Below are positions 1 through 64,000 of a DNA stretch of 64,000 nucleotides, one piece after another. Source of the stretch: Nitrospirota bacterium (GTDB lineage Bacteria; Nitrospirota; Thermodesulfovibrionia; Thermodesulfovibrionales; Magnetobacteriaceae); NCBI GenBank assembly GCA_015233045.1, contig JADFYL010000002.1, forward strand, positions 1 to 64,000, given 5' to 3'. Within the stretch, counting starts at the first letter, position 1, and each line of letters opens with the position of its first letter. The notes under the pieces are model-generated. The model was not told the origin of the DNA and did no database searches. It worked only from the letters and a program-made list of their open reading frames with translations. Made by a program: the position numbers and the translations under genes.

Positions 1-1
1 T

Positions 2-400
2 CAGTTTCACAACCTGCTGCCGGAGTTTAACGCCCTTGAAAACACGATAATGCCTGGCCTTATTGCGGCAACAGAAACAGAAGAGCTGCGGAGACGTGGC
101 GTTGCAATACTCTCTGAGCTTGGCCTGAAGGACCGGCTCATGCACAGGCCGGGGGAGCTGTCAGGCGGAGAGCAGCAGCGTGTGGCGGTTGCCCGAGCCC
201 TCATCCTTGATCCTTTAGTGGTGCTTGCTGATGAGCCGACGGGAAATCTGGATACAAAAACCGGCGAGATGCTGATAGAACTCCTCCTTGACATAAACAA
301 GAAAAAGGGTACGACATTTATTATAGTAACGCACAACGAGGCCTTCGCCCGAAAAACCGACGTCACTTATGTAATGGTCGATGGCTCTCTGAGGGCCTGA
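2..400 (+). CDS. lolD: Lipoprotein-releasing ABC transporter ATPase LolD (5' truncated)
   Basis: The reading frame is open from base 2, so the start lies outside the window; 132 residues remain. They begin after the Walker A region, with the Q-loop neighbourhood (QFHNLLPEF), which is characteristic of LolD/MacB-type ATPases. The ABC signature LSGGEQQRVAVARAL, Walker B with LADEPTGNLD and the H-loop IIVTHNEAF all follow. LolD powers the inner-membrane LolCE complex, which releases lipoproteins to the periplasmic carrier LolA; a LolA-like gene lies at 5921. Other members of the MacB/FtsE/LolD group share most of these motifs, so the exact transporter is inferred. Confidence 0.85.
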   Translation, partial: QFHNLLPEFNALENTIMPGLIAATETEELRRRGVAILSELGLKDRLMHRPGELSGGEQQRVAVARALILDPLVVLADEPTGNLDTKTGEMLIELLLDINKKKGTTFIIVTHNEAFARKTDVTYVMVDGSLRA

Positions 401-430
401 CGGCTCTCACGGTGAAGCGGGCGGGTTAAC

Positions 431-2218
431 GTGATAAGCATATTTAACAAGGTGAAGTTTGTGTCGCTCAATACCAAGCTGATGGTGTTTGGCCTGTTTT
501 GTCTGATAATGCTTGGCGTGAGTTTTTTGTACGACTTCAGAAGTACGGTAGAGATAAACGACATATCTTTATGGTTGCAGAAGGCCGGTGAGTTGAGATG
601 GCGGTTGCCTTCGAATACCTTTGTTATACCCGGCACTCCCAATGCCGTAACTGGTCGTATAAGTAAGGACAACTCTGCGGCGGGGCTTCGCCCGTTGAGA
701 GATTTAAAGGCGCGGCAGATGTCAGAGGAGCTGTTTAATAGATGGAATGCCCTGAAATCCGCGCCACCGGACGAAAAGGCGGTCAGGGAATTTGACGGGG
801 CGCTGGATGCCTTTACCTCTTACATGGCAGCGGATTACAGGCAAAAACTTGCGGCCTTGTATCGCTTTAAACTCTATATGGCGGTATTTTTTTACCTGAT
901 GGTCATATTGGCCATAGTACAGGCAAGGGCGATGGTCACACGCCCGCTGTTGAAGATAATTGAAGCGGTAAGAAAGGTCGCCCGCGGGGATTTTCACACA
1001 AGGATAAACCTGAGGTGCAAGGACGAAATAGGCGAACTGTGCAGGTATTTCAACGTAATGACAGACGCGCTTGACAGCTCATTTAACGATATGGAGGTGC
1101 TTGCCTCGTTCCCGGAGAAAAACCCCTCGCCCATAACGGGACTTCAAATACACGAAGGGCGGCTCCTGATAACGTACATTAATCCAGCGGCACAGGCCCT
1201 GATTAACGCGGACAATTTAGACAGGGCAGACCTGATACCTCCACAGTTGAACGAGATCATTGAGACCCTCTTGTCAGAGGATAAGGACTCCACATTATGT
1301 GAAATCGCCATAAAAGATAAGATATTTATTCAATACGTCCATGTATTGAAAGACCGTAAGACGATAAGGATATTCTCATACGACATAACGCGGCGCAAAC
1401 AGATGGAAGACAGACTAAAAGAATACGCGGACAACCTTGAGCAAAAAATCAAAGAGAGGACAAAGGAACTGGAAGACGCTAAGCTCATGGCCGAAGAGGC
1501 AAGCAGGACAAAGTCCGGCTTCCTCGCAAATATGAGCCATGAGCTGCGCACGCCGCTTAACTCGGTCATAGGTTTTTCACAAGTCCTTGTGGATCAACTC
1601 TACGGAGAGCTCAACGCACAGCAGGAGCAGTACGTAAACAATATACTAAACAGCGGAAACCACCTGCTTGCCCTGATAAACGATGTGCTGGATTTATCAA
1701 GAATCGAGGCCGGTAAAATTGAGCTTGAGACGTCCATCTTTAGTGTCGGGCAGCTTATAAACACCTCAGTTGCCATGTTTAGAGAGCGTGCGATGGCAAA
1801 GCGCGTAAGGTTGTCTTCTGAGATACAAGCGGAGGCGGCTATAAATGTGGATGGCGACGAGCGTCGGCTGAAACAAGTGCTGTACAATTTACTAAGCAAT
1901 GCGATAAAATTCACCCCAGAGGGTGGTACGGTAAAGACGACCGCGATGGTTGTCCAGCACAGCGCGGCCCCCGGTCAACGGTTTATCGAAATGGCCGTCG
2001 AAGACACAGGTATCGGTATCAGGGAGGAGGACATAGAGAGATTGTTTATGGAATTCACGCAGTTGGATTCGTCATATACGAAGAAATACGAGGGTGCGGG
2101 ATTGGGCCTTGCGCTGTCGAAGAAATTGATAGAGCTGCACGGCGGCACAATCGGCGTAACAAGTGTTTTTGGCAAAGGAAGCAGGTTTTATTTTACAATA
2201 CCAGTATGCGGGCAATGA
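431..2218 (+). CDS. Membrane sensor histidine kinase (HAMP-PAS?-HisKA-HATPase)
   Basis: 595 residues. A transmembrane segment at about 17-36 and another at about 150-168 enclose a roughly 110-residue periplasmic sensor region. A HAMP linker follows (about 168-222), then a poorly conserved PAS-like region and a coiled coil (about 325-355). The HisKA domain has the H-box MSHELRTPLN with His near residue 370. The ATPase domain shows the N-box (LYNLLSNAIKF), DTGIGI and GAGLGLALSK. Nothing essential is missing. It starts 30 nt after lolD, and the receiver gene follows at 2235, so the three signalling genes to 4144 probably form one operon. The signal is unknown. Confidence 0.9.
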   Translation: MISIFNKVKFVSLNTKLMVFGLFCLIMLGVSFLYDFRSTVEINDISLWLQKAGELRWRLPSNTFVIPGTPNAVTGRISKDNSAAGLRPLRDLKARQMSEELFNRWNALKSAPPDEKAVREFDGALDAFTSYMAADYRQKLAALYRFKLYMAVFFYLMVILAIVQARAMVTRPLLKIIEAVRKVARGDFHTRINLRCKDEIGELCRYFNVMTDALDSSFNDMEVLASFPEKNPSPITGLQIHEGRLLITYINPAAQALINADNLDRADLIPPQLNEIIETLLSEDKDSTLCEIAIKDKIFIQYVHVLKDRKTIRIFSYDITRRKQMEDRLKEYADNLEQKIKERTKELEDAKLMAEEASRTKSGFLANMSHELRTPLNSVIGFSQVLVDQLYGELNAQQEQYVNNILNSGNHLLALINDVLDLSRIEAGKIELETSIFSVGQLINTSVAMFRERAMAKRVRLSSEIQAEAAINVDGDERRLKQVLYNLLSNAIKFTPEGGTVKTTAMVVQHSAAPGQRFIEMAVEDTGIGIREEDIERLFMEFTQLDSSYTKKYEGAGLGLALSKKLIELHGGTIGVTSVFGKGSRFYFTIPVCGQ

Positions 2219-2234
2219 TATTAGGGCAAAGGTT

Positions 2235-2606
2235 ATGAGGGCAAAGATACTGATAGTCGAGGAAAACGAAAACAACAGGCTGCTGATGAGGGCAGTCCTG
2301 AGCTACCACGGGTATGACATTATCGAGGCGGCAAACGGTGAAGAGGCAGTGCGCGCGGCCAGGGAGGCCCTGCCAGCGCTGATATTTATGGGCATACAAC
2401 TACCCGTAATGGACGGCCTGGCGGCCGTGAAAGCGCTGAAGCGTGACCCCGCCACGCAGGGTATCAAGACCGTTGCTGTAACGGCGTATGCCATGAAAGG
2501 AGACAGGGAAAACATCCTTGAGGCCGGATTTGACGGTTATATATCCAAACCCATAGATACGAGGCGGCTTCCGGCAATCGTAGAGGATTATATATCACAG
2601 CCATGA
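2235..2606 (+). CDS. Single-domain receiver lacking the phosphoacceptor Asp
   Basis: 123 residues from the ATG at 2235; the frame is open further upstream but that part overlaps the kinase gene. It aligns along its length with CheY-like receivers of hybrid kinases: acidic pair E9-E10 (normally Glu/Asp-Asp), the Thr of TAYAMKGD and the Lys of GYISKP are all present. At the phosphorylation site the usual LMDIQMP appears as FMGIQLP, so residue 53 is Gly (GGC) instead of Asp (GAC/GAT). It therefore probably cannot be phosphorylated normally and may act as a phosphorylation-independent receiver or binding partner. Its stop overlaps the next start (ATGA), so the two are translationally coupled. Confidence 0.85.
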   Translation: MRAKILIVEENENNRLLMRAVLSYHGYDIIEAANGEEAVRAAREALPALIFMGIQLPVMDGLAAVKALKRDPATQGIKTVAVTAYAMKGDRENILEAGFDGYISKPIDTRRLPAIVEDYISQP

Positions 2607-4144
2607 AAGACAAGAGAAAGAAAATCCTCTGTGTTGACGATGAGCCAGTTAACCTCCAGCTCCTTGAGGCATTCCTAAGGCCACAGGGTTATGAGATGCT
2701 CATGGCCACAGGCGGCGTGGAGGCACTGGATGTGATATGCGCCACCTGCGTGGACATCGTCCTGCTGGACGTGATGATGCCCGATATGGACGGTTTCGAG
2801 GTATGCAGGACAATCAAAGGGAATGAAAGGCTGCGGCATATACCTGTAATAATGATGACAGCACTGACGGACAAGAAGGAGCGCATAAAGGGAATAGAGG
2901 CCGGGGCGGAGGAGTTCCTAAGCAAACCGTTTAATTTTGCCGAGGTGCTGGCGCGAGTCAGGATGCTTATCTCGATGAAGGAACTCAATGACCGGCTGAG
3001 TTTTGCCTACAACGACATGGTAACCCTGACGACCTACGGAGAGTCGCTGATGCATAGGTTTGACCCTGCCAGTTTCGATTTCCACACATCAATAGACGAG
3101 ATAATGAAGCAGACGTTAAGAAAAAAGACGAAAGAAGACGCCAGGCCAGAGGCATTCATCGTAGGAATATGCAACGACAAGGACAAGGACTGGCAGTGGC
3201 GCGTATATAAATATAACGACGGGGCAACAGGCGGAATAATTGAGTCGCAGTTACTGCCGGGCGGCTATGAAAGCCTGCTTGCCATACCTGGCCGGGGCAG
3301 CTCTGCCACATCGGTGCTGAACGCTGGCGACATGGACAGCCCTGAGTTTGCCGAGTTCTTAAATGAGATACGCCACACCGTGCTACAGATAGACAACGTC
3401 GTCTCCTACGTCAGCGCCTCGCTGTGTATATTTGCGATAAACTATGGCTACACGGTGTCTTCATACGACGCCTCGGTGCTGAATAATTTTGTGGTACAGA
3501 GCCTGTTTCTAAAGAATCTCTCGTCGCAGGTGCATGAGACAGAAGACGCCTTTGAGTACATGGTTTACAGCCTTGCGAGGGCGGCAGAGAGTAACGACGA
3601 GGACACGGGAAATCACATCCTGCGCGTTGGGCGTTATTCAGCAACGATAGCGGAGTATCTGGGCATGGACGCAAGGTTCATCCAGACCATTATCCTGCAG
3701 GCAACGCTTCACGACGTGGGGAAGATTCACATACCGGCGGAAATCCTGAAAAAACCCGGGCAGTTAACGACCGCACAATGGAGGGAGATGAAGCAGCATT
3801 CCTCATACGGCGCCAAGATAATAGGCAGCCACTACAGGCTGTCAATGGCGGCAAGCATAGCCCGGACGCACCATGAGAAATGGGACGGCAGCGGCTACCC
3901 CAATGGCCTGAAAGGGGAGGATATCCCGCTGGAGGGACGTATCGTGTCCCTTGCGGACATATTCGACGCCCTGATAAACCCGCGCGTCTATAAACCCGCC
4001 TTCGATGCGAAGACCACATATAAAATCCTGACAGAAGGAGATGGCCGCGTAATGCCCCACCACTTCGACCCGCAAGTCCTTGAGGCGTTCAAAAACACAG
4101 TTTCGAAATTTTTGGAGATATTTGAGGAGCTGAAAAATAACTGA
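2603..4144 (+). CDS. Receiver-HD-GYP response regulator (putative c-di-GMP phosphodiesterase)
   Basis: 513 residues. The receiver (1-125) has the acidic pair in CVDDEP, phosphoacceptor D56 in LLDVMMPDMDG and the conserved Lys in LSKPFN. A middle region (about 140-300) is not recognised. The C-terminal HD-GYP domain (about 310-505) carries TGNHILRVG, the catalytic pair in LHDVGKIHIP, the paired histidines in ARTHHEKWDGSGYP and LADIFDAL, all expected for an active c-di-GMP phosphodiesterase. ATGA overlap with the preceding Asp-less receiver suggests the pair works with the kinase at 431. A cytoplasmic enzyme lowering c-di-GMP is the likely role. Confidence 0.92.
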   Translation: MKDKRKKILCVDDEPVNLQLLEAFLRPQGYEMLMATGGVEALDVICATCVDIVLLDVMMPDMDGFEVCRTIKGNERLRHIPVIMMTALTDKKERIKGIEAGAEEFLSKPFNFAEVLARVRMLISMKELNDRLSFAYNDMVTLTTYGESLMHRFDPASFDFHTSIDEIMKQTLRKKTKEDARPEAFIVGICNDKDKDWQWRVYKYNDGATGGIIESQLLPGGYESLLAIPGRGSSATSVLNAGDMDSPEFAEFLNEIRHTVLQIDNVVSYVSASLCIFAINYGYTVSSYDASVLNNFVVQSLFLKNLSSQVHETEDAFEYMVYSLARAAESNDEDTGNHILRVGRYSATIAEYLGMDARFIQTIILQATLHDVGKIHIPAEILKKPGQLTTAQWREMKQHSSYGAKIIGSHYRLSMAASIARTHHEKWDGSGYPNGLKGEDIPLEGRIVSLADIFDALINPRVYKPAFDAKTTYKILTEGDGRVMPHHFDPQVLEAFKNTVSKFLEIFEELKNN

Positions 4145-4165
4145 GACCCTATGGAGAAGATACCC

Positions 4166-5437
4166 ATGCAGAGAATAATTATAAAGAATTTCGGGCCAGT
4201 AGAAGAGGTTGATTTAAATATCAACGACATAATGCTCTTCATCGGCCCACAAGCAAGCGGCAAAAGCACTATCAGTAAGGCGGTGTATTTCTTTAAATCG
4301 TTAAAAGAGGATTTAATTAGATATGTTTTGGGACCAATCAGAAAAAAGAACTTTGAAGAGTCAATAGATAATTTTGATAGAGCAGCAGATGCAAAATTCG
4401 TGGCTATTTTTGGTCCGATACAACATCTATCCAATACATATCTCAAGTATGAATATAAAGAAGGTGTGGATATAGAAATAACTATTGAAGAAGGAAATTG
4501 CGTTTACCATTTCAGCGAGGCGTTTCGCCAGCTCCTTTCGGAAATTATTGACAGGGTAAAATCCTATTCGTCAAAATATCAAGCAAAAATTTCCAAATTT
4601 TTATCTTCAAGTAAGCGTTTTGAAGTAGGATTTGAACAAGCGGGTTTTGAAGGTGAAATTGAAAAGTTAGCTAATGAATTGTTTTCAGACGAGCGGGATA
4701 TATTCTTTTTCCCTGCTGGAAGAAGTCTTCTTGCGATTTTTTCTGACCAAGGACAGAAAATTGATTTTAGAAAACTTGATTATACTATGGCTCAGTTTGC
4801 AGACAGGATAGATATTTCAAAGTTAATCTTCTCATTATTCCCGACTATTAGTGCGCAAAAACAATCGAAATTGACACAAGCAGCACAAGATATTATTTTG
4901 AAAATTCTAAAGGCAACGTATCGGTTTGAAGACGATGAAGATAGACTCTACTTTAGTAAAACGGGTCATACAAGACTAACTTACGCCTCATCCGGTCAAC
5001 AAGAGGCAATATGGATATTATTGTTTATACGTGAAATAATACAGGAAGACAAGGATTTCTTCTCAGTGTTTGAAGAACCGGAGGCACACCTTTATCCTGA
5101 GACGCAAAAAGACATTATTGATTTGATTTGTCTGCTGTCCAATTTACGAAGCAATCAGATAATCATAACCACGCACAGCCCTTATATCTTGTCTTCGTTT
5201 AATAATTTGCTCTACGCATACAACGTAGATAAAAAAGGGGTGCCGGATGTCAACTCCATCGTCAGCAAACAATTATGGATTAATCCTGACAGATTAGATG
5301 CCTACTTTGTTGATAAGGGGCGGGTTAGGTCAATTATTGATGAAGAGTATAAGTTAATAAAAACGGAAGAGATTGACAACGCCTCCAGAGTTATTAACGA
5401 GGTGTATCGCAAACTATTCGATATTGATCCTGAGTGA
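4166..5437 (+). CDS. AAA/OLD-like ABC-type ATPase (AAA_15/AAA_21 type)
   Basis: 423 residues from the ATG at 4166, chosen because GGAGAAGA lies 6-14 nt upstream and family members begin with the motif IKNFGP; an ATG at 4151 is the alternative. Walker A is GPQASGKST (about residue 26-34). The ABC-like signature is YASSGQQEA, Walker B is FEEPEAHLYPE and the switch histidine is in IITTHSPYILSS. This is the architecture of stand-alone overcoming-lysogenization-type ATPases, but no C-terminal Toprim domain is evident. The gene is visibly more AT-rich than its neighbours and overlaps the next gene by ATGA. Such ATPases with a nuclease partner are often phage-defence modules; that role is inferred. 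Confidence 0.85.
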   Translation: MQRIIIKNFGPVEEVDLNINDIMLFIGPQASGKSTISKAVYFFKSLKEDLIRYVLGPIRKKNFEESIDNFDRAADAKFVAIFGPIQHLSNTYLKYEYKEGVDIEITIEEGNCVYHFSEAFRQLLSEIIDRVKSYSSKYQAKISKFLSSSKRFEVGFEQAGFEGEIEKLANELFSDERDIFFFPAGRSLLAIFSDQGQKIDFRKLDYTMAQFADRIDISKLIFSLFPTISAQKQSKLTQAAQDIILKILKATYRFEDDEDRLYFSKTGHTRLTYASSGQQEAIWILLFIREIIQEDKDFFSVFEEPEAHLYPETQKDIIDLICLLSNLRSNQIIITTHSPYILSSFNNLLYAYNVDKKGVPDVNSIVSKQLWINPDRLDAYFVDKGRVRSIIDEEYKLIKTEEIDNASRVINEVYRKLFDIDPE

Positions 5438-5898
5438 TGAGCTGCGACAATTTTAAAAACCATAAATGCTCTAAATGCGACAATCGCAGGATGATCGTCG
5501 TGGTAGACAAGAAAAGTAAAAGATGTAAATACAGACTTGATAACGCACCACAAAAAAAATTTTGCATCGTTGAAGTGGATGGCTGTTTTATTACCGATAA
5601 TGATAAACAAAAGTGTGATTACTTAATAATTAATTGCGACAGTAATGTGGCATATTTTGTAGAACTTAAAGGAAAGGATATTTTTCATGCTATAGAGCAG
5701 ATAACTCAATCCATAGAGCTATTGTCAGTTAAAATAACTGGCTGCAAAATCAACGCAAGAATAGTATTAACAAGGGTTGCTGACTCTGTGGCTTTTTTAG
5801 AAAACGACCCCAAAATGCAACGATTTGAAAAATTGTTAAGAGGATACAAGAATGGCAATCTCAAAAAAGGAACTATTCAGTTTGTGGAACCGGAGTAG
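5434..5898 (+). CDS. Small protein with a PD-(D/E)XK-like core, partner of the ATPase
   Basis: 154 residues, not matched to a named family. The N-terminus has Cys-rich stretches (C4, C12-x2-C15, C31). Residues 42-92 read like a restriction-endonuclease core: beta-strand with E47, D62 in CDYLII, then E77-x-K79 in YFVELKGKD, followed by a helix with Q89. This E-D-ExK pattern is what PD-(D/E)XK nucleases show. The start overlaps the ATPase stop by ATGA, so the two proteins are probably made together. Base composition is AT-rich like the ATPase gene, unlike the flanking signalling and lol genes, which suggests joint horizontal acquisition. Nuclease activity is inferred from motif spacing only. 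Confidence 0.7.
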   Translation: MMSCDNFKNHKCSKCDNRRMIVVVDKKSKRCKYRLDNAPQKKFCIVEVDGCFITDNDKQKCDYLIINCDSNVAYFVELKGKDIFHAIEQITQSIELLSVKITGCKINARIVLTRVADSVAFLENDPKMQRFEKLLRGYKNGNLKKGTIQFVEPE

Positions 5899-5920
5899 AA
5901 AAAAAGTGTACAGGCGGCTT

Positions 5921-6673
5921 ATGCGGACCATTCGACTGGCAATCCTCCTCGCGGCCTTTTGCCTTCTATTCACCACCCCCGCGGTTGCCGCCCCGGATTC
6001 TAAATTCAGCCTACCCGCGCAGCTTTTGGACTCCGACACCGCGGTCTCACCTGATGACAAGATAAAATTGACCCGCCGTATTAAAGACCTGCTCAGCGGT
6101 ATTGACGCCGTCTCGGCGGCCGTATATCAGACCAAGCACCTTGCTATGCTGAAAAAGGCAATCGAATCAGAGGGCACGGTAATCATCAGAAAAACACCCC
6201 GCGCACTCAGATGGGAGGCCGTAAGGCCCGAAAGGACAGTAACCATCATCGGCGAAAAGACGATAACCATCTATAAACCAATCGAAAAGGAGGCCGATAT
6301 ATACGACATAGAGGCCAATATCGCGGCCAAACAGTCAATGGCGTTTTTCTCTTCCACCATGTGGGGTGATATTTCGGAGCTGGAGAAGAAATTCAGGACA
6401 GAGATTTATTTAAAAAATGGCCTCATTATCTACAGACTCATCCCGATTTCTGAGATGGTTTTGAGGTACCTCACATCAATAGTAATATATTTTAACGACT
6501 CCACGGGCATCCCCGCCGGGTTTGAGCTGACCACGCCAAAAGGAGACAAGTACATGACCTCGTTAAGGGATGTCAAAAAAAACCCGCCATTTGACATAGA
6601 CACGTTCTCTCTGAAACTTCCAAAGGAAGTCTGGGTGCGAGACCACACAAAGCCGGATGAGAACAATAGATAA
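5921..6673 (+). CDS. LolA-like periplasmic outer-membrane lipoprotein carrier
   Basis: 250 residues from the ATG at 5921, which has AGGCGG about 5 nt upstream; the frame is open from 5852 but the added residues would precede a normal signal peptide. Residues 1-27 form a signal peptide ending AVAA. The body resembles LolA/LolA-like proteins: a G-x-V-x-I-x-K-x-P segment (EGTVIIRKTPRALRWEA), repeated beta-strands with IGEKTITIYKP, and a late segment with TTPKGDKY. The family shuttles lipoproteins or other amphipathic molecules across the periplasm. A LolD-like ATPase lies at the window start, but other genes intervene. Confidence 0.75.
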   Translation: MRTIRLAILLAAFCLLFTTPAVAAPDSKFSLPAQLLDSDTAVSPDDKIKLTRRIKDLLSGIDAVSAAVYQTKHLAMLKKAIESEGTVIIRKTPRALRWEAVRPERTVTIIGEKTITIYKPIEKEADIYDIEANIAAKQSMAFFSSTMWGDISELEKKFRTEIYLKNGLIIYRLIPISEMVLRYLTSIVIYFNDSTGIPAGFELTTPKGDKYMTSLRDVKKNPPFDIDTFSLKLPKEVWVRDHTKPDENNR

Positions 6674-7322
6674 TATGGGTATAGCGGGTAGTGTATTAAA
6701 AGCCGCCGTGATAGCCGCGCTTGCAGTATTTTGCATAATGTACTACGACAGGCTGAACCCGGCGGGGATAAGCGCCTTCGCGGCTGAATATGGCAGCACT
6801 GCGCCGGTGGTGTTTATAGCGGTTTGTGCGCTGCGCCCGCTGTTGTTTTTTATGCCGACGATGGGGCTTTCAATCGTGGCGGGGCTTTTGTTTGGGGCAT
6901 TCAATGGCGCGTTATATGTGGCCTTAGCGGGTGTGTTATCGAGCATGACGGGGTATTGGTTTGCCAGATGGATTGGCAGGGATGCGATAGTGAGGCTGAC
7001 GGGCGTGAGCGACGCACTTAGGAGGCTTGACCGTTGGGCGGCGGAAAATGCGCGGCGGGCGGTGTTGTCTATGAGGCTGTTTCAGCTTCCATGGGATATT
7101 GTGAGCTATTGGGCGGGCATTTCCGGCGTAGGGTTTCGGGATTTTTTTATCGCCAGCATGGTCCCGCTCCTTCCGGTGAGTTTTTTATATACCTACATGG
7201 GCAGTAAAATACTGACGCCGCTACACGGGGGGTTCATCGCGGCAGTTATGGCCATAGCAGGCCTGGGCGCCCTGCCCCATGTGATAAAAAAACTAAAAAA
7301 TAGGAACAGGCCGAAATCCTGA
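6657..7322 (+). CDS. TVP38/TMEM64 (VTT-domain) family membrane protein
   Basis: 221 residues with about five or six hydrophobic segments. The central part matches the VTT/DedA-like superfamily: a Pro- and Gly-rich re-entrant region (RPLLFFMPTMGLSIVAG, LLFGAFNGALYV) followed by GYWFARWIGRDAIVRL. Family members are proposed lipid scramblases or transporters in the inner membrane. The ATG at 6657 overlaps the LolA-like gene by 17 nt; a second in-frame ATG at 6675 is possible. Tight linkage suggests co-transcription with the LolA-like gene and perhaps a shared envelope role, which is inference. Confidence 0.85.
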   Translation: MRTIDNMGIAGSVLKAAVIAALAVFCIMYYDRLNPAGISAFAAEYGSTAPVVFIAVCALRPLLFFMPTMGLSIVAGLLFGAFNGALYVALAGVLSSMTGYWFARWIGRDAIVRLTGVSDALRRLDRWAAENARRAVLSMRLFQLPWDIVSYWAGISGVGFRDFFIASMVPLLPVSFLYTYMGSKILTPLHGGFIAAVMAIAGLGALPHVIKKLKNRNRPKS

Positions 7323-7352
7323 CGGCAATTTCAAATATTTATCGCTTTATTG

Positions 7353-7358
7353 TACAAT
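7353..7358 (+). promoter_or_regulatory. Possible extended -10 element upstream of PAS kinase
   Basis: TGTACAAT (TACAAT with a directly preceding TG) about 28 nt before the preferred kinase start at 7386. No convincing -35 hexamer is present at the normal spacing, so this is only a weak candidate. Confidence 0.3.
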
Positions 7359-7385
7359 ACAGTGCGCATTGGAGAAAAACTAAAG

Positions 7386-8969
7386 ATGAGAAACGATCAG
7401 CAAGGCGATGAGTTTTTGATAGCCGACTCAGCCCCCGTATTCATATGGACATCAGACGTCCACGGAGAGCGCTGCTATTTTAACAGGGTATGGCTGGACT
7501 ACACGGGCAGGACACTTGAGGAGGAACGGGGGGGCAAATGGATGGAAGGCATACATCCGGATGACCGCGTGAGCTACTGCGAATCATTCAACGCCGCCCT
7601 TTCAGGGCGCACTCCCTTCAAGGCCGAGTACAGGCTCAGACGCGAGGACAATGTCTTTCGATGGGTACTGGACACCGGTACGCCACGCTACAACGGGGAA
7701 GGTGCGTTCATCGGCTATATTGGCTCGTGCGTGGGCATCAGCGAACGAAAACAGATGGAGGCCGAACTCATACGAAGCAACTCCATGCTGAAATCCCAGC
7801 AGGAGGCGTCAATAGATGGAATCCTGTTTCTTGATGAGCATCACAACATATCAAGTTTCAATTCCCTGTTCTGCGAGATGTGGGACATACATGTGGAACT
7901 GTTAGATAACAAAGACGGTCGGCCGCTCCTGGACTTCTTAAAGACACGGCTTGAAAATCCCGAGGACTTCATAACAGACGCCGATTGCGCGTCAGCCCCA
8001 GAACATAATACTAACAGTGCCGCCCTATGCGTCAGAGATGGCCGGATATTTTCCCAGCATTCGGCCTATGTAACGTCACAAGACGGCGGCAACTATGGAA
8101 GAATATGGTTCTTTCGGGATATTACGTGGCGCACTAAGATGGAAAACGAACTCAGACAAAAAACAAAATCCCTTGAAGAGCTTGCGGCACATCTTGAACA
8201 ACGGGTTGAACAGGAGGTCGAACAACGGATAAAACAGGAAAAAATTCTCATACAGCAGGCAAAAATGGCCTCTATGGGCGAGATGATTGAGGCAATCACC
8301 CACCAGTGGCGACAGCCCCTGAATTCCCTGTGCCTGATTATTCAGGACCTCGCCGACACATTCGACAATGATGAGTGCGACAAATCATTCATGACGGATG
8401 CCGTCACAGACTCAATGCAGCAAATTGACTACATGACCAAGACAATAGACGATTTCCGAAATTATTTCAAACCAGCAAAGACAAAAGAGACATTCGACAC
8501 GGTACAAGCCGTGAAAGAAGTGCTTTCGATAGCATGGGGACAGTTAAAAATACACTCCATTTCAACGCTAATAAACGGCTCTTCCTATGACCCAAACCAA
8601 CCAGCCGATTTGGCGCAGATTTTTGTGTCAACGTACAAAAATGAATTCAAACAAGTAATCCTTAATATCGTCAATAACGCAAGAGACGCGTTAAAAACAG
8701 CCCCAAAGCCAAGAGAAATATCGTTTGGGATGTTAGCCGACAACGCCACACTGATAACAACCATCAGCGACACAGGCGGAGGAATACCTGAAAATATATT
8801 GAATAAAATATTCACGCCTTACTTTACGACTAAAGAACACGACAAGGGAACCGGCATCGGCCTCTACCTGTCAAAAATGATTGTGGAAAACAACCTTTCG
8901 GGAAAGATATACGCCTCCAACGCAAAGGCCGGGGCATGTTTCACGATAGAGCTTCCCATCGGCGATTAG
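7386..8969 (+). CDS. Cytoplasmic PAS-PAS sensor histidine kinase
   Basis: 527 residues from the ATG at 7386, with GGAG 11 nt upstream; an earlier in-frame ATG at 7350 would sit on top of the candidate -10. There are no transmembrane segments. PAS1 spans about 12-125 and has the PAC-like ending YIGSCVGISERKQMEAEL. PAS2 spans about 140-250, followed by a coiled coil (about 255-295). The phosphorylation site is the variant H-box THQWRQPLN (His near 306), typical of a kinase subclass common in Nitrospirota, Deltaproteobacteria and Campylobacterota. The ATPase domain has NIVNNARDAL, DTGGGIP and KGTGIGLYLSK. No receiver is adjacent, so it is an orphan kinase. Confidence 0.9.
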   Translation: MRNDQQGDEFLIADSAPVFIWTSDVHGERCYFNRVWLDYTGRTLEEERGGKWMEGIHPDDRVSYCESFNAALSGRTPFKAEYRLRREDNVFRWVLDTGTPRYNGEGAFIGYIGSCVGISERKQMEAELIRSNSMLKSQQEASIDGILFLDEHHNISSFNSLFCEMWDIHVELLDNKDGRPLLDFLKTRLENPEDFITDADCASAPEHNTNSAALCVRDGRIFSQHSAYVTSQDGGNYGRIWFFRDITWRTKMENELRQKTKSLEELAAHLEQRVEQEVEQRIKQEKILIQQAKMASMGEMIEAITHQWRQPLNSLCLIIQDLADTFDNDECDKSFMTDAVTDSMQQIDYMTKTIDDFRNYFKPAKTKETFDTVQAVKEVLSIAWGQLKIHSISTLINGSSYDPNQPADLAQIFVSTYKNEFKQVILNIVNNARDALKTAPKPREISFGMLADNATLITTISDTGGGIPENILNKIFTPYFTTKEHDKGTGIGLYLSKMIVENNLSGKIYASNAKAGACFTIELPIGD

Positions 8970-8987
8970 AGAAATAGACAAAACGTG

Positions 8988-9035
8988 TGCGAGACTACGG
9001 GTGAAGGGGGGTTACCCCCCTTCGTCGTTAATCCT
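8988..9035 (+). repeat. Palindromic repeat family A, copy 1
   Basis: About 48 nt: TGCGAGA, then TACGG, the hairpin at 9003-9023, then TTCGTCGTTAATCC. The reverse complement of 51231-51280 gives the same order of words (TGCGAGA, TTACGGGGTGAAGGGG, GTTAC, CCCTTCGTC, TTTAATCC). The similarity extends well beyond the palindrome itself, so this is a shared element and not two unrelated hairpins. Confidence 0.75.
9003..9023. terminator. Perfect hairpin between convergent genes; also core of repeat family A
   Basis: GAAGGGGGG and CCCCCCTTC form a perfect 9-bp stem with a TTA loop. It lies between the kinase stop (8969) and the end of the convergent minus-strand gene (9044). The following T-run is weak (GTCGTTAATCC), so intrinsic termination is plausible but not certain. 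The hairpin is the core of a repeat also present at 51231-51280. Confidence 0.55.
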
Positions 9036-9043
9036 TTAATGGC

Positions 9044-9637
9044 CTACTCGTCGAAGAGGTCTTTTTTCACAGTACCGCCGCACAATTTTATTAAGTGCTT
9101 AAGTGCCTTAGCGGCCTGCGTTGCCTTAGTTTCGCTCTCACATTGAAAATAACCATAGTTTTGCATACTTTCGTTATGATATCTGTCCACCGCCCCATCA
9201 ACGACATACTTAACGAGTGGGGACTCATCCGAAGTAGTGTAACTGATACTGTTGGCGATTAGACCAAATTTAATGCCGTTAGTTGAAGGCCACACCCCAG
9301 GAGTAGGACTTTCGGGGTTTAACTTGCCCAACGGGGCATAGCGTCTGTGCATATAGGTGGTGTTGTCATATGACTTAGTCTCAGAAATAAACGTACATCC
9401 CTCAAGATATACATTATCTCTCGTCTGGGCATTATCGTTATCAATCGTGCATCTCTCTTTTATATACGCGAATGTCTCCTCTTTAGATATTTCCCTTTTT
9501 TGTCCTTTCCCCACACCTTTCTTTGACTCGCTAAAACAAGGAGACGACAAACTTACCGTCAGGACAGCCGCGGTAAGTAAAAGCAACAACCAGCTTACTG
9601 TCTTTCCACTCTTTGTTTCTCCCTTCGTGTAGATCAA
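9044..9637 (-). CDS. Secreted protein of unknown function
   Basis: 197 residues with no recognised family. The start is a TTG at 9637 preceded by a strong AGGAGGG Shine-Dalgarno at about 8 nt; no ATG gives a full signal peptide. Residues 15-36 form a signal peptide (WLLLLLTAAVLTVS) ending near CFSES. The mature part is polar, with Cys in ERCTID, EGCTF, FQCES and KLCGG, possibly two disulphides. It is alone on its strand between a convergent kinase gene and the upstream mnmE operon. A good promoter at 9786-9815 and a 140-nt structured leader precede it, which suggests post-transcriptional control. Confidence 0.7.
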   Translation of the reverse strand: MIYTKGETKSGKTVSWLLLLLTAAVLTVSLSSPCFSESKKGVGKGQKREISKEETFAYIKERCTIDNDNAQTRDNVYLEGCTFISETKSYDNTTYMHRRYAPLGKLNPESPTPGVWPSTNGIKFGLIANSISYTTSDESPLVKYVVDGAVDRYHNESMQNYGYFQCESETKATQAAKALKHLIKLCGGTVKKDLFDE

Positions 9638-9649
9638 TTATTTACCCTC

Positions 9650-9783
9650 CTGTTAACTGTTAAACTTACGATACGGCCGATACGACCATACGGCCAGATT
9701 CCCGCTCATATCACCCGTTCCATGCCACCCGGCCAATATCAATCGGGTGTTTAGGGCCTTCAATGAAGGCTCACCCTACGGGT
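9650..9783 (-). promoter_or_regulatory. Structured 5' leader with alternative pairings
   Basis: Reading the minus strand from the promoter, the leader contains CACCC-GTA-GGGTG (9783-9771), then GCCTTC-ATT-GAAGGC (about 9768-9754), then CACCCG that can pair with either of two downstream CGGGTG copies. GGCCGTAT-like words repeat further on. The competing CACCCG/CGGGTG pairings are what a switching RNA would show. No known riboswitch class is recognised. Confidence 0.4.
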
Positions 9784-9785
9784 GT

Positions 9786-9815
9786 ATTATACAGTAAACT
9801 ATGGCCGATAGTCAA
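9786..9815 (-). promoter_or_regulatory. Sigma70-type promoter for the secreted orphan gene
   Basis: On the minus strand, TTGACT (9815-9810), an 18-nt spacer and TATAAT (9791-9786). Predicted transcription start is near 9779, giving a leader of about 140 nt before the TTG start at 9637. Confidence 0.6.
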
Positions 9816-9840
9816 AAGTGGGGTTGCGCGGTGGGAATAG

Positions 9841-11262
9841 TTATTTGCCAATGCAAAAATCACTGAATATCCTGTTGAGAATGTCGCCGGTTGTTATGGT
9901 TCCTGTGATTTGCCCTAATGCGTTGAGGGAGTTTCGCAGTTCTATGGCGGTTATTTCATAGGGGGCATCAGCGTTCAGATTTTTTTGGGCGGCTATCAGG
10001 GCAGAGACCGCCTCATCCAGCGCGCCTTTGTGTCTTTGGTTTGTTATTATTGCGCCTTCGCCGACCTCCGGCGAGCTGCCTCCCATCACGTGGCTATACA
10101 GGGTATCTTTTAAAGTATCAATGCCAAAGCCGCTCAGTGCGGAGATGTTTACAATCTTTAGTTCAGAGTCCTGACTTGTGGCATGTCTGTATTTATCCAC
10201 AATATAATCGTTGTTATAGGCCATCTGTTTGTCGGCCTTGTTGATGGCGATGATTATGTCCTTACCCGCTGTTGCCCTTAATATCTCATCGTCCTCGGTG
10301 GTAAACGCGGTACTTCCGTCAAAGACCGCGATGACCAGCGCCGCGGTCTCTATTGCGGCGATTGAGCGGCTTATACCCTCCGCCTCCGCAAGTTCGCGGC
10401 TTTTTCTGATTCCCGCCGTATCTGCTATCCTCACGGGCAGGCCGTTGATGTTTATGGCCTCTTCTATCGTATCCCTGGTTGTGCCCGGCAGAGGGGTCAC
10501 GATAGCCCGGTCCCTCTTTAGCAAGGCGTTTAACAGAGAGGACTTTCCAACGTTGGGTTTGCCGACGATGGCCGTTGACAGGCCCTCCCGATAGAACCTC
10601 CCGAACGAGTACGACTCCGAAAGCGTCATAAGGGCCGTTACCATCGAATTAATCTTATCCATCAGCATAAACTTGTCAGACAGCGGGATGTCGTCTTCGG
10701 GAAAGTCTATCTGTGCCTCCAGCTCAGCGCACATTGAAATAAGTTCGTCAATGATTGGCGATATGTTTGACGACAGTCCGCCGGAGAGCTGCTCAAGGGC
10801 AAGCCTGCCGCTGCTGTGTGTGGCCGCGTTGATAATGTCCAATACGGCCTCGGCCTGTGCGAGGTCAATCCTGCCATTTAGAAACGCGCGCATGGTGAAC
10901 TCACCGGGTGCCGCAAGCCGCGCACCAGCGTTAATCGCAAGTTGCAGCGTCTTACTCACAGTGAACAGGCCGCCGTGGCAGTTTATTTCTACGACATCCT
11001 CCGCTGTGTAGCTCTTTGGGGCGCGCATCACGCTTAACAGCGCCTCGTCAATTTTTTCTCGGGTTTCGGGGTCTATTATGAATCCATAGGCCATGGTAAA
11101 CGAGGGCATTGACGCAATTTCCTTGCCCTTTGGTGAGGAAAATATCCTCTCTGCGACACTTACGGCATCACAGCCACTTATCCTGACAATCCCGATGCCG
11201 CCAACTCCTGGTGGGGTTGAGATGCCCGCTATGGTATCATCTGAAAGGTTTATATCTGACAT
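9841..11262 (-). CDS. mnmE: tRNA modification GTPase MnmE (TrmE)
   Basis: 473 residues from the ATG at 11262; the frame is open to 11289 but the family begins at the TIAGISTPPG motif close after this start. The N-terminal formyl-THF-binding domain (1-120) is followed by helical domain and an inserted G domain. G1 is GKPNVGKSS (about 232-240), the switch I loop is TPLPGTTRDTIEE, G3 is DTAGIR and G4 is NKAD. The C-terminus ends FCIGK with the catalytic Cys. With MnmG it makes the 5-carboxymethylaminomethyl group on wobble U34. It overlaps the cobA/hemD gene by 26 nt and ends the serS operon. Confidence 0.97.
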   Translation of the reverse strand: MSDINLSDDTIAGISTPPGVGGIGIVRISGCDAVSVAERIFSSPKGKEIASMPSFTMAYGFIIDPETREKIDEALLSVMRAPKSYTAEDVVEINCHGGLFTVSKTLQLAINAGARLAAPGEFTMRAFLNGRIDLAQAEAVLDIINAATHSSGRLALEQLSGGLSSNISPIIDELISMCAELEAQIDFPEDDIPLSDKFMLMDKINSMVTALMTLSESYSFGRFYREGLSTAIVGKPNVGKSSLLNALLKRDRAIVTPLPGTTRDTIEEAININGLPVRIADTAGIRKSRELAEAEGISRSIAAIETAALVIAVFDGSTAFTTEDDEILRATAGKDIIIAINKADKQMAYNNDYIVDKYRHATSQDSELKIVNISALSGFGIDTLKDTLYSHVMGGSSPEVGEGAIITNQRHKGALDEAVSALIAAQKNLNADAPYEITAIELRNSLNALGQITGTITTGDILNRIFSDFCIGK

Positions 11263-12793
11263 CGGACGGCAGTGCCGCCGCCTCCGCAATTATGGCCTGA
11301 ACCAGCGCGTCAATGGTTGCCGCCTCCGGCATGATGCTGACAGTCAGACCGGCCTTTTCGACGGCCTTTTTGGTTACAGGGCCGATGGCGGCGATGGTAA
11401 CTTCTCTGAGCAGCCCGGTGGTTTCAGCTCCGAGGAATTCCTGTAAATTGTTAAATGACGAGGCGCTTGTAAATGTGGCCATGGTTATCTTGCCTTCTCT
11501 GAGGAACCGCTCAAGCCTCTTACCGTGTGCCCGCGGTTTTATTGTCTTGTATGCGGCGGGTGTGTCTATATGCCCAGATAGTGCCCTCACGGCGTCGGGG
11601 AACGCCTCTCGCGCCTTTTCAGCCCGCGGCAGAAGGAACCTCTTCCCTCTTATTCCATCTGCCCCATCAGTTGTAAAAACTTTAATCAACCCTTCGGCGT
11701 TGAACTCCTCAGGCACAACCGCGGTTATCAGTCCGTAGCCCCTCAGTGTCTCATTGGTTTTTTCGCCTATGGCGCAGAGTTTTATCCCCTTTAAATCCCT
11801 AATGTCCTTATTCTTTGCAGTGAGGCGGCCAAAGAAATATTTAAAGCCGTTTGAGGAGGTAAAAATTATCCAGTCATACATCTCTATATTGTCTATCGCC
11901 GCGTCAAGCGTCTCAAAAGAATCCGGGGGGACTGTCTTTATTGTCGGGAATTCGAATATCTCAGCCCCCAGGTCCTCTAATGGCTCATAGTCGTCGGTGT
12001 ATTGTCTGGTTATTAGGATGCGCTGCCCAAACAGGGGTTTCCTCTCATACCATGTTAAGACGTCTCTCAGGGCGACGGTTTGTCCTACGACCATGACGGC
12101 GGGCGGCCTGATTTTTTGACCCTTTGCGGTCTCTGAAATATCCCGCAGCGTAGTGGTTAAAGTAACCTGTTCGGGGCGGCTGCCCCATCTTATTATGGCC
12201 GCGGGCGTGAGCGGGTCTCTTCCATGTTTTATCAGATTTGACGTTATGTAGTCTATGTTTTTTACACCCATTAAGAAAACCAGCGTATCAAAACCCTGTG
12301 CGATAGCAGGCCAGTTTAGCTTGCTGTCTTTTTTTGTCTCATCTTCGTTGCCCGTTATTACCGCGAAGGACGATGAGTACTTGCGATGCGTCAGGGGAAT
12401 CCCCGCATAGGCTGGAACGCTGATTGCGGAGGTTACGCCGGGGATTATCTCGAAATCAACGCCGTGTGAGACTAAGAACTCGGCCTCCTCGCCGCCGCGT
12501 CCGAAGACGAACGGGTCGCCACCTTTTAACCGGCATACATTGTTTCCTTCAAGAGCCTTTGCTAACAGGGACGCGTTTATGTCGTCTTGTGTCATTTCGT
12601 GGCGACCGCCGCGTTTTCCCGCGTATATCAGCTCTGCCCCCTCTCTGGCAAGATTAAGGAGGCGGTTGTTTACATGAAAGTCATAGAGAATGGTATCCGC
12701 CTTTTTGATACACCTCAGTGCCTTAATTGTAAGAAGCCCGATGTCACCCGGGCCAGCCCCGACAAGGAAGACCTTACCCTTTGTTTTTTTCAT
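11237..12793 (-). CDS. cobA-hemD: Fused uroporphyrinogen-III methyltransferase / uroporphyrinogen-III synthase
   Basis: 518 residues from the ATG at 12793 (MKKTKGKVFLVGAGPGD), chosen because SUMT proteins start there; the frame is open to 12877 inside hemC. Residues 1-245 are the SAM-dependent methyltransferase: VGAGPGD, LKGGDPFVFGRGGEE, IPGVTS and IPLTHR. Residues about 260-515 are HemD-like (ILITRQ, FTSSNGFKYF, AIGEKTNE, TFTSASSFNN, IGPVTKKA). The fusion closes the tetrapyrrole ring made by HemC and methylates the product towards sirohaem, cobalamin or haem d1. It overlaps hemC by 20 nt. Such fusions are known in Firmicutes, Deltaproteobacteria and Nitrospirota. Confidence 0.95.
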   Translation of the reverse strand: MKKTKGKVFLVGAGPGDIGLLTIKALRCIKKADTILYDFHVNNRLLNLAREGAELIYAGKRGGRHEMTQDDINASLLAKALEGNNVCRLKGGDPFVFGRGGEEAEFLVSHGVDFEIIPGVTSAISVPAYAGIPLTHRKYSSSFAVITGNEDETKKDSKLNWPAIAQGFDTLVFLMGVKNIDYITSNLIKHGRDPLTPAAIIRWGSRPEQVTLTTTLRDISETAKGQKIRPPAVMVVGQTVALRDVLTWYERKPLFGQRILITRQYTDDYEPLEDLGAEIFEFPTIKTVPPDSFETLDAAIDNIEMYDWIIFTSSNGFKYFFGRLTAKNKDIRDLKGIKLCAIGEKTNETLRGYGLITAVVPEEFNAEGLIKVFTTDGADGIRGKRFLLPRAEKAREAFPDAVRALSGHIDTPAAYKTIKPRAHGKRLERFLREGKITMATFTSASSFNNLQEFLGAETTGLLREVTIAAIGPVTKKAVEKAGLTVSIMPEAATIDALVQAIIAEAAALPSDVRYKPFR

Positions 12794-13718
12794 ATACCTC
12801 ACGCAGTATGTCACCCGCGCCGCGCCTGATGAGGTCATCAGCAAGGGCAACCCCGATGGACTCAGAATCACCCTCAAAACTCCCGCGAATCATCACTTTG
12901 CCGTCAACGCTTCCAACCAGACCGGCAATGTGGAGTTTCCCGCCGTCAACCAGCGTTGCATAGGCCGCTATGGGCACCTGGCAGCCGCCCTCAAGCCGTT
13001 TTAAGAACGCTCGCTCAGCACGCACACAGACCGCCGTCGCCTCGTGATTTAGCCGCGCGGCGAGGCTGTTTATTAGTTCATCTTTAGATTGCGAAATATT
13101 ATTAGACCGGCATTCTATGCCGACGGCACCCTGGCCGATTGCCGGCAGACTTATATCTACGGGAAGGATTTCGGTTATCCTGGCCTGTACGCCAAGCCTC
13201 TTCATTCCGGCGGCCGCTAAGATAATAGCGTCGCACAGCCCCTCATCAAGTTTTCGCAGCCTGGTGTCAAGGTTTCCCCTGAGTTGGATTATCTTTAGAT
13301 TTGGTTTCAGGCTGAGCAGTTGGCAGGAGCGCCTGAGGCTGCTTGTCCCAAGTGCCGCCTCATTGGGCATTGCGTCAAAACTGTCTATACCTTTTCGGCC
13401 AACGAAGGCGTCACGCGGGTCTTCCCTTTGGCATATCGCCGCAAGGTGAAGTCCATCGGGGAAATCCGTCGGCACGTCTTTCATGCTATGGACTGCTATG
13501 TCGGACTCTCCCCTCAGCAGCGATTCCTCTATCTCCTTTACGAAAAGTCCCTTACCGCCGACCTTCGAAAGCGGCACGTCGAGAATCTTATCTCCGGTAG
13601 TCTTTATAATACTGAGATTCACGACAATCCCCTGCGCAATCAGCTCAAGCTGCCCTTTGACCCATTCGGCCTGCCACAGTGCCAGCTTGCTGCCGCGAGT
13701 ACCTATTGTGATTTCCAT
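12774..13718 (-). CDS. hemC: Porphobilinogen deaminase (hydroxymethylbilane synthase)
   Basis: 314 residues, normal family length. The start IGTRGSKLALWQAEWV is the family's N-terminal signature. HSMKDVPTDFPDGL carries the catalytic Asp region, and LGTSSLRR and QLRGNLDTRLRKL follow. ERAFLKRLEGGCQVPIA holds the Cys that binds the dipyrromethane cofactor. It polymerises four porphobilinogens into hydroxymethylbilane, the substrate of the HemD domain encoded immediately downstream. It lies 26 nt after serS. Confidence 0.97.
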   Translation of the reverse strand: MEITIGTRGSKLALWQAEWVKGQLELIAQGIVVNLSIIKTTGDKILDVPLSKVGGKGLFVKEIEESLLRGESDIAVHSMKDVPTDFPDGLHLAAICQREDPRDAFVGRKGIDSFDAMPNEAALGTSSLRRSCQLLSLKPNLKIIQLRGNLDTRLRKLDEGLCDAIILAAAGMKRLGVQARITEILPVDISLPAIGQGAVGIECRSNNISQSKDELINSLAARLNHEATAVCVRAERAFLKRLEGGCQVPIAAYATLVDGGKLHIAGLVGSVDGKVMIRGSFEGDSESIGVALADDLIRRGAGDILREVYEKNKG

Positions 13719-13744
13719 TGAATTATAAAATCCTCTACCTTTGG

Positions 13745-15031
13745 TTATTTGATTACCGCAACACCCATGTATGCCCTGAGGACCTCAGGTATTACAACGG
13801 AGCCGTCTTTTTGCTGAAAATTTTCTATAATAGCGGCCACAGTCCTTCCTATGGCAAGCCCTGAGCCGTTTAGTGTGTGAATGAATTCGGTACCTTTTTT
13901 ATCGCCCCGCTTGAAGCGTATTTTAGCGCGCCGCGCCTGAAAATCCTCGAAATTTGAGCACGAGGATATCTCTCTGTATCGCGTCTGCCCGGGCAGCCAG
14001 ACCTCTATGTCATACGTCTTTGCCGCAGAGAACCCTATGTCACCCGTGCAAAGCAGCATTACCCTGTATGGGAGGCCAAGTTGCCGGAGGATGTCTTCGG
14101 CGTCTTCTGTCAGGGACTCAAGCTCATCGTAGGAGTGCTCTGGTCTGACGAATTTGACAAGCTCGACCTTGTTAAACTGGTGCTGCCTGATAAGGCCCCT
14201 TGTGTCTTTGCCGTAGGAGCCGGCCTCGCGCCTGAAACACGGCGTATATGCGGTATAGTAAATCGGCAGCTCCTCTTCTTTGAGGATTTCCCCTGCGTGG
14301 ATATTTGTAACGGGCACTTCGGCGGTAGGTACGAGATAAAACTCCGGGTCAACTGTGCGAAACAACTCCTCGGCAAACTTGGGCAGTTGCCCCGTGCCGG
14401 TCATGCTCTGCCGGTTGACCAATATGGGAGGAAATATCTCCTTGTAGCCGCGTGCGCCGTTATGGTCAAGCATGAAGTTCATAAGGGCACGCTCAAGCCG
14501 CGCCCCGTAGCCTTTCATAATAGCAAACCGCGCCCCTGAAATCTTAGCCGCCCTGTCGAAGTCTATAATGTCAAGCGACTTGGCAATATCCCAGTGGTTA
14601 AGCGGAGGGAAGTCAAACTGGCGCGGCTCGCCCCATTTTCTGATTTCCACATTGGCAGTCTCGTCCCTGCCGACGGGGACGGTGGCGTGGGGGATATTAG
14701 GAATAATCATGGTGACAGAGGCAATTGCCTCCTCTTTTGATTTTAGCTTCTCTTCAAGTGATTTTAGTAGGTCTGAGACTTCCTTCACCTCGGCGGTCTT
14801 ATCCTTGGCCATGTCGAGACTGTGGTCAGACTTAAGCTGAAGTTTCCTCATCATGCCGATTTCCTCGGAGATGATATTGCGCTTGTTTCTGAGTTCGTCA
14901 ATTGTCTGTTGAAGCTCCTTGCGATTGTCTTCCAGTTGGAGGAGTTCGCCGATGTTGATAGCGCAGTTTCTGCTGTGAAGCGCCTCTTTGACAAGGTCAG
15001 GATTTTCACGTATAAATCTAATATCAAGCAT
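13745..15031 (-). CDS. serS: Seryl-tRNA synthetase
   Basis: 428 residues, family length. The N-terminal coiled-coil arm (about 30-105) binds tRNA. Class II motifs are visible: motif 2 [18 protein letters not shown] followed by [10 protein letters not shown], and motif 3 [20 protein letters not shown]. There is no clear Shine-Dalgarno. A TATAAT at 15042-15037 ends only five bases before the ATG, so a leaderless or nearly leaderless transcript is possible, although no good -35 accompanies it. It is the first gene of the minus-strand serS-hemC-cobA/hemD-mnmE operon. Confidence 0.97.
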
Positions 15032-15302
15032 CGTCTATTATACTATAAAACCGGGGCCACGTGGTAGTTAAATTTATCTCAGTGTTATAAGAGACACAGA
15101 GAACACATGTAGAGGCTTTATGGCATAATTTTTTAAATAATCAGGAGTGTTGCGTCCATTAGCTGAATTCATGGGTCTTTTGGGGCGTGAGGGCTATTAA
15201 AATCCTCTCACAAAGGGTTTTAAACGCTAAACAATTCCCAGAAAATCCAAAAACCGCTGCCACGGCTTATTTTAATGGTGAATTTAGGAATTTTTGCCAA
15301 CA
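15032..15302. other. Divergent intergenic region, AT-rich, no gene seen
   Basis: The 315 bases between serS and the kinase at 15347 hold the serS -10-like TATAAT (15037-15042) at one end and a good plus-strand promoter (15303-15331) at the other. The middle is AT-rich with no supported ORF, tRNA or conserved repeat that I can recognise. Confidence 0.6.
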
Positions 15303-15331
15303 TTGCAAAAGAGAACTTTTAATGGTACAAT
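15303..15331 (+). promoter_or_regulatory. Sigma70-type promoter for the Cache/PAS kinase
   Basis: TTGCAA (15303-15308), 17-nt spacer, TACAAT (15326-15331). Predicted start near 15338, only about 9 nt before the GTG start at 15347, so the transcript would have a very short leader that retains little of the GGGGA at 15335-15339. Confidence 0.6.
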
Positions 15332-15346
15332 GGTGGGGATTGTCAG

Positions 15347-17653
15347 GTGAAAAATACTATTAAACAGTTTCTCAATTTCAGGATTGTCATTGCCTCTGTA
15401 GTGGTATGCCTGATTACGGCTGGGGTAACCTATGTAACGACAAAGAAAAATGAAATGCGGCTACTGCGGAAAGAGACGCAGGAACGCCTGGCGATACTCA
15501 GCCGATTTCAATCATTCAGACTGGAAAGTTATGGCATCCACGCACGACTATTATCTGAAAACCCCTTAGTCTCCGAGTTTTGTAATCACCCGGACAAGGT
15601 TGAAACCATGAATGAATATCTGTCAGGGTTTAGTGTTTCAGCAGGGGCATCCTTAGCCTATATATTAAATGAAGACGGCCTTACGATTGCTTCAAGCAAT
15701 TATAAATCACCAAAAAGTTTAATGGGAAAGAATTATAGTTTTAGAGGATATTATAAAAAGGCCATTAAAGGACAGCCGAATACTTTTGTAGCCGTGGGTA
15801 CGCCGTCTAAAATACTAGGCTATTATAATGCCTATCCCATAAGGCATGGCGCTAATATAATCGGAGTTGCCGTAGTCAAATATGATTTGCTTTCTTTGCT
15901 GCCGCCAAACATTGGCTTCAATGAGGTTGTGTTTATATCAGATACAAACAACGTGATTTTTGACGCCACTGACAGCAGGTACATGTTACACACTATGGGT
16001 AAACTGCCGGAGGAGACTATGCGACAAATCAAAGACAGCCAACAATATTTGTCGGAACCTCTGCCGCCATTACCGATAATTAAAACTATTACTGAAGATA
16101 ATGCGACTATTGTTACCCTTCATTGGACCAGTTCTAAAGAGAATAAATATAATGAAGTCCAATATCTTATGGAAGAGGTTCTCTCCAATAAGGGCGATTG
16201 GCATATATATATGCTTGTTACGTTATCGCAAATAAACCAAAAAATCAAGGTTAATATCTTGTCGGCTGTTTCTACGGTAAGTGTAATCTTTCTTATCGGC
16301 ATACTACTATCCTTTATGGCGTTGGATATAAAAAGGCGTAAGGAATACGAACAGTCAATAACCGCTGCAAATGAAGAACTTGAACGGGTGGTCAATGCAA
16401 GAACTATGGAGTTACAAGAAAAAATAGGGCAGCTGTTATCATTGGAACAAACGCTCCAGGAAAACGAAAGAAAATACCGCCAGCTTGTTGAACTTTCTAT
16501 GGAGGGCATATGGGCTGTTGATAACGATGGCATTACCACGTTTGTAAACCATGCGATTGCCGATATGCTTGGTTACACAGTGGATGAGATGTTAGGAGTG
16601 AACTTTTTAGAATTTATGGATGACGAAGGGAAGATTAAGGCGATGGAAACCGTAAAGAGCCAAGCAGTGACAGGTCATAGCGACCGGTTGGAGACTACGT
16701 TTCTGCATAAGAATGGCAAAATAGTGTATGCAATTGTAGCCGCCACTGCCCTTATGGACGATGATAGAAATCCCACTGGGTCTTTTGCAGTTATATCTGA
16801 CATTACAAAACGCAGAGAAGCCGAGACCCAATTAAAGCAGTCACTGTCAGACTTAGAACGTACTTACAATGACCTTAAGCGGAGCCAGCAGCACCTTATT
16901 CAGTCTGAAAAGATGGCGGCACTTGGAGGAATGGTTGCCGGAGTGGCACATGAAATAAATACACCTGTTGGTATTGCTTATACACTGTCGTCTAACATCG
17001 TGAAAAAAAGTGAAACCATCGTGGCCGCCTTTAATGACAAGTCACTTAATAAGTCTCAACTTGAGGATTATATCACCGAAGTGGAGCAAAACGGCCAACT
17101 TATATTCAGAAATCTTCAACGTACCGCTGATCTAATAAAGAGCTTCAAGATGGTAGCCGCGGACCAGGTAACTCAGGAGAGACGGACTTTCAAGATAAAG
17201 GGCTACTTAGAAGAGATACTATTGACCCTTCAGCCGAAACTGAAGCATTGTCAGCTTAATATTGAAATCACATGTTCAGAAGACCTAACTGTGGATAGTT
17301 ATCCTGGAGCGTTTGCCCAAATCATAACCAATCTTTTGTTGAACTCTCTCATTCACGCGTATGCCCCCTGTGATAAAGGGGATATCTCAATTAAAGTAGT
17401 GGCAAAAGAGACGGAGATTACTGTAGAATATCGGGATGATGGCAAAGGGATATCACAGGAAAATCTTAATAGGATATTTGATCCTTTTTTCACTACGAGG
17501 CGAGGCACCGGGGGCACTGGACTTGGATTGCATATTGTGTTTAACATAGTCACTCAGACACTGGGCGGACGCATAGACTGTAAAAGTACTGAGGGAGAGG
17601 GGGCGACGTTTGTAATTAACTTCCCCATTAGCAAGGAGAAACAGCATGATTGA
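15347..17653 (+). CDS. Membrane sensor histidine kinase with Cache-like sensor and PAS domain
   Basis: 768 residues from a GTG at 15347. Transmembrane segments lie at about 10-29 and 303-325. Between them is a long periplasmic region with Cache-like features ([37 protein letters not shown]). A coiled coil and a PAS domain (about 375-490) follow. The HisKA box is [11 protein letters not shown] (His near 534), the NtrB/ZraS-like type. The ATPase domain shows [17 protein letters not shown] and [11 protein letters not shown]. Cache domains sense small molecules outside the membrane; the ligand is unknown. The next gene overlaps by 8 nt, so the hybrid kinase is probably its partner. Confidence 0.9.
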
Positions 17654-20177
17654 CCACGCTGATGACGATCAGTTCTTCTTTCAGGAAGGCAAAGTAAGCA
17701 CGTTGCCGCGGAAGGAGGAAAAGTGGAAGATAATGGTAGTTGATGATGAGCCAGAGGTACACGCTATGACAAACCTGGCATTGAGAAGTTTTGCTTATGA
17801 TGGTAAATCCCTTGAATTATTAAGTGCCTACTCCGGCAGCGAGGCAAAACGCCTCATTTCCGACAATACTGACACCGCCCTTATACTTTTAGATGTCGTG
17901 ATGGAAGATGATCTTGCAGGGCTGAATACCGCAAGATATATCAGAGAAGAGTTGAAAAACAATCTTGTCAGGATAGTGCTAAGGACAGGACAGCCTGGAC
18001 AGTCACCAAAGTTGGACATCATAACTCAGTACGATATCAATGATTACGTTGAGAAAACCGAATTGTCCATTGACAAGTTCAATATATTGATGATTTTATC
18101 TTTAAGGACGTACAGAGATATTCAAATCATTGAAAACAATAAAAGGAACCTTGAGAGGATAATCAGAGAAAAGGAGGCGTCAGACGCGGCAAACTCTGCC
18201 AAGAGTGAGTTCCTTGCCAACATGAGCCATGAGATTCGAACCCCTATGAATGCCATTATCGGACTAAGTGAGCTTGTCCTTGAAGCGGATCTAAAACCTC
18301 AGCATAGGCAATACATGCACACAGTGCTTAGTTCGGCCAACTCTCTTTTATCGCTTATAAACGGCATATTGGATTTTTCAAAAATAGAAGCCGGAAAACT
18401 GGAGCTTGAGTCCATAGATTTTGATCTTCGGGAATTAGTGGAAGGCGTCTGTGATCCTATCTCTATTCAGGTACACAAAAAGGGTCTTGAGTTATCAAGC
18501 CATATAAAACCAGAAGTGCCGTTAAAACTAATTGGCGACCCTGGACGCCTTGGGCAGATACTTCTTAACCTGCTGGGCAATGCCCTGAAATTCACTTCGG
18601 CAGGGGAGATAGTGTTGGAGGTTGAGACTGAACAGGACAATGCTGACGATAAACTTGTATTGCTTCATTTTGCGGTATCTGATACCGGGATAGGGATACC
18701 GGAGTCCAAGTTTAACCAAATTTTTGAAAACTTCTCTCAGGCAGATGGCTCAACAACGAGAAAATATGGAGGTACCGGCCTTGGACTTGCCATATCAAAG
18801 CGATTGGTTTCACTGATGGGTGGTAAAATATGGATACAAAGCACTGAGGGCAGGGGTACCACGTTTCATTTCACGGCACGATTTTTTCTGAGTGCTGAAA
18901 AAGAAAAAACAGATTCATGTGGTTTCAATAATATCAAGCTATTGGTTTCCTGCAATTATCCCACCACCGCCAGAATAATCAAAGACATTTTACGTTGCCA
19001 CACCAACGAGCCTGATGAGGCCATAGGGGCAGATGAGACGTTTAAGAAACTGGAGGCCGCCAATGCGGCTGCCAGCCCGTATGATATTATATTTGTGGAC
19101 ATCCGGCTCTCAGGCATTGGTGGCTTCAAAATGGCGGAGCACATAAAAGACGCGGGGTTGCCATCCTGTGTCATTATGATGCTAAACTCCAATCAAAGAA
19201 GTGGGGATTCAGATAGATGTGCTGAGTTGGGGGTCTTCTGCCATATCAGTAAGCCGATAAAACATAAGGATATAATAAATACTGTGACAAAAGTTCTCTA
19301 TTCAAAACATCCAGACACATTTGAAGCCAGTAAGCAACTCCAAACGCCTGTATCTGCTCAAGCTGGACTTTCCATGCTGCGCGTCTTGCTTGTTGAGGAC
19401 GACATGAATAGTCGGTTGGTTGCCAGTGAGATATTGAAAAAGAATGGCTGCAGCGTTACGGAAGCAGTGGATGGGGAGAAGGCGGTTGCTCTTCTAAATG
19501 AGGGAATGTTTGATTTGATTTTAATGGATGTGCAAATGCCGGCAATGGATGGCCTTGAGGCGGCAAGAATAATCAAATCCTCAGAGTCCACCCGTAACAT
19601 TCCGATTATTGCAATGACAGCCCACGCATTAAAAGGGGACAGGGAGCGCTGTATAGAAGCAGGGATGGACGACTATATAACTAAACCTATCAGGCCGAAT
19701 GAACTTGTTCAAATCATGGTGAAATATACTGTCGTTGAAGGGAATGAAACAACCGAACGCCCCGTCCAATATGAAAAAATACCTGTTCATTCTGATAACG
19801 CCGCCACCACGCCCCATGATAATGTGGGAGTTGATATTCGGGTAGAAGAACTCATTGCACAAATAAGCAATTATAGGCTCATAGAAACTATACCGCATGG
19901 TGAGATAAGGGTGTTTATGCAAAATACCGCCAACCTTATAGTTCCCATGAGAGAATCCTTGAATTCCGAAAATTATTTTCTGACCGAGAAACAGGCAGAG
20001 ACCATCAGAGATAATGCCGAGAGACTATCACTTGCAGAAATTAAAACGGCCACATTTCGCATGATGATGTCGTTGAGAAAGTCGGACATTGATAGCGCCA
20101 AGTGCCATTTTATAACATTAATGGAAAAGTTGGACAATTTATTAACGAGAGAACTTAATGACCAACAACTACGCTGA
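17646..20177 (+). CDS. Hybrid histidine kinase, receiver-HisKA-HATPase-receiver-receiver
   Basis: 843 residues; AGGAG lies 7 nt before the ATG, inside the preceding gene. The first receiver (about 28-155) has VVDDEPE and LLDVVMEDD and ends with RTGQPGQSP and [12 protein letters not shown], the version that often precedes DUF3369. HisKA has [10 protein letters not shown] (His near 194) and the ATPase domain has [16 protein letters not shown] and [10 protein letters not shown]. Receiver 2 (about 430-545) is divergent, with CNYPTTARI in place of the acidic pair but FVDIRLSG present. Receiver 3 (about 577-690) is canonical ([22 protein letters not shown]). The C-terminal 130 residues are helical and resemble an HPt domain without its His. 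It probably takes phosphate from, or works with, the upstream kinase. Confidence 0.88.
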
Positions 20178-20222
20178 ACTACTCTTTCAAGGTAACCATT
20201 CATCTCAAGTCGCCTTTACCCT

Positions 20223-22793
20223 ATGGAAAAACACACCAGTACATATCTGATTGACGGGACCGCCTATATATACCGGGCATACCACGCCATCGCCGAGCTG
20301 AAAAACTCCGCGGGGTTTCCTACAAACGCCATATACGGCTTTACCGCCATGATGTATAAACTTATTAAAGACAAAGCCCCGCACACCCTTGCCGTAGTGC
20401 TTGACTCCCCAGAGCCTACCCACAGGCATAAGCTCTTCACAGAGTATAAGGCCAACCGCTCGGCCCCGCCTGATGGCTTAATTGCACAAATCGCCCCAAT
20501 CAAGGACTTGCTTCTTGCGATGAACATCACGGTAATCGCCCTGCCCGGCTATGAGTCCGACGACATAATGGCGGTGCTGGCAAGACGCTATGCCTCAGCC
20601 TCCAACACGGTATATATTGTTACCGGCGATAAGGACCTGCTTCAGTGCGTCAGCCCTGATATTAAAATCTATGACCCCGTGAAAAATACCGTACTCGACA
20701 CAGATTATGTCCTTAGCCGCCTGCGTGTCCCGCCCGTAAAAGTCCCAGAGCTTATGGCGCTAACGGGCGACCAGATTGACAACATCCCCGGCGTCAGAGG
20801 CATAGGAGAGAAGACCGCCGCTGAGCTTCTCAAAGACTTCGACACCGTAGAAGAACTAATCAGCCATCGTGATAAAATACAAAACGCCCGTCTCAGAAAG
20901 ATGATAGAAGACAACATACCGGCCATACGACTGAGCCGTGAGCTATCCGCGGTAAGTGTGGACATACCGCTTGACATACCGCTTTTTCAATTGACCGCCA
21001 AAGAGCCGCACTTCAAGCATCTCAAGGCGCTGTTTATTAAATACGAGTTCTCATCACTATTAAAATATATACCCGATGACGGCAACGACCAGCCGTTTGA
21101 CACGACGGCAATCAAAACTGCCGAAGATTATACTGTGGCCTTTGGGGTGGTGCCCCATGAGGTTGCCATTAAGGCCGCTGAAATCAGTGGCAATCTATCT
21201 CTAAGCGCCATAAGCGGGGCGGCGTCAGATGCCAGCATGGCCTACCGTATAGAGACACCGCGCCTTGCCGCCTATATGTTGGCCGCGGAGGCGGTCGCAA
21301 AGGTCGGGCATAACCTCAAGGCAGACGTGCACCTGCTTAACAGGCATTCCCTAAACGTCAGCGGCCCGCTTTATGACACGATGGTGGTAGCAAACCTTAT
21401 AAATCCAAACCGGCAGGACTACACCTTGAAGGCGCTTGCCCTTGAGTATCTTTCGTATAAGATGAAAGGCGATGCTAAGGCTCACGACCTGTATGCCAAT
21501 CCCGACTCTTCGGCGGAGGAGGCCGTTGTCACCCTCAGACTAAAGCGAGTGTTAGCAAAAAAAATAGAGGGCACACCGCTTGCGGCGCTATATGACACAC
21601 TGGAGTCGCCGCTTATTTATATATTGGCGGAGATGGAACAACACGGCATAATGATAGACACCGGCAGACTCAAAGGGCTGTCAGATGAGCTTGGCACACA
21701 GCTTTCGGCACTTGAAAAGCGTATCTATTTCCTTGCCGGTGAGGAGTTTAATATCAACTCACCGAAGCAGCTTTCTGAGATACTGTTTGATAAACTCAGG
21801 CTAGCCTCCGGCAAGAAGACCAAGACAGGGCTTTCGACAGACGTGGGGGTGCTTGAGGGCATGGCGGCTCAACACCCACTGCCCGCGGAGATTTTACAGT
21901 ACCGCACGCTTGCGAAACTAAAAAACACATACGCCGACGCCCTGCCATCTTATATAAACCCGGCAACTGGCCGCCTTCATACGACGTTCAATCAGGCCGG
22001 CACATCAACAGGAAGGCTGTCAAGCAGCAACCCGAATCTCCAAAACATCCCTATACGCGGCACACTTGGCGAGGCATTGCGGCGTGCATTCATTGCGCGT
22101 GAGGGACATTATCTTGTATCCGCCGATTACTCACAGATAGAGCTGCGTGTGCTGGCGCATTTGAGTGGGGACGAGGGGTTTATTGATGCGTTTAAACATG
22201 GGGAGGATATTCACACAGAGACCGCAAGGGAGGTATTAAGTGGGGCGGACGGTGTTGTCACGGCAGATATGAGGCGTGCCGCTAAGGTGATAAACTTCGG
22301 AATAATATACGGCATGTCCGCCTTTGGCCTTTCGGGGCAGTTGAAAATACCACAGGCACAAACCAAACAATATATAGAGAGATTCTTTGAGCGGCACGAA
22401 GGCGTAAGGATACACATTGAGGCGACGATAAAAGAAACAACGCACCGTGGCTATGCCGAAACCATAATGGGGCGAAGGCGCCCGATAGACGGCCTGAAAA
22501 GTGCCAATAAGAACATCAGACAACAGGCCGAGCGTCTCGCCATAAACACCCCGATACAGGGCGCGGCGGCAGATATAATAAAACTCTCAATGCTCAAAGT
22601 CCATGCGGCACTGAGGGGGTTTAAGACAAAGATGATCCTGCAGATTCACGACGAGCTGCTGTTTGAGGTGCCGGAGGCAGAGCTTGAGGCGGTCAAGGCA
22701 CTGGTAAGAGATGAGATGGAGTCAGCCGCCGCACTTGATGTCGCGTTAAAGGTTGACGTAGGGGCGGGCAGAAATTGGGCTGACGCCCATTGA
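20223..22793 (+). CDS. polA: DNA polymerase I
   Basis: 856 residues. The 5' nuclease domain (1-295) has LIDGTAYIYRAYHA, LPGYESDDIM, TGDKDLLQ and GVRGIGEKTAAELL. The polymerase domain has motif A DYSQIELRVLAHLSGD, motif B RRAAKVINFGIIYGMSAFGL and motif C QIHDELLFEVP. The central 3'-5' exonuclease-like domain keeps GHNLKADVHLL and YDTMVVANLINPN but lacks the DxE of Exo I (the position reads AEISGNLSL), so proofreading is probably lost. It replaces RNA primers and fills repair gaps. No Shine-Dalgarno is visible before the ATG. It stands alone between signalling genes and the YtxH operon. Confidence 0.96.
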   Translation: MEKHTSTYLIDGTAYIYRAYHAIAELKNSAGFPTNAIYGFTAMMYKLIKDKAPHTLAVVLDSPEPTHRHKLFTEYKANRSAPPDGLIAQIAPIKDLLLAMNITVIALPGYESDDIMAVLARRYASASNTVYIVTGDKDLLQCVSPDIKIYDPVKNTVLDTDYVLSRLRVPPVKVPELMALTGDQIDNIPGVRGIGEKTAAELLKDFDTVEELISHRDKIQNARLRKMIEDNIPAIRLSRELSAVSVDIPLDIPLFQLTAKEPHFKHLKALFIKYEFSSLLKYIPDDGNDQPFDTTAIKTAEDYTVAFGVVPHEVAIKAAEISGNLSLSAISGAASDASMAYRIETPRLAAYMLAAEAVAKVGHNLKADVHLLNRHSLNVSGPLYDTMVVANLINPNRQDYTLKALALEYLSYKMKGDAKAHDLYANPDSSAEEAVVTLRLKRVLAKKIEGTPLAALYDTLESPLIYILAEMEQHGIMIDTGRLKGLSDELGTQLSALEKRIYFLAGEEFNINSPKQLSEILFDKLRLASGKKTKTGLSTDVGVLEGMAAQHPLPAEILQYRTLAKLKNTYADALPSYINPATGRLHTTFNQAGTSTGRLSSSNPNLQNIPIRGTLGEALRRAFIAREGHYLVSADYSQIELRVLAHLSGDEGFIDAFKHGEDIHTETAREVLSGADGVVTADMRRAAKVINFGIIYGMSAFGLSGQLKIPQAQTKQYIERFFERHEGVRIHIEATIKETTHRGYAETIMGRRRPIDGLKSANKNIRQQAERLAINTPIQGAAADIIKLSMLKVHAALRGFKTKMILQIHDELLFEVPEAELEAVKALVRDEMESAAALDVALKVDVGAGRNWADAH

Positions 22794-23122
22794 GCGTCAC
22801 AATGCGGCAATTTAGGTTGCAATGATATAAGCAGATGATAAAAATTGTCATTCCTGCGGAAGCAGAGTATCAATCCAGAAGGTCATCACTGACACGAGGT
22901 GAACTAGTGACCCTTTGTCATTTTTGTAACTATATAGCCGGATTTTCACTTATCTCACAGCCTCGCCTTATTAAAATATAAAATGGGGCTTTTGTCGTTT
23001 AGCTGTTCGTAAAATAAAATTGGCCCTTATACTCTTAAAAAATATTTTCAACAGGCAATACACACTACCAGTGCTGTTTTTGCCTTCACCGCGAATCGCT
23101 GAGAAAATTTTACCGCATTGCC
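22794..23122. other. Intergenic region with one arm of a dispersed repeat
   Basis: No gene is supported. At 22850-22884 is TCATTCCTGCGGAAGCAG followed by TATCAATCCAGAA, which looks like a single arm of the inverted-repeat family typified by GTCATTCC at 38062 and 48792 but with a different body. The remainder is AT-rich. The YtxH operon promoter begins at 23123. Confidence 0.5.
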
Positions 23123-23152
23123 TTGACATCTGAATTAACGAGGTGCTACAAT
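23123..23152 (+). promoter_or_regulatory. Strong sigma70-type promoter of the YtxH operon
   Basis: TTGACA (23123-23128), 18-nt spacer, TACAAT (23147-23152). Predicted start near 23159, leaving a leader of about 56 nt with GGAGGG before the ATG at 23215. Confidence 0.7.
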
Positions 23153-23214
23153 ACCCCAAGCGGCCACATAACAGGGGGGACGTTTGTGGAGAAATGTTTA
23201 TGGAGGGATGTTTT

Positions 23215-23520
23215 ATGGCAGATCTAACGATATTGGAAGGTCAGGGAAGGGATGTAAAGCGCTATGTCTTGATAGGTTCATTTTTAGGCGGGCTGCTGGG
23301 CGCTACCGCGGCCTTGCTCTTATACCCGCAGCCTTCTGAGAACAGATTAAAGACGATAACAGACATACAACACGACCTTTTCAGGCCGGTAAGGAACAAG
23401 TTTCGTGAGATGGTAGAACACATAGGCGATTCCCTGATAAAGGCGATAGACGACGCGGCGGCAAGCGCGGCGGCCAATAAACTCTACGCCGAAGACGAAG
23501 ACCCCGATTTAAGGGATTAG
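23215..23520 (+). CDS. YtxH-like small membrane protein
   Basis: 101 residues from the ATG at 23215, which has GGAGGG 7 nt upstream; in-frame ATGs at 23200 and further up are alternatives without as good a site. After a short polar start, one Gly-rich transmembrane segment (VLIGSFLGGLLGATAALLLYP, about 18-38) is followed by a charged helix with PQPSENRLK, the YtxH pattern. The rest is a charged helical tail ending in acidic residues. First gene of a three-gene operon, with a second YtxH-like gene at 23980. YtxH proteins are stress-associated in Bacillus, but no biochemical function can be stated here. Confidence 0.75.
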   Translation: MADLTILEGQGRDVKRYVLIGSFLGGLLGATAALLLYPQPSENRLKTITDIQHDLFRPVRNKFREMVEHIGDSLIKAIDDAAASAAANKLYAEDEDPDLRD

Positions 23521-23597
23521 GTTCGACGCTGATTCAGGCGGATGGAGTTAAGCAAGGCAGCCGGGCAGCGAGGCCGGGCGATGGAGATTGACAAACA

Positions 23598-23996
23598 ATG
23601 GACGTAATGCAGTTTTCGCTGTGGGCGGTAGTGGTAGTGTGCAGCGCACCGATATTAATTCAGCTAGCGAGAATGATAGGTTCGCTTATTGAGCTGATCA
23701 GGACGACGAGCGGTTCACTCAGGGATTTTGCGAACGAGGTGGTGCTGACAGTTAAGACGGCCAACCGCATCCTGGCTACGGTTGACGACATGGTCGTGGG
23801 GGTAAAGGAGCTTTTGTCGTCTTTGAAAGAACTCAGCGCAGGCGCGAAAAAACTCGGGGGGACACTAAAAGAATCGTCCCAGTACATAACTAAACTGCTT
23901 GGCCAGACAACCGGCCTGATTGCATTGGTAAAATCAACCATAGGCATATTTACGAAAGGTGTAATAAAAAAAGGAGGACATGATGACAAAGAATGA
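23598..23996 (+). CDS. DUF948-like membrane-anchored coiled-coil protein
   Basis: 132 residues. An N-terminal hydrophobic segment (about 5-27) anchors a long amphipathic helix with heptad-like repeats (TVKTANRILATVDDMVVGVKELLSSLKELS). This resembles DUF948 general stress proteins, which are often encoded next to YtxH genes. The C-terminus ends in a second weakly hydrophobic stretch. It overlaps the next gene by 17 nt and is 77 nt from the previous one. Assignment rests on overall pattern and neighbours only. Confidence 0.6.
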   Translation: MDVMQFSLWAVVVVCSAPILIQLARMIGSLIELIRTTSGSLRDFANEVVLTVKTANRILATVDDMVVGVKELLSSLKELSAGAKKLGGTLKESSQYITKLLGQTTGLIALVKSTIGIFTKGVIKKGGHDDKE

Positions 23997-24414
23997 CAAA
24001 AAGGGAGTATCAGGGGTATTTATTGCCGCGGCCACATTGGTAGGAAGTTTGGTTGGGGCGGCCTTAGGCCTCGTACTGGCACCGCAGTCTGGAGATAAGA
24101 CCCGCGCCAAGATTCGCGAATCCTATGACAGCGTCGTAGAAAACGTAAACTCTGTCATAAAAAAGGTAGATGATACATTGCCTGAATTCGTAACAAGGGT
24201 AAAAACCGAACTTCAGGATGTGCCCGACAATGTAAAATCTGAGCTGTTGACCTTAACAAAAGACACCGAGGATAAAATAAACAAGGCGGTAGAGATGAGC
24301 AGTTCATATCTTGCGGACGTAAAGAGCACTATATCCTCGACATTCGACGGAGGCAAGAAGACCCTATCTTCGACCATTGAAGAAGGGAAAAAGATGATGT
24401 CAAGAAATAAATAA
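23980..24414 (+). CDS. YtxH-like protein with long helical tail
   Basis: 144 residues, with AAGGAGG just before a double ATG at 23980/23983. One Gly/Ala-rich transmembrane segment (VFIAAATLVGSLVGAALGLVLAP, about 13-35) is followed by PQSGDKTRAKIRES, the conserved YtxH motif. A long amphipathic helical tail ends in two approximate repeats (STISSTFDGGKK and STIEEGKK). A good terminator follows at 24443. With the two upstream genes it forms a compact envelope-associated operon of unknown function. Confidence 0.8.
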   Translation: MMTKNDKKGVSGVFIAAATLVGSLVGAALGLVLAPQSGDKTRAKIRESYDSVVENVNSVIKKVDDTLPEFVTRVKTELQDVPDNVKSELLTLTKDTEDKINKAVEMSSSYLADVKSTISSTFDGGKKTLSSTIEEGKKMMSRNK

Positions 24415-24442
24415 GATATTAGAGAAAGAAACAAGCGTGGAA

Positions 24443-24479
24443 GATAATCGAGCGAGACTTCGCCCGGTTATCTTTTTTC
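24443..24479 (+). terminator. Intrinsic terminator of the YtxH operon
   Basis: GATAATCG pairs with CGGTTATC (one G-U) and the stem continues GCG/CGC around a short loop; a run of six T follows at 24473-24478. It ends exactly where the convergent apgM gene stops. Confidence 0.75.
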
Positions 24480-25680
24480 AAGAGTGCTTTATAAAATAGT
24501 TCATCAATGTATGGCCTTCGCTGACGAGCACAGAGTCTTTCAATGATGCTATCCCCTCATCGTAGGAAATGTTATTAGTTTTCACGTTGCGGCTGTCGTA
24601 TATGACAAACGGCACGGGCGCGTTTGTGTGGGTTTTGAGCGCGATAGGGGTTGGATGGTCTGGCATAAGCAGAATCTTATAATCGCCCATACCTTTCAGC
24701 AGTCTTAAGACCTCGCCCACGACGAGGGCGTCGAAGTCTTCAATGGCGCGAATCTTATCTGCAAGTTTACCGGAGTGCCCGGCCTCGTCAGGGGCCTCGA
24801 CATGGATATATACGAAATCCCTGTCATTCAGAGAATCTACCCCGTATCGGGCCTTACCTGTGTAGTTGGTGTCAAGGTAGCCTGTGGCACCGGGTACGTC
24901 TATTACCCTCAGCCCGGCGCAGACACCGAGTCCTTTGGTGAGGTCAACGGCGCTTATCAGAGAGCCTTCTATGCCGTATTTTGCTTTAAAGAGCGGCATA
25001 TCAGGGCGCTTTCCCTGCCCCCAGAGCCATATACTGTTAGCCGGGGGGGTCCCGCGCCCCAGTCTTTCGATATTCACAGGATGGCCTTTCAGGATTTTCT
25101 GCGCTTTCGACATAAGTTCTAGTAATAAATCAGAGCTTTCCCCATGTGGTAAATATGACAGTACCGGTTTGCCGGTTATGTCGTGTGGAGGGGTGCAGGA
25201 CATATCCACCGGGCCATCTTTCCAGACCATCAAATGCCGGTAACTTATGCCCGGGTAAAAGTGGATACTATCATTGGACAATTCTTTGTTTATGTCCGTG
25301 ATTAATATCTTAGCCTCCTCCGTGCTTATGTGTCCAGAGCTATAATCGGCCATCAACGTCTCTTCTTGTGCAAAATCGAGACATACGAGATTACACCTGA
25401 AGGCGGCGTCGCCTTTATCAAGAGAAACCCCCATGCTTGCGGCCTCAAGCGGCGCCCTGCCGCAGTAGTACTGCCGCGGGTCGTAACCCAGAATACTCAG
25501 ATTTGCAACATCAGAGCCGGGTGGAAACCCATCAGGGACAGTTCTGGCCATTCCAACAGTTCCCCCTGAGGCAAGCGCGTCCATATTGGGAGTGGCGGCC
25601 TTTTGTAACGGCGTCATTGCCCCAATGGCCTCAAGTGGCAAATCAGCCATCCCGTCGCCTATCAGCACGATGTATTTCAT
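24478..25680 (-). CDS. apgM: Cofactor-independent phosphoglycerate mutase, archaeal ApgM type
   Basis: 400 residues of the alkaline phosphatase superfamily. The start YIVLIGDGMADLP holds the metal-binding Asp. FPPGSDVANLSILGYDP carries the catalytic Ser. Further metal ligands are in HVEAPDEAGHSG and LLMPDHPTPIALKTH. This is the archaeal/ThrH-related form of 2,3-bisphosphoglycerate-independent mutase interconverting 3- and 2-phosphoglycerate. Some relatives were proposed as phosphonopyruvate decarboxylase- or homoserine kinase-like, so activity is inferred. It stands alone, convergent with the YtxH operon and divergent from the receiver-PAS gene. Confidence 0.9.
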   Translation of the reverse strand: MKYIVLIGDGMADLPLEAIGAMTPLQKAATPNMDALASGGTVGMARTVPDGFPPGSDVANLSILGYDPRQYYCGRAPLEAASMGVSLDKGDAAFRCNLVCLDFAQEETLMADYSSGHISTEEAKILITDINKELSNDSIHFYPGISYRHLMVWKDGPVDMSCTPPHDITGKPVLSYLPHGESSDLLLELMSKAQKILKGHPVNIERLGRGTPPANSIWLWGQGKRPDMPLFKAKYGIEGSLISAVDLTKGLGVCAGLRVIDVPGATGYLDTNYTGKARYGVDSLNDRDFVYIHVEAPDEAGHSGKLADKIRAIEDFDALVVGEVLRLLKGMGDYKILLMPDHPTPIALKTHTNAPVPFVIYDSRNVKTNNISYDEGIASLKDSVLVSEGHTLMNYFIKHS

Positions 25681-25761
25681 CCAGCGTTATTCTGACATTA
25701 CGTAAAACATTTTATCAATGGGCAGTCTGATTTTTTACCTGACACACCATTGTTTTTTTTC

Positions 25762-25791
25762 TTGACAAATTCCCACCCGATACTCAATAAT
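25762..25791 (+). promoter_or_regulatory. Sigma70-type promoter for receiver-PAS gene
   Basis: TTGACA (25762-25767), 18-nt spacer, AATAAT (25786-25791). Predicted start near 25798, leader about 74 nt. Confidence 0.55.
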
Positions 25792-25871
25792 AGCATTAAG
25801 AGCGGTGCGGCACGGACAAGGGAGGGGTGTCATGGAAGGTGGCTGTTATTAGAATCAAGGAGGACGGCGGT

Positions 25872-26654
25872 ATGTCGGACAAGGGAAAGCAGGCGATACT
25901 ATGTGTGGATGATGAGCAGGATATTCTGGACTCGTTGTACGATACATTTATGGACACATATGATGTGAAGACGGCTATCAATGGTGTTGAGGCCTTGAAT
26001 ATACTCACGGAATCTGAGATAGCGGTTGTCATATCTGACCAGAGAATGCCGATAATGACGGGGGCGATGCTATTGCAGGAAGTAAATAAGATCAAGCCCC
26101 GCTGTAAGAAGGTCTTGTTGACGGGTTACTCCGACATTGACGCGGCTGTTGACGCCATAAATAAAGGTGCGGTTAATAAGTACATCCACAAACCATGGGA
26201 TGAACATGAGCTTATTGAGACGGTTGAACATTTAATCAAGATGTATAATGCCGACGAGTTCATGAACAAGATGATAGAGGACAGCAAGAAGATTAAGACA
26301 AAGATAGATAAATGGAAATATCAGTCCGACTTGCTGGAGCAGTTTATAGATAGTTGCCAGATGGGGATATGTGTCGTTGACGCGATGGAGAATATCGTGA
26401 TGGTTAATAGGCCTGGCCTGAAACTCCTCAAATACGACAGCGTTGATGCGATTAAAGATAAAAAGGTAGATACTGTTTTTATTATTGATAGCAATAAGAG
26501 GCAGGCGTTTCGTGAGTTGTATGAGAAGGGGACGTTTTACCAGTTATTGGAGGTAAAGCAAGCCGATGGCAACACAGCGGGGTTGCAGGCAAGCCTGACA
26601 TACCTTACCGATGAAAAAGGCGTAAAGCAGTTAAGAGGGATATTATTTAATTAG
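25872..26654 (+). CDS. Receiver-PAS response regulator
   Basis: 260 residues from the ATG at 25872, preceded by AAGGAGG; the frame is open from 25827 without a ribosome site. The receiver (about 8-125) has CVDDEQD, VISDQRMPIMTG with the phosphoacceptor, LLTGYSD and YIHKPWDEHEL, the subtype common in RpfG/HoxA-like regulators. A coiled coil leads into a PAS domain (about 150-258). There is no DNA-binding or enzymatic output, so it probably acts through protein interaction. It has its own promoter and no adjacent kinase. Confidence 0.87.
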   Translation: MSDKGKQAILCVDDEQDILDSLYDTFMDTYDVKTAINGVEALNILTESEIAVVISDQRMPIMTGAMLLQEVNKIKPRCKKVLLTGYSDIDAAVDAINKGAVNKYIHKPWDEHELIETVEHLIKMYNADEFMNKMIEDSKKIKTKIDKWKYQSDLLEQFIDSCQMGICVVDAMENIVMVNRPGLKLLKYDSVDAIKDKKVDTVFIIDSNKRQAFRELYEKGTFYQLLEVKQADGNTAGLQASLTYLTDEKGVKQLRGILFN

Positions 26655-26675
26655 CAATCCCGCCGCCAGAGTACT

Positions 26676-26723
26676 GCTGCCGCCAACGAGGGAATAATTC
26701 CCCGTCTTGTCGTCGGCAACCCA
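26676..26723 (-). repeat. Palindromic repeat family B, copy 1
   Basis: The reverse complement reads TTGCCGACGACAAGACGGGG, ATTATTCCC, CGTTGGCGGC, matching 51298-51343 (CTGCCGCCGACAAGACGGGG, ATTATCCCC, CGTTGGTGGC) over about 45 nt with few differences. A short palindrome GGGGNATTATNCCC is central. Two copies in one window indicate a dispersed element. Confidence 0.7.
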
Positions 26724-26745
26724 AGCGTAGTCGGCAACCCAAGCG
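26712..26745 (+). repeat. Tandem duplication, 18-nt period
   Basis: GTCGGCAACCCAAGCG occurs at 26712-26727 and again at 26730-26745. It adjoins and partly overlaps repeat B. Confidence 0.7.
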
Positions 26746-27034
26746 CGATAGATAAGGCGTGGGCGGGATTTACAAGGGGGGTTGCCTTGATACCGTCCGG
26801 GGTAGAACTTGCTTGAGAAATTGCCAGCGGGAGTTAAGGGTAGACCTAAAGTTACGGTTATAAGCATGTCTGATAATTATCATCTGGATTTTTTACTAAT
26901 TGAAGAAAAGTCAGTAGATACCTATGGAGGAAAAGTACACGTAGAATGAAATCTGGAAGCGGCAGTAACGCCATTGGGGCGGCTTCAGTTTTTCATTTTT
27001 GCTATACATACTACAACCTCTGACAACAAAATAC
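26746..27034. other. Noncoding stretch with a terminator-like hairpin
   Basis: No gene of normal size is supported between 26655 and 27121. CTGGAAGCGGC at about 26953 can pair imperfectly with GGGGCGGCTTCAG, and is followed by TTTTTCATTTTT near 26990-27002, which would serve as an intrinsic terminator on the plus strand, roughly 300 nt after the receiver-PAS gene. A 25-codon ORF (ATG at 26947) overlaps the hairpin but has no support. The stretch could be a long 3' UTR or a small RNA. Confidence 0.35.
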
Positions 27035-27035
27035 G

Positions 27036-27072
27036 GGGGAAGCTCCATCGTCGGCGCTTCCCCTTATATTTT
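27036..27072. terminator. Intrinsic terminator downstream of the EF-hand gene
   Basis: GGGGAAGC (27036-27043) and GCTTCCCC (27056-27063) form a perfect 8-bp stem. T-rich sequence lies on both sides (TTATATTTT on plus; CGTATTTTGTT on minus), so it could terminate the minus-strand EF-hand gene and any plus-strand read-through. Confidence 0.65.
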
Positions 27073-27121
27073 CTCCCAACCCAAAGCCCCCTATGGGTCG
27101 TCTTACGTTCCAATATGTTAA

Positions 27122-27685
27122 CTACGCTATCATGTTAAGTGCTTGCACGCTGTTAGCTACGCTTGGCGCAGTCGTAAGTGAGTTTGCCGTGCTGGTGAAC
27201 TGTGCCAAAAGAGAGTTTAACGGACTGGCGGCCATCAACTGCTGCAACCCGACCGCGCCACTACCGGTAGTGTCTATCGCCGCAAAGTCCGACGCCGACA
27301 TGTTTAACTCGGCCGCTGTTAATTTGCCGTCTCCGTTTGTGTCATATTTATTGATTAGATTCTGAGTTGATGTCGTAATCTCCTGTTTAATGGCAGCCGT
27401 ATTTAACTCATTCACATCCAACTGGCCATCGCCGTTTGTGTCTATCGCGGCAAACGCCTGCGGGGACAACCCCATCTCGCTGGCGCTTAATGTGCCATCC
27501 CCGTTTTGATCCAGGGCGCTGATCATATTCGCTGTTTTTTGCTGCGTCTGATTGGAAAATTCAGCCAAAAAATCGCCATTGCCAGAGACAGCTTTATTTT
27601 GTGCCCCACCTTGTGACCCGCTCGTCCCAAAAATTGATGACAGCGCATCTGAAAACATCCCCGCGACCGCCCCTATGCCAACCAT
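27122..27685 (-). CDS. EF-hand calcium-binding protein
   Basis: 187 residues from the ATG at 27685, with AAGGAGG 5 nt upstream; a TTG at 27703 would put that site inside the gene. Three canonical EF-hand loops are visible: DQNGDGTLSASE, DTNGDGQLDVNE and DTNGDGKLTAAE. A fourth, DTTGSGAVGLQQ, is degenerate. The hands are arranged in two pairs separated by about 25 residues. The Gly/Ser-rich N-terminus is not a clear Sec signal peptide, so location is uncertain. It is probably a calcium-buffering or calcium-responsive protein. A terminator follows at 27036-27072. Confidence 0.85.
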   Translation of the reverse strand: MVGIGAVAGMFSDALSSIFGTSGSQGGAQNKAVSGNGDFLAEFSNQTQQKTANMISALDQNGDGTLSASEMGLSPQAFAAIDTNGDGQLDVNELNTAAIKQEITTSTQNLINKYDTNGDGKLTAAELNMSASDFAAIDTTGSGAVGLQQLMAASPLNSLLAQFTSTANSLTTAPSVANSVQALNMIA

Positions 27686-27895
27686 AGTAACCTCCTTACT
27701 CAATTATTTATCGCCACAAGGTTGAGAATTCTTTAATGCAAACCTCTTAACCCGACGGCTAATCTCATCCACGGTATTGTAAGCAAATAACATGCCAGAA
27801 TAGCGCCGTTAATATGCCGCAGATTGCGCCACAGATCGCTCAGAGGCCAGGTAATTTTTTCCCGTTGCCCATTGGACGAAAGAAAATACTGCCTG

Positions 27896-29998
27896 TTATT
27901 GCCGGAGTTTTTTGATATTGCAAAGCAGCCCTCTGAGGCGGTAAGAGCCGAAGGCGGGGTCATAGGGCGGGCAATCCGCCGTCAGAATATTGGCATTGGA
28001 TTCCCACAGAGCCTCAGAGTCATCGCCTCTCTCAGGAAACCACCACCCATGCTCAACGCTTATGACTTGTGGGTGGATGTCCACGGTTACGTGTGCCATG
28101 AATCTCGCCTGCCCGCGTATAGTGGAGACAATCGTCCAATCGCCCTCTGAAACGCCTATGGCCGCGGCCACCACAGGGTGGAGTTCGCAGGTGGGATGGG
28201 GATGCAGCCTGCGCAGTGAGGCCACCTGCCGCTGTTCACTGTGAAAAAATTCCCTGCTTCTGGCCCCGGTGATAAGGACATAAGGGTATTCGGCTAATAG
28301 TTCAGGGCAACCAATCGGGCCCTCATGTGGCTCCTCATACTCCGGCAGAGGCGGCAAGCCCATGCGTTTTAGCACCGAGCTGAATAGTTCCACTTTTTTA
28401 GACGGCGTACGAAACCCACGCTCCAGGTATTTTTTGTACTTATGGGGCGGTGTATGATAGCCCATTTGGGCAACCTCAGCGTGTGTCAATCCAGTTGGCG
28501 AGAGCTGGTGGGCGTAGATGTCCTTGTACGACATCTTTGAGCCGGGCAGGGCGAGCCGCTTTGACAGTTCGTCCATTATCCACTCGTCCTGACGGCACTG
28601 CCCTGTATGCGTAATGGCCGATTGCGCGTACACGTAATTCTCCGCAACGAGGGGAAACCCCTGAACATGGTCTATTTCTGTCCAAAAAGCGGCCGGCAGG
28701 ACATAATCTGCGAGGCGCGCCGTAGGGGTCATAAACAAATCTGTAACACACAACAGTTCCAGGGCGTTAAGGGCCTCATATACCTTCTTAGGATTGGCAA
28801 CAGTAAGCAGTGGGTTGCCGCCAAATATCATCAGAGACCTGATCTTGTACGGTATGCCATCTGTCATCGCCCTGAACAGGCCGGGTATGTGGGCAGAGGG
28901 CATATAGGCGCGCCAGCCACTGAGGAGCTTAAACTCTTCGCCACCAATCCTCTTTTTCGATGACTCAGGTGGTAGCTTATCCTTTAAGATGGGGTATCCT
29001 TTTAATATATTCATCCCCAGTATATCACCGCCGGGGCAGTCTATGTTACCCGTAATTGCTCGTAAAATCGCTACCGCCCTAACCGTTTGCAGGGAGTTCG
29101 AGTTTTGCTCAAGCCCTAGGCCCCAGTCCAGCACGGCCGGTCTTGACAGGGCGTATTGCCGTGCGGTTTTGACTATATCCGCTGCCTTTACCCATGTGAT
29201 TTTTTCAGCCCACTGTGGCGTATGTTTGGCCGTGTGTGCCTGTAATAAATCAAAGCCTGTCGTATGGTTGGCTACAAATTCTTTGTCAAACAGGCGCTCA
29301 TCAATGATAACATTTATCATGGAGAGGGCGAGGGCGGCGTCTGTGGCCGGTCTTATTGCAAGCCACGTCCCGCACTTTTGGGCGGTCTGTGTCCTTCTGG
29401 GGTCAATTGCAATTGTGGCGCAGCCCCCAGTCATTGCCCTTGCCACAGCGGGGGCAAGCTCACCGTCGGCGCTTGACACAAGGGGATTATGTCCCCAGAA
29501 GACAATACACTCAGGTCTTATCTTGCCGTAGTAGTCCCCTACGACAAAGCCTCCATAGGTCAAATGGCTTACGGTGATTCTGGGAATGAAGCACTGGGCC
29601 AGGCCAGGCTCATACCAGTTCGGTGTGCCGAGTGCGTTTGCAAACCTCACAACGTGCATGTAGTGGTGTCTGCCGGTGCCCTGCCCAATGGCTATTGACT
29701 CTGGCCCGTGTGTCTTTCTTAAATCATCAATCCTATCTGAAATTTCGTCGAGGGCCTCTGTCCATCCAATCTCTGTCCAGCGGTTTTCACCGCGGCGCCC
29801 GGCTCTCTTTAACGGCTGTTTAAGTCTGTCAGGATGGTTCGCTATATCCGGCGATTTTATCCCCTTTACGCACATCCATCCCCTGCTTATAGGGCTTTCG
29901 GGGTCGCCTTTTACCCTTACTACCCTGCCGTCCTCGACATGCACCAACACCCCGCAGCCACCATGGCACACCCTGCAGATACTCTTGTGTATGGGCAT
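27896..29998 (-). CDS. Molybdopterin-dependent oxidoreductase (bis-MGD, DMSO-reductase superfamily)
   Basis: 700 residues with no signal peptide, so cytoplasmic. The [4Fe-4S] motif is C8-x2-C11-x3-C15 with C43 in WMCVKG. The substrate-pocket region EPGLAQCFIPR places C136 where a Cys Mo/W ligand is found in the acetylene hydratase/polysulphide reductase branch. FWGHNPLVSSADGE, NIDCPGGDIL and YVLPAAFWTEIDH are typical cofactor-domain motifs. The C-terminal cofactor domain follows (YVLITGARSREFFHSEQRQ). No ferredoxin or membrane subunit gene is adjacent, so its electron partner and substrate are unknown. The start shares one base with the stop of the upstream Wza-like gene (TAATG), implying coupled translation. 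Confidence 0.88.
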   Translation of the reverse strand: MPIHKSICRVCHGGCGVLVHVEDGRVVRVKGDPESPISRGWMCVKGIKSPDIANHPDRLKQPLKRAGRRGENRWTEIGWTEALDEISDRIDDLRKTHGPESIAIGQGTGRHHYMHVVRFANALGTPNWYEPGLAQCFIPRITVSHLTYGGFVVGDYYGKIRPECIVFWGHNPLVSSADGELAPAVARAMTGGCATIAIDPRRTQTAQKCGTWLAIRPATDAALALSMINVIIDERLFDKEFVANHTTGFDLLQAHTAKHTPQWAEKITWVKAADIVKTARQYALSRPAVLDWGLGLEQNSNSLQTVRAVAILRAITGNIDCPGGDILGMNILKGYPILKDKLPPESSKKRIGGEEFKLLSGWRAYMPSAHIPGLFRAMTDGIPYKIRSLMIFGGNPLLTVANPKKVYEALNALELLCVTDLFMTPTARLADYVLPAAFWTEIDHVQGFPLVAENYVYAQSAITHTGQCRQDEWIMDELSKRLALPGSKMSYKDIYAHQLSPTGLTHAEVAQMGYHTPPHKYKKYLERGFRTPSKKVELFSSVLKRMGLPPLPEYEEPHEGPIGCPELLAEYPYVLITGARSREFFHSEQRQVASLRRLHPHPTCELHPVVAAAIGVSEGDWTIVSTIRGQARFMAHVTVDIHPQVISVEHGWWFPERGDDSEALWESNANILTADCPPYDPAFGSYRLRGLLCNIKKLRQ

Positions 29999-30813
29999 TA
30001 CTTAGAAGTCGGAATTGACAGCGATGGGGTACTTGATGAGGACTTGTTATGGAATATGTCAGACACCTGCTGAGTTAGGATTACGCCGCTTTCAATGGAG
30101 ATAAGAAATCCCATTATTGTACCAAACGCGGCGAAGTAATTGCCGAGTGTGCCAACCACGGTTGGCTTGACATATACCGCGTCTCCCGCCATTAAAACAA
30201 CATTTTGAGACGGGTCACCCTTGAGCGCCTTGTTTAAGTCAATACTGTAGACCTGCCCACCCCTTAGCAGCGCTATGTCGGATGTCTTTGCGCTATTGGT
30301 AACGCCCCCCGCCTTGGCGATCGCCTGAAGCAGGGTCGTGTTCTCTTCCATAGTGATGACGCTTTGAGTGGTTACCTCACCTATGACAAATATCTTCTTG
30401 CTTGATATTGTAACGGCGTTTATGCTGACCTTTGGATCTATGACATAATAGGCCAGCTTCTCCTCAAGTTTCTTTTCGACCTCAGGAATCGGCAGCCCCG
30501 TTACCTTAAACTCCCCTATAAGGGGGACAGAGATCATGCCGTCCATCCGGATTTTCATATTGCTCAAAGAAAGGTCGTCGTTTCTGAACACCTTTACCGT
30601 TATAATATCGCCTGAGCCAAGGGTAAAAGCCGGAGGCTCCACCGGCAGGGGATTTTCCCTGGTTACCTCTATTGGCTTACTTATGCCGGCAGTGGCGCAT
30701 CCAAAGAAAAACAGCACAAGCACGGCAACAAGCCTTCGCAGCAACATAGCCGCGGCAGCCACCCCAGTTTTGCTCGATTTGTGTCCGTTAGTCAGCATCG
30801 CACTAGTAAACAT
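29998..30813 (-). CDS. Wza-like polysaccharide export lipoprotein (Poly_export + SLBB)
   Basis: 271 residues. A lipoprotein signal with lipobox FFFGCATAG places Cys near residue 39. In-frame ATGs at 30798 and 30747 are alternatives; the last leaves a compact 16-residue signal sequence. The Poly_export domain reads LGSGDIITVKVFRNDDLS and GMISVPLIGEFKVTGLP. An SLBB domain follows (KIFVIGEVT, LLQAIAKAGGV, IALLRGG). A C-terminal hydrophobic segment spans about 228-250. Family members form the outer-membrane exit channel for exopolysaccharide or capsule. No Wzc/Wzx/Wzy gene is adjacent; it is instead translationally coupled to the molybdopterin enzyme. Confidence 0.88.
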   Translation of the reverse strand: MFTSAMLTNGHKSSKTGVAAAAMLLRRLVAVLVLFFFGCATAGISKPIEVTRENPLPVEPPAFTLGSGDIITVKVFRNDDLSLSNMKIRMDGMISVPLIGEFKVTGLPIPEVEKKLEEKLAYYVIDPKVSINAVTISSKKIFVIGEVTTQSVITMEENTTLLQAIAKAGGVTNSAKTSDIALLRGGQVYSIDLNKALKGDPSQNVVLMAGDAVYVKPTVVGTLGNYFAAFGTIMGFLISIESGVILTQQVSDIFHNKSSSSTPSLSIPTSK

Positions 30814-30990
30814 AACATAGCGGGATGATATGTTTCAAGTTTAAAGGTTATTCATGGGTAAAAAAAAATCGGGTTCCAGAAATTAACCCGCCATTGCCGT
30901 TGGCTGCCGGAGGCGTCCTATTACATTACCCGTTGCAAATAATGTAGAATATATGCTGTATCGTAACTATAAAGCAGAGCAGGGGGTATA

Positions 30991-31464
30991 ATGGCAATCA
31001 TTGCCAGTGGTGTTTTCGCGGCCTTATTAATCGGCAGGCTTGTCAGGCTTGTTCTGCTCAGGCTAAGGGTTATTAAGGGCGGCGCCAGTACAGTTAACGA
31101 TATTGTGTTAACCTATATTATCACGCTGGGTTTTATCATGTTAATGGCCAGATGGCAGGCGAGGCTGTTTATTCCCGGTGTTGCTGTCATGATTTTATAC
31201 GATGTCGCGCGGCTTAAACTGTCTGCCGTGAACCCTGTTGGCAGAAATGCGGGGCGCCAGGAGCAAGACCCATATGTGATACTTGGCGTACACGAAAACG
31301 ACTCCACAGAGAAAATAAGACAGGTATATCGAAAACTCCAGGAGACATACCACCCGGATAAACACGCGTCGGACTCAACAGAGGCGTCCATAGAGCAAAA
31401 AACCGAAAAGGTAAAACAAATCAACGCGGCCTTTGAGTGGATATTGAGGAGCCGCGGCGTGTGA
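30991..31464 (+). CDS. Membrane-anchored J-domain protein
   Basis: 157 residues, with AGGGGG 5 nt before the ATG. An N-terminal hydrophobic segment (about 1-20) and a second pair (about 35-70) are followed by a C-terminal J domain (about 92-155). It begins DPYVILGVHENDS and holds the essential HPD in YHPDKHAS. J domains stimulate Hsp70 ATPase activity; a membrane anchor suggests recruitment of DnaK to the inner membrane. No Zn-finger or substrate-binding domain is present (class C DnaJ). No dnaK lies in the window. Confidence 0.85.
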   Translation: MAIIASGVFAALLIGRLVRLVLLRLRVIKGGASTVNDIVLTYIITLGFIMLMARWQARLFIPGVAVMILYDVARLKLSAVNPVGRNAGRQEQDPYVILGVHENDSTEKIRQVYRKLQETYHPDKHASDSTEASIEQKTEKVKQINAAFEWILRSRGV

Positions 31465-31483
31465 CATAATCGTTTATGGTATA

Positions 31484-31513
31484 TTGAAAAATAAGCAATT
31501 TTAATTTTATGAT
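31484..31513 (+). promoter_or_regulatory. Sigma70-type promoter for acsA
   Basis: TTGAAA (31484-31489), 18-nt spacer, TATGAT (31508-31513). Start expected near 31520, giving a 40-nt leader that retains the GGAGG ribosome site. Confidence 0.55.
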
Positions 31514-31560
31514 AGGGTTGACTTTGGATAACCGTAATAATTAAATTGGAGGTACATCAT

Positions 31561-33549
31561 ATGCAGGGAACAGGGAATATTGACGTACTAATGGACGAAA
31601 ACAGGTTGTTTCCACCGCCTAATGGGTTTTCCGAAAAGGCCCATATCAAGAGCATGGAGGAGTATGCGAAGATCTACGAAAGGTCAGTAAACGACCCGGA
31701 GGGATTCTGGGCGGAGATGGCGGAGAAAAACCTCCACTGGTATAAGAAATGGGATAAAGTCCTCGACTATGATTTCAACAAACCGTATGTCAAATGGTTT
31801 GAGGGTGGCAAGTTAAACGCCTCATACAACTGCCTTGACAAATTCGTAAAATCCTCGGCAAGGAACAAGGCAGCCATCATATGGGAGTCCAACTCTGGTG
31901 AGATCACCAAGACATACACCTATCAGCAGCTCTACTATGAGGTCAACCGCTTTGCCAACGTGCTGAAAAAGCATGGGATAAAAAAAGGCGACAGGGTGAC
32001 GATATACCTGCCGATGCTCCCAGAGACTGTTATATCCTTGCTGGCGTGTGCCAGAATTGGGGCGATTCACAGTGTGGTATTCGGCGGTTTCAGCGCTCAG
32101 GCCCTGAAAGAAAGGATACAGGACTGTGGCTCCAAATTGGTGATAACCGCGGACTACAGCGCCAGAGGAAACAAGTTTGTCCCCCTTAAAGCAAATGCGG
32201 ACGAGGCCGTGCTGCATTGCCCGTCGGTCGAAAAAATGATAGTCGTCAGGGAGTACTCCGCAACCCTGGCTATGGTTGCAACCGTGGCGGGCAGGGATTT
32301 CTGGTGGAACGACGAGATAAACGCCCCTGATATAAAATCATACTGCGAACCGGAGTGGATGGACGCCGAGGACCCGCTGTTTATACTCTACACCTCCGGC
32401 TCAACCGGAAAGCCCAAGGGGGTGCTGCACACGACGGGCGGTTACATGCTTTATACAAACTGCACGTTTAAGTGGATATTTGACTACAGGGACGAAGATG
32501 TTTTCTTTTGCACGGCCGACATAGGCTGGATAACCGGACATAGTTACATTGTATATGGCCCTCTCAGTAACGGTGCCACGGCGATTCTCTTTGAGGGAAT
32601 TCCCACGTACCCTAATCCTGGGCGGTTATGGAACATTGTGGAAAAATACGGCGTGAATATCTTTTATACCGCCCCGACGGCCATAAGGGCGCTTATGAAA
32701 GAGGGAGACCATTGGGTCAACAAGTATGATCTGTCATCGCTGAGGCTCATCGCCTCTGTCGGCGAGCCGATTAACCCTGAGGCATGGATGTGGTACTACA
32801 ATACAGTCGGGGGAGGGAAGCTGCCTATTGCGGACACGTGGTGGCAGACTGAGACGGGAGGCATACTGATAACCCCGCTGCCCGGCGCTATGACACTGAA
32901 ACCGGGCTCGGCGTGCAGGCCGTTTCCCGGAATCGTTCCCGTTGTGTTAAAAGAAGACGGCACGCCTGCCGGGGCAAACGAAGGCGGCTATCTCACAATA
33001 AAAAAGCCGTGGCCTGGAATGCTCAGAGGGACATACGGCGACCCTGAGAACAAGCGTATCAAAGAGGTATATTTTTCTCGTTTCCCCGGCGTGTATTTCA
33101 GCGGAGACGGCGCGCGGTGTGACGAGGACGGCGACTACTGGCTGATGGGCAGAATAGACGACGTAATAAATATCTCCGGCCACAGGCTTGGCACCGCCGA
33201 GGTGGAATCCGCCCTTGTAAGCCACGAATCCGTAGCCGAGGCGGCGGTAGTAGGGTTTCCACACAACATTAAGGGCGAGGGGTTGTATGTTTACGTCACA
33301 TTAAAAGAAGGCCATACGCAGTCGGATGATTTAAAGAAACGGCTCATAGATCACGTCAGGGCGGCAATTGGAGCAATCGCGACACCGGACAAATTACAGT
33401 TCTCCCCCGCGCTGCCAAAGACCAGAAGCGGTAAGATCATGCGCAGAATACTCAGAAATATCGCCAAAGGAGATGTTGACAACCTTGGCGACACGAGCAC
33501 CCTGGCCGACCCGCTTGTTGTGGACGACCTTGTCAACGGCAGGCAGTAG
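31561..33549 (+). CDS. acsA: Acetyl-CoA synthetase (AMP-forming)
   Basis: 662 residues from the ATG at 31561, preceded by GGAGG at 9 nt; an ATG at 31546 would overlap that site. Motifs: [14 protein letters not shown] (P-loop), [28 protein letters not shown], and [19 protein letters not shown] at the hinge. [12 protein letters not shown] near the C-terminus carries the catalytic Lys controlled by acetylation in other bacteria. It activates acetate to acetyl-CoA in the cytoplasm. The stop shares a base with the GTG of the c-di-GMP gene (TAGTG). Confidence 0.97.
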
Positions 33550-35834
33550 TGGACCCTGCGGTTTTGCTTGACGCCATACTTAGGTCATCTATTGATATGG
33601 CCATAGCGGCGGCCGATGCGGATTTGATTGTCAGGTATATGAATCCAGCGGCTGAGGAGATGTTTGGTTGCAGTGCCGCCTATACATTAGGCAAGACTGT
33701 GGCAGAGGTTCATAAGAGAGAAAGTGTTGGCCACGCACGCTTTCTCTCGGCTATGGAGATAGTAAAAAAAGACGGGCAGCACACCTTCACCTATGTAAGG
33801 GACAGAGAGGACGGCACACAACGGTATATAGAGGCCAAGGTATCGTGTATGTGGGGCGCTGGCCATACCCTGATGGGCTATGTCATGGCCGCCCGCGACA
33901 TAACAGGGAGCAGACTTTCGGCGCAGTCCTTGCAGTATCGCGTCCAGATAGACAAACTTATCGCCTCCATCTCGACGAGTTTTATAAACATTGTCGGCAG
34001 CGAAATAAAGGCCGAGATCAGAAATGCCCTTGAGCATGTTGGCGTTGTCCTTGGGGTTGACAATAGCTGCACGGTGCTTTTCTCTGACGAGGGTGTGCCT
34101 GATGAGCTGTTCCGGTGGAGTCCACATCGCATTCCTGAATCTGCGGGGAAGTGCAATACCTTGATGCTTGAACGCTCCGACGACGACAAGCTAAGGTTAT
34201 TTGCATCCAACTCCATGCCGTGGTTTAAGGAAATGATCGGCAAAGGAGAGGTTATTTGCATAAACGCACTGGACGCGGTGCCTGAGCCAGATAATTCAGT
34301 CTTGTCGGGCAAGGGTATCAAGTCTATGATAGTCGCCCCTATGGCCTTAGGCGGGCAGCCCGCCGGATTTCTCTCCTTTTCAACCGTCATGTCTGAAAGG
34401 CAGTGGACGCCAGAGGATGTCCTGCTGGTGAAGATGATAAGCGAGATATTCGCCAACGCCGTTATGAGAGGCAAAAACGAACAGATGCTTAAGACCCTTG
34501 CACACTATGACCCGTTGACCGGGCTTCCCAACAGGGTACTGTTTAATGACCGCCTGAATCAGGCCATAGAGCAGGCAACGCGCAACTCACGCCTTGTGGC
34601 GCTGTTATTTCTTGACCTTGACAGTTTTAAGCTGGTAAACGACACACTAGGGCATGATGTAGGGGACTTGCTGCTGAAAGAGACCTCGCAGCGCCTTGTC
34701 AGCAACGTGCGCAAGTCAGACACTGTAGCACGCATGGGCGGCGACGAGTTCACCGTCATCCTAAGCAACATAGAGCAGGACAAGTATGCGGTCGGTGTGG
34801 CGAACAAAATAATTGAAGCCGTATCGAAGCCGTATTATCTCAACGGCCAGGAGTGTTCTGTTGGTGTGAGTATAGGGGTCAGTATCTTTCCTAATGATTC
34901 ACACGATGCCTCTGTGCTGCTGAAAAATGCCGACATGGCCATGTATCAGGTAAAAGAGCACGGGAAGAATGGTTTCCAGTTTTTCTCTACGGGTATGAAC
35001 ACACGGGCGGTTAAACGGCTCAAAATTGAGAGAAGCCTTCGTAAGAATCTCGAAAAACAGCTTTTTAAAATAACATACCAGCCGCAACTCGACATAAACT
35101 CAGGAATGATCATTGGACTTGAGGCCCTGCTGCACTGGGAAATCAAGGGAATGAAGGACTTAGACCACAGGGAAATCGTCTCTGTTGCCAAAGAGAGTGG
35201 ACTTATAATACCAATCGGCCAATGGTTTCTACGCCGTGTGTGCGCGCAGGGCGCACAGTGGCAAGCCCAGGGATTTCAGAATGTGCATATCGCCGTAAAG
35301 ATCCATAGCCGCCAGTTTATGCAGGAAAATCTGGCGGGTATTATAAGGCAAACGCTTGATGAGACCGGCCTTGCCCCCAACAGTCTTGAGCTTGAGCTGA
35401 CAGAGGGTACAATAATGCAGGACGTGGATGACTCTATCGGTATTATCAAAGAATTAAAGGCAATTGGCCTCTTTATCACGATTGACGATTTCGGCACCGG
35501 CTACTCATCCCTAAGCCATCTTAAGCGATTCCCTATTGATTCGCTGAAAATTGACAGGCAGTTCATACAAAATGTCACAACAGACATGGACTACTCGGCC
35601 ATAGCGAGGGCAATTATTGCACTGGCACACACGCTGAACATGAAGGTGATAGCCGAAGGTGTTGAGACATTTGAGCAACTGGAGTTTCTCCGGTCTTTGA
35701 AGTGCGACGAGGCTCAGGGACACCTGTTCAGCTCCCCCCTTTCAGCCGAAGACATAACGCAGCAGCTGACAGAAGAGCAATATTTCATCCTGTTAACAAG
35801 AGAAACAGGCGTGGCTGTCACTCCGTCAGGTTAG
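33549..35834 (+). CDS. PAS-GAF-GGDEF-EAL c-di-GMP protein with altered EAL site
   Basis: 761 residues from a GTG overlapping the acsA stop. PAS (about 5-125), GAF-like region (about 140-310), GGDEF (about 320-480) with RMGGDEFTVIL intact, then EAL (about 495-755). The EAL motif reads LEALLHWE, and ELTE, IDDFGTGYSS, LKIDRQF, IAEGVET and AQGHLF are present. The conserved metal-binding Asn of VNxS is Lys here (VKIHSRQF), so phosphodiesterase activity is doubtful. The protein is probably a diguanylate cyclase with a regulatory EAL domain. No transmembrane segments. Coupling to acsA may link it to acetate metabolism, or merely reflect compaction. Confidence 0.9.
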   Translation: MDPAVLLDAILRSSIDMAIAAADADLIVRYMNPAAEEMFGCSAAYTLGKTVAEVHKRESVGHARFLSAMEIVKKDGQHTFTYVRDREDGTQRYIEAKVSCMWGAGHTLMGYVMAARDITGSRLSAQSLQYRVQIDKLIASISTSFINIVGSEIKAEIRNALEHVGVVLGVDNSCTVLFSDEGVPDELFRWSPHRIPESAGKCNTLMLERSDDDKLRLFASNSMPWFKEMIGKGEVICINALDAVPEPDNSVLSGKGIKSMIVAPMALGGQPAGFLSFSTVMSERQWTPEDVLLVKMISEIFANAVMRGKNEQMLKTLAHYDPLTGLPNRVLFNDRLNQAIEQATRNSRLVALLFLDLDSFKLVNDTLGHDVGDLLLKETSQRLVSNVRKSDTVARMGGDEFTVILSNIEQDKYAVGVANKIIEAVSKPYYLNGQECSVGVSIGVSIFPNDSHDASVLLKNADMAMYQVKEHGKNGFQFFSTGMNTRAVKRLKIERSLRKNLEKQLFKITYQPQLDINSGMIIGLEALLHWEIKGMKDLDHREIVSVAKESGLIIPIGQWFLRRVCAQGAQWQAQGFQNVHIAVKIHSRQFMQENLAGIIRQTLDETGLAPNSLELELTEGTIMQDVDDSIGIIKELKAIGLFITIDDFGTGYSSLSHLKRFPIDSLKIDRQFIQNVTTDMDYSAIARAIIALAHTLNMKVIAEGVETFEQLEFLRSLKCDEAQGHLFSSPLSAEDITQQLTEEQYFILLTRETGVAVTPSG

Positions 35835-35861
35835 CCCCCCCTGATGGTTTATTCAACATAA

Positions 35862-37892
35862 ATGTACCTGCCCGGTTTTATACAAACAACTCATTCAATA
35901 AGAGTTGAGACAGCCGTTAAGTTAGTATCCTATGCGATTGCCCTGATGGGTTTTATAAGTGTTTGCGCATATGTGGAATATGTTTATAGCGCACTCTTTG
36001 TCCTTGTGGTTGTTATTGCCGGTTATCTTGATTTTAAGAAAAGCGTTGTGGAGACGTCCCAAGGGTACGTGCCGCGTTGGGTTATCAACGTGCTGTCGGT
36101 TATTGTGATAATCTTGTCGGTGTTCCGGATGTACACAGATGACCTGGTTGAGTCTGCCGTTGAGGCATTGTTAATCCTGCTTTCAATTAAGTTTCTCGAA
36201 AAGAGGGGTTTCAGGGACTATATGCAGGTATATCTTATCTCGTTGTTTCTGCTTGCGGGGGCCGCTCTTTTGTCTATTGATCTATCGTTTTTCCTTTACT
36301 TTATGATATTTTTCTTTCTTATCTCATCGGCCATAGTGCTGCTCACTTATTACTCGCAGGCCCCACAGCTTATTATTCAGAGAGAGGTATTCGTAAAGAT
36401 AGTTTTAAAGACAATGGCAATTCCGCTTCTTTCGATACCTATGGCCTCGATTATTTTCTTAGTGCTGCCGAGGACAGATCATCCTTTTTTCAGTTTTTTA
36501 AACCGCGCCGGCAGGGGCAGGTCTGGCTTTGCGGACAGCGTTACGCTTGGGGGCGTATCCTCAATACAACAGGACTCAAGCGTCGTGTTCAGGGCGTCTA
36601 TGGAAAAACTCGACGATGAGTTGCTCTATTGGCGCGGAGTCTTGTTTGACACCTTTGATGGTACGTCATGGAAGTCCTCGCTGCCCGAGGACACCGCCTC
36701 CAAAACTGAACGGGCCAGAGGCAGGCACGTCCAGCAGACAATATACCTCGAACCATACGGCAACAAATACGTCTTCGCCCTGGATAAGCCCATATCTGTA
36801 CTATTAAAAAACATTCGTTCACCCGGTGGGTTTATATACCTTACGAAAGAACCGATAAAAAGCAGGCTGCGTTACGATGCCGTCTCTGTCGTTGAGGAAC
36901 AACAACCGGCTATTGTCCAACAAGACAGTCCAGGCAAGGCCGATATAGCCGAGATGGAAAAGTACCTGAAACTGCCGACGGCAATCCCCGAGGGCATCAC
37001 CGCGCTGGCTCAAATGCTCACCAAAGGCAAAGACCGGCGCACTGCCACAGAGGCCATATTAACATACCTCAGAGACGGAGGCTTCTCCTACTCTCTTGAC
37101 AACCTGCCAGCGTCACAGTCGCCGCTTAGCGAATTCCTGTTTAAGACAAAGTCGGGAAACTGCGAATACTTTGCCTCGGCAATGGCCGTGATGCTTCGAG
37201 CCTCCGGCATCGCCGCAAACGTGGTAGGAGGTTACAAGGGCGGGCAGTATAACAACCTCGGCGGCTACTACATGGTCATGCAGAAAAATGCACATGTGTG
37301 GGTAGAGGCAAATATTGACGGTGAAAGATGGCAACGCTATGACCCCACGCCCGCCGCGGCCTTCTCACTAAGTATAGAATCAAAGGGTGCATTTCTGGCA
37401 ACTCTGCAAACCTCCTTTGACGCGCTCAATTATTATTGGGGCGTATTCGTGATAAACTATAATTTCGACAGACAGTTGTCCATGCTCAAAAAATTCAGGA
37501 TGAACATCAATGTGCCTGTTGTGAAGTCGTCTCTGCTGAAAACCCGAACCGGCTTAAAACGCCTGAAAACACACACGTCGGCCATTGCGGCGGCACTGGC
37601 AATAATATTATTAATCATTGCGTTGCGGCTCATTTATTTTAATAATACCCCGCAAGAGAAAAGACTTCTGGAGAGCTTTCTCAAGCGGCTCAGCAACCTG
37701 GGGTTCGACAAAAAACAGTCCGATGGCCTTGAGGAATTCATAGCGACTATAACCGATGACGGCCTAAGGCGCGGGGCCGGTATGTTCGCTGAGGAGTTTG
37801 AGAAGATATATTACAGGGATGAGAGGTTCACGAAAGAGCAGATAAAACGCCTCCGGGCGATGTTAAAGACACTGGTGTCAATGGCCATGTAA
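35862..37892 (+). CDS. TgpA-like membrane transglutaminase (DUF3488-transglutaminase)
   Basis: 676 residues. About six transmembrane segments occupy 15-215 (DUF3488 region). A periplasmic transglutaminase-like domain (about 375-515) follows, with Cys in SGNCEYFASAMAVMLR (near 433), His in NAHVWVEA (near 477) and Asp in RYDPTP (near 493), giving the full catalytic triad. A final transmembrane segment (about 578-597) and a cytoplasmic DUF4129-like tail complete the TgpA layout. In Pseudomonas TgpA is essential; the substrate is unknown. In many genomes this gene sits with a MoxR ATPase and DUF58 protein, which are not seen here. Confidence 0.9.
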   Translation: MYLPGFIQTTHSIRVETAVKLVSYAIALMGFISVCAYVEYVYSALFVLVVVIAGYLDFKKSVVETSQGYVPRWVINVLSVIVIILSVFRMYTDDLVESAVEALLILLSIKFLEKRGFRDYMQVYLISLFLLAGAALLSIDLSFFLYFMIFFFLISSAIVLLTYYSQAPQLIIQREVFVKIVLKTMAIPLLSIPMASIIFLVLPRTDHPFFSFLNRAGRGRSGFADSVTLGGVSSIQQDSSVVFRASMEKLDDELLYWRGVLFDTFDGTSWKSSLPEDTASKTERARGRHVQQTIYLEPYGNKYVFALDKPISVLLKNIRSPGGFIYLTKEPIKSRLRYDAVSVVEEQQPAIVQQDSPGKADIAEMEKYLKLPTAIPEGITALAQMLTKGKDRRTATEAILTYLRDGGFSYSLDNLPASQSPLSEFLFKTKSGNCEYFASAMAVMLRASGIAANVVGGYKGGQYNNLGGYYMVMQKNAHVWVEANIDGERWQRYDPTPAAAFSLSIESKGAFLATLQTSFDALNYYWGVFVINYNFDRQLSMLKKFRMNINVPVVKSSLLKTRTGLKRLKTHTSAIAAALAIILLIIALRLIYFNNTPQEKRLLESFLKRLSNLGFDKKQSDGLEEFIATITDDGLRRGAGMFAEEFEKIYYRDERFTKEQIKRLRAMLKTLVSMAM

Positions 37893-38061
37893 ATATGTAC
37901 CATTTCTATTCATTGAAAAATGTACCAGTCCGAAACCTCTGATCGAACAGCTTTATCTCATTTTGCAAAAAATCAAGCACCTGTAAGATTATATCACGGC
38001 AAATTTGTTCTCCATCATAAGTAAGCGGTAGTTGCTTAGATTGCTGTCATCATTGTCCCTC
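37893..38061. other. Intergenic sequence before the MITE-like element
   Basis: The 418 bases 37893-38310 hold no gene. This first part contains only a short direct repeat ATGTACCA (about 37895 and 37920). The 100-nt inverted-repeat element follows at 38062 and a terminator at 38262. Confidence 0.5.
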
Positions 38062-38161
38062 GTCATTCCGGCTTGTCCAGAATCGTCCCTTAAATGGTTG
38101 TTTCATGATGATTTTGCCTATTCTCAGATATAAGGACAGATTCCAGACAAGCCGGAATGAC
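38062..38161. repeat. 100-nt MITE-like inverted-repeat element, copy 1
   Basis: Both ends read GTCATTCCGGCTTGTC inward. The arms (about 30 nt, ending GAATC and GTCCTT) flank a 40-nt centre. The reverse complement aligns without gaps to 48792-48891, at roughly 85% identity by eye, including the centre (GAATA, GC, AATCAT, ATGAAAC). Conservation of the centre as well as the arms shows this is a mobile or amplified element and not a chance hairpin. No ORF is inside, so it would need a transposase supplied elsewhere. Confidence 0.85.
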
Positions 38162-38261
38162 GGATTAAGAGAAGGACAGTTCAGAAACCGTTGCAATTTC
38201 CAATGAAAACTTGTTTTATCCGGCAGAATAAGTTTACCGTGAAAATTATATCACACGCGGC

Positions 38262-38299
38262 AAAAAAAAAGAGGCAGTGCCGTAAGCACCGCCTCTTTT
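38262..38299 (-). terminator. Strong intrinsic terminator of the secreted-paralogue genes
   Basis: On the minus strand AGAGGCGGTGC, loop TTAC, GGCACTGCCTCT, then nine T. It lies just past the stop at 38311, ending the gene pair and any read-through from the secretion operon. Confidence 0.85.
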
Positions 38300-38310
38300 A
38301 GCGAGATGTG

Positions 38311-38877
38311 TTAGTACGTGAAATGCTGAATTGGTGTCTGAGGTGAGTATGGATCTGAACACAGATACCCTGTCAGGTTACGCTTCGGGTTTGTCGTGCC
38401 CTGGAAACATGCCATAGGTAAATCTGTACATGACCATGAGCCCGCGCTGCCGGAGCCACCAAGAATGCCCATCTGCACGAGGCTAATCCTGCCGCCGTAG
38501 GACTGATTAGCCGCCACAGCAACGGACACGCTGCCCATCGCCATACCGTCAAGGTTTATGGTAAGCCCCTCAAAAGATAGCATACGAGACTGATGTGCGT
38601 AGACAACCGCATAGTTACTCAACGTGTTAAAATTCTGCAGTTGAGAATTCAAGCTCTGCGCCGAGTTTGCGGTTATTGTGAAGTGTATAGACGCATTGTC
38701 CTGCGTCCTGTTTGAGATAACACAGTAGATGTTCTTGTCAGTTGCGGTGGTTAAGTAAGGCAATGTGTATGTAACATTGTCATTCTGGTTGGCGTGAATG
38801 CTTCTTCCACCCAACATAAACATCGCGCTCAGTACCATGACCGCCAGTACTAGGTATAAAAAACTTTTCTTCATCAT
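38311..38877 (-). CDS. Small secreted protein, tandem paralogue 2
   Basis: 188 residues, no known family. AAGGAGG precedes a double ATG (38877/38874); the second has the better spacing. A signal peptide (about 1-29, SFLYLVLAVMVLSAMF) ends near IHANQ. The mature protein shares a pattern with its neighbour at 38977: DNVTYT-x-PYLTT, YCVISN-x-TQDNASIHF, and the C-terminal LPMACFQGTTNPKRNL-x-GY-x-CSD. Cys occur at matching places (YC, WSC, AC, CSD), suggesting two disulphides. The beta-rich, Thr/Asn-rich composition fits an extracellular protein. It lies downstream of the gsp genes on the same strand, so it may be exported by that system; that is inference. Confidence 0.75.
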   Translation of the reverse strand: MMKKSFLYLVLAVMVLSAMFMLGGRSIHANQNDNVTYTLPYLTTATDKNIYCVISNRTQDNASIHFTITANSAQSLNSQLQNFNTLSNYAVVYAHQSRMLSFEGLTINLDGMAMGSVSVAVAANQSYGGRISLVQMGILGGSGSAGSWSCTDLPMACFQGTTNPKRNLTGYLCSDPYSPQTPIQHFTY

Positions 38878-38976
38878 TTCCTCCTTAGCGTTATTTCCTT
38901 TTTATAAATCTCTTGACTCAGCAACCCTCTATCCCTGATTTTTCATACTCTACGAGTACGAAAGTCTCAGCTCACT

Positions 38977-39666
38977 CTAGTATGTGTAAATCTTGTTATA
39001 TGGCTGCCCGTAAGCGTTTGATTTTGGCAACATAGAAGCAGCATTCCCTCTCGTATAAGCGATAGTAGACGCACCACTAGAAACGTCACGCCGCATCATT
39101 TCATCCGAACAAGTGTACCCAACCAGGTTCCTCTTTGGATTGGTTGTACCCTGGAAACACGCCATAGGTAAATTTCCACAGGTCCAGTCAAGTGCTGTCG
39201 CATTACCATACTTTACAACCATAGCGCCATCGCCGTCATAAGTCGCGGCCGCCTGTTGAGTAAGCCTAATGCTGCCTCCATAGTTTGAACTCGCGTTGAC
39301 TTTACCAGACAGACTACCAAAAGACGTTCCGTCTATATTGAGATTCATGGTCTCAAACGAAATCATGCGCGTTTGAAAGGCATATACCATCGCTGAATTC
39401 TGAGCTACATCCTGTATTTGCGTAGCTGACGTTGTCAACACGGCACTGTCAGCCAGTACATAGAAGTGCAACGACGCATTATCCTGCGTCATGTTTGACA
39501 CCACACAGTACACAGGCTTGTCACTGCTGGTAGTCAAGTACGGGAACGTGTACGTCACGTTGTCGCCCATAGTTGCATACACCCGGCTCTGATTGCCGCC
39601 CCACATAAACAGCCCGGTTAAAACCACTGCCGCTATCATTAAATATACTATACTTTTCCTCATCAT
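38977..39666 (-). CDS. Small secreted protein, tandem paralogue 1
   Basis: 229 residues, not recognised. AAGGAGG precedes a double ATG. The signal peptide (about 1-31) has hydrophobic core IVYLMIAAVVLTGLFMW. It shares with the next gene DNVTYTFPYLTT, YCVVSNMTQDNASLHF, QTRMISFE, NIDGTSFGS, NYGGSIRLTQ and LPMACFQGTTNPKRNL. It is longer by an Ala/Thr-rich insert before the third Cys and a 35-residue C-terminal tail ending KIYTY. The gene pair presumably arose by tandem duplication. The long leader upstream is unusually purine-rich. Confidence 0.75.
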   Translation of the reverse strand: MMRKSIVYLMIAAVVLTGLFMWGGNQSRVYATMGDNVTYTFPYLTTSSDKPVYCVVSNMTQDNASLHFYVLADSAVLTTSATQIQDVAQNSAMVYAFQTRMISFETMNLNIDGTSFGSLSGKVNASSNYGGSIRLTQQAAATYDGDGAMVVKYGNATALDWTCGNLPMACFQGTTNPKRNLVGYTCSDEMMRRDVSSGASTIAYTRGNAASMLPKSNAYGQPYNKIYTY

Positions 39667-40068
39667 TATCCTCCTTGTCTTTCATTTTGTCTAACAAGTG
39701 TGCAAATGCTCTTCCTGCCATGCAGGCATCTTTATATTGTTCGCCACATTGCTCACGCCCTTTATCACTCCCTATATCTATCTCCTATACACCCCCTTTT
39801 CAGATTTTCGCTCCTCACAACTCATGAGTTTCACGTCCTGCGGTGCGCTCACCGCCCTTCCGCCCTTAGTATACATACCGCAAATTCCCTTGTCAATATC
39901 AACCTTCACCTGACACCTCACAATTCCACAAACACACATACCTGAAACCATCCATCCCTGCGACCTCAACAGCATCCTGCCTTCTTTACCAAACATCCTG
40001 CGGCATAGGCCTCAGTCCGCCTCCACGCCTCCACCTCCTTTATGGACTTCTGCCTTTCCTTTCTCCAT
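39667..40068 (-). other. Long purine-rich leader before the secreted paralogues
   Basis: On the coding (minus) strand this region is strikingly rich in A and G, with many Shine-Dalgarno-like words (AAGGAGGTGGAGG, GTGGAGGCGGA near 40040-40010). Short frames occur, the longest being 72 codons (39996-39778), Cys-rich but without a clear ribosome site; I do not call it as a gene. It may be a regulatory leader of about 395 nt. Confidence 0.4.
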
Positions 40069-40098
40069 TTAATACCCTTATCGGACATTAATTTGCAA
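40069..40098 (-). promoter_or_regulatory. Possible promoter of the secreted-paralogue genes
   Basis: Minus strand TTGCAA (40098-40093), 18-nt spacer, TATTAA (40074-40069). It lies between gspD and the paralogues and would allow them to be transcribed separately from the gsp operon. Confidence 0.4.
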
Positions 40099-40208
40099 AA
40101 CTTAAGTATTTTTTATTCCTGAGCGCCTTACCGCTCTTCTCACCGTAGGCACCGGCCCCCATAGTTTCACAGGAATCCAGTTTCTCATCAGAGAAGTCAA
40201 CAAACAAC

Positions 40209-42542
40209 TCATTTATTAAACCACTCAAAACGCTCTCCAATTTCCTTCGTTATGTTGTGGGCGTCATCCGTGTTTGTCAGTATTCTGGGCGTAATGAAAA
40301 TCAATAACTCCGTCCTCGTAATATCCTCTGACCTGTACTTAAAGGCATAGCCGATTATTGGAATATCACCAAGCAGAGGGATTTTAGTTTCAGTCACACT
40401 GGTTTGTTTGCTCCTTATGCCACCGAGTATAACCGTCTGCCCATTTCCGACCACTACCATCGTCTTGACCTTTCTTTTTCTTATGGTGGGAGAATCTATT
40501 GATGAGGTTGCGTTGGTTTGGGCCGCGCTGACCTCAGTTGATATCTCAAGCGTAACCAGTCCGTCGGCATTTATTGTCGGCTTAATCGTTAAAAGAAGTC
40601 CAGTACTTATGTATGAGACACTATTTAAGATACTTGGGGTCGTTGTCGTTGACGTTGTGCTGACTACGGTTGATAACTGGCTGGTTATCACCGGCACGTC
40701 ATCTCCAACCTGAATATTTGCCTCTTCATTGTCCACAACCATGAGATGCGGTCTCATAAGTATCTCTAATTTATTTTCTTTCGCAAGCGTGTCAAGTACA
40801 AGCTCCGCGTTATAGGAGTCTGTCAGGAATTTGAAGATGGTGCCAGCGGAATTAGCACCCAGAAGGCCAATCGTGCCGACTCCGTAATTACCCCCCGCCA
40901 CCCTGCTTCCTATAAAGCCTTCAAGCCCCAGCTCATCCTTGTTGTCAATGGACAGCTCAGCTATCGTCCCTTCTATCAACACCTGCCTGGGCGGGGTGTC
41001 TATCTCTTTCAGTAGACTAACCAGGCTCTGGTATATTGACGGTGTAGTCATCATGATTATCACGTTTCTCTTGTCGTCTGACGTGATTCTTATCTGAACG
41101 TCAGGGGCACTGGGCAGGGTTATTACAGCGGAGCCGCTGGTAGCCCCTGTTGTCTCTACAGCCAACGGTTTTGCAACCGTGTTGCCAGTGCCTGTAGCCG
41201 TAGCTGTCGTAGACGACCCGGACGTCGTGGACGATCCAGACGTCGTAGTGGAGGCCTTTGTGGAGCCAAACTCATCCGCTGACTTTTTCTCCTTATCCAG
41301 TGTCGTCCTGCTGGCGGTGGCCTGTGTCTGAGTCGTTTGCTTGATGCCGTAGAGTCTCTGAATGGTTTCAACAAGCTCAGTGGCCCTTGAAAATTTAGGG
41401 AAAAATGTAAACGTCTTTTCCCCGGAACCTGCCGACTCGGGCGTATCAAGGCGGTCCTTCCACTGCATTACGAACTTGGCCGACTGTTCGTCCGGCGCAA
41501 CCGCAAGGATACTGTTGAGAAACTTCACAGGGATGAATGTCACACCCGGTCCTTTGGGATTCGTTGACGTGCCAAATCCCATTCCATTGAGTATTGTCGT
41601 CATCTGGGTGATGAACTCATCAGGCTTCCAATATGTCAATTTCATGAGAATCACTCGTTTCTGCTTCAGATATGGCACATCCATAATGTCTATAAGGTTA
41701 AGACACTCACGTATCGTTGCCGCTGTGCCGGTCACCAGTATTGCGTTTTCTTTCTCGTAAACCTTTGTTGTCAGGACGGCTTTGTAAAATTCGGCTATCA
41801 GTGCCGACATCTCGGCGGAGCTTATATATTTTAACGCCACTACCTGGACTATCTTTGCGGAGCTTACAGGCACACTTCTGCCCACACGTATATCCACAGG
41901 CTCTCCGCCCGCAGTTGGTTTTAATATATAGAGACTTCCCGCTTTAGCGCCCACCAACAGCCCCTGCTGCCTCAGCAGCTCCACCACTATCTCCAGTGTC
42001 TTGGCCGCCGACAGTTCTTTTGTCATATGCAGAGTAACCGGATTTTTCATCGCCTTTACCGTCTCGTCAATAAAAAATGTCACCTTGAGTACCTCTCCCA
42101 CCGCGTGGATTACAAAATCAGACAGAGGCATCCCGTCAACATTTATCAACACGGGTTTATCCTCCAGCGCGAGTTTCGACGCGTCTATGGGTTCAAGTTC
42201 CAGCGCGACACTCCCCGATGCCGCCTTTTCAAACGACGGCGTCTCTATGTCCACAGGTGGATGAACAGGCGGTCTTTCACCGAGTACGTCCAACGACTTA
42301 AACTTTCCGGTTGTATTGTCGCTGTAGGTAACATTGTCGCACTTGCCCGTGGTGTTATCGCACCTGACAACCTTCTTATAAGGCAGCTCCAGCATATTCA
42401 TCATCGTTGTGGGACGGTACTCCGCGGTACAGGCCGCCGCAAACACCACGAGGGCAAACATACTCAGAATCACTACCACCCGTCTTACGCTTATATTCAG
42501 GACATTGCTGACCGGATAACAAATACACTTACGGAGGTTCAA
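40209..42542 (-). CDS. gspD: Type II secretion secretin GspD
   Basis: 777 residues. A lipoprotein-like signal (about 18-38) ends FAAACTAEY, so the secretin may be a lipoprotein. The N0 domain (about 120-205) reads INVDGMPLSDFVIHAVGEVL; N1-N3 repeats follow. A Ser/Thr/Gly-rich linker of about 45 residues (near 425-470) interrupts the N domains. The secretin core shows VLIEGTIAELS, MRPHLMVVDNEEANIQVGDDVPV and NGQTVILGGI, with the end KIPLLGDIPIIGYAF and LLIFITPRIL. It forms the outer-membrane pore. It is the last gsp gene, overlapping gspC by ATGA, whereas in most gsp operons C and D come first. Confidence 0.95.
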   Translation of the reverse strand: MNLRKCICYPVSNVLNISVRRVVVILSMFALVVFAAACTAEYRPTTMMNMLELPYKKVVRCDNTTGKCDNVTYSDNTTGKFKSLDVLGERPPVHPPVDIETPSFEKAASGSVALELEPIDASKLALEDKPVLINVDGMPLSDFVIHAVGEVLKVTFFIDETVKAMKNPVTLHMTKELSAAKTLEIVVELLRQQGLLVGAKAGSLYILKPTAGGEPVDIRVGRSVPVSSAKIVQVVALKYISSAEMSALIAEFYKAVLTTKVYEKENAILVTGTAATIRECLNLIDIMDVPYLKQKRVILMKLTYWKPDEFITQMTTILNGMGFGTSTNPKGPGVTFIPVKFLNSILAVAPDEQSAKFVMQWKDRLDTPESAGSGEKTFTFFPKFSRATELVETIQRLYGIKQTTQTQATASRTTLDKEKKSADEFGSTKASTTTSGSSTTSGSSTTATATGTGNTVAKPLAVETTGATSGSAVITLPSAPDVQIRITSDDKRNVIIMMTTPSIYQSLVSLLKEIDTPPRQVLIEGTIAELSIDNKDELGLEGFIGSRVAGGNYGVGTIGLLGANSAGTIFKFLTDSYNAELVLDTLAKENKLEILMRPHLMVVDNEEANIQVGDDVPVITSQLSTVVSTTSTTTTPSILNSVSYISTGLLLTIKPTINADGLVTLEISTEVSAAQTNATSSIDSPTIRKRKVKTMVVVGNGQTVILGGIRSKQTSVTETKIPLLGDIPIIGYAFKYRSEDITRTELLIFITPRILTNTDDAHNITKEIGERFEWFNK

Positions 42543-43072
42543 TTTTTTATCGAGAATATCTTTAATTTTATCTCACCCTCCTGATTTTTCAGCGTCACCG
42601 AGGTCATCGTCACCTCACTTATGAGGGTCTCACCGGGCAGGGTCTCACCCTTCTGGCTGTAATGGTACTGGCCTTCGTTATCTAACAAGACGGCCACCTT
42701 CTGCTTAGAGGATAAAACCCCTATCAGGGTATAGACATAGACCTTCCTGACTTCCGCATTTTGCGACGGGTCAGGCGGATATTTCCCATCGGCCATAAAA
42801 ATATTCCTCTTAAAAACCTCTTCGTAGTCCCTTTTGGACGCCTCAAGAATGAGAGCCAATGTCCTCTTCTTATTATTCTGAATACCTTCCATGCCTTTCT
42901 GTTTGCTATTATACCTTATCTCAGGGTTTTTTACAATCATCAGCGGTATTGCCGCGGCAAATAATAATATAATTATTATATCTTTGGCATTTGACTTCGC
43001 CCACGCCACATATTCCGCCGCCTTAGCAGCGCTTTTTAGTATGTTGTCTTTTAGCATACCATCCTTCGTCAA
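42539..43072 (-). CDS. gspC: Type II secretion inner-membrane protein GspC-like
   Basis: 177 residues. One transmembrane segment (about 31-49, DIIIILLFAAAIPLMIV) and a periplasmic homology region: YEEVFKRNIFM, then YTLIGVLSSKQKVAVLLDNEGQYHYSQKGE, resembling GspC/PulC HR domains that contact GspD N0. No PDZ domain is present. Position between gspM and gspD supports the call. Both its ends overlap neighbours by 4 nt. Confidence 0.75.
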   Translation of the reverse strand: MTKDGMLKDNILKSAAKAAEYVAWAKSNAKDIIIILLFAAAIPLMIVKNPEIRYNSKQKGMEGIQNNKKRTLALILEASKRDYEEVFKRNIFMADGKYPPDPSQNAEVRKVYVYTLIGVLSSKQKVAVLLDNEGQYHYSQKGETLPGETLISEVTMTSVTLKNQEGEIKLKIFSIKN

Positions 43073-43599
43073 ACCTTTCTTATATAACCCGACACCACTA
43101 TCTTGGTTGTGTAGGTTTTATCCATAACATTTATCTCCACACTTTTTATCCTCAGCACCGGCCTTGCGTCCGCAATGGCCTTGAAGAGCTTATAGGTCGG
43201 CTTGAGCAGCCCTTGTATTCTTACCATCACGGAGGCCTCAATTAAAACAGTGTCCTCCGTACCTTCAATGAGCTGAAAGTTCTGTACAACCAGCGCGTTT
43301 GCCTCCGCTGATTTCGTTAGTAAATTTACTATCTCCGTCTGTATTGCCGTCCTGTTGCTCCCTTTAGGATAGATTAAGGATGCCAGTTCGTTATTCACCT
43401 CGGGGTCGTCCTTGGTGTCTAGCGCGAGATATTTTTGAAGCAAATCCGACTTCGAGGCATAGGCGGAAAGATAGTCCTCCACCACGGCCATCCTTTTTTC
43501 TACGGCTGTCCTGGCCGGGACTACGGCAAAACGAGCTATTGATAAGACTATCAACAGATATAATCCTGCCTTTTTAAGGTTGCCGCCTTCGATATTCAT
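43069..43599 (-). CDS. gspM: Type II secretion GspM/PilO-like protein
   Basis: 176 residues. A single N-terminal hydrophobic helix (about 10-28), a coiled coil, and a ferredoxin-like periplasmic domain (VQNFQLIEGTEDTVLIEASVMVRIQGLLKPTYKLF) typical of GspM/PilO. It belongs to the inner-membrane assembly platform with GspL. Sequence conservation in this family is low, so the call leans on length, topology and position directly after gspL. Confidence 0.75.
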   Translation of the reverse strand: MNIEGGNLKKAGLYLLIVLSIARFAVVPARTAVEKRMAVVEDYLSAYASKSDLLQKYLALDTKDDPEVNNELASLIYPKGSNRTAIQTEIVNLLTKSAEANALVVQNFQLIEGTEDTVLIEASVMVRIQGLLKPTYKLFKAIADARPVLRIKSVEINVMDKTYTTKIVVSGYIRKV

Positions 43600-43621
43600 T
43601 TTTTCAATTACCGTTTTCCTT

Positions 43622-45070
43622 CTAAAACAACTTATTGGTTTTTACTATCGCCGAAGGGCTTGACGCCATGTTTACAGTATTGCGCGGCGTCCCAACGGAG
43701 TTTGGGTTAACGTTCATGACAGCCGCGGGGATTGATGTCCTGCTATAAGCCCCATGTATGGCCGTAGCCTGAGGTATTGACGGCGTTGAAGTTGTTACAA
43801 AGGCCGCCGGGCTTGAGGCGTTTGAATTTCCGGCTATTGTGTTGCTTATGTCTATGGAGAGGCGAAACTTATAGGTCTGGCCTTCTCTGGATGGTTCTCC
43901 CACGAGTTTTACCGTTTCAACCTCTTTCAAAGCGCTCAGCTTGCTTATCACCTCTGAAGGGTTGGCCGAGACGATGTTGACGTCAACGTTTCTGTTATTA
44001 ATGTTTAACTGCGTTACATAGGCACCGTCGGCAAGTGACCGTGTCAGAACCTCAATGACCCCCAGCGGGGGTGCAAACTCGCTTACCTTTTTGGCCAGGG
44101 CAACAAGCAGCTTTGCCGTTACATCCTTGTCCTGCAGCTCTGCAAGCTCGTTTATCTGCTTTGTCACCTTCGCGGTTTCTCTTTCAATGTCCTCAAGGGA
44201 TGTGTCAAGTTTTTTTATTGACATATAGGAGGAAACCAGATAGGCCGCCATGCAATACAAGGCAGCCCTGAAGAGCAACTCCGTATTCACTACCGAATGC
44301 CACGACCTTGTCTTAAATGGGGACAGCTTTAATGAGTTTAAACCCCTCAGCGATACGGGAAATCCGGTATCCTCTATAATATTTATGGGAATATCCATAA
44401 CGGGGCCGCCATTCAGAAGATTTACCCCACACAGGTTTACGCGCGTCATCTCTTGCCGGTAAGCCCCAAGTCCCCGCAAAAAGACCTCCACGCCACTTTC
44501 ACTAAGCGGCACAGCAAGGGTACGAAAGCCAATAAAGCCGTTTGGGCCGTGGGCAAAGGCGTAAATCTTTTCCCCGTCGGCGTATATAGTGGCCTCAGGG
44601 GCCGCCGATACGAACAACAAGTCCTCTGGAATCAGGTAATTAGAGTAAAATCCCTTAGACACCTCTTCCACAACGCGCCTCTCCCACGCCCATATATCCA
44701 CGAGCGTGTAATTTGCGTGGCTCTCAAAGACATTAAAGTGAAACGCGGGGTTGGCAATCATAGGGAACATCTCTGCCACATCATTAGATATGATTCCTTT
44801 GAGGTTTTTTTGTACTGAGGGGGGATATTTCTCTCTCCAATAGTAGACCAGCTCCCTGCCGATGACGAGGATGCTTTTCCCTATAATTTTGTTAACCATC
44901 GAAGAGTTCCCGCTTAGGGCTACGCTTATGCCCGCCTTTGATACGTTGTAAAAATCGCAACCTGCCCCACGGGCATAGCAGACCGTTAGGGGTTGTCCAA
45001 AATGCCCCATCCCATCACCACCGCCACTTTGCTGATGTGATACCTTTAGCAGTTCCCTAAGCGCCTTCAA
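43622..45070 (-). CDS. gspL: Type II secretion GspL-like (PilM/PilN-type) platform protein
   Basis: 482 residues if translation begins at the TTG at 45070, which has GGAGGGAGG at 9 nt; the frame is open to 45133 but overlaps gspK. The N-terminal two thirds resemble the actin-fold cytoplasmic domain of GspL/PilM in layout only. A transmembrane segment (about 270-290, ALYCMAAYLVSSYM) is followed by a coiled coil and a PilN-like periplasmic domain (GVIEVLTRSLADGAYVTQL). A Ser/Thr/Pro-rich tail ends the protein. GspL couples the GspE ATPase to the membrane. Confidence 0.75.
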   Translation of the reverse strand: MKALRELLKVSHQQSGGGDGMGHFGQPLTVCYARGAGCDFYNVSKAGISVALSGNSSMVNKIIGKSILVIGRELVYYWREKYPPSVQKNLKGIISNDVAEMFPMIANPAFHFNVFESHANYTLVDIWAWERRVVEEVSKGFYSNYLIPEDLLFVSAAPEATIYADGEKIYAFAHGPNGFIGFRTLAVPLSESGVEVFLRGLGAYRQEMTRVNLCGVNLLNGGPVMDIPINIIEDTGFPVSLRGLNSLKLSPFKTRSWHSVVNTELLFRAALYCMAAYLVSSYMSIKKLDTSLEDIERETAKVTKQINELAELQDKDVTAKLLVALAKKVSEFAPPLGVIEVLTRSLADGAYVTQLNINNRNVDVNIVSANPSEVISKLSALKEVETVKLVGEPSREGQTYKFRLSIDISNTIAGNSNASSPAAFVTTSTPSIPQATAIHGAYSRTSIPAAVMNVNPNSVGTPRNTVNMASSPSAIVKTNKLF

Positions 45071-45074
45071 GCCC

Positions 45075-46016
45075 TCAACCCTCCCTCCAGTAGTAAACCG
45101 CATAGGGGGCGGTGGCCGTAGGATACAGCCCAATGCCGGCGTTTATCGTATAAAGATTTTTCAAGTATCCGTAAGTCACCGTGATTTCAAGATAGCGCGA
45201 AGGCTGAAATAAGTCATAGTCAAGGCTGTGTATTCTCCTTCCAGTGAGATTATAAAATAACTCGTCTGGAATGTCCAGTCCCTTGTCAATATAGTCCTGA
45301 ATTATTTTTCGATTCTCTTCGCTTATTTCCAAAGATGCAATAACCGCCAACGGGGAGGCGGTAGCCGGATTAAATCCCCCCGTGTTAGGGAAAATAGTAA
45401 TATATGGTTTTATTTTCTTATATAATTCCCAGCTCATACCCCTGATGAGCAGGAGTTCCTCCATGTACTGCATAGAGAAATTCCTGGGGGTGTACGGCAT
45501 CCCAATACTCCGGTAATACTCTGATTCGGCACCCAACGGCCTTTGTATGTCGTCGGCGTCAACCCAGTCGTTGATGCTGTCTGCGATAATCCCGACGCTG
45601 CTTTTAGAATCCACAAGTGTAATGAGTTTTTTGAGTTCGCCGCCGGCACCCGCGTAAACGGATATCCTGCCGTTTGTGTCCTGTACGTTTATTGATATGT
45701 CTTCTCTGACCTTCAATGTCTGGTTGTTCATCGGTATCTTATCAAAACCTATGAGTGAGCTGTCGGAGACGACTATCCGGTTACTGCTGAGCTTGCCCGT
45801 TAGCATCGCAAAGAGCAGAGTGTCAAATACGGACACAGCCGTGGTCATCGCCTCAGCCTTTTCTTTCAACACCTGGGCAGTCTTGACATGTTCTTTCACC
45901 AACCAGTTAAAGGCAATACCTATTATGATGATTATTGCGGCAAGGAAAATCGTCAGCAGCACCGCCGAGCCGGCCTCGTCCCCGCGACTTCCTCTTATCC
46001 TTGTCAGGCTCATCAT
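45075..46016 (-). CDS. gspK: Type II secretion minor pseudopilin GspK
   Basis: 313 residues. The N-terminus has a basic leader then G-SAVLLTIFLAAIIIIIGIAF, a pseudopilin helix lacking the Glu at +5, as is usual for GspK. The body has the GspK saposin-like/helix-hairpin region (INDWVDADD near 160, YMEELLLIRGMS). GspK caps the pseudopilus tip with GspI and GspJ. It follows gspJ by 1 nt. Confidence 0.9.
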   Translation of the reverse strand: MMSLTRIRGSRGDEAGSAVLLTIFLAAIIIIIGIAFNWLVKEHVKTAQVLKEKAEAMTTAVSVFDTLLFAMLTGKLSSNRIVVSDSSLIGFDKIPMNNQTLKVREDISINVQDTNGRISVYAGAGGELKKLITLVDSKSSVGIIADSINDWVDADDIQRPLGAESEYYRSIGMPYTPRNFSMQYMEELLLIRGMSWELYKKIKPYITIFPNTGGFNPATASPLAVIASLEISEENRKIIQDYIDKGLDIPDELFYNLTGRRIHSLDYDLFQPSRYLEITVTYGYLKNLYTINAGIGLYPTATAPYAVYYWREG

Positions 46017-46017
46017 C

Positions 46018-46671
46018 TCAGATTGATGTTGGATTCTGGTAAATCGTTGAATTTGTAGATATGCTCAACATCAGCGCGTTGAAACGTCCATCCTTTTTAT
46101 AGGCTATCCTCAGGTATTTGGGCAGCTTTCCTCCACTTTTCCCGTAGTACTCACGGCTCCAGTCCCAGAGTTTCGTAACAGGGGCCTCCACATAGCTTTC
46201 AAAGCTCACACTGCTTATATCTTCGATTATAACAAAAGAATACCCCTTTTTAAACCTGCCACTTTGATAATCTTTTTCCAACTCTTGCTGTTTTTTTACA
46301 TATACCGGCAGCTCATAGTACACTAAATCGTAGTTCTCATCGTGTTTTTCTTTGACTATCCATACGACAACCGGCACATTATCAGCCATTGGCGAGGCGC
46401 TGACGTAACTTATCACATCAGGGTTGCAGACAAAATAGGGGTACCACTTCAGACGCGTTCCATCGTCTATGAAATAAAACAGCATCCCGCTGGCGCTCTT
46501 GTGTATCCAAAAGCTCCGCGCCACTTTCCAGAGATTCACCCCCTCGTCCATAACCTTCTTGTACTGTTTAAACGCCTGATTCAGGGCGGCGGTGGACAGC
46601 AGCACCATAGACGTAAATATTGCTATGGCCACAACTACCTCTATGAGAGTAAAACCTCTACGGTATTTCAT
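46018..46671 (-). CDS. gspJ: Type II secretion minor pseudopilin GspJ
   Basis: 217 residues. The prepilin signature RRG-FTLIEVVVAIAIF has the cleavage Gly and Glu +5. The remainder is a beta-rich domain with WIVKEKHDENYDLVYYELPVY. Overlaps gspI by 14 nt. Assigned to GspJ by length and order. Confidence 0.85.
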   Translation of the reverse strand: MKYRRGFTLIEVVVAIAIFTSMVLLSTAALNQAFKQYKKVMDEGVNLWKVARSFWIHKSASGMLFYFIDDGTRLKWYPYFVCNPDVISYVSASPMADNVPVVVWIVKEKHDENYDLVYYELPVYVKKQQELEKDYQSGRFKKGYSFVIIEDISSVSFESYVEAPVTKLWDWSREYYGKSGGKLPKYLRIAYKKDGRFNALMLSISTNSTIYQNPTSI

Positions 46672-47089
46672 CTGACCTGCCAGATTTAGGCTTGTACTTA
46701 AACAGCACTACACGGTAGTCTCTTGTAAGCGTATCGTACGTTAGCGTGAAGTCAACCCTGTACAGATATATGTCATACTGCGTCGTAGTGTTTATGAGTA
46801 TTGACGGTGTGCCCTTTCTCTCAAGTTCCGTTTTCCATGAAATGTCCACTCCATCGCCGAGGGACTCAGTGCCTTGTGCGGCCTTTATGGCAAACGCCCT
46901 GAGATAGTTTATTGCCTCCGGGACTTTAGACGAGATTATGTTTGAGTCTCTCACCCTTGCAAGCGACTGAAACCCGATACGAAACAGGTACATGGTAGAG
47001 GCTATGCTTGCCGTGAGTATCAGGCCGGCTATCAGGATTTCTATTACCAGAAACCCATCCTGATGTCTTTTATTGCGCGTTTTATCCAC
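46658..47089 (-). CDS. gspI: Type II secretion minor pseudopilin GspI
   Basis: 143 residues. Prepilin signature DG-FLVIEILIAGLILTAS with the Glu at +5. Small C-terminal domain. Assigned to GspI from its size and from the H-I-J-K order. It follows gspH by 8 nt. Confidence 0.85.
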   Translation of the reverse strand: MDKTRNKRHQDGFLVIEILIAGLILTASIASTMYLFRIGFQSLARVRDSNIISSKVPEAINYLRAFAIKAAQGTESLGDGVDISWKTELERKGTPSILINTTTQYDIYLYRVDFTLTYDTLTRDYRVVLFKYKPKSGRSDEIP

Positions 47090-47097
47090 CGCAGGGC

Positions 47098-47523
47098 TCA
47101 GTTGTTCATTGTGATATTACCCAACGGGGCAAAAATCTGCACAGTATATTTCATGTCCTTAACGTAAACGTCTATATTGCCTCCGCTTGTTGTACCATTA
47201 TTAAAAAACATCACAGGGTGTTCCATAGACACATATGCCGCAAGCGGGGGATTGTCTTTTTTTTCGTCAGATTTATCCAGCAGCGGCCACGCCACATCGT
47301 TTGCGTAGAGGATACCATCGTCGGCCTTTATAAATATCTCCTCTCCGGTGAGAAACGCCTCCCGCTGAATCTGTGTTACCAGAACGAGCAGCCGCTCCGC
47401 CTGAAGCGACGCGGCGTATCTCTTGTACATGTTTATGGAAAAGGGAACCGTCACGCCAAGCACAGCGGCAATCAGCGCCATCACTATCAGCAACTCTATG
47501 AGGGTAAACCCTTTTTGCCTCAA
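47098..47523 (-). CDS. gspH: Type II secretion pseudopilin GspH
   Basis: 141 residues. Prepilin signature KG-FTLIELLIVMALIAA followed by a short GspH-type domain (RLLVLVTQIQREAFLTGE). Its start overlaps the gspF stop by 4 nt. A GspG identity is unlikely because a better GspG lies at 50754 with the family's C-terminal features. Confidence 0.85.
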   Translation of the reverse strand: MRQKGFTLIELLIVMALIAAVLGVTVPFSINMYKRYAASLQAERLLVLVTQIQREAFLTGEEIFIKADDGILYANDVAWPLLDKSDEKKDNPPLAAYVSMEHPVMFFNNGTTSGGNIDVYVKDMKYTVQIFAPLGNITMNN

Positions 47524-48743
47524 AACTTGATATTCCCCACGCTCATAACAGTAAGTATCATGGATATGACGATAAAGCCCACTACCATTCCCATCACCGT
47601 TATAATCAGCGGCTCTACCAGGATGACTATCTTTTTGATTGTCCTCTTGAATCTATCGTCAAACACATTGAAAAGCTCTAAAAAAATCTCCTTCATATTG
47701 CCGCTTTTCTCTCCCACTGTTATCATGTTGGCCGCTATCTCAGGCAGCAGCTCAATCTGAGAGAACACCCCGCCTATCGGCCTGCCCTCTTTTATCAGCT
47801 TAATCGCCGGTTCCAGCGACTGCTTTACCTTCACATTTTGTATTAAGTCTATGGAAAACCTCAACGCCTTGATAAACTCTATCCCGCTTGAGAGCATCGT
47901 ATACATCGAATACGAAAACCTCGACAGCTCAAGATTTATTATCATAGTCCTCATTAGGGGAATCGAAAGGGCATAGGAGTAACCGGCGTGAATTAATCTC
48001 TTCATATCAACCAATTTAAAAAACGCCACCCCCAGCACTAAGGCTGCAACGATGACCTTTACGCTCATAAACTCAGACGCCTTTAACAACATCTTAGAGG
48101 CAAGCGGCAAAGTAAGCAGTTGGTCCTGCCCAAAGACGGTAAAAAATCGCGGTATGATGAACTTAAATATGACAAACAGGGTAACACAACTGGCGATTAC
48201 CAGGAAAATCGGATATGTGAGGGCGTTTCTTATCTCCGCCCTGAACTGAATCTGAAACTGCAGGTGTGCCGCAATCTGCTCAAAGGACATGCGCAGGTTG
48301 CCCACGCTCTCACCCACGCGAATAAGCGACACCATGAGTGTGTTAAAGAGGCCGCTCTTTTCAAAGGACTCCGCAACGCTCTTGCCCGCCCTGATGTCCT
48401 TGAGCGCGTTGGAGAGGGTTTCTCTGAGGGCCGCGTTTGATACTGTGCCGATTATCGTCTCTATGGAGTTGTCTATCCTGAGGCCCGCCTTCAGCAGCAC
48501 GCTTAGCTCTCTTGCCATATTGTAAAGGTCTGAGTCCTTTACCTTTTTACTCTTAAATCCAAGGCCGCTTTGTTTTGACGCCGCGGCTGACGCCTCTATT
48601 GACACGACCCTCAATCCCTTGTCTTTAAGCTGAAGGCGCGCCTCCTTTACGTCCGGGGCAGAGACAGAGCCTCTGATTTCCTTGCCGATTTGGTCAACGC
48701 AAAGGTATTTATAACTGCCCACAGGACCCTCGCGCCGCAGCAC
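47520..48743 (-). CDS. gspF: Type II secretion inner-membrane platform GspF
   Basis: 407 residues from a GTG at 48743; another GTG at 48722 gives the usual family start (GSYKYLCVDQ) and may be the true one. Two GspF repeats are visible: first with LSVLLKAGLRIDNSI and FEKSGLFNTLMVSLIRVGE, second with LELSRFSYSMYTMLSSGIEFIKAL and IAANMITVGEKSGNM. Three transmembrane segments (about 168-190, 215-240, 375-400). It is separated from gspE by 270 nt that contain a MITE-like element. Confidence 0.95.
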   Translation of the reverse strand: MLRREGPVGSYKYLCVDQIGKEIRGSVSAPDVKEARLQLKDKGLRVVSIEASAAASKQSGLGFKSKKVKDSDLYNMARELSVLLKAGLRIDNSIETIIGTVSNAALRETLSNALKDIRAGKSVAESFEKSGLFNTLMVSLIRVGESVGNLRMSFEQIAAHLQFQIQFRAEIRNALTYPIFLVIASCVTLFVIFKFIIPRFFTVFGQDQLLTLPLASKMLLKASEFMSVKVIVAALVLGVAFFKLVDMKRLIHAGYSYALSIPLMRTMIINLELSRFSYSMYTMLSSGIEFIKALRFSIDLIQNVKVKQSLEPAIKLIKEGRPIGGVFSQIELLPEIAANMITVGEKSGNMKEIFLELFNVFDDRFKRTIKKIVILVEPLIITVMGMVVGFIVISMILTVMSVGNIKF

Positions 48744-49013
48744 CTTTGATTACCCAGGGCAAACTCATTAGAAATTGCCTCCCTTATTTTTGTCATTCCG
48801 GCTTGTCCGGAATCTGTCCTTACGCCTCAGAATATGCACAATCATTATGAAACTCCCACTAAAGGGAAGATTCCGGACAAGCCGGAATGACGGAAAGAGA
48901 CAAGCCGGAACGATTGCATAGATATTTCTTGCTTTATTTTCCAAATGCGTTTGCCCTGATTGACTACCACGCCGCAGCGCCATTGATTATCTTTAACAGG
49001 TTATTAAAGCTCG
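48744..49013. other. Gap inside the gsp operon caused by a repeat insertion
   Basis: All other gsp genes abut or overlap, but 270 nt separate gspE from gspF. The gap contains the 100-nt element at 48792-48891 plus a further partial word ACAAGCCGGAA at 48900, and no gene. Confidence 0.7.
48792..48891. repeat. 100-nt MITE-like inverted-repeat element, copy 2
   Basis: Terminal arms GTCATTCCGGCTTGTCCGG and its exact complement, continuing to about 29 nt each with few mismatches. Aligns without gaps to the reverse complement of 38062-38161. Transcribed as part of the gsp mRNA it would fold into a long hairpin. Confidence 0.85.
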
Positions 49014-50720
49014 TCACGAGACCCTCAGAACCTCCTCCACCGTCGTCGTGCCGGCAATTACCTTTAACAGGCCGTCCTCTCTTAGTGTCCTGAAGCCGTG
49101 ATGTTCTATAAGGGATTTCCTCATAGCGATTATTGACTGCTCCTTCAGGAATTGCTCCTTGAGGTCCTCCGCGTATTTAAAGACCTCATATACGGCAATC
49201 ATGCCGCGGTAGCCTGTGCCAGCGCACTTGCGGCAGCCTGTGCCGCGTTTCATATCGAGCTTAAGTCCAAGAACATCCTTATATCTTTCATAGAGCTGCA
49301 TAATGGGATACTTATCCAGCAGCGCCTTTGACGGCTCAAACGGCTTTGAGCAAAACGGGCAGTTTCTCCTTATAATCCTCTGCGCTATGATGCCCAAAAT
49401 TGACGCGTTTAAGAGATACCCCTCAAGCCCCATCTCAATAAGCCTGAACAGGCTGCTTGGGGCGTCGTTGGTGTGCAGCGTGGACAGGACAAGGTGTCCT
49501 GTGAGGGCCGATTGTACGGCCACGGCGGCGGTCTCCGGGTCTCTTATCTCACCGACCATGATAACATCAGGGTCATGCCGTAAGATAGACCGCAGACAGG
49601 CCGCAAAGGACAGCCCTATCTCGTCCTTGACCTGTATTTGATTTATCCCGTCAATTTTATATTCCACGGGGTCCTCGACCGTGATTATCTTTTTTTCTTT
49701 TTTGTCCAGGCTTGACAGCATTGAATAGAGCGACGTGGTCTTACCTGAGCCTGTTGGGCCGGTGACCAGCAATATCCCATAGGGCATGTTGATTAATTCC
49801 ATGATTGTCGGCTCAACATCCTTTTCTATTCCCAGCTTTGTTATGTCAAACGTCAGGCGCTCCCTGTATAACAGCCTCATCACCACGCCCTCGCCGATGG
49901 CAAAGGGGATGGAGGAGACACGGACGTCAATCAGGGTTGCCGATATCTTGGTGCTGAACTTCCCGTCCTGGGGCAGCCTCTTTTCGGCGATGTCCAGCCT
50001 TGCAAGGAGTTTGACGCGTGAGACGAGGGCAAGGAAGAGTTTTTCGTTGACCGTCTCAGACTCATGAAGTACGCCGTCTATCCTGAGCTTGATGCGGCTG
50101 GCCGACTCGGATGGCTCCATGTGGATGTCTGAGGCCCTAAGCTCTACGGCGTTGCTGAGGATATTATTCAGAAACTTGATTACAGGGGCCTCTGAGGCCA
50201 TTTCCCGCAGCAGCTCCGGGTTGTCGTCAACAGTCAGTGAGACGAGGTCTTTGTCAAAGGTTAAAAGCGGCCTTGACAGCTCATTAATCACCTGCTCGGC
50301 GGCAAGCATCAGGTTGACGCGGCAGCCCAGAACCTTTGACGCGTAATCTAAGGCTGACGATTTTAGTGGATCATTGGTGATAAAGACAATGGAGCGGCAC
50401 TTAACGGGCGAGTCATCAACACCACCCTCAAACTCAGCCGATATGGGCAGATACCTTTGCCTCAGGAGATATTCAGTGTCTATTAGGCCGGTAATCTTCG
50501 CATAGAAATCCGCGTCTATCTCAGGCATGGATTCTCTGTCAAACAGTGGGATGTCCATCTGTTTTGACAGGGCGGCCATCAGTTGGATTTCATTTACCGC
50601 ACCCATGCTGATGAGTATTTGCCCTACATACCCGCCGACTTCTTTCTGCAGCTCAAGCGCCTTATTTATCTCGCTGTCACCGATGTCGAAGAGTTCGGTC
50701 AGTACCTCGCCTATGAACAT
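49014..50720 (-). CDS. gspE: Type II secretion ATPase GspE
   Basis: 568 residues. An N-terminal T2SSE_N domain (1-150), then the ATPase core with Walker A GPTGSGKTTSLY, Asp box VEDPVEYKIDGINQ, Walker B MVGEIRDPETA and His box ALTGHLVLSTLHTND. The tetracysteine Zn site is present: CPFCSKP and CRKCAGTGYRG. It powers pseudopilus assembly from the cytoplasmic side. It follows gspG by 33 nt; AGCG-rich GGAG lies about 9 nt before the ATG. Confidence 0.95.
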   Translation of the reverse strand: MFIGEVLTELFDIGDSEINKALELQKEVGGYVGQILISMGAVNEIQLMAALSKQMDIPLFDRESMPEIDADFYAKITGLIDTEYLLRQRYLPISAEFEGGVDDSPVKCRSIVFITNDPLKSSALDYASKVLGCRVNLMLAAEQVINELSRPLLTFDKDLVSLTVDDNPELLREMASEAPVIKFLNNILSNAVELRASDIHMEPSESASRIKLRIDGVLHESETVNEKLFLALVSRVKLLARLDIAEKRLPQDGKFSTKISATLIDVRVSSIPFAIGEGVVMRLLYRERLTFDITKLGIEKDVEPTIMELINMPYGILLVTGPTGSGKTTSLYSMLSSLDKKEKKIITVEDPVEYKIDGINQIQVKDEIGLSFAACLRSILRHDPDVIMVGEIRDPETAAVAVQSALTGHLVLSTLHTNDAPSSLFRLIEMGLEGYLLNASILGIIAQRIIRRNCPFCSKPFEPSKALLDKYPIMQLYERYKDVLGLKLDMKRGTGCRKCAGTGYRGMIAVYEVFKYAEDLKEQFLKEQSIIAMRKSLIEHHGFRTLREDGLLKVIAGTTTVEEVLRVS

Positions 50721-50753
50721 TGGGGGGCGCTCCGGTTGCGGCCAGTTGTGGTG

Positions 50754-51167
50754 CTACCAGTTTTTGATGATCTTGTCATCCATCTTGCCATTCGGCCCGA
50801 GAGAGAGTAAATCAAATCGGCCATGCTCGCCGGGACACTTGTACTGGTAATCCCTGTGCCATGGGTCCTGGGGAATAATCTGCTTTGAAAGATACGGCCC
50901 GCGCCAGAGCTTATCCTGTGAGGCAATCAGCTCATTCAAGTCGGTGGGACACCTGCCCACATCAAGATAAAATGACTGCACCGACGTTGACAGAAGCTCT
51001 ATCTGGGCTGTTGTGAGCTGCTCTTTCGAACTCTCAAACCGTTGTAAAATATTTGGCGCTATCAGCGAGGCGATAAGGCCGATTATCATTACGACTATCA
51101 GGATTTCAATAAGCGTAAAGCCCCGTTGTGTGGCTACCCGACGTAAAAGCACCGTATCTGTTATCAT
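50754..51167 (-). CDS. gspG: Type II secretion major pseudopilin GspG
   Basis: 137 residues from the ATG at 51167. Prepilin signature RG-FTLIEILIVVMIIGLIASLIAPN with processed start at residue 17 and Glu +5. The major-pseudopilin C-terminus is clear: YLDVGRCPTDLNELI, GPYLSK, PQDPWHRDYQY and LSLGPNGK. An upstream ATG at 51194 lies inside the promoter, so it was rejected. No Shine-Dalgarno precedes 51167 and the predicted transcript starts at or one base before that ATG, so it may be leaderless. It is the first gene of the operon, unlike canonical gsp loci. Confidence 0.93.
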   Translation of the reverse strand: MITDTVLLRRVATQRGFTLIEILIVVMIIGLIASLIAPNILQRFESSKEQLTTAQIELLSTSVQSFYLDVGRCPTDLNELIASQDKLWRGPYLSKQIIPQDPWHRDYQYKCPGEHGRFDLLSLGPNGKMDDKIIKNW

Positions 51168-51174
51168 AATATGT

Positions 51175-51204
51175 ATTAAAACATTTATTGTCATATAATG
51201 TCAA
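51175..51204 (-). promoter_or_regulatory. Sigma70-type promoter of the gsp operon
   Basis: Minus strand TTGACA (51204-51199), 18-nt spacer, TTTAAT (51180-51175), then seven bases and the gspG ATG at 51167. The expected start coincides with the ATG. Confidence 0.65.
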
Positions 51205-51230
51205 TACGTCAGGGCAAACACATTGGCCTA

Positions 51231-51280
51231 AGGATTAAAGACGAAGGGAGTAACTCCCCTTCACCCCGTAAATCTCGCAT
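51231..51280 (-). repeat. Palindromic repeat family A, copy 2
   Basis: Reverse complement carries TGCGAGA, TTACGGGGTGAAGGGG, GTTAC, CCCTTCGTC, TTTAATCC, colinear with 8988-9035. It lies just upstream of the gsp promoter, in the divergent region shared with the CheA-like gene. Confidence 0.75.
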
Positions 51281-51297
51281 AGTTTTATCTGTCGAAT

Positions 51298-51343
51298 TTG
51301 GGCTGCCGCCGACAAGACGGGGGATTATCCCCACGTTGGTGGC
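51298..51343 (+). repeat. Palindromic repeat family B, copy 2
   Basis: CTGCCGCCGACAAGACGGGG, ATTATCCCC and CGTTGGTGGC match the reverse complement of 26676-26723. It lies 17 nt from repeat A copy 2, so the two families are adjacent here. Confidence 0.7.
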
Positions 51344-51384
51344 TTCGGGACTCCACCTTTACAATCCCGTCTGTATAAATATAG

Positions 51385-51390
51385 TATAAT
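51385..51390 (+). promoter_or_regulatory. Possible -10 element of the five-gene signalling operon
   Basis: A perfect TATAAT 31 nt before the CheA-like start at 51421. A matching -35 at 16-18 nt is poor, so an activator may be needed or the element is fortuitous. Confidence 0.4.
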
Positions 51391-51420
51391 GAACTAAGTG
51401 GCACAGGTTGTAATCGGATA

Positions 51421-53109
51421 ATGAATAACGAAGAGAGCTGGGGTAGATTAATACAGGAATTTTTGCTGGAATGCGCCGACTCCATTGGCCTTATTGAGCG
51501 CGGCCTTCTGGAGCTGGAGACCAATCCGAAAAATAAGGGTCTGATAGACGATGTCTTCCGCCACACGCACACCGTAAAAGGCAACTGCCTGATGCTCGGC
51601 TTTACCAAACTTGAGGAACTTACACACTCGGCTGAGACCGTCATGGAGCTTCTGCGAGACGGCATGATTACTATGGACGGCGGCGTCAGCTCAACCCTGC
51701 TTTCTGTGGTGGACTGCGTTGTCGCCACCCTTAAATCTATTGAGAAAACGGGCACGGAGGGAGATGGCGATTACACAGAGCTGATGGGCAGACTTCAGCA
51801 CATTCAGGCAGCGGCGGCCACGTCGGCTGGGGCGGGTTTCAGCGAAAATACAGCGGCAGAGCCTCCAGACGGCGGCGGCTCAACATTCAACACTGAGGAC
51901 TCATCACTAAACCTTGAAACTGTAGCCCTGCCGATTTCGCGCCTCAATACCCTGATGAACGTAGTCGGCACAGTCCTTGTGACGTTTAATCAACTGCGCT
52001 ACTCACTTACTCAAAATCGCGGCGATTACCATCAGCTCCTTGACACAATGGAGCAGCAGATACAAAACCTTCAGGATGAGGTATTACAATACCGCCTCCA
52101 GCCGGTCGGGCATATTTGGAATACATTCCATCGCCTCGTAAGGGAGGTTGCCGTTGACTCCGGCAAGAAGGTCTATCTGCAGATGAAGGGAGAGGACACA
52201 GAGGTTGACCGCTCTGTACTCATATCGCTCAAAAATATACTTGGCCATCTGATTCGCAACGCAATAGACCATGGAATAGAGCCGCCTGAGGTGAGGCTCT
52301 CCCGCGGGAAACCCGCAGTGGGCAGGGTTTTGCTGTCAGGGGAGCAAAGACATGGCAACATATACATGGAAATCTCCGATGACGGCGCTGGAATTGACGT
52401 CGGCAAGGTCAGGGAAAAGGCGGTGGCGCTGGGACTTCTCACGCCTCAGCAGGCGTCTGCCATAGACAACACCTCTGCGTTTAACCTGATTATGGAGCCT
52501 GGTTTTTCCACCGCTGACTCGCTGAGCATGGTCTCAGGGCGCGGCATAGGAATGGATGTAGTGAAAAGCACGGTGGAAAAGGCGGGCGGTGTGCTCTCAG
52601 TCTCAAGCACTGTCGGCAAAGGGACATGTTTTTCTATACGCGTCCCCCAATCCATGGCAATCGTCCCTGTGCTGGTGGTTCGCTCAATGGATGAGCGATT
52701 CGCCATTCCACAGGTAAATGTGATTGAACTGGTTTCTTTTTACGGCGATGAGGTAAAGGAAAAAGTTCAGATGAAACTGAACTCCCCGATGGTCAGCTCA
52801 CGCGGGCGGCTCGTGCCTATGGTAAGATTAAGCCAGATACAGGGGCAATATGGGGATGGCGGGGGGCATGAACTGCTGTCAAAGGGGCAGTGCCATGTGG
52901 TGATGCTGCGGTCTGAGGGGGGTGAGTTTGGCCTTGAGGTTGATGGGGCGGACGAGCTTGCCAATCTGGTCATCAAGCCGTTAGCCCGAATTTTTTCACA
53001 TATAAACATACTGTCAGGCAGCGCCGTTATGCCTGATGGGACGGTGTCATTTCTGCTGAACATAGAGGAGGTCCGAAAAGAGGGCATTTGCAGGGTTGAC
53101 ACAGATTAA
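51421..53109 (+). CDS. CheA-like histidine kinase
   Basis: 562 residues. The P1 HPt domain (1-105) has FRHTHTVKGNC with phosphorylatable His50. A Gly/Ser-rich linker replaces P2, so no CheY-docking domain is evident. P3 dimerisation (about 165-230), P4 ATPase with HLIRNAIDHGIEPPEVR, DDGAGID and GRGIGMDVV, then a P5 CheW-like domain (about 415-555). No methyl-accepting receptor or separate CheW gene is adjacent, so it may serve a non-flagellar pathway. It starts a tight five-gene plus-strand operon. Confidence 0.93.
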   Translation: MNNEESWGRLIQEFLLECADSIGLIERGLLELETNPKNKGLIDDVFRHTHTVKGNCLMLGFTKLEELTHSAETVMELLRDGMITMDGGVSSTLLSVVDCVVATLKSIEKTGTEGDGDYTELMGRLQHIQAAAATSAGAGFSENTAAEPPDGGGSTFNTEDSSLNLETVALPISRLNTLMNVVGTVLVTFNQLRYSLTQNRGDYHQLLDTMEQQIQNLQDEVLQYRLQPVGHIWNTFHRLVREVAVDSGKKVYLQMKGEDTEVDRSVLISLKNILGHLIRNAIDHGIEPPEVRLSRGKPAVGRVLLSGEQRHGNIYMEISDDGAGIDVGKVREKAVALGLLTPQQASAIDNTSAFNLIMEPGFSTADSLSMVSGRGIGMDVVKSTVEKAGGVLSVSSTVGKGTCFSIRVPQSMAIVPVLVVRSMDERFAIPQVNVIELVSFYGDEVKEKVQMKLNSPMVSSRGRLVPMVRLSQIQGQYGDGGGHELLSKGQCHVVMLRSEGGEFGLEVDGADELANLVIKPLARIFSHINILSGSAVMPDGTVSFLLNIEEVRKEGICRVDTD

Positions 53110-53132
53110 AAAATTAGCATAGGAGGGTTATT

Positions 53133-53504
53133 ATGCCGCAAAAAACGATATTGATAGTAGATGACAGTTCACTGGCGCGTATGATGGTAAAGAATGTTGT
53201 ATCACAGGCGTTTCCACAATGGGAGATTCTGGAGGCGGCAACGGCGGATGACGGCCTCAACAAGGTGAAAAACCAGCCGGTATCGGCAGCCCTTTTGGAT
53301 TTTAATATGCCGGGTATGAACGGAATAGATATGGCCGCCAAGCTGATGGAGCTAGACCCTAAGATAAGCATTCATCTGGTCACGGCTAATATTCAGGAGA
53401 CGATGCGCCAGCGGGCTGAGGCTATGGGGATAGGGTTTATAAAGAAACCCGTATCCAAAGACGACATCGTGAGGATAATAGGCGCCATTGAGGGAGGACA
53501 ATAG
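53133..53504 (+). CDS. CheY-like response regulator
   Basis: 123 residues, a lone receiver with AGGAGGG before the ATG. Acidic pair D10-D11 in IVDDSS, phosphoacceptor D56 in LLDFNMPGMNG, Thr/Ser switch VTAN, Lys in FIKKPV. Likely substrate of the CheA-like kinase and of the CheC-like phosphatase encoded 3 nt downstream. Confidence 0.92.
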   Translation: MPQKTILIVDDSSLARMMVKNVVSQAFPQWEILEAATADDGLNKVKNQPVSAALLDFNMPGMNGIDMAAKLMELDPKISIHLVTANIQETMRQRAEAMGIGFIKKPVSKDDIVRIIGAIEGGQ

Positions 53505-53507
53505 CCG

Positions 53508-54155
53508 ATGGAATTAAGCGAAATGGAACAGGATGCGCTCAAGGAGTTTTTCAATATGGGGCTGGGGGTGGCCGCCGATTCTCTTAGTAAGATGGTCAAA
53601 AAGGAGATTCTGTTGTCGCTGCCGCAGCTCGCGGTGGTCAGCCATCGGGAGGCGGTCAATTTGATTGATCATAAGGATGATGGAAAGCTCGTCGCGGTAA
53701 GACAAATCTTCCTTGGAGAGCTTTGTGGAACTTCGCTTTTGATATTTCCTGGCGGCAAGAGCCTTGAGCTGGTCAGAACCCTGCTTGGAGACGATGTCCC
53801 GCTTGAGACACTCACCGAACTTGAGCAGGATACGTTGCTTGACGTGGGCAATGTTATCTTAAATGCCTTTCTCGGCAGTTTTACGCAGATGATGACCGTC
53901 GAATTCGAATTTGAGGCGGCGGAATTCCTGAAGGCCGATTGTGAGTCATTGCTTGACATATCCGCTCACAGATTATCATGCTCACAAGACAGCGAGACGG
54001 ACACCAGCCAGGCGTTTTTTCTGATGATGGACTTCAAAACGGCAGAGGACGAACTAAAGCATAACTCCCTGAGGGGATACGTAGTGCTGCTTTTTTCTAA
54101 AGAGGCGATGGTGACATTAAAACGGGAAATCGCAAGAATTATTGCCGGACTGTAG
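53508..54155 (+). CDS. CheC-like CheY-phosphatase
   Basis: 215 residues. Two pseudo-symmetric active-site helices fit the CheC D/S-x3-E-x2-N pattern: DALKEFFN in the first half and DTLLDVGN in the second, where Glu is replaced by Asp. The first is likely active; the second may be weak. It begins 3 nt after the CheY-like gene, which would be its substrate. No CheD partner is encoded nearby. Confidence 0.85.
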   Translation: MELSEMEQDALKEFFNMGLGVAADSLSKMVKKEILLSLPQLAVVSHREAVNLIDHKDDGKLVAVRQIFLGELCGTSLLIFPGGKSLELVRTLLGDDVPLETLTELEQDTLLDVGNVILNAFLGSFTQMMTVEFEFEAAEFLKADCESLLDISAHRLSCSQDSETDTSQAFFLMMDFKTAEDELKHNSLRGYVVLLFSKEAMVTLKREIARIIAGL

Positions 54156-54170
54156 GATTAACCTTAGCTT

Positions 54171-56903
54171 ATGACCGAATTTGAATCAGATTTTTTACTC
54201 TCTATACTGGACAAGAGCCAGGATGGGATTATCATTCTTGACGGGGAAATGCACATTGTGTTTTGGAACCGCTGGATGGAAAAGACATCCCGCATCAGAA
54301 GAGCCAGCGTAACAGGCATGGTCCTAACTGAGGCATTTCCAGAGATTGCCGATACCCGTGTTATGCAGGGGATAGACAACGCCATTTCGCGTGGCCTGCC
54401 CACTATGCTGTCCCACAGATTGACCAACAGGCCGTTTCCCTTGTTTCAGCCCGCGCTTGACCCCGAAGTCAGTGAGCGCATGTGCCAGGCCATCCACATA
54501 AGCGGCATACGCCAAAAGGATAAGACATTCATGTGCGTACTGCAAATCCAGGACATAACCACCATGGTATCACGCGAACTGCTGCTGCGCCATCAGACAG
54601 AATTGCTGGAGACGGCCAAAGAGGCGGCCTTTAGCGCGAGTAAGGCAAAGGGGGATTTTCTGGCTAATATGAGCCACGAGATACGTACCCCCATGAATGC
54701 TATTATCGGCATGACGCACCTTCTTTTTAAGACCCCGCTGGATGAGAAACAACTGGACTATCTTTCAAAGGTGCAGTCATCGGCTAACTCATTATTAGGG
54801 ATAATAAACGACATTCTGGATTTTTCAAAGATCGAGGCAGGCAGACTTGAAATAGAGAACATACCCTTTCACCTGGATGAGGTGCTGCATAACATATCTG
54901 ATTTGATTACGATTAAGACCGACGAGAAGAACCTTGAGTTTTGTTTTTCTATCGCCAAAAACGTACCCTTAGTGCTGATAGGAGACCCTCTGCGTTTGGG
55001 ACAGATATTGACAAACCTCGCCAACAACGCCGTTAAATTCACATCCGAAGGCGAGATAATTATACACATCGAGGCCGAAGAGGTAACCGATGAGAGTGTT
55101 TATCTCCATTTTTCGGTAAAGGACACGGGGATTGGATTGACACGCCAGCAAATCGGCAATTTGTTTCAAGCGTTTTCCCAGGCAGACACATCCACAACGC
55201 GGCACTACGGGGGTACAGGGCTTGGGTTAAGCATAAGCAAACGGCTGGTTGAGATGATGAGCGGCAGGATATGGGTGGAAAGCGAGCCGGGCGTTGGCTC
55301 TTCGTTTCATTTCACCGCCCGCTTCGCAAGGCAAAACGCGGAGAGACGCCGTTTTCGCCTGCCAAAAGATGAGTACGTGGGGCTGCGCGTTCTGCTTGCC
55401 GATGACAATCCCGCCTCGCGTGATATATTAAAGGATACGCTCTCGTCATTTTCTTTCAGGGTAACGCCGGTTGCCTCAGGCAAAGAGGCGCTGGCCGAAT
55501 TGAAACAACAAGAGGATAATCCATATGATTTAGTATTTGTTGACTGGAAGATGCCCCAGATGGACGGCATTGAAACAATCATGGCGATAAATAAACTCCT
55601 CCCACAAAGCAAAATTCCAAAGATTATAATGGTTACCGCGTATGGCAGGGAGGAGGTTCTTAACGCGGCCAAGGGCGTGCCAATGGATTCGTTTCTTATC
55701 AAGCCCGTAAGCCTGTCCGTTATGTATGATACAATACTGTCTGTCTTTGGTGACGACACCACAAGGACGAGTTGTACATCTGCCCTAGCCGAGAAGGAAA
55801 TCGAAGGGCTGGATAAACTCAGAGGGGCGCGTGTCCTTCTGGTAGAGGACAACGATATAAACCGTCAGGTAGCGACCGAACTGTTGGAGACAAAGGGTTT
55901 TAGTGTGGAAACGGCGATAAACGGGGCAGAGGCAGTGGCCGCCGTCTCTAAAAACACCTATGACGCCGTGTTGATGGACATTCAGATGCCGGTCATGGAC
56001 GGCTACGAGGCAACCAGAGCCATACGCGCGAAGAAGGAATTCAGAGATATTCCCATTATAGCCATGACCGCTAACGTCCTCTCAGGAGACAGCGAAAAAT
56101 GTATCGCCGCAGGAATGAACGGCCATATTGGAAAACCATTTGAGCCTGCCGCGCTCTATAGTATGCTTGTACGCTGGGTAAAGCTACGGGAATTTTTACC
56201 GGAGGCTGGTAAGACGCCGACGCCCCCTGCAACCAGCCCCAAGGTAATCCTGCCCTCTGGATTTAAGAAAGTTGACACAATGATGGGGTTAAGGAGGATT
56301 GGCGGCAACACTGCCCTTTATGTTAGAATGCTCAACGAGTTCCGGGACAAATACAGGGACTTTATGGATGTGCTTAGAGATGGATTGTCCGGGGGAAACC
56401 CTGATGTGTATAGAATGGTTCATACAATGTCTGGAGTTGCTGGCACCATCGGGGCAAATGACCTTCATCAGGCATCGCAGCGCCTTGAACGGGCGCTCAA
56501 GGAGACATTTAAAGATGGCGGGACACCCGACTTAGAGCCGCTGACAGAGACGTTCCGGTTCGAACTTGAAGAGGTGATAGAAGACCTGTCAAGGCTTGGC
56601 GAGGCTAAAAAACCATCAGAGGCCGCCAAGGAGGCTGGGAACGAATGTGCCGCGCCAGATGTATCGGCCATAAAAGTTGACGAGATACTGAGTGCCCGGC
56701 TGCATAATTTGGCGGCGCTCCTTGAAAGCGGTGATTCAGACGCCGCCATTGAGCTGGACGCCTTAAAAAAGATGCTGGCTGGCTATCCCAAAATCGAGGC
56801 TCTTGCTATGATAAAACAACAAATGGAAGACTACGATTATGATAAGGCGTTGGGGACACTTGCAATGTTTGCCAGGACGCTAAAAATTCAATTGCGGGAA
56901 TAA
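54171..56903 (+). CDS. PAS hybrid histidine kinase with two receivers and HPt
   Basis: 910 residues. PAS (about 5-130), HisKA with [10 protein letters not shown] (His near 168), ATPase domain (NLANNAVKF, DTGIGL, GTGLGLSISK), receiver 1 (about 405-520; LADDNPAS, FVDWKMPQMDG, LIKPVS), receiver 2 (about 548-665; VEDNDIN, LMDIQMPVMDG, IGKPFE) and a C-terminal HPt with VHTMSGVAGTIGA (His near 750; the usual Lys after HT is Met-Ser). All domains of a four-step relay are on one chain. It is 15 nt after cheC-like and 12 nt before the receiver-GGDEF gene. Confidence 0.92.
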   Translation: MTEFESDFLLSILDKSQDGIIILDGEMHIVFWNRWMEKTSRIRRASVTGMVLTEAFPEIADTRVMQGIDNAISRGLPTMLSHRLTNRPFPLFQPALDPEVSERMCQAIHISGIRQKDKTFMCVLQIQDITTMVSRELLLRHQTELLETAKEAAFSASKAKGDFLANMSHEIRTPMNAIIGMTHLLFKTPLDEKQLDYLSKVQSSANSLLGIINDILDFSKIEAGRLEIENIPFHLDEVLHNISDLITIKTDEKNLEFCFSIAKNVPLVLIGDPLRLGQILTNLANNAVKFTSEGEIIIHIEAEEVTDESVYLHFSVKDTGIGLTRQQIGNLFQAFSQADTSTTRHYGGTGLGLSISKRLVEMMSGRIWVESEPGVGSSFHFTARFARQNAERRRFRLPKDEYVGLRVLLADDNPASRDILKDTLSSFSFRVTPVASGKEALAELKQQEDNPYDLVFVDWKMPQMDGIETIMAINKLLPQSKIPKIIMVTAYGREEVLNAAKGVPMDSFLIKPVSLSVMYDTILSVFGDDTTRTSCTSALAEKEIEGLDKLRGARVLLVEDNDINRQVATELLETKGFSVETAINGAEAVAAVSKNTYDAVLMDIQMPVMDGYEATRAIRAKKEFRDIPIIAMTANVLSGDSEKCIAAGMNGHIGKPFEPAALYSMLVRWVKLREFLPEAGKTPTPPATSPKVILPSGFKKVDTMMGLRRIGGNTALYVRMLNEFRDKYRDFMDVLRDGLSGGNPDVYRMVHTMSGVAGTIGANDLHQASQRLERALKETFKDGGTPDLEPLTETFRFELEEVIEDLSRLGEAKKPSEAAKEAGNECAAPDVSAIKVDEILSARLHNLAALLESGDSDAAIELDALKKMLAGYPKIEALAMIKQQMEDYDYDKALGTLAMFARTLKIQLRE

Positions 56904-56915
56904 GAGGAGGCACTT

Positions 56916-57857
56916 ATGGAACAGGCGATGGAGCTAAGGCGGCCAACGATTCTTATTGTGGATGATGAGAAAACCAATATAGACGTGCTTGTTAATCTGT
57001 TAAATGGTGAATTCCGCACTATTATAGCAAAGAGCGCCGAGCAGGCACTGAAGCGTTTAGAGTCAAAAGAGGAGCGGGCGGATTTAATCCTTCTGGATAT
57101 ATTAATGCCGGAGATGGATGGCTATGAGCTTTGCCGAAGGATAAAAAACAATATATTTACTAAGAATATTCCCATTATGTTCATCACCGCGTTAAGCATG
57201 GTGGAGGATGAGGTCAGGGGATTTGAGATGGGTGCGGTTGACTATATTACAAAGCCTTTCATAGCGCCTATTGTTTTGGCAAGGGTTCGCACGCATATCG
57301 AATTAAAATTAAAAAGAGACTTGTGCGAGGTACTGGCAATGGAGGACGGCCTCACTGGAATCCCAAATCGCAGGAAATTTGACGAGTTTTTAGAATTTCA
57401 ATGGAACGCCATACAAAGGAGAAAAAACCCCTTATCTCTCATGTTAATTGATGTAGATTTTTTCAAGCGGTATAACGACAACTATGGCCACGGAGAAGGA
57501 GATGACTGCCTGAGGAAAGTCGCGCACGCGCTAAAAGGCGCAGTGCCGAGGGCGATGGACTTTGTTGCAAGATATGGCGGTGAGGAATTTGCCTGCGTAC
57601 TTCCGGATACTGACGCAGAGGGCAGTGTTGCGGTTGCAAAACGGCTTGTCAATGCCGTGGCCGCCCTTCAAATACCGCACGAGTTTTCCGAAGCGGCAAA
57701 TCATATTACCGTGAGCATAGGGGTTTCCACAATAACGCCCCCCGTTTGGGGGGACGCCCCACTTTTGTTGGAAACCGCGGATTTAGCGCTTTATAAATCA
57801 AAGGCCTCTGGCAGAAATAGGGTAAGCTCTATAGCATGTGAAAAGCCCCAATGTTAG
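56916..57857 (+). CDS. Receiver-GGDEF diguanylate cyclase
   Basis: 313 residues, with AGAGGAGG before the ATG. The receiver (about 10-130) has IVDDEKTN, LLDILMPEMDG and ITKPF. The GGDEF domain (about 140-305) has ARYGGEEFACVLPDT, the active GGEEF variant, and MLIDVDFFKRYNDNYGH. This is the PleD/WspR-type layout. As the last gene of the operon it is the likely output of the CheA-like/hybrid relay, making c-di-GMP. Confidence 0.93.
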   Translation: MEQAMELRRPTILIVDDEKTNIDVLVNLLNGEFRTIIAKSAEQALKRLESKEERADLILLDILMPEMDGYELCRRIKNNIFTKNIPIMFITALSMVEDEVRGFEMGAVDYITKPFIAPIVLARVRTHIELKLKRDLCEVLAMEDGLTGIPNRRKFDEFLEFQWNAIQRRKNPLSLMLIDVDFFKRYNDNYGHGEGDDCLRKVAHALKGAVPRAMDFVARYGGEEFACVLPDTDAEGSVAVAKRLVNAVAALQIPHEFSEAANHITVSIGVSTITPPVWGDAPLLLETADLALYKSKASGRNRVSSIACEKPQC

Positions 57858-57912
57858 AGGTCGCCAAAATTATTATTTCAATTATTTTATCATGTATGTT
57901 ACCATATTTGTT

Positions 57913-58800
57913 ATGTTGAGAAAGGCTATACTGCCCGCTGCCGGACTTGGGACGAGGTTTTTGCCGGTTACGAAGGCCTCCCCTAAGGAGATGCTCCCTA
58001 TTGTTGATAAACCGCTGATACAGTACTCTGTTGAGGAGTGCGAACGCTGCGGCATAAGGGAATTCATTATAATAACGGGTAAAAACAAGCGGGCAATCGA
58101 AGACCATTTCGACCAGTTTTCGGAACTTGATGAGGTTCTAAAGCAAAAAGGCCTCGACAATCTCATTGAGGAAATCCACAGGCACGACGAATCCCATTTT
58201 GCCTATATCAGGCAGAGCAGACCACTGGGCCTTGGCCATGCCATATTGTGCGCGAAGGCCTTTGTGAAAGACGAACCCTTTGCAGTCCTGCTCGGTGACG
58301 ACATCATAGACCCCGAAGACACGCTTCTTATGGAGATGATAGAGATATACAAGAAGTACCGCTCCCCTGTGATAGCGCTTCAGGAGGTGCCAGACGATGA
58401 GGTGTCGAAATACGGTATAATTGATGGTGAGACGGTCACAGATTTCGGCCCCCGCAATATCCCAAAACAACTGTACAAGATAAACGCCCTTGTGGAAAAG
58501 CCAAAGAAAGAGGACGCCCCGTCTAATCTGGCCGTCATAGGCAGGTACATCTTAACATCGGATATCTTTGAGGCCCTTGAGGCCATAAAACCAGGCAGGG
58601 GCGGTGAGTACCAGCTCACCGACGCCCTTAATCTGCTCCTTTCCAGCCGTGTTGTCTACGGCTACCTGTTTAAGGGCAACAGATACGACGCTGGCGACAA
58701 ATTTGGCTTCCTTAAGGCCACCATAGAACTGTCTCTAAAAAGGCCGGAGTTTTCCGAGAATTTGAAAAACTACCTTAAATCTCTGACCGCGGGACTTTGA
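57913..58800 (+). CDS. galU: UTP-glucose-1-phosphate uridylyltransferase
   Basis: 295 residues from the ATG at 57913; the frame is open from 57838 but the family begins at RKAILPAAGLGTRFLP. The nucleotide-binding signature LPAAGLGTRFLPVTKASPKEMLP is followed by VDKPLIQYSVEEC, RPLGLGHAIL, LLGDDII and KYGIIDG; GGEYQLTDA is near the end. It makes UDP-glucose for polysaccharide and lipopolysaccharide synthesis, consistent with the nearby glycosyltransferase genes. No clear ribosome site is visible. Confidence 0.95.
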   Translation: MLRKAILPAAGLGTRFLPVTKASPKEMLPIVDKPLIQYSVEECERCGIREFIIITGKNKRAIEDHFDQFSELDEVLKQKGLDNLIEEIHRHDESHFAYIRQSRPLGLGHAILCAKAFVKDEPFAVLLGDDIIDPEDTLLMEMIEIYKKYRSPVIALQEVPDDEVSKYGIIDGETVTDFGPRNIPKQLYKINALVEKPKKEDAPSNLAVIGRYILTSDIFEALEAIKPGRGGEYQLTDALNLLLSSRVVYGYLFKGNRYDAGDKFGFLKATIELSLKRPEFSENLKNYLKSLTAGL

Positions 58801-58852
58801 ACCCTGATTATGTAATGCAACCGGCAGCACGCCGGACATAGGCCAAAAATAG

Positions 58853-60328
58853 GTGGCACAACGGGTGGCACATCGCGTAAAACTGTTCCTGTATGTGGCT
58901 GTAAACATCGTCTTTATACTGATTGCGCAGGTGCCGCCAAGCTGCTTCTCCGATACCCTGCCCTCTGCCCTGCCTCTCACCGTTGATGACGCCATAAGAT
59001 TAACTATAGAAAAAAATACGGGAATAGAGGCCGAGGGCTATAATCCCAAAATCTCTGAGGCCGATATCCTCGTCAACAAAGGGGAATTCGACCCTTCCAT
59101 GAATCTTGGCCTGGACGAGACGTATGACAGACAAAAGCAGTCCCTTGATATAAACAGTACGGCGGAGGGGCAAATAGACTACGGCTTGTCATTATCCGGC
59201 AAGGCCGTAACAGGCACTTTGTATGAGCTGAAGTGGCAGAATTACAGGTACAACGGCAACTCTCCATTTCTGAATCTGTATTCATATTACTCGTCGGGGT
59301 TGTCGCTGACATTAACGCAGCCGCTTTTAAAGGGTTTCGGGGTTGACATACAACTGACGAACCTCAACGTGGCAAAAAACACGCTTCAGATGAAAAAACA
59401 CGCATATGGCACGGCCATCGTTGCGAAGGTCTCTGAGGCCGTCAAAGACTACTGGGACCTTGTCTCGGCGAGAAAAAACATAGAGGCCGCCGCAACTGCC
59501 CTGACCCTGGCCCAAAAGACCTGCGACGAGGTCAACGCCCGTATCAAGGCGGGCATGGCTGCCCCTGTGGACATTTATACGGCCGAGGCCGAGACGGCAG
59601 TAAGAGAAGAGGCCGTTCTGGAGGCGGAGAAAAACGCCACAAACGCCGAGAACACGCTTAAAGGGATTATGAATATTGAGCTTACCGGCACAAGCCTTGA
59701 GACCGTATCAAGGCCGCCTGACCCTGCCCTGCCCCCGCCTCTGGAGTCTATTGTGCAACAGGCGTATCAAAGCCGCCAGGACTATCATCAAGCACTCTTA
59801 AACAAGAAAAACAAGGAACTCCTCGCAAGCTACTATAAAAACCAACTGCTGCCTGACCTCAACGCCGTGGCCAGCTACGGGCAGTCCGGCCTCAACGGGC
59901 AGTATCACAGCACGATAGACGACCTTACGTCTGGGAACTATTTTTCATGGAAATTCGGCCTCGTGCTGAACGTCCCTATCTTCAACTGGAAAAACCGCGG
60001 CAATCTGATGAAGGCCGACTTCGAGGCAAGACAATCCGACGCCGCCTTGAGGGAAATCAAAAAAACAATCGCACTTGAGGCCGCCGAGGCATACAACAAC
60101 CTTACTTATGCAATAAAAAAAATAAAGGCGGCAGGGAAATCCCTCTTAGCGGCAGAAAAACTGCTTGAAGCCGAACAGGGAAAATTCAGTGCTGGCCTTT
60201 CAACACTGAATGATTTGTTGAAATTCCAGCGCGACTATGCCTCTGCTGTCTATGACGAGGCAAAGTCCAGGGCCGACTATGCGAAGTCCCTCGTTGAACT
60301 CAACAGGGTTCAGGGGCTGCTACCATGA
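58853..60328 (+). CDS. TolC-family outer-membrane efflux protein
   Basis: 491 residues from a GTG at 58853; a second GTG at 58865, after AGGTGG, is an equally good start. Signal peptide (about 10-33). Two OEP repeats: TVDDAIRLTIEKNTGIE and the SEAVKDYWDLVSARKNIEAA coiled coils, then TQPLLKGFGVDIQ, then the second with ALLNKKNKELLASYYKNQLLPDLN and VPIFNWKNRGN. Forms a trimeric outer-membrane duct for efflux or type I export. No membrane-fusion or pump gene is in the window on this strand. The tail overlaps the convergent GT2 gene by 19 nt. Confidence 0.92.
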   Translation: MAQRVAHRVKLFLYVAVNIVFILIAQVPPSCFSDTLPSALPLTVDDAIRLTIEKNTGIEAEGYNPKISEADILVNKGEFDPSMNLGLDETYDRQKQSLDINSTAEGQIDYGLSLSGKAVTGTLYELKWQNYRYNGNSPFLNLYSYYSSGLSLTLTQPLLKGFGVDIQLTNLNVAKNTLQMKKHAYGTAIVAKVSEAVKDYWDLVSARKNIEAAATALTLAQKTCDEVNARIKAGMAAPVDIYTAEAETAVREEAVLEAEKNATNAENTLKGIMNIELTGTSLETVSRPPDPALPPPLESIVQQAYQSRQDYHQALLNKKNKELLASYYKNQLLPDLNAVASYGQSGLNGQYHSTIDDLTSGNYFSWKFGLVLNVPIFNWKNRGNLMKADFEARQSDAALREIKKTIALEAAEAYNNLTYAIKKIKAAGKSLLAAEKLLEAEQGKFSAGLSTLNDLLKFQRDYASAVYDEAKSRADYAKSLVELNRVQGLLP

Positions 60329-61308
60329 TTGCCGGGACTACCGCCCTGATCTTTGTCGTGGCCGTTATTCGGCTCATCGAAATTATACCTCTCTCTGATT
60401 ATAAACACTGGCCGGTGCTTGACCTCCATATAAATCTTCCCGACATACTCGCTTAAAATCCCTATGAACATCAACTGAATCCCGCCAAAGAGGTAAATCG
60501 GCAGCACAATTGAGGCCCAGCCGGGTATGGCGATGCCTTTGAGCTTACTTGCTATCGTCCATAACCCCAGCATGACGGCGGCAATAAAATTTACAAACCC
60601 CAGCACGAAGGCAATCCTGAGCGGGAAATTGCTAAACGACGTTATCCCCTCAACGGCAAACGAGACCATCTTCTTAAGGGGGTATTTTGTCGTGCCGGCA
60701 AAGCGCTTCTCCCTCTTGTAGGTAACAATAGAGTGTTTAAACCCCATTGCGGGAAACATCCCCCTGAGAAACCTGTTTACCTCGCCATATCTCTGAAACG
60801 CGTCAAGGGCCGCCCTTGATAACAGCCTGTAATCGGCGTGGTTGTATATGAGATTAACCCCCATCAATGTCATAATCTTATAAAATGCAAGGGCTGTGGC
60901 GCGCTTAAAAAAAGTGTCCTCCTGCCTGTTATCCCTGACTCCATAGACGATGTCCGCCCCGCCTTCGCACCTTTTTATCATCTCCTCAATAATCTCCGGC
61001 GGGTCCTGAAGGTCGGCGTCCAAAGATACGGCCATATCGCCGCTGGCATGGTATAAGCCCGCCGTCAGGGCTGGCTGATGCCCAAAGTTGCCGCTGAATG
61101 AGATAGTTTTGACTCGTTTATCTTTCATTGCAAGCCCCCTCAGCGCTGAAAGCGTCCCGTCTGACGAACCATCGTCAACATAGATTACCTCATAGTCGTC
61201 TATCAGAGCCTTTTCCACGTATGCCCTCATGAGGGTATCTAAACGCCTGTAAACCTCATCAATTACCTGTTCCTCGTTAAAGCACGGGATGACGACACTC
61301 AGCTTCAC
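60310..61308 (-). CDS. GT2 polyprenyl-phosphate-type glycosyltransferase with membrane tail
   Basis: 332 residues. The GT-A domain begins SVVIPCFNEEQVI, with YVDDGSSDGT and the metal motif SLDADLQDPPEII. C-terminal transmembrane segments (about 235-258 and 270-295) match the DPM1/GtrB-ArnC group, which load a sugar on polyprenyl phosphate. Its start overlaps the preceding GT2 by ATGA. A hydrophilic tail (EPNNGHDKDQGG) ends the protein. Confidence 0.9.
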   Translation of the reverse strand: MKLSVVIPCFNEEQVIDEVYRRLDTLMRAYVEKALIDDYEVIYVDDGSSDGTLSALRGLAMKDKRVKTISFSGNFGHQPALTAGLYHASGDMAVSLDADLQDPPEIIEEMIKRCEGGADIVYGVRDNRQEDTFFKRATALAFYKIMTLMGVNLIYNHADYRLLSRAALDAFQRYGEVNRFLRGMFPAMGFKHSIVTYKREKRFAGTTKYPLKKMVSFAVEGITSFSNFPLRIAFVLGFVNFIAAVMLGLWTIASKLKGIAIPGWASIVLPIYLFGGIQLMFIGILSEYVGKIYMEVKHRPVFIIRERYNFDEPNNGHDKDQGGSPGNHGSSP

Positions 61309-62105
61309 AGGGCTTTACCTCCATTTTTGAACATTCTCAGTTGCGCAGGTTGATGTTGCATTTCCCATATTTTTGCGTATTTTACAAACGTATAAAACCC
61401 ATATAAAACCGCCAGAATAAACCCATGTATGCCGTCGAGAAACCCAAACCTCAGGAAATACATCTTTATAAATGTCGCAATTGGGCGTATGGCAAGCGAG
61501 ACAACACCCGCGCTCCCTGTGGCTTTTTCCTTAGCTGATAGGGTTGAGTAGTTGTCCATCTTGGCGATGAACTCAGGGATGCTATCGTATGTGTAGTGCT
61601 CAATGGGATGCTTTAGGAAACCCGTCTTGCCATTTACGACAACCTTTTCATGTACTTGCCTCGGCTCAAGCCTGCCCTTTTCTTTTTTAAACAACCGAAG
61701 TGTGTAGTCCGGCCTCCAGCCGCCGTGCTTTATCCAGCGGCCTAAGAAAAAATTCTTTCTGGGGCAATAAAAGCCGTCAAGGGCCGTATCCTTGAGCGCG
61801 GCAGAGATTTCATCCACCAACTCCGGCGTGAACCTCTCGTCAGAGTCAAGGATGAATATCCACGGGCCTGAGGCCAAATCCACGGCCGCCTGTTTTTGAG
61901 CGGCAAACCCCTGCCATTGCCTTGTATAAACCCTATCCGTATATCTCTTGCATACCTGCACGGTGTCGTCTTCGCTTTCGGCGTCAACGACGACTATCTC
62001 TGAGGCCGTGGCCGCACTCTCAAGGGCCGCCGCTATACGGTACTGCTCGTTTTTTGTCACGATAACCACGGAAACTCCTCTCATAAGCCGACAGACTTCC
62101 TCCAT
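61305..62105 (-). CDS. GT2 glycosyltransferase, lipopolysaccharide core type (WaaE/KdtX-like)
   Basis: 266 residues; alternative start at 62084 (RGVSVVIVTKNE). Motifs: VVIVTKNE, EIVVVDAESEDDT, FAAQKQAAVDLASGPWIFILDSDER, the WaaE-like order. WIKHGGWRPDYTLRLFKK and VHEKVVV in the middle are typical of LPS inner-core beta-glucosyltransferases. No membrane tail of importance. Overlaps the next GT2 by 4 nt. Confidence 0.88.
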   Translation of the reverse strand: MEEVCRLMRGVSVVIVTKNEQYRIAAALESAATASEIVVVDAESEDDTVQVCKRYTDRVYTRQWQGFAAQKQAAVDLASGPWIFILDSDERFTPELVDEISAALKDTALDGFYCPRKNFFLGRWIKHGGWRPDYTLRLFKKEKGRLEPRQVHEKVVVNGKTGFLKHPIEHYTYDSIPEFIAKMDNYSTLSAKEKATGSAGVVSLAIRPIATFIKMYFLRFGFLDGIHGFILAVLYGFYTFVKYAKIWEMQHQPAQLRMFKNGGKAL

Positions 62106-62138
62106 TTCAGTTACAGAACATTATACAGACCACCACCG

Positions 62139-63302
62139 TCAATTATAGAACGTTACCCCAAGAAAATCAATTATACGTTCAGCCCTTTTTTCATATGTGA
62201 AGTTTTTCACAAGTGCCTGTCCTGCCGCGGCCATTTTTTCTGCCACATCGGGGTTGTCTATGAGGGTTCTCAGGGCGCTGCTCAGGGACTGGACATCGCC
62301 GGGCGTAAAGAACACCGCGTCTTTGCCGTCGGTTAGAATTTCTCTTATGCCGGGGATATCCGATGCGACAATGGGGCAGCCTGATGCCATATATTCAAAC
62401 ATCTTCAGCGGTGATGAGTACATAGACACTGACTCGGCGAGATTCGGGACGACGGCAATCTTTGCCTCCATCATGTATTTCAGGACTTCTGTGTGGCTGA
62501 GCTGCCCAACAAAATTAACCCTCTGCCCAAGCCCCATAGAATCAGCCAGTCCGCGCAGCTCACACAGTCTCTTAAGCCCCTGTCCACCACCGGCCACAAC
62601 GAGTGTCTCGCCGGGAAGGCGTCCCATCGCCTCAATAAGCAGGTCAATCCCCTTCCAGCGGTAAAACCCTCCGGCATAAAAGATATACCCATGGCGCCGC
62701 TTCCCGTACGCCAACGTGGCCTCAAACATATCGCCCCTGACGGCGTCTGGAATAGTTATTGAGTGAATGTTGCAGAGCGAAAACATGGTAACGAGGTCAG
62801 CACGCAGCCTCTCAGTGATGGTGACAACCGCCCCTATGCCCGCATAAACACTCCTCTCCCACCGTGCCATGCGCTGCCGCTTCCTTGTATTTTCCGTAGT
62901 AAGATGAAATATCTCATGGGCTTCAAACACAACCGGCATCTGGTAAAGCCCTCTCATACGCAGGAGAAACCGCGCCGTCTTGAGGTGTCTTACGAAGATT
63001 ACGCCGTCTTTCTTATCCTGGCGCCACAGATACCACATAAGGGCGGAGTTAAAGACCATTCCAATGGAAACTCTCCCTCTTACCATTGGCAGAAATACGA
63101 TCTCAAGATTGGGGTGGGGGCTGAGGCCGTAATGGTTTAAGAGGGCCTCCTGCGGCACCAGTCCTTCTAAGCAACTGCTGCGGCCGGTTATCAGTTTGAC
63201 GGCAGCGCCGGCCCTGGCAAGTGCATGGGCGGTGTTTATGATTTGAATAAACCGTGCCCGCGGAAGTAACATCAACTCAGGGACGGGATAAAAAATAGTC
63301 AT
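62139..63302 (-). CDS. GT4-family (GT-B fold) glycosyltransferase
   Basis: 387 residues. The C-terminal half has the GT4 nucleotide-sugar site: FYAGGFYRWKGIDLLIEAMGRL, VVAGGGQGLKRL, VNFVGQLSHTEVLKYM and SPLKMFEYMASGCPIVASDIPGIREIL. The N-terminal half is the acceptor domain. Probably adds a sugar to lipopolysaccharide or O-antigen. Its start overlaps the ligase-like gene stop by 4 nt. Confidence 0.92.
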   Translation of the reverse strand: MTIFYPVPELMLLPRARFIQIINTAHALARAGAAVKLITGRSSCLEGLVPQEALLNHYGLSPHPNLEIVFLPMVRGRVSIGMVFNSALMWYLWRQDKKDGVIFVRHLKTARFLLRMRGLYQMPVVFEAHEIFHLTTENTRKRQRMARWERSVYAGIGAVVTITERLRADLVTMFSLCNIHSITIPDAVRGDMFEATLAYGKRRHGYIFYAGGFYRWKGIDLLIEAMGRLPGETLVVAGGGQGLKRLCELRGLADSMGLGQRVNFVGQLSHTEVLKYMMEAKIAVVPNLAESVSMYSSPLKMFEYMASGCPIVASDIPGIREILTDGKDAVFFTPGDVQSLSSALRTLIDNPDVAEKMAAAGQALVKNFTYEKRAERIIDFLGVTFYN

Positions 63303-64000
63303 GAGTCTGATCTGCCACCGGGCACGCGCAACCCTGCCATAAAGCCGGTTAGAATAGAAAACAACATGCCGGTTTCGTGATGGAGGGTGGTATCGAAAAT
63401 CCCTCCGACAAAAATTACGAGGGCGGCGCCGAGGGCCGCATATTTTATTTCCTGTTCGAATGCTCCACCACTAATGCTAAGCCACCTGCGAATGAAACCT
63501 AGGCCGATAACAAGGAGCGAACAAAGCCCGGCAGCCCCGCTTTGAACGGCGGCGTTAAGATAGACGCTGTGGGCGTCGTAAACGCTCCGGCCTCCCTCTA
63601 TCGCGGCCGGATATGTATATTTGAAATTATTAAGCCCTGTGCCCAATGCCCGTGTCCGCTCAATAACCCTAACCGCGTAGTTCCATATATAAAACCTGCG
63701 GATGAGGGAATCCCCCGAAGAGAGCTTTGTCCACATGGGTTTAAACACGTACGCCGCAAAGAGGGCAAAGGCGGCAAATCCAGCGGCTAACGCCTTTGAT
63801 ATAATTGAGCCTCGATTCGCCAAGGCAACGATGGCCAAAAAAATAAACAACGTAACAAAGGCAGCCCTCATTGTTGTCATCACGGTAGCCGTTATTGTGA
63901 TAAAGAGTAAAAACACCGCTGCCGCCCGCATCGCTTTTGTTCTTATGCCAGAGAAAACGATAGTTCCAATAAGGGCGTTTGAGACTATTATCAGATACAT
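63299..64000 (-). CDS. O-antigen ligase/polymerase-like membrane protein (truncated by window end)
   Basis: 233 residues seen; the gene continues past base 64000, and the ATG at the edge is probably internal. Alternating hydrophobic segments and a large loop with LGTGLNNFKYTYPAAIEGG, then YDAHSVYLNAAVQSG, the Wzy_C/WaaL signature (GxGxN...H-x-S-x-Y-L). The protein would join or polymerise O-antigen at the periplasmic face. First-visible gene of the minus-strand glycosyltransferase cluster. Confidence 0.85.
   Translation of the reverse strand: MYLIIVSNALIGTIVFSGIRTKAMRAAAVFLLFITITATVMTTMRAAFVTLFIFLAIVALANRGSIISKALAAGFAAFALFAAYVFKPMWTKLSSGDSLIRRFYIWNYAVRVIERTRALGTGLNNFKYTYPAAIEGGRSVYDAHSVYLNAAVQSGAAGLCSLLVIGLGFIRRWLSISGGAFEQEIKYAALGAALVIFVGGIFDTTLHHETGMLFSILTGFMAGLRVPGGRSDS

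Follow-up and report, generated by a model that had tools for sequence, protein, structure and literature searches.

The window analysed here, a stretch of 64,000 nucleotides from a 74% complete draft of a Nitrospirota genome (2.6 Mb in 190 contigs), carries two adjoining genes on the same strand, one coding for an ABC/OLD-type ATPase and the other for a small predicted nuclease (Table 1). Both open reading frames, as they had been described in an earlier note on this DNA, were confirmed, including the end of the second at position 5898; a further in-frame ATG for the ATPase lies at position 4151. The junction had been described as an ATGA overlap, which needs revision: the ATPase stop and the small-gene start share one base (TGATG) if translation begins at the ATG, and four bases (GTGA) if it begins at the GTG. 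Likewise, the 154 residues previously counted become 153 from the ATG. The pair is flanked by a response-regulator/HD-domain gene and a LolA-type gene, and its neighbourhood in the window consists of housekeeping and signalling genes, with no defence island. A scan of positions 4000-6100 for promoters and terminators gave no sites above those of shuffled sequence.

Table 1 Features at the locus (window positions) and related copies in other sequences
Feature	Location	Strand	Remarks
Response-regulator/HD-domain gene	2603-4144		flank of the pair
ATPase gene (ABC/OLD-type)	4166..5437	+	423 aa; open reading frame
Small predicted PD-(D/E)XK nuclease gene	5437..5898	+	153 aa from ATG; GTG start at 5434 also possible
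LolA-type gene	5921-6673		flank of the pair
Second AT-rich stretch	14551-17584		<42% GC
Sensor histidine kinase gene	15347-17653		main gene of the second AT-rich stretch
Second diverged copy, source genome	G000:C136:6885-8608 (L002/L106)		
Nuclease gene with in-frame stop	L141:3560-4075 (G247:C195)		stop at codon 3; ATPase open
E. coli E24377A homologous pair	NC_009801.1:1007691-1009438 (L157:8001-9748)		WP_000427721/WP_000335230

Composition and selection

The AT richness of both genes relative to their neighbours, another early observation, is borne out by the codon-usage comparison. The GC content of the pair is 35.9% versus 48.6% for the window (in 1733-bp tiles the standard deviation is 3.1%, and 0.16% of tiles are equally low), and GC3 amounts to 0.35-0.36 versus 0.56-0.66 for neighbouring genes. 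The main gene of the second AT-rich stretch of the window encodes a sensor histidine kinase, so AT richness alone is no mark of defence in this genome.

The identical arrangement, flanks included, recurs in an independent metagenome-assembled genome (L004, JADFXO010000059), which excludes an assembly error. Relative to this genome, the ATPase gene has a dN/dS of about 0.26-0.39 and the small gene one of 0.32-0.37, i.e., both genes are under purifying selection, and both diverge faster than the flanking genes. With homologues over the whole length, dN/dS of about 0.3 and adjacency of ATPase and small gene in other genomes, the pair is far beyond chance.

ATPase

Judged by its motifs and predicted structure (AlphaFold model, pLDDT 85.9), the first gene product is an intact ABC-type ATPase. 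It contains Walker A GPQASGKS (K33), R186, the signature SSGQQ (S275-Q279), Walker B with E303-E304 and the H-loop H337; these, scored as motifs of ABC ATPases in general, fit an OLD-ABC-type ATPase. Pfam revealed AAA domains only (AAA_15, 3.5e-33), and the protein has no fused TOPRIM. The nearest folds identified by Foldseek were PtuA of Septu and retrons (3.3e-10) and AriA of PARIS (3.3e-8), with Rad50 also similar. In PADLOC-DB, the ATPase matched PDC-M29A (2.6e-26) and PD-T4-4_A (4.9e-21). The AriA model PDLC02979 scored better than PDC-M29A, but it covers the same stretch as the generic AAA_15 domain and is unspecific; membership in PARIS on this ground was rejected.

In three ATPases of the family from phage contigs (L034, L035 and L036) neither the signature SSGQQ nor the arginine of PAGR aligns and Walker A is altered, yet the partner nuclease retains the D...D...ELK...Q pattern. 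A more distant pair (L017, on G174:C25) has ELKK in place of ELKG and GPNNTGKT as Walker A; its small protein still matches PDC-M29B, and the pair is possibly a sister type.

Small protein

The earlier note had recognised restriction-endonuclease-like acidic residues and an E-x-K motif, counted from the GTG as E47, D62, E77 and K79. The last three correspond to D61, E76 and K78 and proved invariant, whereas E47 (E46 from the ATG) is variable, and the acid that is invariant lies two residues further along, at D48. Altogether, D48, D61, E76-L-K78-G79 and Q88 are kept in 11/11 aligned homologues, drawn from the source genome, its relatives, a plasmid of Bacteroides and two phage contigs of fecal origin, with the spacing of G79 as the sole exception, and likewise in 19/19 sequences of a broader alignment that includes phage contigs from IMG/VR. 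The Cys-rich N-terminal stretch pointed out before does exist, but the cluster is confined to near relatives and is no feature of the family.

The AlphaFold model of the small protein, built with the 19 sequences, has a mean pLDDT of 82.8 and a pTM of 0.82. Its predicted core comprises a strand at residues 62-66 (following D61), a strand at 71-76 (leading into E76-L-K78), a helix at 82-96 (with Q88) and a strand at 104-110. This is the order of the PD-(D/E)XK core with the conserved residues in the expected places, which argues for a nuclease fold and agrees with the pairing of an ATPase with a PD-(D/E)XK-like nuclease suggested at the outset. Fold libraries support this weakly: Foldseek against PDB gave nothing significant (best E 0.16; TM 0.33-0.36), and the matches, individually non-significant, were at the top mostly PD-(D/E)XK nucleases (Can2, EndoMS, SduA, Nt.BspD6I and PspGI). 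No significant match was found in a viral structure library, the small-protein profile had no match in PDB, and phmmer against PDB returned chance matches only (E 1.9, phospholipase A2). Pfam/NCBIfam hits to Trep_dent_lipo and acylphosphatase were below cut-off and dismissed as chance. The small protein is thus probably a diverged PD-(D/E)XK nuclease, with catalysis predicted from the invariant D61, E76-L-K78 and the modelled fold. The putative active-site set, D48, D61, E76, K78 and Q88, provides exact targets for mutation.

Match to a catalogued candidate family

PDC-M29, a computed candidate of PADLOC-DB 2.0.0 composed of PDC-M29A and PDC-M29B, is the only system in that database matched significantly by both proteins of the window. 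The small protein matches PDC-M29B at 1.1e-5 (residues 14-100; profile 22-116 of 164), the ATPase matches PDC-M29A, and the genes are adjacent on the same strand. Among relatives, PDC-M29A matches 11/11 and 18/18 ATPases; two PDC-M29B models match 8 and 3 of the 11 small proteins, and one of them 7/19 of the broader set. The pair had been put forward as undescribed, and here the searches of defence libraries gave a different answer: it matches PDC-M29A/B, is in keeping with the OLD-ABC ATPase + Novel REase class, of which WonAB is a member, and so corresponds to an already named system in so far as a candidate family has been catalogued. The locus therefore very probably belongs to an already described kind of system and is not a new type. 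In the literature searched we found no paper naming PDC-M29, nor a phage assay for its members from the lineage of the window.

Pairing, distribution and mobility

In essentially every case with readable flanks, the small gene immediately follows such an ATPase gene, which answers the proposed check of gene neighbourhoods: this holds in the source genome (2 copies), same-genus genomes, a plasmid of Bacteroides, phage contigs of fecal origin and about 15 contigs from IMG/VR. Distances between ATPases and between small proteins are correlated (Mantel r 0.89, 25 loci, 0/5000 permutations); at the level of sequence, the two components are strictly paired and co-diverge. Pairs homologous to that of the window turned up in Nitrospirota and Bacteroides as well as in E. 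coli and phage contigs. Scans of viral contigs by a single protein and by the small-protein profile found nothing, and a scan by the ATPase profile did find members.

The distribution is patchy, with 4/246 Nitrospirota genomes detected by the small protein of the window. In every Nitrospirota host examined the pair is AT-rich (30-38% GC versus about 45-54% for adjoining genes). The site after the HD-domain gene is occupied in the source genome and in L004; in L003, G134 and G247 the pair lies beside an amidohydrolase gene, and four same-genus genomes keep the amidohydrolase with no pair adjoining it. We sought a clean empty site for the insertion in the window. In G150, G249, G062 and G247 RR-HDGYP genes are present without an adjoining pair; LolA/VTT are also missing there, so these represent a different neighbourhood and no clean empty site. 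G246 was not counted as an empty site, as it shares a contig with L004 and carries the pair. Presence and absence among relatives, together with relocation, demonstrate from the genomes compared that the pair is mobile, in support of the initial suggestion of a horizontally acquired, possibly anti-phage module.

A second, diverged copy resides in the source genome (ATPase about 33% and small protein 34% identical) and belongs to a second subfamily (30-35% identical), which occurs on contig C136 and at the matching site in G134 and G150; the copy adjoins an acyltransferase/AMP-ligase gene, at a site conserved in two same-genus genomes. The nuclease gene of G247 has an in-frame stop at codon 3 beside an open ATPase gene, which points either to decay of the effector or to a later start codon. 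The same-genus genome G249 has a split copy: the small gene is entered midway by the start of one contig and terminates prematurely, at the same residues, on a second; this looks like an assembly break.

Outside this phylum, a homologous pair occurs in 10/5426 complete genomes of E. coli. In strain E24377A, where it is annotated as 'AAA family ATPase' and 'hypothetical protein', it lies between the replication endonuclease and portal genes of a P2-like prophage. The P2 gpA-gpQ interval is a described prophage defence hotspot (PMC9122126), and the position of the E24377A pair within it independently supports a role of the family in defence. This homologue is also a member testable in E. coli.

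Proposed function

An experimentally tested counterpart is WonAB from the WASA-1 prophage of V. cholerae, where one operon encodes an ABC ATPase of the OLD type together with a small nuclease of variant PD-(D/E)xK type (PMC12137116). Defence by WonAB needs both genes, along with K34, R182, E300 and H333 of WonA and K71 of WonB. Phage DNA is replicated. Upon activation translation stops and the chromosome remains intact, for which reason rRNA or tRNA is the suspected target of WonB (PMC12137116).

We consider the locus, with a probability of roughly 0.8, to be a mobile cassette of two genes that acts against phages, belongs to the OLD-ABC ATPase + Novel REase class, corresponds to the PADLOC candidate PDC-M29 and works like WonAB. 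By analogy with WonAB and OLD/ABC ATPases, the ATPase would dimerise through composite ATP sites, and its C-terminal extension may bind the nuclease and hold it in readiness. The complex would be switched on by a signal that the phage induces, probably replication of phage DNA or damaged DNA ends; the nuclease could then cut a growth-essential nucleic acid, perhaps RNA, and the infection would be aborted. On these analogies with WonAB, an ATPase-gated nuclease aborting infection is the most likely mode of action.

The same two proteins could instead restrict DNA, the ATPase sensing or moving on invading DNA and the PD-(D/E)XK subunit cutting it in a Septu/Gabija-like manner, with neither RNA cleavage nor abortive infection. 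Most PD-(D/E)XK nucleases cut DNA, the fold of the ATPase comes nearest to Septu/retron PtuA and to DNA-binding ATPases of the Rad50 type, and among the weak structural matches to the small protein are the DNases EndoMS, Nt.BspD6I and PspGI. However, WonAB, itself a different member of the class, stops translation and leaves phage DNA replicated and the chromosome intact, and we hold DNA restriction possible but on the low side. Members from Nitrospirota share about 25-30% identity with gammaproteobacterial ones, and this branch might differ in mechanism as a type of its own, with a separate trigger or substrate. This we find rather doubtful; if it were so, the diverged copies on C6 and C136 of one genome would sense different infections.

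A tight, mobile and AT-rich two-gene operon with a plausibly toxic small nuclease would also suit a toxin-antitoxin-like or plasmid-exclusion module, in which the ATPase restrains the nuclease and the cassette is stabilised with no role in phage defence. That is unlikely, since a pair of this family sits in the P2 defence hotspot and WonB is toxic only with WonA (PMC12137116), which speaks against simple sequestration. Even less probable is a domesticated cellular function in DNA repair or the cell cycle, of the kind that PMC12796447 reports for the archaeal OLD-family ATPase Cran1. Purifying selection and a site shared by two species would fit such a role; the patchy distribution among genomes of the phylum (4/246), the different sites among relatives and the absence beside the same flanking genes in others do not.

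Comparison with known systems

PARIS (AriA/AriB), Septu (PtuA/PtuB), Gabija and OLD share the related ABC-type ATPase fold, but the partner in the window is unlike theirs, with neither HNH nor DUF4435 and without a helicase or fused TOPRIM. Searches in Pfam and PADLOC found no match of the small protein to HNH, the partner type in Septu (PtuB), the window partner being of the D...ELK type, and none to AriB or DUF4435, the DUF4435/TOPRIM partner in PARIS. Shedu SduA (DUF4263) is a PD-(D/E)XK nuclease too; one relative matches it at 0.0057 and it appears among the weak fold matches, but Shedu is a single gene without an ATPase partner and SduA is not significant for the protein of the window. 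PD-T4-4 (Vassallo et al. 2022) likewise combines an ATPase and a nuclease; the ATPase matches it more weakly than PDC-M29A, and the small protein has no match to PD-T4-4_B at E<=1. Both components of PDC-M29 are matched, the small protein as a diverged member.

In design the pair is close to WonAB, which has been placed in the OLD-ABC ATPase + Novel REase class, present in 0.96% of bacterial genomes (PMC12137116) and credited to Krishnan et al. 2020 as cited there. The two share the gene order of ATPase and then small nuclease, OLD-type ABC motifs, a C-terminal extension without TOPRIM and a PD-(D/E)xK nuclease with its lysine (K71 in WonB). K34, R182, E300 and H333 of WonA and K71 of WonB are close in numbering to K33, R186, E303-E304, H337 and K78 in the window; the E. 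coli homologue (K33, R181, E300, H336 and K71) is closer to WonAB in numbering than the window pair. The likeness rests on the published description, residue positions and primer text. Read in one frame, the WonB forward primer gives NCLKGS, a provisional reading that would put C at the E of the family's ELK; the WonA primer was absent from IMG/VR. The locus would link the catalogue entry PDC-M29 with the tested WonAB and with the P2 gpA-gpQ hotspot, and extend the class to Nitrospirota and Bacteroides.
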